Shown in pieces: positions 1 to 49,460 of a DNA stretch of 49,460 nucleotides (position 1 is the first letter of the stretch; each line of letters begins with the position of its first letter). The notes under the pieces are model-generated. The model searched no databases. It was not told the DNA's origin and saw only the letters and a program-made list of their open reading frames with translations. Origin of the DNA: an uncultured Saprospiraceae bacterium (GTDB taxonomy: Bacteria > Bacteroidota > Bacteroidia > Chitinophagales > Saprospiraceae); assembly GCA_937923345.1 (NCBI GenBank), contig CAKZVJ010000011.1:1-49460 (forward strand), given 5' to 3'. The position numbers and the translations under genes were made by a program.

Positions 1-1
1 T

Positions 2-3000
2 AACTTATCTGCTAATAGTACTGATGCGGTAAGCTACACTTGGACCACTACTGGTGGTCAACTCGCTAGTCCAAATGCTCAAAGCACAGACTTCACAATG
101 ATGATGCCTGGCACTTACACCATTACAGTCGTTACTACTAATACAGAAGGATGTACTGCAAGTTCAAATATATCTATTACTGTATTTGATCCTGTAAACC
201 TATCTGGTACTGTAAACAATACAGAATGTGGTGAAAATAATGGATCAATTAGTTTGAGCTTTCCTACTGGCTCTATGACCAATACGTTTGCGTGGAATAC
301 TGGTGCTACAAGTCAAACAATCTCAAATTTACCAGCAGGCCAATACTGCGTAACAGTAACCAGTGCTAATGGATGCATAGATTCTGAATGCTTCATGGTG
401 CAAAGTAGCTCAACTCTAAGTGTAGATTTGCAAATAACGGAGCCTCTTTGTAATGAACCTGGAAGCTTAACAGCTCAGGCTTCTGGTGGCTTAGCTCCAT
501 TTACTTATCTTTGGAATACGGGGCAGACTACAGCAACTATATCTAACCTAGCACCTGGTGAGTATTGTGTCATGACTACAGATGCGAATGAATGTCAAAA
601 CATGCAGTGTGTAACTCTAATGCCATCTCCGATAGCCATAGTTGCAGGTACTGTGGTTCATCCTACTTGTGAAAGCGATAATGGTAATATCACTACAACA
701 CTTAATCCAAATTTAAATGTTACCTATAGTTGGTCAAATGGGGCAAATACGCCAAATCTCATTGACCTTGTAGAAGGTGAATATGCTGTGACTGTCACTA
801 CAACTGATGGTTGTACGTCTGAAGCCTCATTTACTTTAGTAAGTGAAGGAGAATTAGTAGTTAACTTAAATCCAACCAACCCTTCTTGTGAAGGAATGGA
901 TAATGGTATTATTACCCCTTCTACTACCTTTACTGGAAGCGGTAGCTTAATATACTCGTGGAATACTGGAGCTACAACACCCGCTATTGGGGATTTACCT
1001 GCTGGTGATTATTGTGTTACTATTACTTCAACCGACGGCTGTGAAGCGCAAAGTTGTATTACATTAACTGCTCCAGATGCTATAAATGTAAACGCATTCA
1101 TCGCTTCTGCTTCCTGTGGTATGGTATCAAATGGAAAAATAGAACTTACTGTCTCAGGTGGTACTGCTCCTTATAAATATTCATGGAGTAACGGAGCTAC
1201 TACAAGAAATTTAAATGATATTCCAGCAGGTGAATACTGTGTAGTAGTATGTGATGCGAATGGGTGCATTTTTGAAGAATGTTATACTGTAGCTGGTGGA
1301 GTTGATTTCAACACAACAATTACAAGCAACGATATCACATGTAATGGAGCCAATGATGGCACTGCAACTGCGACAACAGATGGTGGAACAGCTCCTTTTA
1401 CTTATTTATGGAATACTGGAGAGACTTCAGTAAGTATCAGCAACTTAGCAGCAGGTACCTATTGTGTAACTGTGACTGATGTATTTGGATGTGAAGATGA
1501 AGAGTGCGTAATAGTTACTGAGCCAGCGCCAATCAATATTTCTGTAAGTAGCACGAATACTACCTGTGGATTGAATAATGGCAGCGCGAGTGTCTCTTTC
1601 GGCTTTACGGCATCTACAATCACTTGGATAGGTCAAGGTATAAATATAAGTGGTAATACAATCAACAATCTTGCTCCAGGAACTTATACAGTGGAAGTGA
1701 TAAGTCAAGCTGGATGTGTAGCAACTGAAATGGTAACTATTGACCCATCTGATCCATTGGACATCACCATAGGACCATTGAACACTACTATTTGTCCAGG
1801 TGAGACTGTTTCATTTACTAGCACTTCAAATAGTGCAAATACTAGCTATACGTGGTCTGCCAATGGAGGTTCATTTAGCAACACTTCAATTGCTAATCCT
1901 ACCTATACCATGATGATACCTGGTACTTACACGATTGCATTGCAGGCAGTGAATGCAGCTGGGTGTAATGATACAGAGATAGCCACTGTGATTGTTAGAG
2001 ACAATGATGATCCAATTTGTAATCCTGTTGATGATTCCGTAAATGTTGGGGATTTTGTGTGGTTCGATATCAATAATAATGGTATTCAAGATTCAGGTGA
2101 ACTAGGTATTGAAGGAATAGAAGTAAAACTAATGACAGCTGGTCCTGACGGTATTTTTTATACAGCGGATGATCTTACTGTCGCTACGGAACTTACTAGT
2201 CCAACAGGATTTTACTTATTTGAAGATGTAGCTCCAGGAGACTACATCATCATGTTCTGTCTAAATCTACCAGGTACAGAATATACTAGCTTAGACACTG
2301 GAGGCGACGACCTGCTTGACAGTGATGCCAATCCTCTAAATGGAAAAACTGAACCATTTACTGTAGTAGCTGGTCAAGATGATGATTTAAGCTATGATGC
2401 TGGTATAATACTCACTCCAACAGGATGTGATAACATAACTGATGCAGGAGAAATATGCTGTGATCAAGTAATATGTGGGACGGGCGCTATTCCTGATTTG
2501 ATAACGAGTACTACCATGGCTTCAGGAGGTACAGGAGCTATAGAGTATATTTGGATGAGTACTACGATTGGTGGACCATTCAACATGAATACATGGAATG
2601 TTATAGCTGGTGCTACAGGAGCTGAATACCAACCAGATCCAATAAGTCAAACTACATTTATTGCAAGATGCGCGAGAAGAGCAGGTTGTGACAATTACTT
2701 TGAGACAAATATTATCAAGTTAGAGCTAGCAGCATCGCCTGTCGTAAGTTTTGTTAGTCTGCCTGCATATATTTGCTTAGGAGAAACAGATAATTTCCAC
2801 GCTACAGACGCAGGAAATGGAGCTACCTATTCTTGGGACTTAGGAGAGGGGGCAAATCCTGCTACTGCAACTGGTCAATTTTTAACTAATGTTTCTTGGA
2901 ATACACCGGGTGCAAAAACAATAGAATTGACTACTACAAATCCTGCAGGGTGCACATTTGTAATTTCAAAAACGCTTACTGTAGGCAACTGTTTGATTCA

Positions 3001-3559
3001 ACCTGTCTCAGATAGATTTATAGAATTCAGTATTACCCCTATGGAAGAATCGATGGATGTAGATCTAAATTGGGATACCAAAGAAGAGATGAATGATTTC
3101 CATTTTGTAATAGAACATTCAATAGAGGGAGAAGAGTTTGACATCATTTATACAATGGATGGAAATGATGCCTTTGAAAATAAGAACTATAATTACTTGG
3201 ATGAATCTGTAAGGCCTGGTAGAAACTACTACCGCATCAAGCATATTAATAACAACGGACAAACAGAAAAGAGTGAGACCTTGATGGTCACCTTAATAGA
3301 TAGATCAGAGAAGTTTTTACTCTATCCTAATCCAACAGTTGATTATGTAAACTTTGAAAGTCTTAGACTTACAGATGAACAAGGTGTTATTGTAATTTCT
3401 GATATGAAAGGAATGATTATTAATGAGATTGTTATTCCTCCAAATACGGAAAGAATGAGAATAGATGTGAGTACTTTATCTCCAGGATCATATACTTTAT
3501 TTACTAAGTATATTGATGTAAGATCTGTACCGCAGATCATCTTCAAGTCGGAGAAATAA
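2..3559 (+). CDS. Large secreted SprB/PKD-repeat protein with type A T9SS sorting tail (5' end missing)
   Basis: The reading frame is open from base 2, so the start lies before the window; about 1,185 residues are visible. In order: a PKD-like module; about seven SprB-like repeats of 75-80 residues with the core (Y/F)xWNTGAT..IxxLxAGxYCVTVT and paired cysteines (to about 1740); another PKD-like module; an SdrD B-like module near 2040-2410 (GDFVWFDINNNGIQD); Ig/PKD-like modules; a T9SS-associated module with WDTKEEMNDFHFVIEHS; and a terminal sorting domain starting at FLLYPNPTVDYVNF. Such proteins are exported by Sec, passed through T9SS and attached to or released from the surface; adhesion or gliding is the usual role, but no catalytic domain is visible. 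The two PKD-like modules at 98 and 1907 share a near-identical MMxPGTYTI strand. Strong on family, unknown on ligand. Confidence 0.9.
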   Translation, partial: NLSANSTDAVSYTWTTTGGQLASPNAQSTDFTMMMPGTYTITVVTTNTEGCTASSNISITVFDPVNLSGTVNNTECGENNGSISLSFPTGSMTNTFAWNTGATSQTISNLPAGQYCVTVTSANGCIDSECFMVQSSSTLSVDLQITEPLCNEPGSLTAQASGGLAPFTYLWNTGQTTATISNLAPGEYCVMTTDANECQNMQCVTLMPSPIAIVAGTVVHPTCESDNGNITTTLNPNLNVTYSWSNGANTPNLIDLVEGEYAVTVTTTDGCTSEASFTLVSEGELVVNLNPTNPSCEGMDNGIITPSTTFTGSGSLIYSWNTGATTPAIGDLPAGDYCVTITSTDGCEAQSCITLTAPDAINVNAFIASASCGMVSNGKIELTVSGGTAPYKYSWSNGATTRNLNDIPAGEYCVVVCDANGCIFEECYTVAGGVDFNTTITSNDITCNGANDGTATATTDGGTAPFTYLWNTGETSVSISNLAAGTYCVTVTDVFGCEDEECVIVTEPAPINISVSSTNTTCGLNNGSASVSFGFTASTITWIGQGINISGNTINNLAPGTYTVEVISQAGCVATEMVTIDPSDPLDITIGPLNTTICPGETVSFTSTSNSANTSYTWSANGGSFSNTSIANPTYTMMIPGTYTIALQAVNAAGCNDTEIATVIVRDNDDPICNPVDDSVNVGDFVWFDINNNGIQDSGELGIEGIEVKLMTAGPDGIFYTADDLTVATELTSPTGFYLFEDVAPGDYIIMFCLNLPGTEYTSLDTGGDDLLDSDANPLNGKTEPFTVVAGQDDDLSYDAGIILTPTGCDNITDAGEICCDQVICGTGAIPDLITSTTMASGGTGAIEYIWMSTTIGGPFNMNTWNVIAGATGAEYQPDPISQTTFIARCARRAGCDNYFETNIIKLELAASPVVSFVSLPAYICLGETDNFHATDAGNGATYSWDLGEGANPATATGQFLTNVSWNTPGAKTIELTTTNPAGCTFVISKTLTVGNCLIQPVSDRFIEFSITPMEESMDVDLNWDTKEEMNDFHFVIEHSIEGEEFDIIYTMDGNDAFENKNYNYLDESVRPGRNYYRIKHINNNGQTEKSETLMVTLIDRSEKFLLYPNPTVDYVNFESLRLTDEQGVIVISDMKGMIINEIVIPPNTERMRIDVSTLSPGSYTLFTKYIDVRSVPQIIFKSEK

Positions 3560-3584
3560 GCTAGTTAAAATTAAATTTTCTAAA

Positions 3585-3622
3585 GGCCGAATATTCAATA
3601 CTGAATATTCGGTCTTTTTTTT
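3585..3622 (+). terminator. Rho-independent terminator of the SprB-repeat gene
   Basis: An 11-bp perfect stem, CCGAATATTCA at 3587-3597 pairing with TGAATATTCGG at 3602-3612, has a 4-nt loop and an extra G-U and G-C pair. It is followed by a T-run at 3615-3622. It lies 26 bases after the stop codon. Confidence 0.9.
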
Positions 3623-3999
3623 GCATATGTATAGTGAACGATTCAGCAATTTCCAACAAACTATACTCAACAACCAACTAACTGGTTGATTTTCTGACAG
3701 TTATAAAGTTGATAGCTCAATTTTAAACGTGTTGGTTGTCATTTTATAAGCTAAAAAGGGTAAAAAATTGCCCAGACGAACTTAAGCTATCCGTCAAGTG
3801 TTTACCTGAAGAAGACAAGAAACTAACCCAAACCCACCAAATAAAAAGCTGATATTCAGCGCCTTAAATATATTTTTCAAATTTATTAACTAAAATATTA
3901 ACGTTTATTTTAAGCTAAAATAGTTCCGAATGGAGTCTTATAGAAAACTGAAGAGCATAAAAGTCGCGAAGCAGGATACATGAACTAAAATGTAATATT
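3623..3999. other. Intergenic, no gene seen
   Basis: This stretch is AT-rich and has no convincing reading frame. The only structure noticed is CAACCA/TGGTTG around 3671-3688, with a further inverted partner of the same arm at 3731-3739 (ACAACCAAC against GTTGGTTGT). No clear TAnnTTTG promoter box was found upstream of the gene at 4000. Confidence 0.5.
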
Positions 4000-4596
4000 A
4001 TGAAAAACTTGATGATATTAATGGTATTAACTTTTTCCATAAACACTGTTGGAAATAGTCAAGTCAAAGATAAATTTAGAGATAGAGACAACTCTTCTAC
4101 TATTGTCGTTATCAAAGACGATCAAGCAATAGACACTGAACTGCTTGATCAGCATTTTGATCTTTCTCAAATGAGTATGAATGATCAAATCATGATTACT
4201 ACTAAGCCAGAACAGCTATCCATACCGGAGGCCAGTCCAGCGCCTGAAGCTACTCCAATACCCGAAGCGCCTGCCTTTGAAGAATCAACAGCCAGCATTG
4301 ATGATGTTGAAGTATTTTTTGAAGAATTAGAAGCTGAAAAAGTAGAAGAGGAAAAAGAAATCGTTTCCAATGCGGATAAGCTTAAAAAGTCGAATCGTAC
4401 TGCTATTGCAGAAAACAAGGTGAATAGTGCTCCAAAAAGAGCTAAAGGATACTACCCTACTAAAAGTGGATATGAAGTCAAAAAGGCTGCTCAGAAGAAG
4501 TACTATAGTAAAAGCAAGATTAAAAAGCAGAAAAAAAATAATAAGAAGCGAAAATGGTTTGGTAAGAAAAAAGCTGGCTCTTGCTATAGTTTCTAA
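4000..4596 (+). CDS. Small exported protein with acidic/proline middle and very basic tail, unknown function
   Basis: The 198-residue product is not one I recognise. Residues 1-20 form a signal peptide (MKNLMILMVLTFSINTVGNS). The middle (about 68-90) is rich in Pro, Glu and Ala with PEA/PEAT-type repeats. Residues 100-120 are strongly acidic. The last 60 residues are dominated by lysine and arginine with tyrosines and end in GSCYSF. The marked acid-to-base charge split suggests a flexible linker or a protein that binds a polyanion such as surface polysaccharide or nucleic acid, but this is only inference. It stands alone, converging on the beta-barrel gene across a shared terminator. An overlapping frame at 4427 is only a shadow of the lysine-rich end. 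Confidence 0.75.
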   Translation: MKNLMILMVLTFSINTVGNSQVKDKFRDRDNSSTIVVIKDDQAIDTELLDQHFDLSQMSMNDQIMITTKPEQLSIPEASPAPEATPIPEAPAFEESTASIDDVEVFFEELEAEKVEEEKEIVSNADKLKKSNRTAIAENKVNSAPKRAKGYYPTKSGYEVKKAAQKKYYSKSKIKKQKKNNKKRKWFGKKKAGSCYSF

Positions 4597-4652
4597 AAAA
4601 TTGTTGGTTATAAATTTTTCATAATTAAAGCCAACAAAAATATAAATAGGGA

Positions 4653-4686
4653 AAAAACTCCTGTCCGTGTGACAGGAGTTTTTTTT
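4653..4686. terminator. Bidirectional terminator between convergent genes
   Basis: AAAAACTCCTGTC at 4653-4665 pairs perfectly with GACAGGAGTTTTT at 4671-4683 around a 5-nt loop. There is an A-run on one side and a T-run to 4686 on the other, so it can serve both the gene ending at 4596 (+) and the gene ending at 4691 (-). Confidence 0.9.
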
Positions 4687-4690
4687 ATGC

Positions 4691-5362
4691 CTATTTTATA
4701 GGGACACTCAAGCCCAAATTTATTTCTCCGTATTCAACATATATTTTTTGACCAAGGTCCACCCTACTCACATCCAATACCCCATGATACTTTCTGACTG
4801 AAAGAATGATGTCAAAATTATTTGCGATTGATCTTGAAAATTGGACAACAGCATTTACTCCAAAATCTACTTTTTTGAGATTTGAGGATTCTAGTTCGCT
4901 GCCGACAAAGACATTTTCTACATATCTAAAATTCTCAAGTTTAGATTTTAAAAGGTAAGAGACAGAAGGACCTAGGCTGCCAGAAATAGTAAATCTACCT
5001 AAATGAAATTCCATATATGGTAAGGTACCAAGCGTAACATAATTCAATGAAACGTTGTGTACAAAAAATCCAGATTGACCGAGAATCTTATTTACACTAT
5101 TGCCCCCTATTCGATGAAAAGCCAATTCTAGTTTTAACAAAGTAATCTTTGATAAGTACTGATTATAGCTACCTCTAAATACCAAATTGGAAACTGGATG
5201 TGCATTCAACAATATTGATTCCTGATTTGTAGAGTAGATTGGAACCGCCGAACTAGAAATTCCACTATACAGGGAGAATGAATTGTTTTGTGCTTGTAGG
5301 TGGTGGTTACCTAAGATGACGGAACCTAATACAAGAGCTAAATGAATAATGTTTTTTCGCAA
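4691..5362 (-). CDS. Outer-membrane beta-barrel protein, unknown function
   Basis: The 223-residue product has a signal peptide (about residues 1-24, ending near HHLQAQ). It then shows alternating polar/aromatic strands typical of small Bacteroidota beta-barrels (for example LKLELAFHRI, VSLNYVTLGTLPYMEFHLG, FDIILSVRKYHG), and ends in a hydrophobic strand, INLGLSVPIK. It resembles the general 'outer membrane beta-barrel' group (PorT/OmpW-like size), but no specific family could be assigned. Residues 90-130 around LGRFTISGSLGPSVSYLL are the most barrel-like part. It is separated from the photolyase gene upstream by 110 bp and shares the terminator with the convergent gene. It is likely an outer-membrane structural or porin-like protein; substrate unknown. 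Confidence 0.7.
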   Translation of the reverse strand: MRKNIIHLALVLGSVILGNHHLQAQNNSFSLYSGISSSAVPIYSTNQESILLNAHPVSNLVFRGSYNQYLSKITLLKLELAFHRIGGNSVNKILGQSGFFVHNVSLNYVTLGTLPYMEFHLGRFTISGSLGPSVSYLLKSKLENFRYVENVFVGSELESSNLKKVDFGVNAVVQFSRSIANNFDIILSVRKYHGVLDVSRVDLGQKIYVEYGEINLGLSVPIK

Positions 5363-5472
5363 GATTGTTAAGCCATTAGTGGTGAAGTAACTGAAACGCT
5401 AAATCTACAATCCTAGTCTAGGATTTTAAAACTTTAACACCATGGCTTTTTTTAGGTAAATCTTATCTCTGA

Positions 5473-6819
5473 TTAAGCCTTATCCAAAGCTTTCTTATAA
5501 ACAGCTAGACATCTTTCCCTTGCCTTTTTGTGATCCACTATTGCATCAGGATACTTATCTGTGCCATATTCTGGAACCCATTTTTTGATGTATTTGAAGT
5601 CTTTATCAAACTTTTGTTGCTGTGTATAGGGATTAAAAATTCTAAAGTATGGCGCGGCATCTGTTCCACAACCTGCCGCCCACTGCCAGCCACCACTATT
5701 ACTCGCCAAATCAAAGTCCAACAATTTCTCTGCAAAGTACGATTCTCCCCATGACCAATCTATTAATAAATGCTTAGTCAAAAAAGAGGCAACGATCATT
5801 CTTACCCTGTTATGCATATGCCCTGTATGCATAATCTCCCGCATACCAGCATCTACAATAGGATAACCTGTCTTTCCTGCTTTCCAAGCTTCAAAATGCT
5901 CTTCATTGTTAATCCATTCAATTGTGGCGTACTTTTCTCTAAATGGGTTCTGCTCTACGTGTGGAAAGTGATTTAAAATATTCGAATAAAAATCCCTCCA
6001 GATCAGCTCAATTAGAAAAACATCACTAAGATTAGAGGCTTTTCTAGCCTTTTCTCTGATGCTTATGGTGCCAAATCTAAAATGTATACCCAATCTTGAT
6101 GTCCCATTCACTGCAGGCAGGTTTCGCTTGTTGGCATAGTCTTTTATAAGCCCTTGGGTGACGGTAGCGTTAGGAATCTCTACATCACTGCCTTCAAACC
6201 CCATAGATTGTAAAGTGGGTAATTTACTTTGCTTACGTTTTACAAAATTCGAGGCATACTTTAAGGTAGGATAAGATTTTAGGAAGTAAGAGTCTTTTAG
6301 TTTTTCATCAAGCTTGGAGACTAGCTTAGCCTTCCAGACCTTGGAGTATGGAGTAAAAACAGTATAGGGTGTTCCGTCTTTTTTTAGGACTTCATCTCTA
6401 TCAAAAATGACATGGTCTTTGAAATCTTTAAATACAATATCTTTTGACCCTAATAAATCTGCGACTTTCTTGTCTCTCTCCTTGGCATATACTTCATAAT
6501 CTCTATTGGTAAAAACCGCACTAATCTTATGTTCTAATAACAGCTCTTTCCATACCTCAATTGGCTCTCCGTATTTCACCAGCAGACTGGAATCAAAGTC
6601 TTTAAGTTGGGTATTTATATTTAATAAAGCATCATGGATGAATGAAACCCTAGGATCTTGCTTATCCTGCAACTTATCTAAAATAAGCTTATCAAAGATA
6701 AAAATGGGCAATACAGGCGATGCGGATTTTAGCGCGCGATAAAGACCCGCATTATCTTCTAATCGCAAGTCTCTTCTAAACCAAAAAACTGTTACCTCTT
6801 TTTCATTTTCCATTTGCAT
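5473..6819 (-). CDS. phrB: Deoxyribodipyrimidine photolyase (CPD photolyase)
   Basis: The 448-residue protein matches the cryptochrome/photolyase family, which uses FAD and light to split UV-induced pyrimidine dimers. The N-terminal alpha/beta domain begins with VFWFRRDLRLEDNAGL. The C-terminal FAD-binding half contains TSRLGIHFRFGTISIRE, ELIWRDFYSNIL, TGYPIVDAGMREIMHTGHMHNR and SNSGGWQWAAGCGTDAAPYF, all standard photolyase signatures, including the Trp-rich electron-transfer region. Length is normal for a class I enzyme. Two in-frame ATGs are possible, at 6819 and 6813; neither has a strong Shine-Dalgarno, which is usual in this phylum. It follows the metalloprotease gene by 28 bp on the same strand and may be cotranscribed with it. 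A cryptochrome-like role cannot be excluded from sequence alone. Confidence 0.93.
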   Translation of the reverse strand: MQMENEKEVTVFWFRRDLRLEDNAGLYRALKSASPVLPIFIFDKLILDKLQDKQDPRVSFIHDALLNINTQLKDFDSSLLVKYGEPIEVWKELLLEHKISAVFTNRDYEVYAKERDKKVADLLGSKDIVFKDFKDHVIFDRDEVLKKDGTPYTVFTPYSKVWKAKLVSKLDEKLKDSYFLKSYPTLKYASNFVKRKQSKLPTLQSMGFEGSDVEIPNATVTQGLIKDYANKRNLPAVNGTSRLGIHFRFGTISIREKARKASNLSDVFLIELIWRDFYSNILNHFPHVEQNPFREKYATIEWINNEEHFEAWKAGKTGYPIVDAGMREIMHTGHMHNRVRMIVASFLTKHLLIDWSWGESYFAEKLLDFDLASNSGGWQWAAGCGTDAAPYFRIFNPYTQQQKFDKDFKYIKKWVPEYGTDKYPDAIVDHKKARERCLAVYKKALDKA

Positions 6820-6847
6820 AAAACATTATTCTGTAAAGGATGTTTAC

Positions 6848-8161
6848 TTAAGATTTGATTTTGTTTGCAGGTGGAATATTTATTTCATGTTTGCAATCTT
6901 CAATGATATTGGCATTCCCTAGATAAGTAACTTTTCCTTTTTGCTTGCCTTTGTGGAGCACCTTAATACCTTCCCATTGGCCTTCACAATCATTGTACAA
7001 GCGCGCACCTTGTAAGACCAATTCGCCTCCAGGATGTACCGTTATCGTAGCACCATTGGCCAAGGAAGTTTCGCAGCGCATCACTAATCTTGCCCCATCA
7101 TGAATAGTAAGGTTACCTTGTAGGGTTTTACAACTGTTCCAGATGAAGTCTTTTTTGATGTTTATGCTTTTAAAATCATTGAGTTTGCACCAGTCTTTTA
7201 TGAGTAAATTTCTCTTATTCGATCTCGTCAGTGCAGTCATATGAACACGTCCGACCTGACAAGGAGTCAAGGCCGACATATTTGCGTTATAATCCATGAT
7301 GTTATTAGAGGCTACTTTGCACGGGCCAAATCCTTTATCTGACCAACAATTGCTGTGGGTGGGCGTGTCTTCACAATTGTCCCTCCCCCAAGCATGAGCC
7401 AAACCAAATACATGCCCCATCTCATGGCATAGTTGTTTTGCTGGCCGGTAATATAATGGTTGGACAGCCTTACCATTTTTATCATACGAAGTCTTATTAG
7501 CAGAATAGTACCATAAGCCTGCTTTTATCCAAGTAGCAAATGCCACACCATTAGAGCTCGGTTTATAGGAAGTAGAATTTAGGCTATCTATATGTAAATC
7601 TTGGATAAAGATGTTTACTACTGAATCCTTCTGAATTCCATACTTTTCAAAAACATCTCTTTTAAAAATGTTTTTCTCTGGCCCTCGGTTGATTACATAA
7701 TAAAACTCATCATCGTCATGAAAATAGATCCCGTCGTCGTTAGGGATATAATCAGTAGGCCATATATCCATTCCAAACCTTCCAGTGATTACTGGGGTAT
7801 CATTGCCCACTGGCAACTTCATTTTATCATTTCTAAAATAACTTCCATTGGCTGATAATACCATATCTTTGATAAACTTGACGCCTTCCTTTTCTGAAAA
7901 ATTTCGTTCTCCTTTGCTATTTCTTATCACATGAAAATTACATTTGATCCTTTTGAGTGAAGTATGGTCGAGATGTTCAAGATCTGGGATATAATTCTCC
8001 GATTTATAGCAAGGATTAGTCAATTCGGCTAATTCTGCAGTTAGCTCAGCATTATCCCCTTCAGGAATTTCGGAGATCCATACTGCTTTGACTTTTTCTT
8101 TGCAAGAAGACAATAGAAAGACTAAAATGCAAAAAGCGAGTATATTTCTGATACTTAACAT
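6848..8161 (-). CDS. M43-like (pappalysin/cytophagalysin) zinc metalloprotease lipoprotein
   Basis: The 437-residue product starts with a lipoprotein signal (lipobox LLSSC, Cys20). The zinc site is the metzincin motif HEMGHVFGLAH at residues 246-256 (three His ligands, catalytic Glu247). It is followed about 33 residues later by a Met-turn, NNIMDYNANMS (Met289). The short cysteine-containing stretch after the zinc site (DNCEDTPTHSNCW) is typical of family M43. Beyond about residue 330 the sequence becomes a run of short beta strands (GNLTIHDGARLVM, GATITVHPGGELVLQGA) resembling the right-handed beta-helix 'lower part' seen in secreted Bacteroidota proteins. It is expected to be an outer-membrane-anchored endopeptidase; the substrate is unknown. 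It lies 28 bp upstream of the photolyase gene. Confidence 0.85.
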   Translation of the reverse strand: MLSIRNILAFCILVFLLSSCKEKVKAVWISEIPEGDNAELTAELAELTNPCYKSENYIPDLEHLDHTSLKRIKCNFHVIRNSKGERNFSEKEGVKFIKDMVLSANGSYFRNDKMKLPVGNDTPVITGRFGMDIWPTDYIPNDDGIYFHDDDEFYYVINRGPEKNIFKRDVFEKYGIQKDSVVNIFIQDLHIDSLNSTSYKPSSNGVAFATWIKAGLWYYSANKTSYDKNGKAVQPLYYRPAKQLCHEMGHVFGLAHAWGRDNCEDTPTHSNCWSDKGFGPCKVASNNIMDYNANMSALTPCQVGRVHMTALTRSNKRNLLIKDWCKLNDFKSINIKKDFIWNSCKTLQGNLTIHDGARLVMRCETSLANGATITVHPGGELVLQGARLYNDCEGQWEGIKVLHKGKQKGKVTYLGNANIIEDCKHEINIPPANKIKS

Positions 8162-8180
8162 TCGTAAAGTGATTTATTAT

Positions 8181-8212
8181 TTTGATATAGCGCCTAATTA
8201 AGCTTAATTTTG
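8181..8212 (+). promoter_or_regulatory. Bacteroidota-type promoter for the TPR lipoprotein gene
   Basis: TTTG at 8181-8184 is followed, after exactly 20 bp, by TAATTTTG at 8205-8212. This matches the TTTG/TAnnTTTG consensus of the Bacteroidota primary sigma factor. It predicts a start near 8219 and a leader of about 29 nt before the ATG at 8248. Confidence 0.75.
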
Positions 8213-8247
8213 CACAACCCTTTAATATAAAATTTAAAAGTAATATA

Positions 8248-9141
8248 ATGAAAGCATTTTTCTATACTCTTATTGTAGTCAGTTCATTGCTCTCCATCAT
8301 ATCATGTGGACCTGACACTGCCACTAGCGAAGAGGAACCTACCATGGTTGACCCTAAATCTATAAACTCTAAACTGCCCCCTGAATATAGAAATATGATG
8401 GCAGAACTGAAGGCCAATCCTAACAACCATAATAAAAATGGGTCCTATGTCAATAGGATTGCTAAAGAGTATATAAAAAATAACAATCCTAAAAAAGCAT
8501 TAGACATCCTTAAAACGGGAATTATTTTTCACAGTTCAAGTAAGTCTCATTCCGAAAACGTAGAATTATTTCTTGAGACATTATCTAGCATGGAAGATAA
8601 GAAGTCGGACTATATCAATTATGTACAATCTATGCAAATCGGTAGTGGCTCTTTTCCAGGTTTAGCCGAACATGTTAAAAATATTCCCGCAGGTGAGAAA
8701 CCTATAAATGAAAAAATAGAGGAAATTAGAAATAATCTGACAGATGCGTCTACTGGAAGGTTAGATCTTCTCAAGGTAAATGAATTTGTAAATATCGTAG
8801 AACTATTTGTAATGGCTAATCCCACGAACGATCAGTCCCCTACTTACTTGAAGTTGGCAGCTGAAGTGGTAAATTCTATAAAAGTATTCCCAAGAGCGAT
8901 CCAGTTCTATGATTGGATTCTGACTAAGTTTCCAAATTCTAAGGAGGCTCCTCAAGCACTATTCATGAAGGGTTTCACATTAGATGATGGCATGAAAAAT
9001 AAAGCTGCAGCTAAAACGGTATACGAAGAATTTCTAAAGAAGTATCCAAAAAATGATTTTGCGGATGACACCGAATTCTTGTTAAGTAATATCAACAAAT
9101 CAGACGAGGAAATTATTAAAGAATTTGAGGAGAAGAAATAA
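8248..9141 (+). CDS. TPR-repeat lipoprotein
   Basis: The 297-residue product has a lipoprotein signal with Cys20 in SIISCG, followed by an acidic spacer. The body is alpha-helical with tetratricopeptide-like units. The clearest are IAKEYIKNNNPKKALDIL (around residue 70) and the C-terminal pair AIQFYDWILTKFPNSKEAPQA and AKTVYEEFLKKYPKNDFAD, which have the spacing of BamD/YbgF-type repeats. It is probably an outer-membrane-anchored scaffold facing the periplasm, possibly in envelope assembly, but no partner can be named from the neighbourhood. It has its own promoter (8181-8212) and is followed by a structured repeat element rather than a simple terminator. Confidence 0.8.
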   Translation: MKAFFYTLIVVSSLLSIISCGPDTATSEEEPTMVDPKSINSKLPPEYRNMMAELKANPNNHNKNGSYVNRIAKEYIKNNNPKKALDILKTGIIFHSSSKSHSENVELFLETLSSMEDKKSDYINYVQSMQIGSGSFPGLAEHVKNIPAGEKPINEKIEEIRNNLTDASTGRLDLLKVNEFVNIVELFVMANPTNDQSPTYLKLAAEVVNSIKVFPRAIQFYDWILTKFPNSKEAPQALFMKGFTLDDGMKNKAAAKTVYEEFLKKYPKNDFADDTEFLLSNINKSDEEIIKEFEEKK

Positions 9142-9159
9142 ATTTCAGTGCTCATTTTC

Positions 9160-9287
9160 GCGTAAAGGATGGGAATCATACCGCCTTTTGGGGCGGTAGT
9201 CTGTAAGACCGTAGCGAACGCGGAGTGATGGACAGCCTGACCTTTGTGCTGGATTGGCGGGGAAGTTTAGGCGCACAAAGGGTACGC
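9160..9287 (+). repeat. Structured intergenic element, family 1 copy A
   Basis: The ends pair: GCGTA at 9160-9164 with TACGC at 9283-9287. Inside are a 7-bp hairpin TACCGCC/GGCGGTA (9179-9185/9192-9198), a conserved core with GACCGTAGCG and TGGACAGCCTGACC, and a 9-bp helix CCTTTGTGC/GCACAAAGG (9241-9249/9273-9281) capped by a GGGGAAG-containing loop. CCAAATA follows the element. Copies with the same plan occur at 20663-20813 and 38519-38366. It lies between convergent genes. It may be a structured RNA or a non-autonomous palindromic repeat; no protein is encoded. Confidence 0.75.
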
Positions 9288-9317
9288 CCAAATAGCCATC
9301 ATAAAAACTGACATCTA

Positions 9318-9782
9318 CTACAAGAGGACGATAAGTTTTTTGTCGAATGGGTCTAGCGCTACGCCCTCTACCTTGGCCGTAGCCTCTACTCTATAGACAG
9401 AACTGACACCTTCCAACCATTTGGCTGCTTTGACAATACCACCCATCAAAATGTTTGAATCCTCCAACTCGTCCATGTCGGACTTGCGAGGAGTAAAGGG
9501 CAGCTGGAAACTCAATTGTATTTTCTTGTTGGCCGGGATGTCGATATCTTGAACCAACTCGATGTTACCCAGCTCAAACTCATCCGTAAGTTTTTCGTCT
9601 TTTTTTCCGCGACTATATTTTTCTATAAGCTTGATATGAATGCTTTGGACCGTATGTTCATTCATGGAGGACATAAAAATTTTACCCGTGACTAGGCCGT
9701 CTTTGTACCTGAGCTCTTCAGGTAAAGACAACTCCAGCTTCACTCCTTCTATCCCTAACCAAGATTTCACCTTACCAAACAT
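9318..9782 (-). CDS. Spo0M-like (arrestin-fold) protein
   Basis: The 154-residue product begins GKVKSWLGIEGVKLEL and contains the beta-sandwich pattern of the Spo0M family: GLVTGKIFMSS, VQSIHIKLIEKYSRG, IPANKKIQLSFQLPF, YRVEATAKVEGVALDPFDKK. The family is related to arrestins and was named for sporulation control in Bacillus, but it is widespread in non-sporulating bacteria, where its role is unclear. It is shorter than Bacillus Spo0M (about 250 residues), keeping only the arrestin-like part. It is the last gene of a five-gene minus-strand operon, one base from the gene upstream. Confidence 0.75.
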   Translation of the reverse strand: MFGKVKSWLGIEGVKLELSLPEELRYKDGLVTGKIFMSSMNEHTVQSIHIKLIEKYSRGKKDEKLTDEFELGNIELVQDIDIPANKKIQLSFQLPFTPRKSDMDELEDSNILMGGIVKAAKWLEGVSSVYRVEATAKVEGVALDPFDKKLIVLL

Positions 9783-9783
9783 A

Positions 9784-10293
9784 CTACATAAATCTAGCGA
9801 CCCAGGATTGAGAAATTGGAACTAATCCAGATTCTATTAAGTCTTTTTTATTTTTGACAAGATTATCAAACACCAATACTTCGTCATGCTTTTTGCCGGC
9901 CAATGCTCCAGCAAGATCGTGGAGCTTGGTCGTGTGAGGTGTATCTCCATCAAAGTAGGTGATAAGCATTCTATCAAACAAGTCCATTTTATATTTTAAC
10001 GCCATTTCATTTACAAAAGCTACCGAAGAGTCGATAGAACAGCCGCTAGCACCTGCCATAGACTCATCTACCATTAAGACTAAAATGCGATTTAGCAAAA
10101 CCTTACCTGTCGCTCTTAGCATAGAGCCATGACTGGCCCACTCCTGGCAAAAAGCTAACACTTCTGCATCCAACTGTTCCGTTTCCGTATTACTCAAGAC
10201 TCGGTCTGCATGATAAATCCACACCCGACTATTAGGACTTAATCCCTTCGAAAAACTAAAATCAAACAGTGTATCTACTATTTTATAATCCAT
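9784..10293 (-). CDS. Conserved Bacteroidota protein often misnamed 'ABC transporter ATPase'
   Basis: The 169-residue product has the conserved features of this family: SRVWIYHADRVLSN near residue 22, a central LVMVDESMAGASGCSIDSSV, and LFDRMLITYFDG. It has no Walker A, ABC signature or Walker B motif, so the common database name 'ABC transporter ATPase' (recalled, not checked) is not supported by the sequence. No signal peptide or membrane segment is seen, so it is probably cytoplasmic. Its start overlaps the end of the CCG-domain gene by 11 bp, implying translational coupling. As I recall, it is commonly found beside the Fe-S oxidoreductase genes in this phylum, so it may be an assembly or partner factor; the function is unknown. 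Confidence 0.75.
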   Translation of the reverse strand: MDYKIVDTLFDFSFSKGLSPNSRVWIYHADRVLSNTETEQLDAEVLAFCQEWASHGSMLRATGKVLLNRILVLMVDESMAGASGCSIDSSVAFVNEMALKYKMDLFDRMLITYFDGDTPHTTKLHDLAGALAGKKHDEVLVFDNLVKNKKDLIESGLVPISQSWVARFM

Positions 10294-11077
10294 TGTTATT
10301 CACGATTAATTCAGCCAAATCATATACCATAATCTCGTCTTGCTTATCCGCTGCTTTGATGCCATCTTGCAGCATAGTGATACAAAAAGGGCAATTGGCA
10401 GCTACCACCGATGCACCAGAAGCAATGACTTCGTCTACTCGTTCTGTATTGATACGCTTGTCACCAGGCTCGTCTTCTTTAAACATCTGCGCTCCACCTG
10501 CTCCACAGCAAAGACCGTTTGATCTAGATCGCTTTAATTCTACCAACTGACTATCTAGATTTTCTAGCACCTTTCGGGGTGCCTCATATATGCCGTTGAC
10601 TCTGCCCAAGTAGCATGAATCGTGATAAGTAATTTTCTTTCCTTTAAACTCCCCTCCTTCTTTCATTTTGATCTTGCCATCATTGATAAGCTCTTGGATA
10701 AATTGGGTGTGATGTACCACATCATAGTTGCCGCCTAAATCAGGATATTCATTCTTGATAGTATTGAAACAATGCGGACAAGCGGTTACAATTTTTTTGA
10801 CCTTGTACATGTTCATTATCTCGATGTTTTGCAAAGCAGTCATTTGGAATACAAACTCATTTCCTGCTCTACGCGCTGGATCACCTGTACAGCTCTCCTC
10901 CGTTCCTAGAATAGCAAAATCTACTTCTGCTTCATTGAGGATTTTAGAAAAAGCAATCGTTATTTTTTGAGCACGTGCGTCAAAACTTCCGGCGCATCCC
11001 ACCCAAAAAAGCACTTCCGGCGCCTTGCCTTCTGCTGCTAACTGTTCCATTGTTTTTATCGTCAAAGGTTTTGACAT
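10283..11077 (-). CDS. CCG-domain Fe-S protein (heterodisulfide reductase subunit-like)
   Basis: The 264-residue cytoplasmic protein has two cysteine-rich CCG-type blocks: CPHCFNTIKNEYP (around residue 100) with HDSCYLGR, and the canonical CCGAGGAQMF (about residue 190) with NCPFCITML. These motifs bind a noncubane or 4Fe-4S cluster in HdrB, GlpC and LutA relatives. Together with the membrane 4Fe-4S protein at 13497-12094 it probably forms a two-part quinone- or thiol-linked oxidoreductase; the electron donor is unknown. It is the third gene of the operon, 12 bp after the DUF1028 gene. Confidence 0.85.
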   Translation of the reverse strand: MSKPLTIKTMEQLAAEGKAPEVLFWVGCAGSFDARAQKITIAFSKILNEAEVDFAILGTEESCTGDPARRAGNEFVFQMTALQNIEIMNMYKVKKIVTACPHCFNTIKNEYPDLGGNYDVVHHTQFIQELINDGKIKMKEGGEFKGKKITYHDSCYLGRVNGIYEAPRKVLENLDSQLVELKRSRSNGLCCGAGGAQMFKEDEPGDKRINTERVDEVIASGASVVAANCPFCITMLQDGIKAADKQDEIMVYDLAELIVNNNGL

Positions 11078-11089
11078 GCTATATTTTTT

Positions 11090-12097
11090 TTATCGTTGAA
11101 TGATGAATTTACCAGAGGTGGTTTTGCTTACATCGGCATTAAAAGCGTTGTAATAAATAAGCCCCGTCGGAAATAATTTTATATCGATACGATTTTGCGT
11201 TAATCTAATGTGCTGCAATAAGGCTCCAGTGCTGTCATAAAAGTATACCGTCCCGTTCTCAAAATCAGATTGCAGGTGTTCAAAATCGATGTACACATTG
11301 GCAGGATTGGGTGTTACTTTCAAGGCCGAGTCGGCAGCAATCCTAGTGACATTATTGGTACCTACGCGCTGCGTAAAGATGGTTTGTAAAGAGTCGATAG
11401 GATCTACATTATTGATCGTACTCGGTATGACGATATCCAATCTACCGGCGCCTCCATCGGCAGGCATGACCCGCAAAAATGAAGACCGAGACGAGATACC
11501 ATCTACTAGGCATCTTTGATCTGCGCCTGGGATATTTGCCCCTTGCATAGCGCCCATCAACTTATCCGCAAGCGTTCCATTCGTATTGAGAAACCCTGCT
11601 TCCATACCACTTAGTACTTCTGGGCCGATCAGGATATTTCCTTGTATGGCATAGTTTGGACCAGTGATATGATTGGCATAATCCAATGCAGCAGAGCCCG
11701 TATAGGCGGCAATGTCGATTTCTCCACTGGATCCTATGGTAGCGATACCATACTGTCTAGCACTCACCCCTCCAGAGGTGCAATTATCATTGTCTAACAA
11801 GGCGCCAAGTACTTCATCAGCCCCCCTGTTATTTTGTATTAGATCAATCCCACTTCTCAAATTAGAATTAGGAATGCATATCTGTGCTTGGGCATTCATA
11901 GCCCCTTTTCCAGCCACTATATCGGTGATGATGATGGCCCCACCGCAGCCCCCACAGTCTGCGGAGGTCAAGCAGGTTGCCCCTGCAGTACCTATTTCAC
12001 CTGTCAAGGAATCAATGGCAACAATAGAAAACGTATGCTGCGCATGTAGCCTAATCAAGCAGCCAATAGCGCAAAGTATAAGTATTAATTTTTTCAT
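11090..12097 (-). CDS. Secreted DUF1028 protein with T9SS type A tail
   Basis: The 335-residue product has a signal peptide (MKKLILILCAIGCLIRLHAQ). It is followed by a DUF1028 domain: HTFSIVAIDSLTGEIGTAG at its start, then GKGAMNAQAQICIPN, RQYGIATIGSSGEIDIAAYTG and YAIQGNILIGPEVLSGM. This is an Ntn-hydrolase-like family with no firmly assigned reaction. The last 85 residues are a T9SS sorting tail (LKVTPNPANVYIDFEH onwards), so the domain is exported across the outer membrane. Oddly, its gene sits between the two halves of an Fe-S oxidoreductase and overlaps the upstream gene by 4 bp (ATGA), although its product leaves the cell. Confidence 0.88.
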   Translation of the reverse strand: MKKLILILCAIGCLIRLHAQHTFSIVAIDSLTGEIGTAGATCLTSADCGGCGGAIIITDIVAGKGAMNAQAQICIPNSNLRSGIDLIQNNRGADEVLGALLDNDNCTSGGVSARQYGIATIGSSGEIDIAAYTGSAALDYANHITGPNYAIQGNILIGPEVLSGMEAGFLNTNGTLADKLMGAMQGANIPGADQRCLVDGISSRSSFLRVMPADGGAGRLDIVIPSTINNVDPIDSLQTIFTQRVGTNNVTRIAADSALKVTPNPANVYIDFEHLQSDFENGTVYFYDSTGALLQHIRLTQNRIDIKLFPTGLIYYNAFNADVSKTTSGKFIIQR

Positions 12098-13497
12098 GAT
12101 TCCTTATTGTTATCAATCAATTGGGTCCACTTATCCCTCGCATCAGGGACCGCCCAGACGGCTCCGCTATTTTCAATACTCGTAAACATCGGCAACCACT
12201 CTGTAGGGCCAGCTGACTCCGTCAATATTTCATATCGGCGCAGCTTCAGGATAGGCTCGAGCGGATTGATCATGATCGGACAGGCTTCTACACAAGCGTT
12301 GCAAGTGGTGCATGCATGCAATTCTTCTTTGCTGATATAATCAAAAAGCGATTTGCCATCATCGTAGTTTTCCGCCGTCAAGGTCTTTTGCGCATCGCGT
12401 TTATCTTGCGCGATAAAATCTACCTTTCCTGCATCCAAGTGCTGCCCTACCTCCTCTGCTCGATCTCTGATATCCATCATGATTTTTCTAGGAGACAATT
12501 TTTTGCCAGTCAGATTCGCCGGACAGACAGAGGTACAACGACCACACTCTGTGCAACTATACGCTCCTAGGATATCTTTCCAGCCTAAGTCAAAAACATC
12601 CTTGCTGCCGAAGTCAGGTAGCTCTTCGTCATCGCCGCCATCATCTGCAAATGCTGCATCTGGATCCATCATACTTTTCACTTCATTCATGATAGCAGGC
12701 ATGTTTTGCATCTGCCCTCTAGAGGCCAACTTTGCATAGTATACATTGGGGAAAGCCAACATGATGTGCAGGTGTTTTGATATCGGTAGATAATTCAAAA
12801 AAGCAAGTACTACTAATATGTGTCCCCACCAACCTACTCTTTCTACGATCACCAATGCTCCCTCAGACATACCGCCAAACAGCATAGGTCCTAGGCTACT
12901 GGTAATGGCGAAGTTAAACGATCCTGTCTCTCCTGAGCCCACACCGTTCGCGTGAGTCAAGCCATTATTATATAAAACTTCGTCCGCACCATTCATCATA
13001 AAAACACAGATGACCAAGACTATTTCTAAATAAAGGATAATGTTTCCATCAAGCTTTGGCCAGCCATTCATTTCGCTCTTCTGAAATCGAGGAATCTTGA
13101 GTAAATTTCTTCTTGCCAAAAAAGCAAGTGTAGCTATAAAAGCCAAGAGAGAAAGTATCTCTATCAATGAAATCAAAAAAGTGTAGAAGCCGCCTAGGAA
13201 TGGTCGGAAGAATCTATGTTGATTGAATACCCCATCAATGATGATTTCTATCAACTCTATCTGGGTAAATAAAAAAGCGACGTAGACAAAGCCATGCAGC
13301 AAAGCAGGAATCCATCTCTTGAACATCTTTTTCTGACCGAAGGCGATCAAAAAAACATTCTTCCATCGCTGTCCAGCATCTTCTACATCTGGTTCATCCT
13401 TGCCTAGCAATATATTTCTACGAATCGCCATAAACTTTTTGCCCGCTATGATGCTTGCGATCCCCAAGACGATTAAAAACACAATTGACTGAATCAT
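12094..13497 (-). CDS. Membrane 4Fe-4S oxidoreductase (HdrE/HdrC-like fusion)
   Basis: The 467-residue product has about five or six membrane helices in residues 1-260 (first one IVFLIVLGIASIIAGKKFMA), with the nitrate-reductase-gamma-like arrangement of b-type subunits. Two 4Fe-4S motifs follow in the cytoplasmic C-terminal part: CTECGRCTSVCP (around residue 316) and CTTCNACVEACP (about residue 395). This is the fused membrane plus ferredoxin subunit of heterodisulfide-reductase-like complexes, and it probably passes electrons between the quinone pool and the CCG protein encoded downstream. It is the first gene of the operon and is divergent from the phosphoribosyltransferase gene, 115 bp away. 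Confidence 0.85.
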   Translation of the reverse strand: MIQSIVFLIVLGIASIIAGKKFMAIRRNILLGKDEPDVEDAGQRWKNVFLIAFGQKKMFKRWIPALLHGFVYVAFLFTQIELIEIIIDGVFNQHRFFRPFLGGFYTFLISLIEILSLLAFIATLAFLARRNLLKIPRFQKSEMNGWPKLDGNIILYLEIVLVICVFMMNGADEVLYNNGLTHANGVGSGETGSFNFAITSSLGPMLFGGMSEGALVIVERVGWWGHILVVLAFLNYLPISKHLHIMLAFPNVYYAKLASRGQMQNMPAIMNEVKSMMDPDAAFADDGGDDEELPDFGSKDVFDLGWKDILGAYSCTECGRCTSVCPANLTGKKLSPRKIMMDIRDRAEEVGQHLDAGKVDFIAQDKRDAQKTLTAENYDDGKSLFDYISKEELHACTTCNACVEACPIMINPLEPILKLRRYEILTESAGPTEWLPMFTSIENSGAVWAVPDARDKWTQLIDNNKES

Positions 13498-13612
13498 TCT
13501 TTTCCTTTTATCTCTATACAGATAGTATACGTGAAGGCAATATAATTGATATAGTTAAATTATTGGGGCTATTGTACGGTATATTATGCAATAGATTTAA
13601 TAATTTTACACT

Positions 13613-14110
13613 ATGCAAATACTCCAGCACCAACAAATAGAACAGATTGTAAAGCGCTTAGCCATAGAAATCCTTGAGCAGAATATCGAAGAGAAGGAGA
13701 TTTGCTTAGCGGGAATCAATAACAATGGTATGCATTTCGCACAAATGCTAATAAACGAACTGTTATCAATTTCTAGCATCAAATTTACGCTTACCCGTAT
13801 TATCATTAGTCCAGCGGCACCTTTGAAAAACGAAATCTTGCTGGAGATACCCGCCAAACAACTCGAGAATAAAGTATTAATTATCGTGGACGATGTAGCT
13901 AATACGGGCCGCACGCTGTTCTACGCTTTTCAACCCTTGTTGAATACAATGCTCAAGAAGGTTGAGATTGCGGTCTTGGTCAACCGGATGCATAAGTCCT
14001 TCCCCATTAGCGTGGACTACAAGGGCATTGAGCTGGCTACCACTCTATTGCAAGACATCAAGGTGGTACTTAGTGATAAAAAGAATCAAAACACAGCCAA
14101 GGTGCTATAG
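13613..14110 (+). CDS. Phosphoribosyltransferase family protein (PyrR-like)
   Basis: The 165-residue product carries the PRPP-binding loop VLIIVDDVANTGRTLFYA at about residues 88-105. It also has the beginning of the type I PRTase fold (KEICLAGINNNGMHFAQML). The arrangement and length fit PyrR or uracil/xanthine phosphoribosyltransferase relatives. PyrR in Bacteroidota may keep only the transferase activity (UMP from uracil and PRPP); no attenuator or pyr operon is next to it, so regulation of pyrimidine genes cannot be claimed. It is cytoplasmic and a single-gene unit; family 2 repeat element E lies downstream. Confidence 0.8.
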   Translation: MQILQHQQIEQIVKRLAIEILEQNIEEKEICLAGINNNGMHFAQMLINELLSISSIKFTLTRIIISPAAPLKNEILLEIPAKQLENKVLIIVDDVANTGRTLFYAFQPLLNTMLKKVEIAVLVNRMHKSFPISVDYKGIELATTLLQDIKVVLSDKKNQNTAKVL

Positions 14111-14138
14111 TCTTTTGGGCAGGTTGATATTTATGACA

Positions 14139-14308
14139 AGGGGCTGCCACGGCACTTTGTGCGTGGACGGGCTCTATCGGGATACGCTTCGCTCCTGTCC
14201 CTATATTCCGCTACGCTTCATGAGGGACTGACCTTATCAGGCCACCCTAACGATCCCTCATCTCTACGCGCGCTGCTTGTCAAGCTTCATCCCTGTGGGA
14301 CTACGCGA
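14139..14308 (-). repeat. GC-rich palindromic intergenic element, family 2 copy E
   Basis: Read on the minus strand from 14308, it starts TCGCGTAG and has the hairpin TCCC-ACA-GGGA, then TGAAGC, GACAAGCAG, GCGCG and AGAGA. The same ordered blocks occur in 39781-39970 (+). Further in are GGGACAGGAGCGAAGCG and, at the far end, a hairpin CCACGGCAC/GTGCGTGG near 14147-14165. It fills most of the 252-bp gap between the phosphoribosyltransferase and the membrane-protein gene. No credible coding frame is present, although several short frames cross it. Confidence 0.65.
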
Positions 14309-14362
14309 ACCATATTATGCAACGCAAAAAATGAAGCCTGATGATTGGGCTTTATCACTAAC

Positions 14363-14791
14363 TCAATCCCTATTCTTATTGCTAAGGCTGCTGGCTATTT
14401 TACCACCCAACCACGCCATCGGAATATAAGCAGTAAGGACATCCAAAGCTTTAAACCAAGTAGGTGCTGGTATGATGATATTCACCGCTATACCACCTAT
14501 GAGAAATATGCCACCTACCACCCAGGCCATTGTCATTTTATGCTTGTCACTCGCTATAAGGTACGCTATAAGCGCACCTACTAAGGTACCTAGAGCATGC
14601 GCGAGATAAGGAAAAATGAAGTGTTCCGCTCCTGCCGTAGAAAGTGCTTCACCTAGGGCCTCCAAATCGGAAACATCAACTCCTTCCAATGGATACACCG
14701 AGTAACCTAGCTGCACTAATCCGCCATTGAGCATACTGCCAACAAGCCAGCCAGCAATTACCGCTAAAATATTTTTTACAATTGGATTCAT
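14363..14791 (-). CDS. Small membrane protein with about four helices, unknown function
   Basis: The 142-residue product has four hydrophobic segments: about residues 6-28 (VKNILAVIAGWLVGSMLNGG), 60-82 (YLAHALGTLVGALIAYLIA), 86-107 (TMAWVVGGIFLIGGIAVNII) and 115-133 (LDVLTAYIPMAWLGGKIAS). A polar loop, rich in Glu and Asp, sits between helices 1 and 2 (VDVSDLEALGEAL). It resembles uncharacterised inner-membrane proteins common in Bacteroidota; no transport or enzymatic motif is visible. It is a single gene between a repeat element and a divergent lipoprotein gene. Confidence 0.75.
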   Translation of the reverse strand: MNPIVKNILAVIAGWLVGSMLNGGLVQLGYSVYPLEGVDVSDLEALGEALSTAGAEHFIFPYLAHALGTLVGALIAYLIASDKHKMTMAWVVGGIFLIGGIAVNIIIPAPTWFKALDVLTAYIPMAWLGGKIASSLSNKNRD

Positions 14792-15044
14792 AATAATGTG
14801 TTTTGATTAATGGTTCGGTTATAAACTTCAAATCACTAACAACCAGAATATTTTCCGTAGTGGACGCATTTTTCACTTTCATACATCCCCGAACCATGAT
14901 TAATTGTAATTCGAATTTACCAAACCAAATAGAATTCTCGAAATATTCTGAATTTTAGTTAATTTTAAATTTCTAACAGATATGAATGTGCTGATTTCCA
15001 CACTTTTAGCCAAGCTTTATCCGTCTATACCTAAACATTTATCG

Positions 15045-15575
15045 ATGCAAAACTATATCATACTTTTAATCACCATCTTATCATTCTCTTATTGTTCTTG
15101 CCAGTCGCCAGCTGCTGATGAAGAGGAAGCGATGACACAAAACGAAATACTCATGGAAGATGAACAAGAAGGAAACATCAACATGAATCAAGACGAACAA
15201 GCGGTCATAACTGAGGTACAAGTATCTGGCACAGAAAATAACTATTCATTCAGTGTACGTATCAAAAGTCCGGATACAGGTTGCAAACAATATGCTGATT
15301 GGTGGGAAGTTTTTGACGAAGATGGAAACTTGCTTTATCGCAGAATATTAGCGCACAGCCATGTGGACGAGCAGCCCTTCACAAGATCAGGTGGCCCGAT
15401 TAATATTTCCGAAAATCAATTTGTCTACGTGCGTGCCCACATGAACCCATTAGGCTATGGTTCATTTGGATTTGCGGGTACTGTAAAAGAAGGATTAAAA
15501 AGTGAATTGATCAGTATATCGAAAGCAAAAGGACTGGAAAATGCGGCTCCCTTGCCAAAAGATTGCGCTTTCTAA
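15045..15575 (+). CDS. Lipoprotein with a conserved C-terminal domain of unknown function
   Basis: I place the start at 15045 rather than 14982, because MQNYIILLITILSFSYCSC then forms a proper lipoprotein signal; the first 21 residues of the longer frame precede it for no reason. After an acidic linker (about residues 23-50), the domain from 55 to 176 contains SPDTGCKQYADWWEVFDEDG, LLYRRILAHSHVDEQPFTRSG and FVYVRAHMN. This block I recognise as a conserved bacterial domain without known activity; the repeated His/Asp/Arg residues could suit a metal or ligand site (inference). It stands alone, with a REP-like repeat region downstream. Confidence 0.75.
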   Translation: MQNYIILLITILSFSYCSCQSPAADEEEAMTQNEILMEDEQEGNINMNQDEQAVITEVQVSGTENNYSFSVRIKSPDTGCKQYADWWEVFDEDGNLLYRRILAHSHVDEQPFTRSGGPINISENQFVYVRAHMNPLGYGSFGFAGTVKEGLKSELISISKAKGLENAAPLPKDCAF

Positions 15576-15599
15576 TAGGCGAGCAATTTTGTGAATATC

Positions 15600-15930
15600 A
15601 AAGGATGTTCGGAAATAGCGTAATTCATTGAGGCATAGCTTTCCATATAAAAACATCTCTTAATTATTACGCTGTTTTTAATACTATTGCTTTAAAAAAG
15701 GGGTTATACCTTGATTCAATTTGTCATGATTTTTAAAAGAAAATCACGCCAAATTGGTTCTTGGTATGCTAATACCCTGGGTTGCCAACCTGGGCTATAG
15801 TAGTATCACCCCCCGAAAAAAAAACGGGACAAGCTCTGCCGGGGTTATTCTCTTACTTCTGAACATCCCTAAAAGAAAATTAGGGCAAGCTCTCCGGGGT
15901 TCTTCAATTACTTCTGAACATCCCTATCAA
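15600..15930. repeat. REP-like repeat region downstream of the lipoprotein gene
   Basis: Two direct copies of a 44-46 bp unit lie at 15826-15871 and 15883-15926. Each runs from GGGACAAGCTCT or GGGCAAGCTCT through CCGGGGTT to ACTTCTGAACATCCCTA. An inverted partial copy (AGGATGTTCGGAAATA) lies near 15602. A further hairpin, GGTT-GCC-AACC, is within CCTGGGTTGCCAACCTGGG around 15776-15794. No coding sequence is supported. This looks like a cluster of repetitive extragenic palindromes; no REP transposase gene is in the window. Confidence 0.6.
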
Positions 15931-15938
15931 GTACGGAC

Positions 15939-15968
15939 AAAAAAAAAGTCCACTCATATCAAGTGGAC
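15939..15968 (-). terminator. Terminator of the cold shock gene
   Basis: On the minus strand a 7-bp stem GTCCACT/AGTGGAC (15968-15962/15954-15948) with a 7-nt loop is followed by nine T residues (15947-15939). It lies 28 bp after the stop codon of the cold shock gene. Confidence 0.85.
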
Positions 15969-15995
15969 AGTTTTAAAATAAGTGGTGTAAATGTA

Positions 15996-16193
15996 TTATC
16001 CGATTTGTTGCACATTCACAGCATTTGGACCTTTACGACCCTCTTCAACTTCGTAGCTCACTTTATCGCCTTCACGAATTTCACCACCTGCAAGTCCGTT
16101 AATGTGTACAAACACATCTTTTCCACCGTCGTCTGGTACGATAAAACCAAAACCTTTTGCATTGTTGAAGAATTTTACTGTCCCGTTATTCAT
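15996..16193 (-). CDS. csp: Cold shock protein (CspA family)
   Basis: The 65-residue protein is a single cold-shock domain that binds single-stranded RNA and DNA. RNP1 is KGFGFI and RNP2 is VFVHI; it begins MNNGTVKFFNNAKGFGFI. The start is set at 16193, because the 24 residues before it in the open frame are not part of the fold. A TATATTTG promoter box lies 30 bp upstream, so the leader seems short rather than the long regulatory leader of E. coli cspA. It is a single-gene unit with its own terminator. Confidence 0.95.
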   Translation of the reverse strand: MNNGTVKFFNNAKGFGFIVPDDGGKDVFVHINGLAGGEIREGDKVSYEVEEGRKGPNAVNVQQIG

Positions 16194-16222
16194 CTTGTAA
16201 AAATTTAATTGATATAATATTA

Positions 16223-16230
16223 CAAATATA
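16223..16230 (-). promoter_or_regulatory. Predicted -7 box of the cold shock gene
   Basis: TATATTTG read on the minus strand matches the TAnnTTTG box. A TTG lies about 24 bp further upstream, slightly longer than the usual spacing. It predicts a leader of roughly 20-25 nt. Confidence 0.5.
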
Positions 16231-16335
16231 AGACATAACGGGTACCTTTTTAAACAATTAATCAATTAAAAATACATTAATATTTATTGTATATTTTTTA
16301 ATACTTTTTATAAAGTATTAAAAATCAAATGCTAT

Positions 16336-16824
16336 TTATTTTCGCTTTGGAATCCAAACTGCGGTTACCGTTATCAAAACAGGGTTAATATCTGCTTCAT
16401 CGGTTATTTCTACCTCTATTGGGATTTCTCCTTTATCAGAATTTTGTATATAGTCTATTTGTTTTTGAGTCAAGCTTACCTTCCCCCTAAGTGCACCGCT
16501 TGACCTCTTAACGAAGTCAGCGTTGATATTTTTTACTAATGGAAGTTTATCTGCTGGCAAACTTTTGGCCACGATCAAGATAGCGATTGTTTCTGCCAAG
16601 AGTACCATAGCACAGGCATGCAGTTGACGCAAATGATTTCTCACCTTTGGACGATTGGCTATTGTAGCTACCCATTCTTTATCGTCTGTTTTTTCAAATC
16701 TCAAGCCTGCTGTACGGACAAATGGCACTGCCTTACCGATGGCAAAATTCTTGGCCCAATTTTGCACAAAACTTGGATACTTTTCTATACTGGATAAGAT
16801 ATTATATACTTGACTTCGATTCAT
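16336..16824 (-). CDS. DUF4442 (hotdog-fold, thioesterase-like) protein
   Basis: The 162-residue product matches the DUF4442 family, which has the hotdog fold of acyl-CoA thioesterases. It shows GKAVPFVRTAGLRFEK, the central NRPKVRNHLRQLHACAMVLLAETIA helix region (the usual conserved N-H...H-A-x-A part of the family), and a final strand block VLITVTAVWIPKRK. No signal peptide is present, so it is cytoplasmic. The acyl substrate is unknown. It is flanked upstream by the MITE-like element, whose end lies 15 bp before the start codon, so the promoter of this gene probably lies in or beyond that element. Confidence 0.75.
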   Translation of the reverse strand: MNRSQVYNILSSIEKYPSFVQNWAKNFAIGKAVPFVRTAGLRFEKTDDKEWVATIANRPKVRNHLRQLHACAMVLLAETIAILIVAKSLPADKLPLVKNINADFVKRSSGALRGKVSLTQKQIDYIQNSDKGEIPIEVEITDEADINPVLITVTAVWIPKRK

Positions 16825-16838
16825 TTGATAATATTTGA

Positions 16839-17151
16839 TTCGGCTCCGAAAAGTCGAGAAACCGCAAGTTTACTCTTTTGACGATATTACCCCTTTTCTC
16901 AATGAGCTGATGCCTGTGCGACAACTAGTTGGCGTGCCTGTGCGACAACTAGTTGGCGTGCCTGTGCGACAACTAGTTGGCGTGCCTGTGCGACAACTAG
17001 TTGGTGTGCTATTGCATCACTTCATTTCCAAAAGCAAAAACCATATTCAAAATAATTCACTTTATGGAGTTTGTCATTCTTCAAAGTGGCCCCATGCACC
17101 TCATCCAAAATAGTTCATTTTTTGCAATCCGCTTCTTTCCAGAGTGGACTC
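16839..17151 (-). mobile_element. MITE-like element, copy 1, carrying a tandem repeat in its loop
   Basis: Read from 17151 downward it aligns with the element at 33182-33342. It starts GAGTCCACTC, then AGCGGATTGCAAAAAATGAA and TATTTTGGATGA. Later come ATTGAGAAAA, AATATCG, CAAAAGAGT and the end GACTTTTCGGAGC. It is longer (313 against 161 bp) because of an internal partial duplication (GTGAATTATTTTGAAT) and the 96-bp tandem array at 16912-17007. The flanking 6-mers (ATATTT/TCATTT) only partly match, so any target duplication has decayed. It almost fills the gap between the DUF4442 and DUF389 genes. Confidence 0.7.
16912..17007. repeat. Four tandem copies of a 24-bp repeat
   Basis: The unit begins GCCTGTGCGACAACTAG and ends TTGGCGT. 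Copies 1-3 (16912-16983) are identical and the fourth (16984-17007) differs by one base (TTGGTGT). Each contains the 10-bp palindrome CAACTAGTTG. The array is enclosed by TGATGC (16908-16913) and GCATCA (17014-17019), the arms of a hairpin that in the other element copy has a 4-nt loop. In one frame it would read PVRQLVGV four times, but I do not regard that frame as a gene. Confidence 0.95.
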
Positions 17152-17156
17152 TCATT

Positions 17157-18587
17157 TCAATATTCAACAATAACTATGTTATCTAGCCTGGTTCTAACTT
17201 TGATAAATTCTCGTAACTTATCGTTATCTCCTTTTCTTTCTTTTTTCGATTTGATGCCACTCCAGTTTACCATAGCCATAGGGGCTTTAGTAGTACTTAT
17301 GAAGTCTGTACGAATAATGTCTTCAGCAATAGCAATTTCCTTAATTAGTGGAAAAATGGTTTTAACTTCTTTATAGATATTAAGAATGTCTGTTTGTTTC
17401 AAACTATCGATTTGTGATTCTAGCACCAACAGCTGATTGGCCTTTTTTTCATGAATAGCTTGCATATCTTCGAGCTGTTTTTGCAGCACCCCTTGCATAC
17501 CACTTACTTTATTGTTCAGCATTTTGATATCATCGTATGGTATCTGGTCTGACTGATAAGTTATGATCTCTACATTTTGCTTAAGCTCCTTTTCTAGCTC
17601 TGAATCACATTGAGCAAGGTACTCTACAGTGAGTGGATCTCCTATGACTTTAAGCAAGATTTGCAGTGTATCTTTTCCGCTTAAGCGAACGCCCTCCGCA
17701 AAAGTCCACTCAGACAATATAGTTTCCTTGGCTTTAATTTTATTTTTTAGATAGGCATCTACCTTTTGCTCAATCCTTACCTCATGCACCGTCTCATATA
17801 ATATTTTAGAAGCAGGCAATAGAATAATCAATGAAAAAAAGAGTATGAAGAGCCTACCCCTGTTCCGTTCCTTTGCATTCATATATTTCTTGTAGGGAAA
17901 CCTCAAAATCCTAATCACAATATAGGTAGTAATCGCTATGAAGCTTGAGTTCAAAAAGAATAAGTAAAAAGCATTGGTAAAAAAGGTCCATTCGCTATTG
18001 GCTAATCCAAATCCTGCCACACAAAGAGGAGGCATCAATGCAGTAGCAATAGCTACACCTGGTATCGCATTGGACTTATCTAATCGGGTAATAGATATAA
18101 CTCCGGCTAATCCACCAAAAATAGCCACCAATCCATCCAAGAACGTAGGCCTTGTTCTAGAAGCTATTTCGTCTGTAATACTTCCAAAGGGAGTTAATTT
18201 GAAGTATATAAAACTAGTCAATAGCGCTATTACGATAGCAATAGCAAAATGCTGCAAGGAAGCTTTAAGCGTTTCTTTATCATTGACACCAATCCCTAAT
18301 CCAATTCCTAGTATAGGCGACATTAAGGGAGAGATAAGCATGGCTCCAATGATGACTGCCGGTGAGTTTAAGTCTAAACCTAAAGAAGCTACCATAATGG
18401 AGCACATCAAAAGCCAAACATTGGCTCCTTTCATCCGTCTATTATTATGGATATTGGCCAGCGTTCCATCTCTATCCATACCATCCCTAATATCTACTAG
18501 GTCATGAAAAAACGCCTTAGTTGAATCCCAAAATTCTCCAATGCTCTGGTCTTTGAGTTTCTTTTTTTGATTCTGTTCTGTTGTCAT
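17157..18587 (-). CDS. DUF389 family membrane protein
   Basis: The start is placed at 18587 (MTTEQNQKKKLKDQS), giving 476 residues; ten more residues are possible upstream. Residues about 60-270 hold the DUF389 membrane domain with some six helices and the family's Gly/Pro-rich motifs: SPAVIIGAMLISPLMSPILG, GLVAIFGGLAGVISI, IPGVAIATALMPPLCVAGFGL. Another helix follows near 270 (LFILFFSLIILLPASKILY). The last 170 residues form a soluble part with a probable coiled coil (MQGVLQKQLEDMQAIHEKKA). The family is of unknown function. The stop codon is 5 bp from the end of the MITE-like element, so the transcript may run into it. Confidence 0.85.
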   Translation of the reverse strand: MTTEQNQKKKLKDQSIGEFWDSTKAFFHDLVDIRDGMDRDGTLANIHNNRRMKGANVWLLMCSIMVASLGLDLNSPAVIIGAMLISPLMSPILGIGLGIGVNDKETLKASLQHFAIAIVIALLTSFIYFKLTPFGSITDEIASRTRPTFLDGLVAIFGGLAGVISITRLDKSNAIPGVAIATALMPPLCVAGFGLANSEWTFFTNAFYLFFLNSSFIAITTYIVIRILRFPYKKYMNAKERNRGRLFILFFSLIILLPASKILYETVHEVRIEQKVDAYLKNKIKAKETILSEWTFAEGVRLSGKDTLQILLKVIGDPLTVEYLAQCDSELEKELKQNVEIITYQSDQIPYDDIKMLNNKVSGMQGVLQKQLEDMQAIHEKKANQLLVLESQIDSLKQTDILNIYKEVKTIFPLIKEIAIAEDIIRTDFISTTKAPMAMVNWSGIKSKKERKGDNDKLREFIKVRTRLDNIVIVEY

Positions 18588-18819
18588 GCTGTAAATATAT
18601 AAAAGTACTACTGCCACTCTGCACTTGAATATGTAGATATGGCTTTGAAATTTTAGTGTTAGATACTAATTTTTTATTGTGTATCATAGCCTTATGAAAA
18701 GGTAGATTGTAGCCTTCATTGTTAGACGTACTATTGGAATATGTTTTGTAGTTAGGGATGTTGCATAAAGGACTATGGATAATCAGATATAAGATCGCTC
18801 TGTATAGTAGAAAGTGACA

Positions 18820-18827
18820 TATATTTG
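18820..18827 (+). promoter_or_regulatory. Possible -7 box for the Gly/Ala-rich protein gene
   Basis: TATATTTG fits TAnnTTTG and would give a leader of about 45 nt to the ATG at 18879. No good TTG was seen at the expected distance upstream, so support is partial. Confidence 0.35.
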
Positions 18828-18878
18828 ATTATGCCGTCCTAAAAGTATTAAATAACTATAAAATCGAGTTTTAAAATT

Positions 18879-19340
18879 ATGATGGACTTATTAAAGAATA
18901 TGGTGATGCAGCAAATTGTAGGAAAAATGACTGGAGCCGCTTCAGGTGCAGTTGCTGAACAAGGAGCAGGAGCATTTATATCTATGATTCAAGAGAAATT
19001 GACTGGTGGTGGATTAGGCGATATCACATCTATGTTTTCTGGTGAAGGAGACGGTGGTAACATGGTAGCAGGATTTCAAGAAAAGCTTGGATCTATCATG
19101 CAAGAGCAAGGCATGTCTGCTGAAGAAGCTACGACTCAAGCATCAGGCATCGCTCCAGATGTATTTAACACTGTAAAAGAAAAATTTGCTTCATCTGACG
19201 CAGCTGATGCTGGATTTGATCTTTCTGCTCTAGCTGGTCTTGCTGGTGGAGCTGGATTAGGCGGAATCATGGATAGTGCCAAAGACGCACTTTCTGGTAA
19301 CGCTGGTGATCTACTAGGAAAGGCTAAAAATTTATTTTAA
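18879..19340 (+). CDS. Small Gly/Ala-rich protein (DUF937-like), unknown function
   Basis: The 153-residue product is rich in Gly, Ala, Met and Asp with no signal peptide. It consists of short helices separated by glycine-rich turns (GKMTGAASGAVAEQGAGAFI, ALAGLAGGAGLGGIMDSA) and ends in LLGKAKNLF. The composition and the 'helix-GG' pattern resemble YidB/DUF937-type proteins, which are of unknown function; this assignment is tentative. It stands alone, with a terminator shared by the convergent DUF1330 gene. Confidence 0.7.
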   Translation: MMDLLKNMVMQQIVGKMTGAASGAVAEQGAGAFISMIQEKLTGGGLGDITSMFSGEGDGGNMVAGFQEKLGSIMQEQGMSAEEATTQASGIAPDVFNTVKEKFASSDAADAGFDLSALAGLAGGAGLGGIMDSAKDALSGNAGDLLGKAKNLF

Positions 19341-19385
19341 CCTAAGATTTTTCTTCTAAAGAATAAAATAAATACCTTAAAATAT

Positions 19386-19420
19386 AAAGTCAATCCTTAT
19401 CAAAGGGTTGACTTTATTTA
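19386..19420 (+). terminator. Terminator of the Gly/Ala-rich protein gene
   Basis: AAAGTCAATCC (19386-19396) pairs with GGGTTGACTTT (19405-19415) with one G-U pair. It is followed by a T-rich tract. It overlaps the last bases of the convergent gene at 19414. Confidence 0.7.
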
Positions 19421-19797
19421 TTGGTACATAGTATTAATCTTGAATCTGCTAGGGCCTTTTTGCGCAGCTCTCCAGGATAATCTGGGCTGCTGATCATATT
19501 TATAAACTGACCTTTGGTGGCATATTCTATAATGAGGACTTTATCCCACTCTAGGTACTCACTAGGCCCAATAAGCGTAAAGTAAGGCTTGCCATCATAA
19601 ATCACCTTAGCCTCTGCCTCGAAGAAAAAAGGCATCACTGCTTTCATATATTCTTTGTACTGCTGGATACCGGTAAGTTCTGTGCCTGGTACCTTATCAA
19701 CAAACTTCAGCAGGTTGAGCATTTGAAATTTTTCTTCAATATCAAATTTCATAAATTCTAGATATTGACTTTTTGTGAGGTCTAGGTATGGGTCCAT
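19414..19797 (-). CDS. DUF1330 family protein
   Basis: The 127-residue cytoplasmic product fits the dimeric alpha-beta barrel family DUF1330. It shows FQMLNLLKF, QQYKEYMKAVMPFFFEAEAKVIYDG, WDKVLIIEYATKGQFINMISSPDY and the closing ALADSRLI. The family's role is unknown, although its fold resembles small monooxygenases and EthD. It is the last of three closely spaced minus-strand genes (gaps of 15 and 30 bp). Confidence 0.8.
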   Translation of the reverse strand: MDPYLDLTKSQYLEFMKFDIEEKFQMLNLLKFVDKVPGTELTGIQQYKEYMKAVMPFFFEAEAKVIYDGKPYFTLIGPSEYLEWDKVLIIEYATKGQFINMISSPDYPGELRKKALADSRLILCTNK

Positions 19798-19827
19798 GAT
19801 GATTAGGATTCTTTCTATGTATTGAAT

Positions 19828-20226
19828 TTATGAATTATCGTCGCTTTTAGGAAAAGTCAAATTGCCGCTGGTGTACGAATTTCCAAATGTCTTGACACAA
19901 GAATGTACTTGTGATATTGCATCCATCACCTGAGCTTCTGTAAGTTCAAGGAGAGGATGGATAAATGCAGCCCACAATACCCCATCAGAAGTGGCATACC
20001 TAGCGTCTAAGGCGGTGTGAAAATTAGCTTCCATACACTCCAATAACTCTCGTTCACCTATATCATCTAATTTGATAATAGGTGAAATGATGCGCATACG
20101 ATTGAAGTTTTCATCAGTCATGCACATAAATCCAACTTCATTGATTTCAAATTTCCAATGTCCCAGCGTCCCCTCGGTGAAGTTGCATGTACTTTTTATA
20201 ATGTTGTCTAAAATTTGATTGGTCAT
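19828..20226 (-). CDS. CesT/YbjN-like small protein ('molecular chaperone Tir' type)
   Basis: The 132-residue product contains FNRMRIISPI, then MEANFHTALDARYATSDGVLWAAFIHPL and a final helix plus YTSGNLTF. This is the pattern of a conserved group that databases tend to label CesT/Tir chaperone or YbjN-like. These share the fold of type III secretion chaperones, but no type III system is in the window, so the chaperone name should not be taken literally. No signal peptide is seen. It is probably cotranscribed with the neighbours on both sides. Confidence 0.65.
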   Translation of the reverse strand: MTNQILDNIIKSTCNFTEGTLGHWKFEINEVGFMCMTDENFNRMRIISPIIKLDDIGERELLECMEANFHTALDARYATSDGVLWAAFIHPLLELTEAQVMDAISQVHSCVKTFGNSYTSGNLTFPKSDDNS

Positions 20227-20241
20227 TAAAGTAAAATCAGT

Positions 20242-20466
20242 TTATGAAGTTTGTGAAATCGGTGGGTTCGGTTTTGCCAGTTGTAGATAGCTGAAGACAG
20301 AAAGGATAGACCCGATGAATAGGCTTGCCCAATTGACAGCTCTTAATCCTGCAAACAGAGCAGTACTATCTAAGAGGTAAATAGCAATATGGATAAGGCC
20401 ATGCAAGAAACATAGAAAGCCTAGGGCAGTCAGTACGGTATAAAAAATGGTTCTATAGTAAGACAT
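20242..20466 (-). CDS. Small two-helix membrane protein, unknown function
   Basis: The 74-residue product has two hydrophobic segments: about residues 8-30 (FYTVLTALGFLCFLHGLIHI) and 43-62 (AVNWASLFIGSILSVFSYL). No motif was recognised. It is the first gene of the three-gene minus-strand cluster (20466-19414), 15 bp ahead of the CesT-like gene, which supports its being real. Confidence 0.6.
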   Translation of the reverse strand: MSYYRTIFYTVLTALGFLCFLHGLIHIAIYLLDSTALFAGLRAVNWASLFIGSILSVFSYLQLAKPNPPISQTS

Positions 20467-20662
20467 AGATTAATGCGTTTAAGTGCTTGTAAAAACTAGA
20501 AATATGATTCCCTTTACAGAGTCGCCAAACAATGCAATGCCGCCTCAGCTCACTGTCAATGGCGTACTGATATATTTCTTTTCTAAAGATACCTTTATAT
20601 TATTGATTATAAAATCGAATCGTCTAAGTCAGAATAATTATAAATAAGCCTATTTTTTTTTT

Positions 20663-20813
20663 GCGTAAGGGATGGGAAGTATAGCCACCAAAGTGGCTAG
20701 TCCGAATGGATGGAGGCCTGGATGTGTGCATGAAGGACCGGAGCGGAGAGCAGTACTGGACAGCCCGACCTCCTGCCTGTATAGCTTGTAGGGAAGCCCG
20801 CAGGTGGATACGC
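20663..20813 (+). repeat. Structured intergenic element, family 1 copy B
   Basis: The ends pair: GCGTA (20663-20667) with TACGC (20809-20813), followed by CCAAATA as in copy A. Just inside is GGGATGGGAA, then the hairpin TAGCCAC/GTGGCTA (20682-20688/20693-20699). This has the same length as in copy A with three different base pairs. The core reads GACCGGAGCG ... TGGACAGCCCGACC, and the last helix is CCTGC/GCAGG (20772-20776/20800-20804) around a GGGAAG loop. A T-run of ten precedes it. It lies between the divergent small membrane protein gene and lepA. Confidence 0.8.
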
Positions 20814-20937
20814 CCAAATAATCCACTCTAAAATGAGGAAAAGCAGGGTAATTGACTAACAAAAGCTATCAAATACAGTTAATATATGGAAGGTAGACAA
20901 AATGGGATAATCCAGCCTACCACAGTATCTAAAATAG

Positions 20938-20945
20938 TATATTTG
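20938..20945 (+). promoter_or_regulatory. Possible -7 box just upstream of lepA
   Basis: TATATTTG ends 6 bp before the lepA ATG at 20952, so the predicted transcript start falls at or next to the start codon (possible leaderless mRNA). No matching TTG was found about 20 bp upstream, so this is weak. Confidence 0.3.
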
Positions 20946-20951
20946 CGGTCT

Positions 20952-22742
20952 ATGAAGAACATGAGAAATTTTTGTGTGATTGCCCATATTGATCATGGGA
21001 AGAGTACGTTGTCGGATCGGTTGCTGGAATTTACCCAGACGATTAATGAGCGGGCTATGCAGAATCAGGCTTTGGATGATATGGATATCGAGAGAGAGCG
21101 TGGCATCACCATCAAAAGTCATGCAATCCAAATGTACTACAAGCACACGGATGGGGAAAAATATGTCTTCAATCTGATTGATACGCCGGGTCACGTGGAT
21201 TTCTCATATGAGGTGTCACGATCCATCGCTGCTTGTGAGGGTGCGCTGCTGTTAGTAGATGCTTCTCAAGGGATACAGGCACAGACCATTTCTAACTTAT
21301 ACTTGGCTATCGAGAATGATCTCGACATCGTGCCTGTGATCAACAAGGTGGATATGGAGTCCGCTGATGTAGAGGTGGTGAGTGATCAGATTATTGATTT
21401 GATTGGTTGCAAAAAAGAGGATATAGTGCTCGCGTCTGGAAAGACAGGTTTGGGAGTTCCTGAATTGATGGCAGAAATCGTGGATAAAATCCCTGCTCCT
21501 AGCGGAGACCCTAAAGCGCCTTTACAAGCTTTAATTTTTGATTCTGTATTTAACCCCTACCGCGGAGTGATCGCCTACTTTAGAATCTATAATGGCACCA
21601 TGCGCAAGGGAGACCTCGTGCGCTTTGTGAATACGGAAAAAGAATACCATGCCGATGAAATCGGTATCCTACAAATGGATATGGTACCGAATAAAGAATT
21701 GAGTGCTGGAAATGTGGGCTACATCATCACAGGTATCAAGACGAGTAGTGAAATCAAGGTGGGTGATACGATGACCCTCGCTAGCAATCAGTGCGATAAG
21801 GCGATTGACGGATTTGAGGATGTGAAGCCGATGGTATTCGCTGGTATCTTCCCGCTAGATAATGACGACTTTGAGGACTTGAGAGATAGTCTCGAGAAAC
21901 TACAATTGAATGATGCTTCGTTGGTGTTTGAGCCTGAATCTTCCGCGGCCCTGGGTTTTGGGTTTAGATGTGGATTTTTGGGGATGCTGCACTTGGAGAT
22001 TATTCAAGAGCGACTGTCGCGTGAGTTTGATCAAGAGGTGATCACGACGATTCCTAACGTATCCTACTATGCATACACGACCAAGGGCGAAAAACTACTG
22101 GTGAACACGCCTACGGAACTACCAGATTCTAATCATCTAGACAGAGTGGAAGAGCCATTTATTATAGCGCAGATTATCACCAAGCCAGAATATATAGGCC
22201 CGATCATGAAGCTGACCATGGAGAAGCGTGGTATAATGACCAAACAAAACTACCTCACTCCAGAGCGGGTAGAGATGAGTTTTGAATTGCCCTTGGCAGA
22301 AATTGTTTTTGATTTTTATGATAGATTAAAATCTATATCTCGCGGATATGCTTCATTTGATTATGCTCCACTGGAGTATCGTGCATCCCATATCGTGAAG
22401 ATGGATATGCTGCTCAATGGTAATTCTGTAGATGCACTTTCTGCCTTGGTACATAAAGATAATGCTTTTGCTTTTGGTAAAAAGATATGTGGTAAACTGA
22501 AAGGCTTACTGCCAAGACAACAGTTTGTGATCGCTATCCAAGCGTCTATTGGCGCAAAGATTATCGCTAGAGAAACCATCTCAGCGATGCGTAAGGATGT
22601 GACTGCAAAGTGCTACGGTGGTGATATCACTCGTAAGCGAAAACTGCTGGAAAAGCAGAAAAAAGGTAAGAAAAAGATGAGAAGCATCGGTAATGTTGAG
22701 GTCCCACAAAAGGCATTTTTAGATGTACTGAAGTTGGATTAA
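20952..22742 (+). CDS. lepA: Elongation factor 4 (LepA)
   Basis: The start is set at 20952 ([20 protein letters not shown]), giving 596 residues, the usual length; the 22 residues before it in the frame are not conserved. It is a translational GTPase with the G1 loop [10 protein letters not shown]3 DTPGHVD and G4 NKVD. Domain II, EF-G-like domains and the LepA-specific C-terminal domain follow, ending [17 protein letters not shown]. It acts on ribosomes and is implicated in back-translocation or initiation. It is a single-gene unit with a strong terminator downstream and structured repeat B upstream. Confidence 0.97.
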
Positions 22743-22773
22743 TTCCTTCTAAATACTCTGAGTATATAAAAAA

Positions 22774-22809
22774 AGCGCCACCTTAATTTTTTTAGGGTGG
22801 CGCTTTTTG
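22774..22809 (+). terminator. lepA terminator
   Basis: AGCGCCACC (22774-22782) pairs with GGTGGCGCT (22796-22804). The stem can be extended through TTAA/TTAG, and a T-run follows. It lies 32 bp past the lepA stop. Confidence 0.9.
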
Positions 22810-22934
22810 TTGTTTTTGAGGGAATTGTATGTGTCAAAAAATATGTCTCTCAAACGACAAAGTACCTCCGCTCTACAACCTAGGCTCCGTATCAAATGTT
22901 ATGTCTTCATTATTAAAAACAAAAAAAAATTATA

Positions 22935-23513
22935 ATGAAATACACATTTTTGTTTCTCACTGCAGTAGCGATGACGCTATTTTCTTTCAGCACAGTAAAA
23001 GTGGAAATAGCAAAAGTTGACTTGGATGCGAGTACAGTAGAATGGAAAGCTAGCAAAGTAACGGGAAAGCATAATGGAACTATCGATATCAAAGATGGCG
23101 ACCTAACGTTTACGGATGGTGTATTGAGTGGAGGTACGTTCACTATGGATATGACTACCATCACATGTACTGATTTGGACGGCGGGACGGCTGCTAAACT
23201 CAATGGGCACTTAAAGTCAGCTGACTTTTTTGCTGTAGAGGAATATCCAACTTCGACTTTAGTCATCAAAGAGGTATACTCTAGAGGCACCGAAGGCGAA
23301 TATAAAGTGGTTGCAGATATCACTATAAAAGGAACTACAGAGGAGATTAAATTCAACACAGTATTAAAAGACGGAACAGGTAAAGCGACCATCGTTTTGG
23401 ACCGTACTGACTATAATGTAAAGTATGGATCTGGTTCTTTTTTCTCTAATCTAGGAGACAAGACCATTCACGATGAATTTACCCTAGATGTTAGTCTAGG
23501 ATATACTATGTAG
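22935..23513 (+). CDS. YceI-like lipid-binding family protein, exported
   Basis: The 192-residue product has a signal peptide (about residues 1-21, LTAVAMTLFSFSTVKVE) and the YceI lipocalin-like domain. Visible features are VEWKASKVTGKHNGTIDIKDG, TFTMDMTTITCTDLDG, LNGHLKSADFFAVEEYPTS, TLVIKEVY, VVADITIKGTTEEI and the final FSNLGDKTIHDEFTLDV. YceI proteins bind isoprenoids such as polyprenyl chains in the periplasm. The length is typical. It has its own terminator and lies between lepA and a small-RNA candidate. Confidence 0.93.
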   Translation: MKYTFLFLTAVAMTLFSFSTVKVEIAKVDLDASTVEWKASKVTGKHNGTIDIKDGDLTFTDGVLSGGTFTMDMTTITCTDLDGGTAAKLNGHLKSADFFAVEEYPTSTLVIKEVYSRGTEGEYKVVADITIKGTTEEIKFNTVLKDGTGKATIVLDRTDYNVKYGSGSFFSNLGDKTIHDEFTLDVSLGYTM

Positions 23514-23544
23514 CGATGCGATAAACATAAGCGGTATAAAAGTT

Positions 23545-23583
23545 AAAAGCACTTATCTGATAAATAGATAAGTGCTTTTTTTT
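23545..23583 (+). terminator. Terminator of the YceI-like gene
   Basis: A 14-bp perfect stem AAAAGCACTTATCT/AGATAAGTGCTTTT (23545-23558/23566-23579) with a 7-nt loop runs into a T-run. Confidence 0.92.
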
Positions 23584-23590
23584 ATATTTT

Positions 23591-23622
23591 TTGCTGTTTG
23601 TTTATCAATTATATTATATTTG
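23591..23622 (+). promoter_or_regulatory. Promoter for a candidate small RNA
   Basis: TTG at 23591-23593 and TATATTTG at 23615-23622, 21 bp apart, match the Bacteroidota consensus. The predicted start is about 23629, within an otherwise gene-free stretch. Confidence 0.5.
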
Positions 23623-23628
23623 AGACTA

Positions 23629-23807
23629 ATATATAACGGATGATGTTACCTAGAATATATATCATTCGTAATGTGCAATCGAGTTTTACAAGAAAATTGT
23701 TAAAAATATATAAAGATCTTTGTGGTCATCTTTCTTATATGTGCCTTGAAGCACTAAAGAATGACTTTTATCAGAGCCATTGGAGTAGGGTCCATGGCTC
23801 TTTTTTT
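23629..23807 (+). ncRNA. Candidate small RNA, about 180 nt
   Basis: The region begins after a good promoter and ends in a strong terminator: AGAGCCAT (23773-23780) and ATGGCTCT pair with the run of seven T residues at 23801-23807. Within it are smaller hairpins, AAAGAT/ATCTTT around 23716-23737 and GTGC/GCAC around 23742-23755. A 67-codon frame starts at 23640 but runs through the terminator and looks non-coding. The downstream gene is on the other strand. No known RNA family was recognised. Confidence 0.45.
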
Positions 23808-23884
23808 GGCCAGCCAATTTCCTTAAAGAAAAGCTGTAAGTGAGCCTATCAAACAGTGCAGATATTCAATAGATTAACCTTACT

Positions 23885-25174
23885 TCAAAGTATTTTTTTG
23901 TTTTTGTCATTGGGCTTAATGATTAATCTTAGCGACTGATCGTAGGTAAAATAATTCCAAATCCAATTGATAAATACCATCACTTTGTTCTTTACTCCAA
24001 GTATAGAAAATAGATGTACAAATAGCCAAACCAACCAAGCAAAAAAGCCTTTAAATTTGAATTTTGGTAAATCTACTACAGCCCTATTGCGCCCGATGGT
24101 AGCCATTGAGCCAAGATCTTTATACCTAAATGTTTTTTCACATATGTCATTTTGGATGTTCAAGAGGTGTTTTGCCAAGAATTTTCCTTGCTGAATGGCT
24201 ACTTGAGCCAGTTGTGGATGGCCGTGAGGCAAGTCATCGGTTTGCATAGCAGCGATATCCCCTACTGCAAAGACATTGTCTATTCCAATGACTTTGCACT
24301 GAGCGTCCACCAGTAGCCTTCCAGATCTGTTGTAACAGGTATCAGACAGACCAGCGATTGATGTACCCTTTACTCCTGCCGCCCAAATAACTTTGTTGCT
24401 TCTAATTTTTGTGCCATCATTCATAGACACGAATTTTCCATCATAGTCTACCACTCTGGTGTTTAGTTTGATTTTGACGTCCATTTCTTCCAAAAATTTC
24501 AAAGCCCCTTTTGACGCGTTTTCAGACATTCCATTGAGAAGACAAGAAGCCCCTTGTACTATGTATATATCCACCTCTTGATTATCAAGTTCTGCATAAT
24601 CCTTGGGCAGTATATACCTCTTCATTTCAGCTAGAGCACCCGCAACTTCTACACCTGTAGGGCCACCGCCGACGATAACCATATCTATTAGCCCTTGTCG
24701 TTCTTCATAATCTGTAGTCACCAATGCTTTTTCATAATCGGACAATATCTGATTTCTCAGATAAAGGGCCTCAGATACTGACTTCATAGGAATGGTCTTT
24801 TGAGCCAACTCTTCGTTGCCAAAATAATTTGAGTCTACACCAGTAGAAATAATCAAAGCATCATACCTTAGAGGCCCCAGGGAGGTCTTTATTATTTGCT
24901 TATGAATATCTACACTTTCTAACTGTGTAACGCGAATGAATACATTTTTCTTTTTCTGAAATAGCTTTCGAAGCGGAAAACTAATAGCACTTGGTTCAAG
25001 CCCTGCCATGGCCACTTGATAAAACAAAGGCTGAAATTGATGGTAGTTGTTTTTGTCGATTAGTACTAGCTGTACATTTTGATTGGCCATTTTTTGTGCA
25101 AAGGCTAAACCTCCAAAGCCGGCTCCGACAACGACGATTCTCTTTTGATCAGTACTGGGTATATTGATAGTCAT
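23885..25174 (-). CDS. ndh: Type II NADH dehydrogenase (NDH-2)
   Basis: The 429-residue flavoprotein transfers electrons from NADH to the quinone pool without pumping protons. The first Rossmann motif is VVVGAGFGGLAFA (residues 14-26, FAD). The second, VIVGGGPTGVEVAGALAE (about residues 167-184), binds NADH. The GDIAAM block near residue 300 (FAVGDIAAMQTD) completes the FAD site, and HPQLAQVAIQQGKFLA follows. The hydrophobic and amphipathic C-terminal part (FFAWLVWLFVHLFSILGVKN, and FINWIWNYF) anchors the protein to the inner membrane. It has normal length and sits alone, divergent from the OmpA-family gene. Confidence 0.93.
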   Translation of the reverse strand: MTINIPSTDQKRIVVVGAGFGGLAFAQKMANQNVQLVLIDKNNYHQFQPLFYQVAMAGLEPSAISFPLRKLFQKKKNVFIRVTQLESVDIHKQIIKTSLGPLRYDALIISTGVDSNYFGNEELAQKTIPMKSVSEALYLRNQILSDYEKALVTTDYEERQGLIDMVIVGGGPTGVEVAGALAEMKRYILPKDYAELDNQEVDIYIVQGASCLLNGMSENASKGALKFLEEMDVKIKLNTRVVDYDGKFVSMNDGTKIRSNKVIWAAGVKGTSIAGLSDTCYNRSGRLLVDAQCKVIGIDNVFAVGDIAAMQTDDLPHGHPQLAQVAIQQGKFLAKHLLNIQNDICEKTFRYKDLGSMATIGRNRAVVDLPKFKFKGFFAWLVWLFVHLFSILGVKNKVMVFINWIWNYFTYDQSLRLIIKPNDKNKKIL

Positions 25175-25344
25175 AAGTAAGGGCGTATTAGAACGATAAA
25201 ATTCATCAAAATAAGAATGAACTCATTCAATTTTGTTAAAAGTCTTTATTTCTTTTAATTTATTTTAACTTTATATAACACAACCCTTTGACGTAGATGT
25301 ATATCCTATAACGGTATCAAATCGTTATACTAAAAATTTATATC

Positions 25345-26553
25345 ATGAAGCACTTATTAAACTTAAGTATGTTGCTTTTGCTAGGTCAAATTGGTTTTGC
25401 GCAAGAGCATTTAACAGAAATCGAAGGCTATGTTTATGAAGAAAATAATCGGGGGTATCTACCAGAGGTAAATATAACGATTCTCAATGATGATGATGGC
25501 GGCGTAGAGGCCAAAACTATCACTGATAAGAATGGATACTTTAGGGTACAGCTGGCTCACTTGCACTCAGGATTCACCGTTAAGGCACAACACAAACTAT
25601 TCTTTTCAAAAACTGCTACGCCACAAGCCGACAGCAATTCAAAGAATAAGTCATTTGTAAAAATAGAATTGGAGCGTAGACCTGGTTATATCTTTGATGT
25701 TACCTTGGCAGAAAACAGTAGTGACTTCAAAGAAACTACGGTAGATGCCATCCAAGGTGCGAAGGTCGAAATCTATAACAATACTACTAAGAAAGAAGTG
25801 TTTGTAGTCGATTCATTGCATTCTCCGAATTTCAATTTTACTTTTGAACAAGGCAATCACTATACGGTGATGGTCCGCAAGGAAGGCTTTCTTACCAAGC
25901 GAATGGAGGCATTTGTCAACATTGATGGCTGTATACTCTGTTTTGAGGGCATCTCGAACGTCACTGATGTATTGACGAAGAGCAACGAGCAAGGCACCTT
26001 TTTGGCTAATATAGAAATGGATCGCATCGCACTCAACACTACTTTCGAACTTAAGAATATCTACTACGATTATGACAAATCTTTCATCCGACCTGATGCT
26101 GCCGTGGAGTTGGACAAAGTCGTAAAAGTACTCAAGGACAATCCAGCCATATCGGTAGAGCTCGGTTCGCACACCGATTCTCGAGGACGGGACGCATACA
26201 ATCTAAGCCTTTCGCAGGCTAGAGCGGCCTCAGCGGTTCAGTACCTTGTAGACAATGGCATTGATGCCTCTAAGCTGAGTGCTAGAGGCTACGGCGAGAC
26301 TCTGTTGGTCAACAATTGCGCCAACGGTATCAATTGCTCGGAAGAGGCACACCAGCAAAACCGAAGAACTGCGCTAAAAATTACGGGTATCGAAAAGAAG
26401 GATCCACTAGATAATAAATCACTCAAGCAGATTATCGAAGAAGACTTGATTTTGAAAAGTCTCGATGACTCTCAGATCCAAATCAACCCTGGAGAGGAGC
26501 TTCCGGAGGAGATTAAGAAAGATATTGAAAAGCTGAATAAGGGCGGGATTTAA
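25345..26553 (+). CDS. OmpA-family outer-membrane lipid/peptidoglycan-linking protein
   Basis: The 402-residue product has a signal peptide (about residues 1-19, ending GFAQE). Next come a carboxypeptidase-regulatory-like (CarboxypepD_reg) domain (VYEENNRGYLPEVNITILND) and a second similar beta-sandwich. The OmpA C-like domain lies at about residues 240-350: LKNIYYDYDKSFIRPDAA, SVELGSHTDSRGRDAYNLSL, SQARAASAV and SARGYGE. It binds peptidoglycan and anchors the outer membrane. The end (KDPLDNKSLKQIIEEDL) is an extra acidic tail. It is a single gene. The CarboxypepD_reg plus OmpA combination is common in this phylum. Confidence 0.92.
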   Translation: MKHLLNLSMLLLLGQIGFAQEHLTEIEGYVYEENNRGYLPEVNITILNDDDGGVEAKTITDKNGYFRVQLAHLHSGFTVKAQHKLFFSKTATPQADSNSKNKSFVKIELERRPGYIFDVTLAENSSDFKETTVDAIQGAKVEIYNNTTKKEVFVVDSLHSPNFNFTFEQGNHYTVMVRKEGFLTKRMEAFVNIDGCILCFEGISNVTDVLTKSNEQGTFLANIEMDRIALNTTFELKNIYYDYDKSFIRPDAAVELDKVVKVLKDNPAISVELGSHTDSRGRDAYNLSLSQARAASAVQYLVDNGIDASKLSARGYGETLLVNNCANGINCSEEAHQQNRRTALKITGIEKKDPLDNKSLKQIIEEDLILKSLDDSQIQINPGEELPEEIKKDIEKLNKGGI

Positions 26554-26556
26554 TTA

Positions 26557-26790
26557 ATGATGAATTTTCAATGATCAATTCGAATTAATGTACAATTCGA
26601 ATTAATGTACAATTTTCAATGATCAATGATCAATTCGGCTTTCGCGTGTACCTGCTTGGATTCATTGGATTCGATGGAATCAATAGTAAAGTAGCTGTGT
26701 GCTTTGAAATTTTGGATATAATAATTGCACATTGAAAATTGATCATTCCACACTAAAAATGATCATTGAACATTCCTAATTGATAATTGA
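26557..26790. repeat. AT-rich degenerate repeat region
   Basis: A 17-bp unit starting CAATTCGAATTAATGTA is tandemly duplicated at 26576-26609. Related ATTGATCATT/AATGATCAAT words, direct and inverted, recur over the next 180 bp. No gene is present. This looks like a decayed simple-sequence region of the kind often seen after genes in Bacteroidota. Confidence 0.65.
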
Positions 26791-26796
26791 ATAAGG

Positions 26797-26946
26797 GCGC
26801 TTGTATCCGGTGATCCGTTTGTATTCCCTGAGCTAGTCTCCTATTCAGGATAGGGCTATCGCCGTATTCGTCTGTCGCCTCATCCAGCGCTAGCCCTTCC
26901 TTCATCAGTCGTCTAGCTCAGCTCATATCACTTCTCCCCAGAGCGC
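26797..26946. repeat. Long nested palindromic element
   Basis: Four nested helices close one 150-nt unit: GCGCT/AGCGC (26797-26801/26942-26946), GTGAT/ATCAC (26810-26814/26927-26931), TGAGCTAG/CTAGCTCA (26829-26836/26913-26920) and AGGGCTATCGC/GCGCTAGCCCT (26852-26862/26887-26897, one mismatch). The apical loop is 24 nt. Eight A residues follow at 26948-26955. No coding frame is present. It may be related to the family 1 and family 2 elements, but its core sequence differs. Confidence 0.65.
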
Positions 26947-26976
26947 GAAAAAAAAGAAATAAAAAACAAATTTTTG

Positions 26977-28473
26977 TTACGTTGCTGTATTCAATAACTT
27001 TAGATATACTCCATTCGTCCAACCAAATCCGTCTTGCACAGGATACTCCCCTCCTCCACTGAGTAAATCAATATTTTCTACGTTATACTTTTCTAGCATT
27101 TTGCCGGTATCTTTAAATACTTTTTCATTGAGGGATAGCCAGCGTTGGCGAATGTCATTGGCTAATTCCGTGTGGCCATAGTTGACTAGGCCTTGATAAG
27201 TCATCCATTGTAGAGGGGCCCAGCCATTGGGGGAGTCCCATTGCTGACCGGAAGGCACATTGGTGGTAATCACCCCACCCGGTTTTAAAAATTCAGTCTG
27301 AATGAGCTTGGCTACTGCATTGGCTTGCTCTACAGAAGCTATTTTAAAATATAAAGGATAGACTGCCGCTAAGCTCTTAAACGAACTGATCTCCGCTTTG
27401 TGAAAATTATAATCACAGAAAAAACTTAACTCTTTATTCCAACAGTATCCCAAGATATTTTCCTTGCGCTGATTGGCTTTGGCAAGAAAGATACGTTCTG
27501 TTTCTAGATCTCCTTTTAATGCTTTCGCTTTTGCAATCGTGCTTTCTAAAAAGTATAAGAGGCAATTGAGATCAACGGGTATAATATCCCCTGTATGGAT
27601 GGTACTTAGCTTAGCAGACTCATCCATCCATCGAGCGCTAAAGTCCCAGCCAGATGCTGCCGCTGCTCTTAAATTCTGAAAAAAGGATGCTGTACTTTGA
27701 TCCGTATGAACTGCTTCATTGACATCGTCTTGATACATCTCAGGTCTGGGCGTATCATACCTATCATAATATCTATTCAACACTTTGTCTTCTTTCAACT
27801 TTACTAGATGTTGATCTACCGCTTTATCATCAATAGAACCTGACATCCAAAAATCATATTCTTGGAGCAAGGCTTTTTCATATTTTGAATAGATCTCATC
27901 TCCTTTGGACTGGGCTAATAAATCAACCATCAAAGAAAAGAAGGGCGGCTGAGAACGACCTAGGTAATAGCTTCGATTTCCATTGGGAATAAGCCCATAA
28001 GTATCTAGCATCCACGCAAAATTATCGATCATACTTTCGATCAAATGTATATGCCCTGATACTTGTAGCCCAAGCATCGTAAAAAAAGAATCCCAATAAT
28101 AGATCTCGTTAAATCTACCTCCAGGAACAATGTAAGGCTTGGGTAATGGCAGTAATGAACTCCCCTTTATAGCCTTATCCGCAGAGCGAGTCAGTAAGGG
28201 CCATAGTTTTTCAATATGCTCTTTGACCGATAGCGTTTGATCACTTTCGAAATTTTTAGCCTGAGACTCAAACGGAATAAAATGCTTCGCAAAAAATGAT
28301 TGCAAATCAAAGTTCTGATTATGCTTAGTATCTTCATAATCAGCAAGTATGATACTCGGATCATTCTTTGGGATGGCATCAGAGATAGACTTACCATCTT
28401 TCCACAAACCACTAGCGTGTAGGTCCTTAAAAAGTTGTCCGAATACAATATCTGGAGACGTAGGGTTTTGCAT
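26977..28473 (-). CDS. treF: Cytoplasmic trehalase (GH37)
   Basis: The 498-residue enzyme hydrolyses alpha,alpha-trehalose to two glucose. It has both GH37 signatures: PGGRFNEIYYWDSF (residues 117-130) and QWDSPNGWAPLQW (about residue 415), plus the SGWDFSARW block (around residue 274) and glycine-rich GGGGEYP-like end (LLSGGGEYPVQDGFGWTNGV). No signal peptide is present, so it is probably a cytoplasmic TreF-type enzyme; I use the symbol on that basis. The gene is 11 bp downstream of an MFS transporter gene on the same strand, consistent with uptake and hydrolysis of trehalose. Confidence 0.93.
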   Translation of the reverse strand: MQNPTSPDIVFGQLFKDLHASGLWKDGKSISDAIPKNDPSIILADYEDTKHNQNFDLQSFFAKHFIPFESQAKNFESDQTLSVKEHIEKLWPLLTRSADKAIKGSSLLPLPKPYIVPGGRFNEIYYWDSFFTMLGLQVSGHIHLIESMIDNFAWMLDTYGLIPNGNRSYYLGRSQPPFFSLMVDLLAQSKGDEIYSKYEKALLQEYDFWMSGSIDDKAVDQHLVKLKEDKVLNRYYDRYDTPRPEMYQDDVNEAVHTDQSTASFFQNLRAAAASGWDFSARWMDESAKLSTIHTGDIIPVDLNCLLYFLESTIAKAKALKGDLETERIFLAKANQRKENILGYCWNKELSFFCDYNFHKAEISSFKSLAAVYPLYFKIASVEQANAVAKLIQTEFLKPGGVITTNVPSGQQWDSPNGWAPLQWMTYQGLVNYGHTELANDIRQRWLSLNEKVFKDTGKMLEKYNVENIDLLSGGGEYPVQDGFGWTNGVYLKLLNTAT

Positions 28474-28484
28474 AGAATGTCGTA

Positions 28485-29714
28485 TTACTTTGCTTTAAGT
28501 GATTTGGTCCATTTGTCTAAAAAGAAAACAGCGACGGCCAATAGCACTAAAGGCACTACTGTATATCTAAAGGGCATCGTGGTATCTACATTTTCAAAAA
28601 TGTAGGCTATGATTCTAGAGCCAAGAATGCCACCTAATGCTGAAAATACGATAATCAAGCCCGATATGTGCGCATGAATTTTTTTAGGATATGCATTGAG
28701 GGTCGTAGAACTTATCAGTGGATAGATGGGCCCGAGAAACAGGCCTATAATCGGGAATATATATCCAAGCATAGGAATATCCGCAAAAGTTTTAATCTCC
28801 CCTACCTCAGCGTTAACTGCCATGGGCAAGATCACTAGCACAAAAATGATAGCAAATAAAATGCTGATCCCTACGATTACTAACCAAGATACTTTCTTGA
28901 CTAAAAAGCCACCCGCTATTCTTCCAATGCCGATAGAGACTGTTAGTATGGCAGACATATTGATTGCTAAGTTTTGAGGAATTTTTAATACTTCATTATT
29001 GAAAGTCGGCAGCCAAGTCATGATGGCTTGTTCTATCATCACAAATAAAAACGCAGAACTGACAAATACTATAATTAGTGGCTTCACAATTAACTTCAAC
29101 ATGTCTAAAATGTCTTTCCCTGCACTAGAAGAGGGTTTCTCTATCTCCGCATCAAAATCAGCTGAGAGTAAAAATATAAATGACAAAACACACAAGGCGC
29201 ATAAGAAGAGATATACATTTAGCCAGGCGCTTGGGGAGGACCCAGCATTAAAAAATGGAAATAAAAAAGAAGAAAACGCGATACCAAACATGAAAACGCC
29301 TTCGATATTACTGAGCAAACTATTGTGCTCTGCCTGTGTATTGGTAACTAATCCTACGGATGAATACACGGAAACTTTAATCAAAGCAAAAGCTGCACCT
29401 ACTGCAGCGAAGAGAAACTTTGCCGCAATAAAAGTATCTCCAAAATACATACCAAGGCAAGCTACTGCAACAATCCCTAAGGCAATAAGCATAGATTTTT
29501 TGTATCCTATCTTAGGTAGTAGTGAAGCTACAAGAAAAGATACTATAGCAATGGGTAAATCTTTGAAGGCCTCCAAAATACTGGCATCTACTTTTGTGAC
29601 ACCATATACCTCTTGTGCTTTCAGAATTACAATCCCTACACTATTCAGTAGAATGGCGAACACGAAATAATTGATAAATAGGGATAGCTTGATTCCTAGG
29701 TTTTTATGCTGCAT
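28485..29714 (-). CDS. MFS transporter, probably for trehalose or a related sugar
   Basis: The start is placed at 29714 (MQHKNLGIKLSLFINYFVFA), giving 409 residues; the nine residues before it are doubtful. Twelve membrane helices are expected. Visible examples are IAIVSFLVASLLPKIGYKKS (the family loop between helices 2 and 3), GAAFALIKVSVYSSVGLV, FVSSAFLFVMIEQAIMTWLP and ALGGILGSRIIAYIF. It belongs to the major facilitator superfamily, near the FucP/GlcP-type sugar branch by appearance. Trehalose as substrate is inferred only from the trehalase gene 11 bp downstream. Confidence 0.82.
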   Translation of the reverse strand: MQHKNLGIKLSLFINYFVFAILLNSVGIVILKAQEVYGVTKVDASILEAFKDLPIAIVSFLVASLLPKIGYKKSMLIALGIVAVACLGMYFGDTFIAAKFLFAAVGAAFALIKVSVYSSVGLVTNTQAEHNSLLSNIEGVFMFGIAFSSFLFPFFNAGSSPSAWLNVYLFLCALCVLSFIFLLSADFDAEIEKPSSSAGKDILDMLKLIVKPLIIVFVSSAFLFVMIEQAIMTWLPTFNNEVLKIPQNLAINMSAILTVSIGIGRIAGGFLVKKVSWLVIVGISILFAIIFVLVILPMAVNAEVGEIKTFADIPMLGYIFPIIGLFLGPIYPLISSTTLNAYPKKIHAHISGLIIVFSALGGILGSRIIAYIFENVDTTMPFRYTVVPLVLLAVAVFFLDKWTKSLKAK

Positions 29715-29951
29715 CTTGTAGGTTCTTTGCTTAGTGTACAATGTACCGTTTTTAAGCTTTTAATTTTAAAATTGTAGATTAAAAATTTAGCCATAAGAAG
29801 GTGCCTACATTATTTGGAGTTTAAGTTTGTGTCCATTTTTATAAATTTCATGGATTAGATCAAGTTAATAGATGATTAGTATTCGTAATGGTGAGGAAGG
29901 AAAACTGTATAGACATTGTAAAGATTATTTTGAATTATCTATCTTGGTTCC

Positions 29952-30593
29952 ATGATAGACTTTCTACCCTTATTCCCTTTAAATTTGGTGGCTTTCCCTG
30001 GAGAGCGACTTAACCTACACATTTTTGAACCACGCTATAAACAACTTTTTAGAGAGTGCGAGGAAAACCAAATCACCTTTGGTATACCTGCATTCATTGA
30101 CAACAAGATAATGGATATAGGGACGGAACTTAAATTGGAAAAAATAGAAAGCACTTATGAAAACGGAGAATTGGATGTACGGACTCGAGGTATTGGTGTT
30201 TTCCGCATTGAAGAGTATTATTCCCAAGCACCAAACAAATTATATGCTGGGGCAGATATTGAGCGACTTAGCTACACAAACACTTCCACTGATAAAGGAT
30301 TAAACATAAATATTTATTCCTACTTAGAAGAACTATTTGACTTACTAAACATCCCAGAAAAGAAAATGCCAGATGATGCAAATTCTTTTAATTCATTTGA
30401 CATTGCCCATCATCTAGGGATGAGTGTAAAACAAGAATACAATCTACTCAGAATAGAGAGTGAGAAAAAGCGACAAGAGTATATATTAAAACATCTAGAA
30501 AAAGTAGTCCCTGTAGCCAAAGAAATGGAAATCTTAAAAGAACGTGCTAGACTCAACGGGCACTTCAAAAAAATTATCCCTCCAAATATCTAA
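29952..30593 (+). CDS. LON substrate-binding domain protein (stand-alone)
   Basis: The 213-residue product is only the N-terminal domain of Lon protease, without the AAA+ and protease domains. It shows FLPLFPLNLVAFPGERLNLHIFEPRYKQL, FGIPAFIDNKIMDIGT and ELDVRTRGIGVFRIEEY. The C-terminal part (about residues 125-213) is alpha-helical. Single-domain LON proteins are widespread and of unclear function, possibly recognising substrates for other systems. It is a single gene with a 250-bp gap downstream. Confidence 0.85.
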   Translation: MIDFLPLFPLNLVAFPGERLNLHIFEPRYKQLFRECEENQITFGIPAFIDNKIMDIGTELKLEKIESTYENGELDVRTRGIGVFRIEEYYSQAPNKLYAGADIERLSYTNTSTDKGLNINIYSYLEELFDLLNIPEKKMPDDANSFNSFDIAHHLGMSVKQEYNLLRIESEKKRQEYILKHLEKVVPVAKEMEILKERARLNGHFKKIIPPNI

Positions 30594-30846
30594 GCTGAGT
30601 ATAGACATAAAAAAACCACAGGATATCAGGGTGTTTTGGACCCTCAAAAGACATGGTTGGGGCGCTCAAAGTGGTTCAGTAATCTTCTTGTTCTGATAAA
30701 TCAGAAAACCGGACAAGTCAACGGTTTGAAGCCCGCCTTAGACACTTACAAAAATCATCCCCAATTATAAAAAGGTAGAGTCAAAACGTTATGATACCTA
30801 GTGGAGGTGTAAATCTATATAATAAAAATCTAAATGTCAAGGTATG

Positions 30847-31941
30847 TTAGAAACCTTCTTTGACAGCTTTTGATTGTAAGTTGAAAAGCAAGGAAAATAC
30901 GTGCGAAAATGTACCGTTCCTCTGATCTCCAATATCTGTAAAAGCGTAATCCAATTGGAAATTTTTTATTTTAACGCCTAAGCCCAAAGAAGGATCTACG
31001 GTCCAAAATGGTGTGGTATTGATATCGGTATCCTGTTGTAGATTGCTTAATCCAAATCTCAAAAAAGCAAATTGTTTATAGTCTATCTCCGCCCCAAGGC
31101 CAGGTGACACACTGAACTGATCAGTCTTAATGAGCGTATTTCTTTTGCCATCAAATGTAGCAATTATACTACCTTCTACTGCTAGTCCAAAGCCTTTTTG
31201 AAGTTGCTTGTAAGTACCTATGCCTAAGGTAGCTTTAGGCCTCGTCACCTCAATGGAGTTTTCTGGCAATTCATTATCAGTGAGTTGCAGGACTTCTTTT
31301 TCTTCTTCTGTAAAATTGAATGTCCAAGCGTTGAATGTGCCTGTAATGTCACTTACAGCTAAGCCTAACTTCCACTTCTCACCCCAGTATTGAATGCCTC
31401 CATCTACTCCAAAACCAAAGGCGTTCGCAAAAGGTCCAATGTTTCTGTATACCACTTTTAGATTACCCCCTACTGTCCATCTATCTGAGTCTTTGAAGAG
31501 GTATTGACTGTAGCCACCAAGAAAGGCATAGTCTGCCGCTGAAAAAGGAACAACATTATCAAAGTTGATACTGCCGTCCGCTTCAAAGAGGTTTAGCGTA
31601 TTAGGGATATCATCTATTCCAAATCGAATGAGCGATAAGGATACCGCCTTTCGATTATCATCAATCTTCTTTGTAGCAGCCAAGTAGTCGAATTTGCCCA
31701 CCCCTGCAAACAGCTCTGCATGCATCCCTGCAAACTGCCAATCATCATGGACATTGCGCACAAGGCCAGAAGGATTCCAAAAACTCGCCGTCACGTCATC
31801 AGTTGTTGCTATGACAGATTTACCTAGCGCTTGGGCACGGGCACCTACACCAATGCTTAAAAATTCATTACTGAAGGTTTGTGCCTTTATCTCGATGGTA
31901 GTAAGTATAATAAAAGGAACAAGGAGTAATATTTTTTTCAT
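30847..31941 (-). CDS. PorV/PorQ-family outer-membrane protein
   Basis: The start is set at 31941 (MKKILLLVPFIILTTIEIKAQ), giving a signal peptide and 364 residues. The FadL-like barrel opens with the family motif SIGVGARAQALGKSVIATTDDVTASFWNPSGL. Repeating strands follow (GVGKFDYLAATKKI, GGNLKVVYRNIG, AVSDITGTFNAW, LGAEIDYKQFAFLRFGL, IKNFQLDYAFTDIGDQRNGTFSHVFSL). PorV and PorQ act in T9SS surface attachment of cargo, so this protein may process cargo such as those found here. An exact orthologue assignment is not possible by eye. Confidence 0.85.
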   Translation of the reverse strand: MKKILLLVPFIILTTIEIKAQTFSNEFLSIGVGARAQALGKSVIATTDDVTASFWNPSGLVRNVHDDWQFAGMHAELFAGVGKFDYLAATKKIDDNRKAVSLSLIRFGIDDIPNTLNLFEADGSINFDNVVPFSAADYAFLGGYSQYLFKDSDRWTVGGNLKVVYRNIGPFANAFGFGVDGGIQYWGEKWKLGLAVSDITGTFNAWTFNFTEEEKEVLQLTDNELPENSIEVTRPKATLGIGTYKQLQKGFGLAVEGSIIATFDGKRNTLIKTDQFSVSPGLGAEIDYKQFAFLRFGLSNLQQDTDINTTPFWTVDPSLGLGVKIKNFQLDYAFTDIGDQRNGTFSHVFSLLFNLQSKAVKEGF

Positions 31942-32088
31942 AAAATGTATAATATTCCAACAAATAAACGCCAAAAATACGCCTTTTATTACAACTGCAA
32001 GGTTAATAAACTTATTCTTGTCGGATTAGCATCTAAAAATCTGAGTAAGATAAAAACATAACTTTGCATAAAAGGACCCTAAACTAAT

Positions 32089-32117
32089 AATGCAGCATAT
32101 CATAGATATGCTGCATT
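32089..32117. terminator. Inverted repeat, probable terminator of the lipoprotein gene
   Basis: AATGCAGCATAT (32089-32100) and ATATGCTGCATT (32106-32117) pair perfectly around a 5-nt loop. It sits 41 bp after the stop of the minus-strand gene at 32158. The T-tract on that strand is short, so efficiency is uncertain. Confidence 0.6.
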
Positions 32118-32157
32118 ATTCTTATTTTTTATAAAGTAGTGGAGGTTAAGGTTCTGA

Positions 32158-33090
32158 TTATAAGCCCAACTCTGCTCTCAATGGAGCATCACTCAAGCTA
32201 TGCTTGCTCCAGTACTCAAGCATCTTTCTTGAGTTAAAAGTAGCTGTTGTAGTTAATATCTTCCTATTAGATCCAAAGCCAGAATATCCTGTCTCTTGCC
32301 AGCTTTCTATCTCATGTGGAAATTCTGTTTTGAAGTTAATCGTCAAGGTTCTTTCATATTGAGGATAATGTACCGAATAGCTTGTCATCTTTCCACTCCT
32401 TTCTAAATTGGCATCTGCCAGGACCGCATCTGGCTCTACATGTCCAAGTCGCGAAAAAGTAAGCCCAGGAATCATGTTAACCTTACCTGTTGGCAAATTC
32501 TCTGGATTAATTCTAATGATATTCCACAGTTCATCTTCTAAGGTAGCTTTCTGAAGCTTTACGCTCTTATCGCCTTCTGATTCGAAATAAGAAAACTGTT
32601 CCATTTCATATCCACTAGCTCCTAAGTTCAGTTGGGTAAAGGTTTGTCCACACCATTCTTGGGCTCCAAAAACTGCTTTTAGAGAGTGAGGATTTTTCTT
32701 TAAATCTTGCCCAGTGAATACCGACAACATAGTAGAATATGGATACACGCCAGTATAAAACTTTCGTGTAAAATTAAGCTTCATAGCTGGCACCAAATCT
32801 TTAGGGTTTTGTCCGGGATTATCTAGCTTTACTTGCTTGGACTGGCTGAATGGCTCAGTGACAAAGATGGTGTTTGCGGTGCCTTTGTGAATCTCACCAT
32901 ATCTAGCTTGCTGTAAATCATACGTCGTTATTTCTGCTTTTCCTTGATTCCAGAAATCTGTAAAAGGGGACACAGTTTGTTTGTTGACTGCTAATTTAGC
33001 TATTGCAGGCCCCTCCATGTTCGAGCTTTCACTCTTAGAACAAGCGAATACAAGACCTCCCAAAACCAATACTATTAATATATTTTTCAT
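32158..33090 (-). CDS. Lipoprotein of a Bacteroidota family often misnamed 'septum formation inhibitor Maf'
   Basis: The 310-residue product has a lipoprotein signal with Cys17 (LVFAC). Conserved blocks are FWNQGKAEITTYDLQQARYGE, GTANTIFVTEPFSQSKQVKL, MKLNFTRKFYTGVYPYS and QEWCGQTFTQLNL. No Maf nucleotide-pyrophosphatase motif is present, so the database name (recalled) is unsupported here. It is probably outer-membrane-anchored; function unknown. A MITE-like element lies 92 bp upstream of its start. Confidence 0.75.
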   Translation of the reverse strand: MKNILIVLVLGGLVFACSKSESSNMEGPAIAKLAVNKQTVSPFTDFWNQGKAEITTYDLQQARYGEIHKGTANTIFVTEPFSQSKQVKLDNPGQNPKDLVPAMKLNFTRKFYTGVYPYSTMLSVFTGQDLKKNPHSLKAVFGAQEWCGQTFTQLNLGASGYEMEQFSYFESEGDKSVKLQKATLEDELWNIIRINPENLPTGKVNMIPGLTFSRLGHVEPDAVLADANLERSGKMTSYSVHYPQYERTLTINFKTEFPHEIESWQETGYSGFGSNRKILTTTATFNSRKMLEYWSKHSLSDAPLRAELGL

Positions 33091-33181
33091 ATAAAATTTA
33101 TTTTGTCTAGGTACAACACATTAATTTAATGAAAGTTAAACTTCACGATAATAATCACAATAGAGTGTGCAAAAAACACTT

Positions 33182-33342
33182 GAGTCCACTCCTGAAGGTA
33201 GCGGATTGCAAAAAATGAATTATTTTGGATGAGATTTTTTATTCTCGAAATTCAGTGATGCCTGAGCATCAGTGGATTGAGAAAATGGAAAATATCGCCA
33301 AAAGAGTCATTTTGTGGTTTCGTGACTTTTCGGAGCGGACTC
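33182..33342 (+). mobile_element. MITE-like element, copy 2, with TIRs and flanking duplication
   Basis: The 161-bp element begins GAGTCCACTCCTGAAGGTA. Its other end, read inward on the opposite strand, is GAGTCCGCTCCGAAAAGTC (14 of 19 positions match). It is flanked by direct ACACTT at 33176-33181 and 33343-33348. Inside is a hairpin TGATGC-CTGA-GCATCA (33256-33271). No coding capacity. It aligns with the element at 16839-17151. No cognate transposase is in the window. Confidence 0.8.
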
Positions 33343-33450
33343 ACACTTTAATTTTTTCATAACTAATCGAATCTAGAAAATGTTTCTATCTATGTGAATT
33401 GTGAATTAGCTTATATTATTTTTTCAAACACACATTTTTATCAAAACCTT

Positions 33451-34266
33451 ATGACTATGGTATTCCGGTATCTATTTATATCCAGTTTTCTGATTATTTC
33501 TGCAAGCACCTTGTTGGCTCAAAGTCCTTGGGTAGATGATAAAGGCTCTATATATGCACAATTATCTGTCACTTCGATTACCTACGATGCTATTTTTAAC
33601 AATGACAGCGAAGGAACTCAAAATTCATTTGATACCTCTGATCGTACTATTGGCCTTTTCGCTGCCTATAGCTTAACGGACAGAACGGGAATCCAAATAG
33701 ATCTACCCTACAAAGCAGTAAGCGCAGAAGACAATTCGCTGAGTGCCTTAGGAGATATAAGCGTAAAATTAAAACATGAATTGTTTAAAGAATTTCCATT
33801 GACCGCCTTCGCAGGCTACACAGCCCCTACGGCTACTCGTGATGGTGCCTTACGTACTGGTTTTGAGCAACATGGCGTAGACCTTGGTTTGAGTACTGGC
33901 TTTTCCAGGAACAGCACATTTGGCTACTTTGGAGCAGGACATCGGTACAGATCAGATATTCCTAACCAAATCATAATAGACACCGAAATAGGGACAAAAG
34001 CAAATATTGGTAAAAAAGACTTATACCTTATCTTTCATATCGATGGCGCCCTAAACTTAACGGAGACTACAGACCTCGAAGCGGATGCCACAGTGCTTTA
34101 TCACAACAATGGTCAGTACCTATCTCCCGGTATAAAACTATCGCTCAATGTAGTAAATAATTGGTGGGTAAATTTTGGAACTTATGGCGCTATCACCGCC
34201 ACTAATCAAGGCGCAGCACCTTCTTTATCCTTAGGTATCGCATACAGCAAAAAAACATTTGAATAA
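33451..34266 (+). CDS. Outer-membrane beta-barrel protein, unknown function
   Basis: The start is placed at 33451 (MTMVFRYLFISSFLIISAS), giving 271 residues with a clear signal peptide ending near LLAQS; the earlier start at 33394 would add 19 residues without features. The body is an all-beta barrel of some 12 strands (GSIYAQLSVTSITYDAIF, TIGLFAAYSLTDRTGIQIDL, YLSPGIKLSLNVVNNWWVNFG), ending in SLSLGIAYSKKTFE. It resembles the 'transporter' or OmpL/meta-pathway phenol degradation-like barrel groups; no specific substrate can be named. It stands alone downstream of the MITE-like element. Confidence 0.75.
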   Translation: MTMVFRYLFISSFLIISASTLLAQSPWVDDKGSIYAQLSVTSITYDAIFNNDSEGTQNSFDTSDRTIGLFAAYSLTDRTGIQIDLPYKAVSAEDNSLSALGDISVKLKHELFKEFPLTAFAGYTAPTATRDGALRTGFEQHGVDLGLSTGFSRNSTFGYFGAGHRYRSDIPNQIIIDTEIGTKANIGKKDLYLIFHIDGALNLTETTDLEADATVLYHNNGQYLSPGIKLSLNVVNNWWVNFGTYGAITATNQGAAPSLSLGIAYSKKTFE

Positions 34267-34307
34267 ACAAAGGAAATTTAAAGCCTAATTTGAAATTGCT
34301 TTGGTAA

Positions 34308-34330
34308 TAAATTTTAAATCGCTGGCAAAC
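34308..34330 (+). repeat. Short repeated motif (23 nt), copy 1
   Basis: It starts TAAATTTTAAATCGCTG and ends GCAAAC. It differs by one base from the copy at 35428-35450. Related, more divergent versions lie near 14823 and 35171. Confidence 0.5.
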
Positions 34331-34392
34331 AATTAATTACTCTTGTAGTATTTGATTTTGGAGTTATCAGATTATCAAACATTTAATATCAC

Positions 34393-35103
34393 TTATCTAT
34401 TGCTTAATACATCTGTAGCTAAATATTTATTGTCCTTATTATAATACCATTTGCGGTCTTTAGGTATCTTGATATTATCGAATAATTCTAAGCCTTCAAA
34501 TAGAATATATTCACCATCATTCTTGGATTCATCTTTGAAAAATTGGTAAGCCTCTAAAGCATAGTTTGTTGTGTTGAAATAAAAGTACCAAGTATCCTTA
34601 CCTACAGTAGGATCGTAAGTGACCTTCATCTTATAGCAACTCTTACCATAAAAATTTACAATTTCAATATCTGGATAGATATGAGTTCCTGGATCTTTTA
34701 ATTTCATAGGCATACCATATAAGTACGTATAGTAATTGCGATACATCACTGGCCTATCTTCTGTGACTCTATATTTCGCAGCAATATCTTTGGGTATATT
34801 TTCAGAGCCATTCCAGCGCGTAGTAGCTTTTCCTTTTATAACCTCGTATTCTAGAGCGCCTTCTTCATATTGCGCTTTAAAATGAAATTTTTCTTTCTTG
34901 TTGTTGATCAAAACGCTTCGCTCACCATTGGGCGCATCGGGCCTCAAAACTGTGAAATCCAGTTGACCATTAAACGTAGACCAATTCCCCATAGGATCAT
35001 GATAAGTGATGCTCTTAGCGAGCAAGTCAGCTCCTGAATTCTGCGCATGTACGACGAAGACGCTCAGGCAGAAAAAGAACGAACATAAGTGTTTTACTAG
35101 CAT
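34393..35103 (-). CDS. DUF6503-like exported protein
   Basis: The 236-residue product has a signal peptide (about residues 1-20, FFFCLSVFVVHAQ). A beta-rich domain with SITYHDPMGNWSTFNGQLDFTV, RWNGSENIPKDIAAKYR, the YRNYYTYLYGMPMKLKDPG block and TWYFYFNTTNYALEAYQFFKDE follows. This pattern I associate with the DUF6503 family of Bacteroidota periplasmic or surface proteins, related to the lipid-binding LolA-like fold; the family name is from memory. It is a single gene. Confidence 0.7.
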   Translation of the reverse strand: MLVKHLCSFFFCLSVFVVHAQNSGADLLAKSITYHDPMGNWSTFNGQLDFTVLRPDAPNGERSVLINNKKEKFHFKAQYEEGALEYEVIKGKATTRWNGSENIPKDIAAKYRVTEDRPVMYRNYYTYLYGMPMKLKDPGTHIYPDIEIVNFYGKSCYKMKVTYDPTVGKDTWYFYFNTTNYALEAYQFFKDESKNDGEYILFEGLELFDNIKIPKDRKWYYNKDNKYLATDVLSNR

Positions 35104-35578
35104 GATTCTAAGATAATAACAAGCTTTGTGATATTCAATTAATTATAGTATTTACCAATAATGATGTTGCAAAAAATTTCAAATCACTAATAGGCAACCT
35201 ATTCACCTAGTTTCAACTAACTTCGCAAGCAATAGACAATCAAGTACTTACATCGATTTAAATTAAAATGTTTAGTACACTACCAAACCTTCAATGGAAG
35301 AATCTAATATCATGTATAGCCTACAAAAAACATAGCCGATCAATCTCTAAGAGAAAGATCGGACTATATTACCATGAAAAAACTTTAACCAAATTATCCT
35401 ATTCTTATGGACGCATTTGTATGAAATTAAATTTTAAATCGCTGACAAACGCGGCATTTCATTTATGTCAATTAGTCAATTTGCTAGGAGACGTAAGTAT
35501 GTTTACTTGATTTTGTTTTAATCCCCTCAGAAATTACCAAACACATCAAGACTTGGTGTTAATATTCTTTATGCGGAT
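35104..35578. other. Intergenic region with short repeated motifs, no gene supported
   Basis: The 475-bp AT-rich stretch contains the divergent motif copy near 35168-35192 and the second good copy at 35428-35450. An 80-codon frame (35268-35510) has basic, uneven composition and no recognisable start signal, so it is not called a gene. Confidence 0.5.
35428..35450 (+). repeat. Short repeated motif (23 nt), copy 2
   Basis: It has the same words as the copy at 34308-34330 (AAATTTTAAATCGCTGACAAAC, one difference in the CTGA/CTGG position). It lies in the gene-free stretch. Confidence 0.5.
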
Positions 35579-36232
35579 TTACTTTATCACATACTGTATA
35601 TTAGGTAGGCTATTTCTTGCCACCTTTCTTAAATTTATTACTTCTACCTCTTCCCCTAAGATGGTTTCTAACCTGTAGCTACCATTAGGAAAATCAGATA
35701 TATTCACAGAAATCATATTCTCTCCTGCTGATACTTGTCTTGCTTTTGAAATCAATACTTTTCCCTTTTGATTCAATACTCGATATCTCAGTTTGCCCGC
35801 TATTTTAGAGTCTAACAACAAGGTAAAGTGAGAATCTGTGGTAGGATTTGACATAGAGTAAAAAGCATAATTATTGCTTTGCTCTCTATTAAAGAAAATC
35901 GTGTGGGTTATAGACTCATAGTTTGCCTTATCAATCATCTTCAATCTATAATACGCTTCATCCTCCCCCGTTTTCAAATCTAAAAATCTATACTCTGTAA
36001 TATCTTGAGAATCTCCTGCCCCATCTAGCTCGCCAATCTCTTTAAAGGAAAAGCCATCCTTTGATTTCTCAACAATAAATTTTTCATTCCCATTTTCTGT
36101 GATAGTAGACCAAGTTATAAGGTTTCCAATGCTAAGCTCCCTAATCTCCACTGGCTTGTGGAATATACATTCTGCAAAGGACAGATTCGATACAGAAAGC
36201 AGGATTGCAAGTATATAAAGTGTTTTTTTCAT
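35579..36232 (-). CDS. Short exported protein made almost only of a T9SS tail
   Basis: The 217-residue product has a signal peptide (residues 1-20, LSVSNLSFAE). It contains the T9SS-associated module LITWSTITENGNEKFIVEKSKDGFSFKEIGELDGAGD with YYRLKMIDK, and then a sorting-domain-like block near residue 130 (YSMSNPTTDSHFTLLL, and NISDFPNGSYRLETI). There is no catalytic or repeat domain between them. It resembles the last 190 residues of the large protein at 2-3559. It is secreted and may be released or surface-attached; function unknown. It is divergent from the gamma-glutamyltransferase gene. Confidence 0.75.
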   Translation of the reverse strand: MKKTLYILAILLSVSNLSFAECIFHKPVEIRELSIGNLITWSTITENGNEKFIVEKSKDGFSFKEIGELDGAGDSQDITEYRFLDLKTGEDEAYYRLKMIDKANYESITHTIFFNREQSNNYAFYSMSNPTTDSHFTLLLDSKIAGKLRYRVLNQKGKVLISKARQVSAGENMISVNISDFPNGSYRLETILGEEVEVINLRKVARNSLPNIQYVIK

Positions 36233-36353
36233 TGTACTTTAGCTTTTGTGGCTTGTTAAGCCATTGTTCAAACTTTGTTATCAGTGTATAATATGCTACT
36301 TATCAGCATTTAACATATTAAAACAAAATCTATACCAACAAGCGTCAAATATT

Positions 36354-38075
36354 ATGACAAACGACAAACACCTTATATTTCTTAGCTTTTTCTTAGCTTT
36401 TATTCTCATAGTAGCTTGTCGACAAGCACCTAAAAACAGCCAATATATCAGCCAAAAAGTAGCTACCTCAGATAAAGCTATGGTGGTAGCCGCTCATCCT
36501 TTGGCAGTAAAGGTAGGCCTAGACATCCTAGCACAAGGAGGAAATGCCATAGATGCTATCGTAGGAGTACAGTTTGCCCTTGCCGTAGTCTACCCGAGAG
36601 CTGGCAATATAGGCGGAGGTGGATTTATGCTTTATGATGAAAAAGGCAAACAGACTACGGCCTTAGATTTTAGAGAAAAAGCTCCCTTTGGAGCTACTAA
36701 AAATATGTATCTAGATTCATTAGGTAATCCGATCACAGGCCTAAGCACTAAGGGGGCATTGGCATCAGGAGTCCCAGGCTCAGTCGATGGTCTTTTACAA
36801 GCTTTAGAAAAATACGGAAAGCTTAAAGATAGACAGTTGGTGATGCAAGGCGCCATTGATCTTGCCTCCAATGGATTCGCTATTAGCCAAAATGAAGCTG
36901 ATCGGCTAAACAAGTACGCTTCGGATTTCAAAACACTAAATAATTTTGACTTCCCTTTTGTCAAGGATGGAGATTGGAAAAAAGGAGACCTATTAAAACA
37001 GAGCCTCTTAGCTAAAACACTTCAGAAGATACAAGATGAAGGACGAAAAGGATTTTATGAAGGAGACTGTGCCGCTGCGATTATCCAAACAATGGCTGAC
37101 AATAAGGGCATAATAGTCCAAAGAGACCTGACTCGCTATCAGGCTAAGTGGAAAACTCCCATCCAGTTTTCCTTCAGAGGATATGACATTTCAAGCATGC
37201 CACTTCCATCTAGTGGCGGCATAGTGCTACAGCAGATCCTTAAGATATTGGAACCGCTCCCCTTGGATAGTCTTGGATTCCAAACCGCAGAGAGTATTCA
37301 TTTGATTAGTGAAGCAGAGCGGAGTGCTTATGAGAACAGGGCTACCTATTTGGGTGACTCTGATTTTTATAATGTACCTGTTGAGCTTTTATTAAGTGAA
37401 GAATACATAACTAGTATGAGAGACGGCATCGACCGAGAGAAGGCACAAAAAAGTAATGCAGAAACCGTTGCTCCTTCTCAAACCCTTGAAAGTTTTCAGA
37501 CTACGCATACTAGTATTATTGATGAGCAAGGGAACAGTGCGAGCTTGACCACCACTCTTAATTCTAACTATGGTTCAAAGCTATACGTCCGGGAGGCAGG
37601 CTTCTTTCTCAACAATGAGATGGATGATTTTAGTGTCAAGCCAGGTGTACCCAATACCTATGGACTTATTGGCGCAAAAGCTAATGAGATTGCTCCCGAA
37701 AAACGAATGCTAAGTTCTATGACCCCGACCATAGTCAAAAAAGATGGGGAACCATACCTCGTATTGGGTGCGCCAGGTGGTTCCACTATTATCACAGCAG
37801 TCCTACAAGTGCTACTTAACAAAACGGTATATGGGCAAAACTTAGAAGAGGCTGTCAATGCGTGTCGAACCCACCACCAATGGTTACCAGATAGAATTTT
37901 GCTTGAAGAAGGGTGTCTCTCTGTAGAGGCACGTAATGCCTTGAAAGCTAAGGGACATCAACTAGAAGAGACCAAATATATGGCCATCATCAAAGCCATT
38001 CATAGAGATGCAGATGGTCGTTTGACCGGAGTGGGAGATCCAAGGAATCCGGATGATCATGCCCAAGGATTATAG
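36354..38075 (+). CDS. ggt: Gamma-glutamyltransferase (lipoprotein type)
   Basis: The start is set at 36354 (MTNDKHLIFLSFFLAFILIVAC), giving 573 residues with a lipobox (Cys22); the 36 residues before are not conserved. The enzyme transfers or hydrolyses gamma-glutamyl groups of glutathione. The large subunit has GGNAIDAIVGVQFALAVVYP and GNIGGGGFMLYDEKG. The autocleavage site precedes the catalytic Thr in TTHTSIIDEQGNSASLTTTL. The small subunit holds PNTYGLIGAKANE and LGAPGGSTIITAVLQVL. Full length, and a single-gene unit; lipidation suggests an outer-membrane or periplasmic location. Confidence 0.95.
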   Translation: MTNDKHLIFLSFFLAFILIVACRQAPKNSQYISQKVATSDKAMVVAAHPLAVKVGLDILAQGGNAIDAIVGVQFALAVVYPRAGNIGGGGFMLYDEKGKQTTALDFREKAPFGATKNMYLDSLGNPITGLSTKGALASGVPGSVDGLLQALEKYGKLKDRQLVMQGAIDLASNGFAISQNEADRLNKYASDFKTLNNFDFPFVKDGDWKKGDLLKQSLLAKTLQKIQDEGRKGFYEGDCAAAIIQTMADNKGIIVQRDLTRYQAKWKTPIQFSFRGYDISSMPLPSSGGIVLQQILKILEPLPLDSLGFQTAESIHLISEAERSAYENRATYLGDSDFYNVPVELLLSEEYITSMRDGIDREKAQKSNAETVAPSQTLESFQTTHTSIIDEQGNSASLTTTLNSNYGSKLYVREAGFFLNNEMDDFSVKPGVPNTYGLIGAKANEIAPEKRMLSSMTPTIVKKDGEPYLVLGAPGGSTIITAVLQVLLNKTVYGQNLEEAVNACRTHHQWLPDRILLEEGCLSVEARNALKAKGHQLEETKYMAIIKAIHRDADGRLTGVGDPRNPDDHAQGL

Positions 38076-38169
38076 GACATTCTTTGCTCCTTAGGCCGCA
38101 TCAGTATTTATATTAGGATGCATTTGGGATACAAATTGAAAAATCTGTAATATTTTTTATCGAAGATTG

Positions 38170-38199
38170 TTGCATTATTTAGAATAGCTATTATCTTTG
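38170..38199 (+). promoter_or_regulatory. Promoter of tRNA-Lys
   Basis: TTG at 38170-38172 and TATCTTTG at 38192-38199, 19 bp apart, fit the Bacteroidota consensus closely. The tRNA begins 12 bp after the box. Confidence 0.8.
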
Positions 38200-38210
38200 C
38201 GCACGCTTAT

Positions 38211-38283
38211 GATTTGGTAGCTCAGCTGGTAGAGCATTTGACTTTTAATCAAAGGGTCCTGGGTTCGAACCCCAGCCAGATCA
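38211..38283 (+). tRNA. tRNA-Lys (UUU)
   Basis: The full cloverleaf is readable. The acceptor GATTTGG pairs with CCAGATC (38211-38217/38276-38282); the D arm is GCTC...GAGC, the anticodon arm TTTGA-CTTTTAA-TCAAA (anticodon TTT), and the T arm CTGGG-TTCGAAC-CCCAG. The discriminator is A, and CCA is not encoded. Length is 73 nt. It has its own promoter and terminator. Confidence 0.97.
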
Positions 38284-38290
38284 CAAAGTA

Positions 38291-38318
38291 GAGCTTGGTA
38301 TTTGCCAAGCTCTTTTTT
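38291..38318 (+). terminator. tRNA-Lys terminator
   Basis: GAGCTTGG (38291-38298) pairs with CCAAGCTC (38305-38312) and is followed by seven T residues. Confidence 0.9.
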
Positions 38319-38365
38319 TATGCCCCTACTGTCCTCATTTTATGTTTTTAGCTTTACTTATTTGG

Positions 38366-38519
38366 GGCCTCCGCGGACTCAGGCTTCTCCCCAATCCTTC
38401 CGTTACACTACAGTCTGGACATAGGCTATATTAACCGCGGCGTTACGTTACATAGCTCACTGTTCGTTCGGCCCTACGGTCTGCCGCGAAACTGCGGCAC
38501 TATTCCACATCACTAGGCC
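38366..38519 (-). repeat. Structured intergenic element, family 1 copy C (variant)
   Basis: On the minus strand it starts GGCCT (38519-38515) and ends AGGCC (38370-38366), followed by CCAAATA, as in copies A and B. The closing helix therefore has different base pairs (GGCCT/AGGCC against GCGTA/TACGC). Inside are the hairpin TGCCGC/GCGGCA, the core GACCGTAG and, near the end, GGATTGGGGAGAAG, matching GGATTGGCGGGGAAG of copy A. The middle differs more. A T-run precedes it. It lies between tRNA-Lys and dinB. Confidence 0.65.
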
Positions 38520-38623
38520 AAAAAAAATCTCAAACCACAAGTCTGCTATCCCAAAATTTTACTGTCCTATCAATAGTATAATAATACCCCTGTATGGATA
38601 AATCTTCATCCTCTCCGATATAT

Positions 38624-39715
38624 CTACTCTTCTTCATTAAAAGGAAAAGACAACTGCTTCAAGAAAGAAGGTTCATCATTATTTAGATTGGAGATAGAAA
38701 GCCCCAGCAGGCGTACACTCTGCTTGAGGGGAAGCATCTTTTCAAATAGCTCATTGACGATCTTCTCTGCAACTTCCTTCTCTTCCATAACCAGATTGGT
38801 ACTTTTACTTCTACTCAATGTAGTGAAGTCTTTATATCTGAGTTTGAGCGTTATCGTACGTCCGTAGGTATTTTTATGGTCTAGGCTAACCCATAGCTTA
38901 GCGAGCAATTCTTTCAATTTGAGGATAAGCTTGTTGATATCAGAGACATCATCATCATAGGTACGTTCTATTCCTATAGACTTTCTTCTTCTGTGCGGTT
39001 TTACCTCACGAAGATCTTTGCCTCTGACGATATCATAATAGTACAATCCCACCTTCCCAAATCTTTTAGATAAGGTAAACTTATCCAAGGTTAATAAATC
39101 CTTGCCAGTAAAAATTCCCATCCGCTCCATTTTGTCAGCAGTTTTCTTACCTACCCCAAAAAATCGCTTTACGGGAAGACTGGCCAAAAAGGTGGGTGCT
39201 TCCTCAAAGGTGATTACTTTGATCCCATTAGGCTTGTTGATATCTGATGCTGTTTTTGCTAGAAATTTATTGTAGGATACTCCAGCAGAAGCAGTCAACT
39301 GAGTTTGCTGATAAATCTTCTGCCTGATTTCCTCTGCAATCATCAAAGCAGAACTGATTTCGTATTTATTTTTTGTAATGTCAAGATAAGCCTCATCTAG
39401 CGAAAGTGGCTCCACCAGATCAGTATACTCATAAAAAATATCTCGAATGATAACAGAAGTTTCTTTATATTTAGCAAAATCAGGCTTCACAAATATAATA
39501 TCTGGACAGAGTTGCTTAGCCTTGAATCCTGGTTGCGCAGAGCGGACTCCAAATTGTCTAGCCGCATAACTCGCAGAGCAAACTACTCCCCTTTTTTCTG
39601 ATCCGCCTACTGCTAGTGGTTTACCTCTCAAGGCAGGATTATCTCTCTCTTCCACACTAGCGTAAAAGGCATCCATGTCAATATGAATTATTTTCCTAAG
39701 TCCTGAATTATCCAA
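38624..39715 (-). CDS. dinB: DNA polymerase IV (Y-family)
   Basis: The 363-residue polymerase performs low-fidelity translesion synthesis. The catalytic metal ligands are visible in IIHIDMDAFYASVEERDNP (Asp13, Asp15) and PLSLDEAYLDIT. Also seen are GVVCSASYAARQFGVRS, the helix-hairpin-helix region FFGVGKKTADKMERMGI and the little-finger domain (KSIGIERTYDDDV). The length is normal for DinB. A TATCTTTG box lies 20 bp upstream of the start. It is a single-gene unit with repeat elements on both sides. No LexA-type operator was recognised. Confidence 0.95.
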   Translation of the reverse strand: MDNSGLRKIIHIDMDAFYASVEERDNPALRGKPLAVGGSEKRGVVCSASYAARQFGVRSAQPGFKAKQLCPDIIFVKPDFAKYKETSVIIRDIFYEYTDLVEPLSLDEAYLDITKNKYEISSALMIAEEIRQKIYQQTQLTASAGVSYNKFLAKTASDINKPNGIKVITFEEAPTFLASLPVKRFFGVGKKTADKMERMGIFTGKDLLTLDKFTLSKRFGKVGLYYYDIVRGKDLREVKPHRRRKSIGIERTYDDDVSDINKLILKLKELLAKLWVSLDHKNTYGRTITLKLRYKDFTTLSRSKSTNLVMEEKEVAEKIVNELFEKMLPLKQSVRLLGLSISNLNNDEPSFLKQLSFPFNEEE

Positions 39716-39734
39716 AACGCTTCAAATATTTTCA

Positions 39735-39742
39735 CAAAGATA
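39735..39742 (-). promoter_or_regulatory. Possible -7 box of dinB
   Basis: Read on the minus strand the sequence is TATCTTTG, as at the tRNA promoter. The TTG element was not clear at the proper distance. Confidence 0.4.
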
Positions 39743-39780
39743 AGGAATTCAGTTGGGGTAAATATAGTGGTATAATAAAG

Positions 39781-39970
39781 TCGCGTAGCACCGCAGGTGT
39801 GAAGCACGACAAGCAGAGCGCGTTAGAGACAAGTGGTGGTAGCGGCATGGGATAATCGGGCTGCTAGAGACGCAAGATATTGCGTCTTGCGTGCAAGCCA
39901 TCCCATACAGCGGACGACGCGGTCCCGTTCTAGAGCCGCAAAATATTGCGGCTCTAGAACCGGGATGGCC
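39781..39970 (+). repeat. GC-rich palindromic intergenic element, family 2 copy D
   Basis: The start TCGCGTAG is followed by the hairpin CACC-GCA-GGTG, then TGAAGC, GACAAGCAG, GCGCG and AGAGA, the same order as in element 14308-14139. In the second half are two perfect hairpins with a shared core. One is AGACGCAA-GATA-TTGCGTCT (39868-39887). The other is TTCTAGAGCCGCAA with AATA loop and TTGCGGCTCTAGAA (39928-39959), the latter extended by TCCCG/CGGGA. GCCATCCC (39897-39904) can also pair with GGGATGGC (39962-39969). Eight A residues follow. Confidence 0.75.
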
Positions 39971-40088
39971 CAAAAAAAAGAAGCCTAACACTAAGTGCTA
40001 AGCTCCACATATTAAAATAAACGGTTTATGGGAACACCGAAAATGCGCGATAAAACTGCATTCGGTGGTAACATACAAATTTATATTT

Positions 40089-41084
40089 TTAAAAGTAACG
40101 AGGGGTATTTAACCTCTTCACTTCGTAGTCAAAATCATATCCTACCATCACCTCAAATGATGGCTGACCAATCTTAGAAATAGTCTGATCATAAGCCGCT
40201 CCTATCCTAACACCATTGGCCAATTGAAATTGGATCCAGGCATCGATAGAATCTACACTAGATGTCTCAACTGCAGCTTCAATAGCAGTACGGAATGAAA
40301 GCCCTACCCAAAATGTATCGAAGAAAAGTAAACTCGCATCTAAATCAACCTCAGTAGGTGCACCTATCTCAAAAATGTTTTGATTGTTTGATGAAAAACT
40401 AGAAAACAAACCAACATTCTTGATCAAAATCGAAGGCTTGAATACAAGGTCATCTCCAGACAAAGGCAAAGCTGCCCCCGCATGGAAATAATAATGTCTT
40501 CTCAATCTTGCCGACTCGGAAACACTGGAAGATTCTCTTTGTCTCAAGTTTGTCTCTAATAGTCTCGGAGCAGAAAAACCGGCATACCATTTTTTTGCGT
40601 AGTAAAAAACACCTGCGCCAAAATTTGGTAACCATTGTGTATCTGAGATCCCACTAAATGCAGCATCGTTTGTCTGCGGATCTCTAAATTTTAATCTATT
40701 GAAATCTGCCCTCCAGTTGGTAACTCCTCCTTGAAGTCCGATAGACAATTTACCTGGGCCAACCAGGAATCTATACGCATAACTTATATTTGCTCCAGTA
40801 CTACCCGTAGCTCCTATCTCGTCATTGAATACACTCAATCCAAGACCAATACGGTCATTGACGGGAGAATGAATCGTAAATGTTTGTGATTCTGGCGCAC
40901 CTTCAAAGTCCACCCACTGATTTCTGTACAAAAGTCTAATGCTCATATATTCATGCGACCCCGCATAAGCAGGATTGAATGATAAACTGTTAAACATATA
41001 CTGTGTGTACATTGGCTCTTGCTGGGCATTCATAAAGCCTAGCGTACCCAAAAATAATAGTGTGATTAGTATCGTCTTTCTCAT
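40089..41084 (-). CDS. PorP/SprF family outer-membrane protein (T9SS)
   Basis: The 331-residue product has a signal peptide (residues 1-20, FLGTLGFMNAQ). The family's N-terminal block is QEPMYTQYMFNSLSFNPAYAGSHEYMSIRLLYRNQWVDFEGAP. It is followed by barrel strands IGLGLSVFNDEIGATGSTG, NISYAYRFLVGPGKLSIGLQGG, and the ending VMVGYDFDYEVKRLNTPRYF. Such proteins help secrete and anchor type B (CHU_C) cargo, as SprF does for SprB in Flavobacterium. It lies 345 bp downstream of the giant gene with a CHU_C tail, on the same strand. Confidence 0.93.
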   Translation of the reverse strand: MRKTILITLLFLGTLGFMNAQQEPMYTQYMFNSLSFNPAYAGSHEYMSIRLLYRNQWVDFEGAPESQTFTIHSPVNDRIGLGLSVFNDEIGATGSTGANISYAYRFLVGPGKLSIGLQGGVTNWRADFNRLKFRDPQTNDAAFSGISDTQWLPNFGAGVFYYAKKWYAGFSAPRLLETNLRQRESSSVSESARLRRHYYFHAGAALPLSGDDLVFKPSILIKNVGLFSSFSSNNQNIFEIGAPTEVDLDASLLFFDTFWVGLSFRTAIEAAVETSSVDSIDAWIQFQLANGVRIGAAYDQTISKIGQPSFEVMVGYDFDYEVKRLNTPRYF

Positions 41085-41368
41085 AATATGTTACTGATAT
41101 TTCTTTTGGGAAATACCTATATGAATAATCCAAAAACTATGCCTTAATATTACAAATTTTCTATTATGTCTTTCAGCTAGCTTTAAATACAAAAATTTAA
41201 CAAAAAACTCGCTAAATTATTGAATATCAAATACATATTAAATTTATTTTATATATGTATTTTTTGCATGCTTGCTTCTTTTCATGACTTTTTTGGCTTA
41301 TATGAACAGTCAAAAAAATCAAACTTATTAGGTACTTGAAAGGCAAGTCTTAGTGAAAAAGCAGCTAT
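41085..41368. other. Intergenic between PorP/SprF and the giant gene, no gene seen
   Basis: The stretch is AT-rich, with no frame of note and no convincing TAnnTTTG box upstream of the PorP/SprF gene (closest is TAGTTTTTGG on the minus strand near 41131-41140). Confidence 0.5.
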
Positions 41369-41402
41369 AAAAAAGGGGTCACAAATAATAATTTGTGCCC
41401 CT
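41369..41402 (-). terminator. Terminator of the giant surface protein gene
   Basis: On the minus strand AGGGGCACAAAT and ATTTGTGACCCCT pair with one bulge around TATT. Six T residues (41374-41369) follow. It lies 28 bp after the stop codon, so the downstream PorP/SprF gene probably has its own promoter. Confidence 0.8.
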
Positions 41403-41429
41403 ATTTACATATATAAAATGATCGATTAA

Positions 41430-44400
41430 TTATCTATTTATCTGGATATATCCATTGTATTTCCTTCCATCTCCTGTATCAACAATGTAGAAGTAAGTTC
41501 CATCAGGGAGATTTCTTCCATTCCAAGTACCGTACCAACCAGAATCATTGGTATATCTCTGTTTGTAATACACTTGATTACCCCACCTGTTAAAAATAGT
41601 GACCGTATTGTTTGGGAATGATTCTATTCCAGTAATGGTAAACGAATCATTGATTCCGTCTCCATTAGGAGAAATACCATTGAAAATAGTTAAATCTTCA
41701 CATAAGACATCTATATAAACTGTTGCCATATCAGAACCAAACGGTCCATATATCAAATATTGAAATGAGTCCGTTTCTCCACAGAAGTTTTGATTCGGTA
41801 TATAGTCGATGGTCCCATCATCGTTTAGATTCACTGTTCCGTTTTCTGGATTTCTTACGATAATGATAGAGTCTGTTTCAATATTAAATGTGTCGTTAAC
41901 TCCAATATTAAAATTATGCACATGCCAATTGATCAAAGTTATAGTATCATCATCCATAGCTATTGGTGGAGCTATACTACCCTCTGAAACAACTACTGAG
42001 AATACTACTAATGTATCACAAATATCATTGTTATCACAATAGACAAAACAACCTATATCATCCCCTAAAAATTCGGCAGATATATTAATACAATCATCTT
42101 CAACGTCGTAATTAACTACGTCAGTTGAGATATCTTCACAATAATTCATCACTGAAACTACCTCTGCACTCAACTCACTAATATCAACACATATGGTAGT
42201 ATCCATCCCTAACTCTAAGAAGATATCTATGGTATCTGGTGTGACTACTGCCTCAACGCACTCTACAAAGATCTTGATAGAATCTGCACAACCCGTAATA
42301 GCATCTACGACTGAAATAGTATGATCTCCTGGAGCAAGCTCCAATGCTACTGCAAATGGGACATAGTTGCTATTCAGATCGAGTATACCAAACTGACCAC
42401 TTGATACCTGAGTAATCATTAAGTCAGCATATGTATTCTCAGATATACCCCCTGAGATAGATAAATTTTCTGCATCTAAACTCCAATTCCCTAGTGGATC
42501 CCAAGTATTTAATAAATCGATGAGATCATCGAGTGTATCAAATTCTCCATTAAATTCCTCATCATTGACTCCCCATGCATCTACTGTGTACGGCCCGGCT
42601 AAACCTTGATCAGGAATGGAGAAATAAGTATATACATACGCTGAGTCATAAGCACAACCCTTAGTAGCTTCAAACTCCTTATTATTATCAAAATACAAGA
42701 AACTATCTACAGAAGAATAAGGTATATCCAAACAGTAGTTTGTCATGGACCCACAATCGTTAGAAATAATTGACACCGATTCTTCAGTAAATATATCTAG
42801 TCCCCCCTGACATTCTTCTAATGACCCACAATTTGATAATCCAATATCGTTGATTTCTAGGGTGCATCCATTAGCATCTGTAATGGTAGTACTATATGAC
42901 GCTTCTAATAAATTTGTCCTAGAGAATTCTTGATTAATGGAACTAGGCAAATCAGACCAAACAAGAGTATATGGAGCGGTTCCTCCACGGGTCTCGATAT
43001 TTATTGATCCCATATTATTCGTACAGTTTACAACTTCCAAGACTACTTCTAATTGGGCTGGCTCTTGGATTTCAAAGCAAGTTATACCTGCAATGCAATC
43101 CTCATTATCTCTAACAAGTACACAATATGAACCTTGTACCAGTTCACCATTAGCATATCTATTTCCATCAGCATCTTCAATATTCACTGAATATCCTCCA
43201 TTTGTAGTTAATACTGGATTAGTAGAAAAGTCGATCCTGCCATTATCGGCACCATGACACGAAATATGATGGATAGAGTCAATTGAAACTTCCACCTCGT
43301 CAACAGCATTTTGAAGCGCAAAATTGAGCGTATCCAAACATCCATCCGTATTCATTAGATAAACTTCATAAATACCAGCCTCTAAGTTCATGCGTGAATC
43401 TCCAGCAAAACCATCTGACCATACTATTTGAGACGGCAATACATTTGGAGCAGATATAAACACCTCTCCAGTTGCTTCGCCACAAAAAGACTCACTTATT
43501 ATTTGCACATCGCTATCTATACTTCCTACCTGAGGTACAATTATGGTCAAATAAGAAGCACAATCAAGAGCTGTCGGATCTGATACAACTACATTGTATT
43601 CGCCAGCAACTAAACTATCACGTGTTGCGCTAAGTACTCCATCCTCCACCCAAAGGTAATTTAGGTTTGATGGGCTTAGGATAACAGTACCATCATTTAG
43701 GCCACAGTTAGCTGGTGTTATATCAACCTTCGCAGGTTCGACAGCGTCAATATTGTCTATTTCAAATTCTTCTATAATTGAACATGTTGAATCTATTAGG
43801 TGGGTTATAGTTACTGAATAAAATCCTCCTCTCAGCCCGAACAATTCATTCTGACTAGAACCATAGCTACCATTATGATCACTCCAGAGGAAGGTATATT
43901 GGCTTGCATCATTTTCTAAAGTTAAATGGATAGATCCATTCATTTCTTCACACATCGTTGATATAGTCAATGCATCTACCAATACAGGTTTTTCACAGAT
44001 ATCTTGGTCGCAATCCGTTGTCTGCTCAATCGTTATCGTAATCACATCTTCACAAGAAGTTCCATCTGAAATAGTCACTTGATATACTCCACTTGCTAAG
44101 TCTTCTCTTGCAGAAGCAACAGTCGAGTCAGGCCATAAATAATCGTATGTATCAGGCATTAACACTGCTACACCATTGGCTTCATTACAAGTCTCATCTT
44201 CTAATAGGCTTAATTCGGCTTGAATATTACAGCCACAATTTTCAACAAAAACGTTAATTTGCTTTTGAACTGTGCAACTAGTGTTAGTGTCTACAATCAC
44301 AACATAATCACCGCTCATCTCAAAAGTCGCATTTAGAATAGCAGGAAATTGTTCGTTTGAAGTAAAATTATTAGGACCTGACCATGTAAAGTTTGCACCC

Positions 44401-47400
44401 CCATTCACTCCTAATTCAATAGTTTCTCCAGCGCAGATGACAATGTCCTCTACAACAGAAACATCCTCCCCTTCTAACACTTCTACAGCAATCATCTCAA
44501 CCCCCTCACATCCATTAGGACTAAGTACTGTCACTTCGTAGAAATATACACCAGTCGCTAAATCAATATTATTTATTACAGGATTTTGATCCGTGGAAAC
44601 AAATCCGTCAGGTCCGGTCCACGCATACTGACTACCTCCATCAGCAAACAATTGGAGTGTACTTTCTTCACATAAGGGACCATTATAACTTGTATTTATT
44701 ACTAATTCATTTGATACCTGAACATCAGTATCAAGTATAATTTCACATCCAGAAACTGTAGAAACCGTTACTAAGTAAGTACCGTTATTTAGCTCACTAA
44801 AGTCAGGTATAATAATTTGATTATCTGAATTAGTAAAACCATTCGGTCCTTCCCAAATATAAGTAGAGCCACCCGACACTTCTAGTATTAATGAATCTCC
44901 ATTACAAGCAGGCATATATCTAAGTAAGTCCACATCTTCACTTTCTCCAACCTCTATTTCAATAGTTGCTGTTGATTCGCAAACACCATCATTGACAAAT
45001 ACTGTCAAGTTGTAAGAACCAGCATCATCTGCGCTATAGGTAATTATATTAGATTCTGGATTTAAAATTTCTCCACCATCACTAGTCCATACAATAGAGA
45101 ATGATGTATCAATAGGACTTACTTCTAAGGATATAAATTCATCTGTACAAATATTTGTTCTATCAGTATTTATGTCTACTTCGAATCCATTTATTACGGT
45201 AATGAACTGAGTAACACTGCTTGTATTATCGCATGCATCAGATACATTGTATACGCGTGTGATTTCATAACTACAACCACTTGTAGAAGTTTCGCTGACT
45301 TCTATAGTAGGACTAGCATCACAAACATCAAAACTTAAAATTTCTACAGGGGATGGTATCTCTTCACCAGCAGCTACATTAACTGTAACATCAGCAGGTG
45401 TCGAAATTATGACTGGAGCAGATACATCTCTTACTAAGACTTCCTGGGTAGCCATAGCCATATTACCGCAAGCATCTTCAGCCCTCCATGATCTTTGAAT
45501 AATAAATTCATTCGGACACGAACCGTCTAATCTTGTTTCATTGAATTCAAATCTGATATCTGAATCGCAATTATCAATTACATTTGGTGCTGGCAATTCC
45601 GGAAGTGCACCACAATCAATTGTTAAATCGTCAGGAATATTCATAAATACTGGAGCAACATTATCTCCAACTAAAATTCTCTGCTCACTAATTGATTCAT
45701 TTCCACAAGCATCAGTTGCACTCCATGTTCGTATTAATTCAAAAGCTCCTGGACAATTACCGGGTATCGAACTTTCGGCATACTGAATAAATACATTTGG
45801 ATCACAATTATCAGTAGCCAAAACTTGAGGCATAGTCAAATCTACGCTGCCTGGGCAGTCTGAAATTATATCTGCTGGTATTCCAGTAAGTACAGGAGCA
45901 ATGTTGTCTTCAATAGTTATCAACTGTGTTTCTTCGGTTTCATTTCCACACGGATCCGTAGCTGACCAAGTTCTAAGTATTTGATAATTGTATGGGCAAG
46001 TTCCTCCTAAATTAGATTCGTTGAATTCAAGTTCAACATCACAATTGTCGGTTACCGTTACATTAGGTAAACTCGAAATATTTTCCTCGCAAGATACTGT
46101 AAGATCATTCGGCACCCCAGAAATTACAGGAGCTATAGCATCTCCTTCTACAATAATAACTTGTACAGCTCTTGCACTATTTCCACATGCATCTGTAGCA
46201 GTCCAAATTCTTGTTATGGTATAATTATCTATGCATGAAACTGATTCTATGGAGTTCATTTCCACAAAGTCAACAGTAACATTAGAATCACAATTATCAG
46301 AAGCTAAAACTAAAGCGGGTGGTGATGGAATACCACCACAATTAATGTTTTCATCTGGAGGTATATTAGATAAAATAGGTGGTGTACTATCTTGTACAGT
46401 AATCGCTTGTACTCTACTTGAGGAATTTCCACAATTATCAATTGCAGTCCAAGTTCTTTCAATAATATAATTGTTGGCACATGCTACAGGTATTGTCGTT
46501 TCATTATAAATTATCTCTACATTCGTATCGCAATTATCCGAAACATTAACTGGATCAGACAAGTTTGGTAATTCACTGCATTCAAATGTTACATTTGCTG
46601 GCACATCACTTAATATTGGAGCTTCAGTATCACCAGAAATTGTAATTACTTGTTCTGCTCTCTCACTATTTCCACAGTTATCCGTTGCGACCCATACTCT
46701 TGTGATTACATATGAATCCATACAAGATATTGTGCTCAAAGTACTCGTTTCATTAAATACTACTTCCACATTGCTATCACAATTATCAGTACCTAATACT
46801 ACTGGTGCTGGACTTGGTAATGCACCACATGAAATGAATTCATCGGCAGGTACATTTAACAAAACAGGTGCCGTGTTATCTTCTACTGTAACCGTTTGTG
46901 TACCCACTGTAGAATTTCCACAATCATCTACCGCAGTCCAAGTTCTTTCAATAATATAACTATTCTCACAAGAGGTAGGTACCGTAATTTCATCATAGAT
47001 TAGGTCTACATTTGGATCACAATTATCGGTTGCACTCACTGGATTCGTTAATGGTGGCAAAGTACTACACTCAAATGTAATATCAATAGGTACATTTGCT
47101 AACACTGGTGGTACTGGATCCCCTCCCACAGAGATATTTTGTATTGCTACTGTTGAATTTCCACAATCATCTGTCGCTGTCCACGTTCTTGTAATTTCGT
47201 AAGAATCTGTACAATCAAAATTTGGAAGTGAATTAACTTCTTCAAACTCCAGGGTCACATCGCTATCGCAATTATCAAATACCGAAAGAATTGGAGCTAT
47301 TGGTGGCACTTGACCACAATCGATTGTTAAATCAATTGGTGCACCAATGATAATTGGATCAGTAACATCTTGGATAAAAATATTTTGTGAAGCAGAAGTT

Positions 47401-49460
47401 TCATTTCCACAAGCATCAATAGCAGTCCAAGTTCTTATTCTAGTAAACGAATGAGGACAATCCCCAGGGATCGTCTCTTCTGCGAGTGTTACAGATGCAT
47501 TAGGATCACAATTATCAGTTGTGGTAACAGGGTTCCCTAATTCTGGTACCGCGCTACATTCAAAAGTTATATCTAAAGGTACATTGGCTAATACTGGTGC
47601 TGTGTTATCAGTTACATTAATATTTTGAATAGCTGAATTAGAATTTCCACATGCGTCTACAGCAGAAAAAGTTCTTTGGATTGTGTACTCTTGAGGGCAA
47701 GATCCAGAAATAATATTATCCGAATGTGTTACAATAATGTCATTATCACAATTATCAATCACATCGGGTAATTCTAATACTGGAATCACATCGCATTCAA
47801 TATCCAAATCTGTAGGTATATTACTAAAATCTGGCGGTGTATTATCTTGGATAATAAAATCTGCCATATCTTGATCTGTATTCCCACATTCATCTATTGC
47901 AGTAAATACAACTTGAATTGTGCCGGAAAGACCACATCCACTAGACAATGGTCCTGCTGAGTAACTCCAGCTTACATTTCCGCAATCTTCACTTGCACTA
48001 GCATTAGCATTGTTGTTAATCCAACTATTATATTCATCTAGATTTCCTTCACCATCACATTCTACCACTAAATCTTGAGCAGGCACATCGATCAATGGGG
48101 ATTGTGTATCTCGGATTATAAAACTTGCTGTTGTACTGCTTGAATTACCACATTCATCGGTAACTATAAAGCCTACTGACACTTCTCCTGATTGTCCGCA
48201 TGAATTTACAAAGGTACCTTCTGTATAAGTCCACGTTATACCACTACATGCATCCGTTGCTTCGGCATTTCCATTTGACGTTAACCAGGCTGCGTATTCT
48301 GCAGTATTTCCTAAACCATCACATTCTACTATCTCGTCTGATGCTTCTACAGTTATTGTAGGATCTGTTCTATCTTCTATTATAAAGCTTGCTGTTGTCT
48401 CAATAAATCTACCACAATCATCGGTTGCTATGAAGGTGACTTCTTGACTTGTACCATTTCCACAACTTACCGTTACTGGACCAAGGGTATTTGACCATGT
48501 TACGCCTCCACAATCATCAGATGCATCCCCTCCTCCATTATTATTCAACCATGCTGTAAATTCGGCTGTGTTACCCGATCCATCACATTCTACTGTCCTA
48601 TCCATTGCTGGTGATATCAAGTCCGGATCTTCTGTATCTTCTATGATAAAGTCCGCTGTAGTGCTATTACTATTGCCGCAATCATCTGTCACAATAAATT
48701 CAACAGTCACAAATCCTGTCTCACCACATCCATCACTCGACACTCCTGCATTAAATGTCCACGATACTGTACTACAATCATCACTTGCTAATGCTCCTCC
48801 GTTAGATGCTATCCATCCTTGGTAATCGGCTACGTTTCCTGATCCATCACACTCTACTGTTAAGTCTGAGGCTTCCGTTTCTATTAATGGTGGCACATCA
48901 TCTATTATTGTAAATGTTGCTGTTGTTTGCGCCGTATTTGAACACTCATCAATCGCAGTAAAAGTTACCGTTACACTTCCTGTCTCTCCACATCCATCGC
49001 TCAATGGACCAGCATTGTGAGACCAAGATATATTCCCACAAGATTCACTTGCCTCTGCATTTGCATTATTAGATAACCAAGCAGCTAATTGATCTGCATT
49101 TCCTGAACCATCACAAACAACTATTTCATCTTGCGCTGGCACATCGATTATTGGGGATTGTGTATCTCGAATTATAAAACTTGCTGTTGTACTGCTTGAA
49201 TTACCACATTCATCGGTAACTATAAAGCTTACTGAAGTTTCTCCTGATTGTCCGCATGAATTTACAAAGGTACCTTCTGTATAAGTCCAAGTTATACCAC
49301 TACACGCATCCGTTGCTTCGGCATTTCCATTTGACGCTAACCAGGCTGCGTATTCTGCAGTATTTCCTAAACCATCACATTCTACTATCTCGTCTGATGC
49401 TTCTACAGTTATTGTAGGATCTGTTCTATCTTCTATTATAAAGCTTGCTGTTGTCTCAAT
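41430..49460 (-). CDS. Giant HYR/Ig/SprB-repeat surface protein with type B T9SS tail (5' end missing)
   Basis: The frame is open to the window edge; a GTG at 49142 is only an internal Val codon. About 2,676 residues are visible. From the N-terminal side: six modules of about 88 residues with xECDGxGN...AAW...DCSGxTW and CGxSG blocks (49460 to about 47840); eleven HYR-like modules of 80-89 residues with DNCD and RTWTAxDACGN cores (to about 45200); several PKD/Ig-like modules; SprB-like modules (about 44240-42830); a mixed region; a cadherin-like module (about 41990); and the CHU_C domain from FNGISPNGDGINDSF to the end (YNGYIQINR). Such cargo is exported by T9SS with a PorP/SprF partner, here the next gene. 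It is probably an adhesin; its ligand is unknown. Confidence 0.93.
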   Translation of the reverse strand: METTASFIIEDRTDPTITVEASDEIVECDGLGNTAEYAAWLASNGNAEATDACSGITWTYTEGTFVNSCGQSGETSVSFIVTDECGNSSSTTASFIIRDTQSPIIDVPAQDEIVVCDGSGNADQLAAWLSNNANAEASESCGNISWSHNAGPLSDGCGETGSVTVTFTAIDECSNTAQTTATFTIIDDVPPLIETEASDLTVECDGSGNVADYQGWIASNGGALASDDCSTVSWTFNAGVSSDGCGETGFVTVEFIVTDDCGNSNSTTADFIIEDTEDPDLISPAMDRTVECDGSGNTAEFTAWLNNNGGGDASDDCGGVTWSNTLGPVTVSCGNGTSQEVTFIATDDCGRFIETTASFIIEDRTDPTITVEASDEIVECDGLGNTAEYAAWLTSNGNAEATDACSGITWTYTEGTFVNSCGQSGEVSVGFIVTDECGNSSSTTASFIIRDTQSPLIDVPAQDLVVECDGEGNLDEYNSWINNNANASASEDCGNVSWSYSAGPLSSGCGLSGTIQVVFTAIDECGNTDQDMADFIIQDNTPPDFSNIPTDLDIECDVIPVLELPDVIDNCDNDIIVTHSDNIISGSCPQEYTIQRTFSAVDACGNSNSAIQNINVTDNTAPVLANVPLDITFECSAVPELGNPVTTTDNCDPNASVTLAEETIPGDCPHSFTRIRTWTAIDACGNETSASQNIFIQDVTDPIIIGAPIDLTIDCGQVPPIAPILSVFDNCDSDVTLEFEEVNSLPNFDCTDSYEITRTWTATDDCGNSTVAIQNISVGGDPVPPVLANVPIDITFECSTLPPLTNPVSATDNCDPNVDLIYDEITVPTSCENSYIIERTWTAVDDCGNSTVGTQTVTVEDNTAPVLLNVPADEFISCGALPSPAPVVLGTDNCDSNVEVVFNETSTLSTISCMDSYVITRVWVATDNCGNSERAEQVITISGDTEAPILSDVPANVTFECSELPNLSDPVNVSDNCDTNVEIIYNETTIPVACANNYIIERTWTAIDNCGNSSSRVQAITVQDSTPPILSNIPPDENINCGGIPSPPALVLASDNCDSNVTVDFVEMNSIESVSCIDNYTITRIWTATDACGNSARAVQVIIVEGDAIAPVISGVPNDLTVSCEENISSLPNVTVTDNCDVELEFNESNLGGTCPYNYQILRTWSATDPCGNETEETQLITIEDNIAPVLTGIPADIISDCPGSVDLTMPQVLATDNCDPNVFIQYAESSIPGNCPGAFELIRTWSATDACGNESISEQRILVGDNVAPVFMNIPDDLTIDCGALPELPAPNVIDNCDSDIRFEFNETRLDGSCPNEFIIQRSWRAEDACGNMAMATQEVLVRDVSAPVIISTPADVTVNVAAGEEIPSPVEILSFDVCDASPTIEVSETSTSGCSYEITRVYNVSDACDNTSSVTQFITVINGFEVDINTDRTNICTDEFISLEVSPIDTSFSIVWTSDGGEILNPESNIITYSADDAGSYNLTVFVNDGVCESTATIEIEVGESEDVDLLRYMPACNGDSLILEVSGGSTYIWEGPNGFTNSDNQIIIPDFSELNNGTYLVTVSTVSGCEIILDTDVQVSNELVINTSYNGPLCEESTLQLFADGGSQYAWTGPDGFVSTDQNPVINNIDLATGVYFYEVTVLSPNGCEGVEMIAVEVLEGEDVSVVEDIVICAGETIELGVNGGANFTWSGPNNFTSNEQFPAILNATFEMSGDYVVIVDTNTSCTVQKQINVFVENCGCNIQAELSLLEDETCNEANGVAVLMPDTYDYLWPDSTVASAREDLASGVYQVTISDGTSCEDVITITIEQTTDCDQDICEKPVLVDALTISTMCEEMNGSIHLTLENDASQYTFLWSDHNGSYGSSQNELFGLRGGFYSVTITHLIDSTCSIIEEFEIDNIDAVEPAKVDITPANCGLNDGTVILSPSNLNYLWVEDGVLSATRDSLVAGEYNVVVSDPTALDCASYLTIIVPQVGSIDSDVQIISESFCGEATGEVFISAPNVLPSQIVWSDGFAGDSRMNLEAGIYEVYLMNTDGCLDTLNFALQNAVDEVEVSIDSIHHISCHGADNGRIDFSTNPVLTTNGGYSVNIEDADGNRYANGELVQGSYCVLVRDNEDCIAGITCFEIQEPAQLEVVLEVVNCTNNMGSINIETRGGTAPYTLVWSDLPSSINQEFSRTNLLEASYSTTITDANGCTLEINDIGLSNCGSLEECQGGLDIFTEESVSIISNDCGSMTNYCLDIPYSSVDSFLYFDNNKEFEATKGCAYDSAYVYTYFSIPDQGLAGPYTVDAWGVNDEEFNGEFDTLDDLIDLLNTWDPLGNWSLDAENLSISGGISENTYADLMITQVSSGQFGILDLNSNYVPFAVALELAPGDHTISVVDAITGCADSIKIFVECVEAVVTPDTIDIFLELGMDTTICVDISELSAEVVSVMNYCEDISTDVVNYDVEDDCINISAEFLGDDIGCFVYCDNNDICDTLVVFSVVVSEGSIAPPIAMDDDTITLINWHVHNFNIGVNDTFNIETDSIIIVRNPENGTVNLNDDGTIDYIPNQNFCGETDSFQYLIYGPFGSDMATVYIDVLCEDLTIFNGISPNGDGINDSFTITGIESFPNNTVTIFNRWGNQVYYKQRYTNDSGWYGTWNGRNLPDGTYFYIVDTGDGRKYNGYIQINR
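48085..49460. repeat. Near-identical long repeats in the giant gene, 1,056-bp period
   Basis: Bases 49141-49460 match 48085-48404 at roughly 97% by eye (about ten differences in 320), the copies being 1,056 bp apart, equal to four modules of 88 codons. Below 49141 and 48085 the two stretches diverge quickly, marking the edge of the recent copy. The right edge is outside the window. Confidence 0.9.

Follow-up and report, generated by a model that had tools for sequence, protein, structure and literature searches.

A dispersed, covarying intergenic repeat related to the Flavo-1 motif lies upstream of lepA in a Saprospiraceae bacterium and is probably constrained at the DNA level

Two folded elements of similar sequence, here called A and B, lie in a stretch of 49,460 nucleotides from an uncultured Saprospiraceae bacterium (the window, by which we mean the whole stretch that was analysed), and B ends shortly before lepA. 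This raises the question whether the element regulates its neighbour, encodes a structured RNA or folds as DNA. An earlier note, made from the letters of the window, described compensatory base changes between A and B, took them as selection for the fold and proposed that B could affect lepA. Our comparison of copies within and among genomes leads us to favour, with a probability of roughly 0.6, the reading that B belongs to a dispersed family of intergenic repeats of Bacteroidota, related to Flavo-1, whose fold is kept at the DNA level, and that it does not control lepA.

The base changes had been read correctly. By direct reading, the inner hairpin of B (20682-20699, + strand) pairs TAGCCAC (20682-20688) with GTGGCTA (20693-20699), versus TACCGCC with GGCGGTA in A, 7 bp in each case, and CCAAATA is common to both elements. 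The last helix is CCTGC (20772-20776)/GCAGG (20800-20804) in B versus CCTTTGTGC/GCACAAAGG in A. The inner hairpin is not one of the modelled helices; a second one, read by eye, follows at 20700-20738 (+), with GTCC (20700-20703) facing GGAC (20735-20738) in B and GTCT facing AGAC in A. The core helices that close the element were absent from the earlier note. In B these are P1 (GCGTA 20663-20667/TACGC 20809-20813, +), P2 (GGG 20669-20671/CCC 20764-20766, +; RGG/CCY across copies) and P3 (AGTA 20678-20681/TACT 20754-20757, +). They are joined by the P4 hairpin (20769-20807, +), in which CC (20769-20770)/GG (20806-20807) is followed by a T-T mismatch and then by CCTGC/GCAGG. The core is thus a three-way junction of P1 (GCGTN/N'ACGC), P2/P3 and, as the third arm, P4.

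A covariance model built from 24 copies locates both elements in full, B at 20663-20815 (+; 70.7 bits, E 9.2e-14, model positions 1-109 of 109) and A at 9160-9289 (+; 79.6 bits, E 1.1e-15). It also finds a weak third copy at 14141-14262 (-; 25.9 bits, E 0.00063), which is probably decayed, with incomplete P1 pairing. A and B start with GCGTAA(G/A)GGATGGGAA and end with TACGCCCAAATA. Their likeness is not due to chance, since the window holds two occurrences of GCGTAAGGGATGGGAAG when as many as 3 mismatches are allowed, versus 0.03 expected. Aligned copies measure 77-234 bp. The unit starts with G(C/T)GNN and is bounded by a pyrimidine on its 5′ side and by AAA on its 3′ side: in our alignments A4, A5 and A3, respectively, 98, 92 and 94% of the copies have a pyrimidine immediately before the unit, and the three bases after it are A in 79-98%. 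Two other repeats were observed in the window, a tandem repeat with the 24-bp unit TGCCTGTGCGACAACTAGTTGGCG at 16911-17006 and internal DNA repeats at a spacing of about 240 bases within an open reading frame of 2570 amino acids at 41430-49142 (-).

Does the pairing hold beyond these two elements? Alignment A2 comprises 24 copies aligned with MAFFT without fitting to the model, with the structure drawn by hand on the same sequences. A4 (43 copies from the same genome) and A5 (53 copies from congeners), both chosen mainly by score, and A3 (33 copies, nearly all from other genera) were fitted to the model, which favours pairing. In A2, 95.6% of the paired cells can pair, compared with 80.7% in shuffles and 31.0-51.4% with the partners slid, and the covariation score is 0.440 versus 0.153 (sd 0.017) in shuffles. 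Covariation persists in the 43 own-genome copies (0.710 versus 0.191 in shuffles), where 97.8% of the core cells are paired (71.5% when shuffled) and where 161 cells differ from the commonest pair on both sides and 4 on one side. The congener copies are paired in 99.0% of cells (191 changed on both sides, 4 on one) and the A3 copies in 94.1% (66 and 14). P1 is paired in 100% of cells in the 24 copies and 99.1% in the 43; its fifth pair in the 24 copies is GC in 13, AU in 6, CG in 3 and UA in 2, with zero failures. In the same 24-copy alignment the first pair of P2 is GC in 16, AU in 7 and GU in 1, and both sides have changed in all four pairs of P3. A point against the fold is that B, taken as RNA, has an unremarkable folding energy (z 0.55).

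Moreover, paired changes are seen in place, at orthologous sites of different species. Ten of the 43 own copies could be paired with orthologues among the 53 copies of the congeners G002, G004 and G005; one pair (L158/L219) was dropped as doubtful (distances 33 and 800), which leaves 9 own copies and 11 comparisons. In these, 123 core pairs are identical, 31 have changed on both sides, 2 are G-U, 5 are broken and 4 are gapped. B enters 3 of the 11 comparisons, and of the 5 broken pairs 3 are its own T-T mismatch; if B is counted a single time, 26 pairs have changed on both sides, 2 are G-U and 3 are broken. P1 alone (55 pairs) shows 10 changes on both sides, 1 G-U and no broken pair. The predominance of the 31 both-sided changes over 2 G-U and 5 broken pairs indicates that pairing was maintained in place. 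Both window copies have orthologues in G005, in a region where the coding sequences of G005 and of the own genome (G000) share 66-79% nucleotide identity. The copy at the lepA site is common to G000, G002, G005 and G004, and its P1 reads GCGTA/TACGC in the first two, GCGAA/TTCGC in G005 and GCGAT/ATCGC in G004. In three pairs (L183/L221, L176/L213 and L187/L222) the ends and most outer helices match and the inner module differs; to judge from the sequences, this looks like module exchange between copies, which could give paired changes in P3 without intermediates. In L163/L200 and L158/L219 the copies lie on the same side in opposite orientation.

The earlier claim of selection for the fold is therefore upheld as a pairing constraint, among copies and at orthologous sites, with the qualification that hairpin-templated repair could contribute. 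Taken to its extreme, such repair would make the covariation mainly mutational, with template switching (quasipalindrome correction) copying one arm onto the other and no selection for the fold. The far greater number of double than of single changes at orthologous sites suits this explanation, as do two perfectly palindromic P4 stems (25 and 26 bp). However, template switching should erase internal mismatches, yet A10, G13 and A15 are kept in 37, 43 and 38 of the 43 own-genome copies and their 3′ partners G, A and G in 42, 43 and 39. The P1 arms of B stand about 140 bases apart across a branched fold, and unpaired letters are conserved as well. We consider a mainly mutational origin very unlikely.

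The element is dispersed within genomes and patchily distributed among them. Matches to the model number at least 130 in the own genome, 125 in G005, 107 in G004 and 95 in G002, and there are none in the congeners G001 and G003. A further relative, G017, has 64 matches and other matching genomes have 4-26; 16 of 18 chosen, more fully scored genomes were positive, with at most 150 candidates scored per genome (150 of 560 in G000). Across the phylum at least 62 of 395 genomes match, a lower bound because 8 candidates were scored per genome. A pattern search among 60 relatives gave 102 places in 13 genomes, 80 of them in G017, compared with 0 in G017 and 14 in other genomes for the reversed pattern; the single pattern matches in L014 and L016 have no element start. 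Copies also occur in four IMG/VR contigs and, between genes, on plasmids of Bacteroides and Phocaeicola (5 records matched, of which 3, L168, L169 and L170, were opened). One of these plasmid copies lies near an IS942 transposase gene. No match to the element was found in phage records. Among the matches listed by a literature search by sequence none concerned the element, one of them being to a 16S primer, and the literature searched, mostly outside subscription papers, gave no earlier description of it as a DNA repeat.

Copies show no orientation preference relative to neighbouring genes. For 35 own copies with a neighbour on each side, the upstream gene runs in the same direction in 17 cases and in the opposite one in 18, and the downstream gene in 16 and 19, as judged from crude ORF calls and with background gaps taken from the same loci; the congener and A3 sets are similar. 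Excluded from the 43, 53 and 33 copies were 4, 7 and 8 inside ORFs and 4, 3 and 0 without a neighbour. In the absence of such a preference we rejected a general role in cis-regulation or as a terminator.

What, then, of lepA (20952-22742, +)? The earlier note placed B about 140 bp upstream of this gene, and indeed the likely ATG at 20952 follows the end of B by about 135 bp, the longest ORF starting at 20886. Outside the element, about 120 bases downstream of its end, lies TATATTTG (20938-20945, +), a sigma-A-like -7 box that fits the consensus TAnnTTTG given in the accessible part of PMC9723704. As judged from this motif, it is a putative promoter of lepA. The proposal that B could affect lepA, as a cis-regulatory leader, draws on the upstream copy being kept in four of the six congeners. 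Furthermore, orthologous copies lie upstream of a gene for a LepA-related GTPase in G000 (L189, 2876-3034, -) and G005 (L209, 1979-2100, +); at C134 of G004, the model and LepA-related protein matches are equally close. Set against the family's even orientation, these GTPase copies do not tip the balance. In the comparison of upstream regions the box precedes the lepA ATG in all six species, including the two congeners in which the element is missing. Since a promoter-like box stands between B and the gene, two congeners manage without the element, and a family with at least 130 matches in this genome shows no orientation preference, control of lepA by B is not supported by the sequences compared. 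We regard a leader function as extremely improbable.

Among known families the closest is Flavo-1 (RF01705), a motif described by Weinberg et al. 2010 (PMC2864571, Table 1), and from sequence comparison the element is related to Flavo-1 and is not itself Flavo-1. Rfam found only a tRNA in the window and, for B alone, a chance snoRNA match (E 8.6); neither A nor B matches Flavo-1, which has a gathering score of 42 bits. Among 20 related loci (L062-L081, one of them from the own genome), 14 have a Flavo-1 match on the element that falls short of this cut-off (32.8-40.2 bits), and so do 2 of 16 further loci (32.9 and 26.8 bits), a set that includes A and B, which are not the two. Both families are intergenic in Bacteroidota, have no consistent gene partner and share a ladder of 3 bp, an A/G mismatch, 2 bp, a GnA/GGA loop, 2 bp, a GGA loop and an AA(N)UCC stem. 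This core ladder of short helices and purine loops is present in the element (aligned in L012), and own-genus copies keep P2/P3 with its mismatches. In contrast, the element adds P1 and P4 and has RGG/CCY in place of CCG/YGG in Flavo-1. Canonical Flavo-1 copies in L081 and L095 (68.9 and 67.3 bits) share the inner ladder and lack P1 and P4, and our model R1 gave no match to them (E 0.01 and E 1).

Since Rfam files this closest family as an sRNA gene, the element might be a Flavo-1-like non-coding RNA whose many copies are transcribed and whose fold acts in the RNA, for example in protein binding or in trans. The sub-threshold Flavo-1 matches and covariation of the kind seen in structured RNAs agree with this, and in Flavobacterium psychrophilum Flavo-1 hits are reported at several 5′ transcribed regions; against it, the accessible part of the same paper also states that the hits show no preference for the sense or the antisense strand and that many of them lie outside any transcript (PMC9723704). 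An RNA gene is also at odds with the even orientation to genes and with 95-130 matches in each of four species when two congeners have none.

The wobble pairs bear on the same question. G-U occupies 8 of 1429 core cells in the own genus, measured mainly on top-scoring copies, versus 16 of 256 in the stems of 12 distinct tRNAs (Fisher p 1e-8), and 3 of 160 in 11 low-scoring copies (p 0.051 versus tRNA). Among non-Watson-Crick cells of the own genus it accounts for 4 of 18 and 4 of 12 and is no commoner than other mismatches. Outside the genus (A3) G-U does occur, in 14 of 495 cells, a point for the RNA; without two weak P3 pairs, A3 has 7 G-U versus 3 other mismatches. In folded P4 and inner domains its share is 3.2-6.4% versus 12.5-15.7% in shuffles, and folded inner domains taken separately have 6.0-6.4%, similar to tRNA. 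Scarce G-U and random orientation together favour, short of proof, a dispersed DNA-level element over an RNA gene, which we hold to be distinctly less probable and still the most serious competitor. We favour a constraint that acts on DNA or on both strands.

How would such a unit spread? In some pairs of similar paralogues the likeness is confined almost entirely to the element: L164/L188 agree over exactly the element, L123/L191 to position +5 and L032/L175 to +4. Other pairs (L159/L180 and L151/L159) also share the upstream flank, which is a second repeat. This repeat abuts the 5′ side, about 80-280 bases upstream (L159, L180, L161 and L151), and is up to 91% identical over 244 bases. Two copies in L179 (2007-2152 and 3103-3199, -) lie 1 kb apart and share 97% identity over 96 bases. 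In P4 the first contains a perfect palindrome of 26 bp, whereas the second breaks off inside this hairpin and has no 3′ arm of P1; in sequence the latter looks like a truncated new copy. The syntenic contigs that were read held no clean empty site, and no target duplication was found. MITEs and the pneumococcal BOX and RUP elements are likewise short, non-coding and multicopy with recurrent ends; they differ from our element in its 5-bp end arms, which are variable yet paired. Neither a target duplication nor a parent element was found for it.

As for the enzyme, Y1 transposases are the natural suspect because atypical folded structures, with copies elsewhere in the genome, reportedly flank subclass 2.6 genes of Bacteroidetes (PMC6006769, accessible part). 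The element would then be REP-like and owe its mobility to a RAYT-type Y1 (HUH) transposase of subclass 2.6. Like REPs it is dispersed, intergenic, able to fold and abundant in some genomes, and model matches lie within 1.5 kb of 3 of 12 Y1 loci in element-bearing congeners. This count is near chance, however (1.08 expected, P 0.096), and beside 30 Y1 loci in other genomes there was no element match at E <0.01. Y1 genes do not track copy number: G005 (125 elements) and G017 (64) have no Y1_Tnp match, the genes being possibly lost or unassembled, whereas G003 has 5 Y1 matches, some in genes with the subclass 2.6-like motif YIHNNP, and 0 elements. By eye, positions in two genomes had seemed one-sided, but once origins were placed by sampled GC skew the copies show no replication-fork bias (60 of 117 run with the fork in six genomes, excluding G114). 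A REP is a hairpin of 20-40 bp, in contrast to a three-way junction of 77-234 bp, and its GT[AG]G foot was not seen beside the hairpin of our element, which starts as described above; subclass 2.6 is said to lack the foot too (PMC6006769, accessible part). Mobilisation by such a Y1 transposase is thus unlikely, and examination of the Y1 transposases yielded no mobilising enzyme for the element. In G004, tandem TTTGTAGCACC..GGTGCGG-like repeats (L044, 1255-1390 and 1975-2115) flank a Y1 transposase gene and are perhaps its own REPs.

Dispersal, recurrent ends, covarying pairs and compensatory change in place between species are thus observed, and the following course of events would fit a repeat kept as folded DNA. 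One strand would fold on a P1 base into the P2/P3 ladder, in which purine mismatches are conserved, and a P4 hairpin that stands free. The constraint would act on DNA, either as a single-stranded fold or as a hairpin that a DNA-binding or recombining protein recognises. The unit would be copied to new intergenic sites with the help of an enzyme acting in trans, and after insertion selection would keep its fold, perhaps with some help from hairpin-templated repair; lepA would not be under the control of B.

More tentatively, it is possible that Flavo-1 and its relatives as a whole are chromosomal DNA elements rather than RNA genes, obliged to fold as a branched single strand, with stems rewritten as matched pairs, inner modules exchanged between copies and sites kept at about 66-79% coding nucleotide identity. 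If true, this would imply a fold-reading protein and a role at the level of DNA in a sixth or more of the sampled Bacteroidota genomes. For Flavo-1, an orphan RNA motif ever since 2010, a folding DNA repeat offers a concrete, testable alternative, marked by recurrent ends, near-strict Watson-Crick compensation in place and copy numbers that exceed 100 in some species, with no copy found in congeners. It also carries a warning against taking strong covariation in a dispersed bacterial motif as a sure sign of RNA. Copy-rich and copy-free congeners provide a natural experiment for the partner protein.
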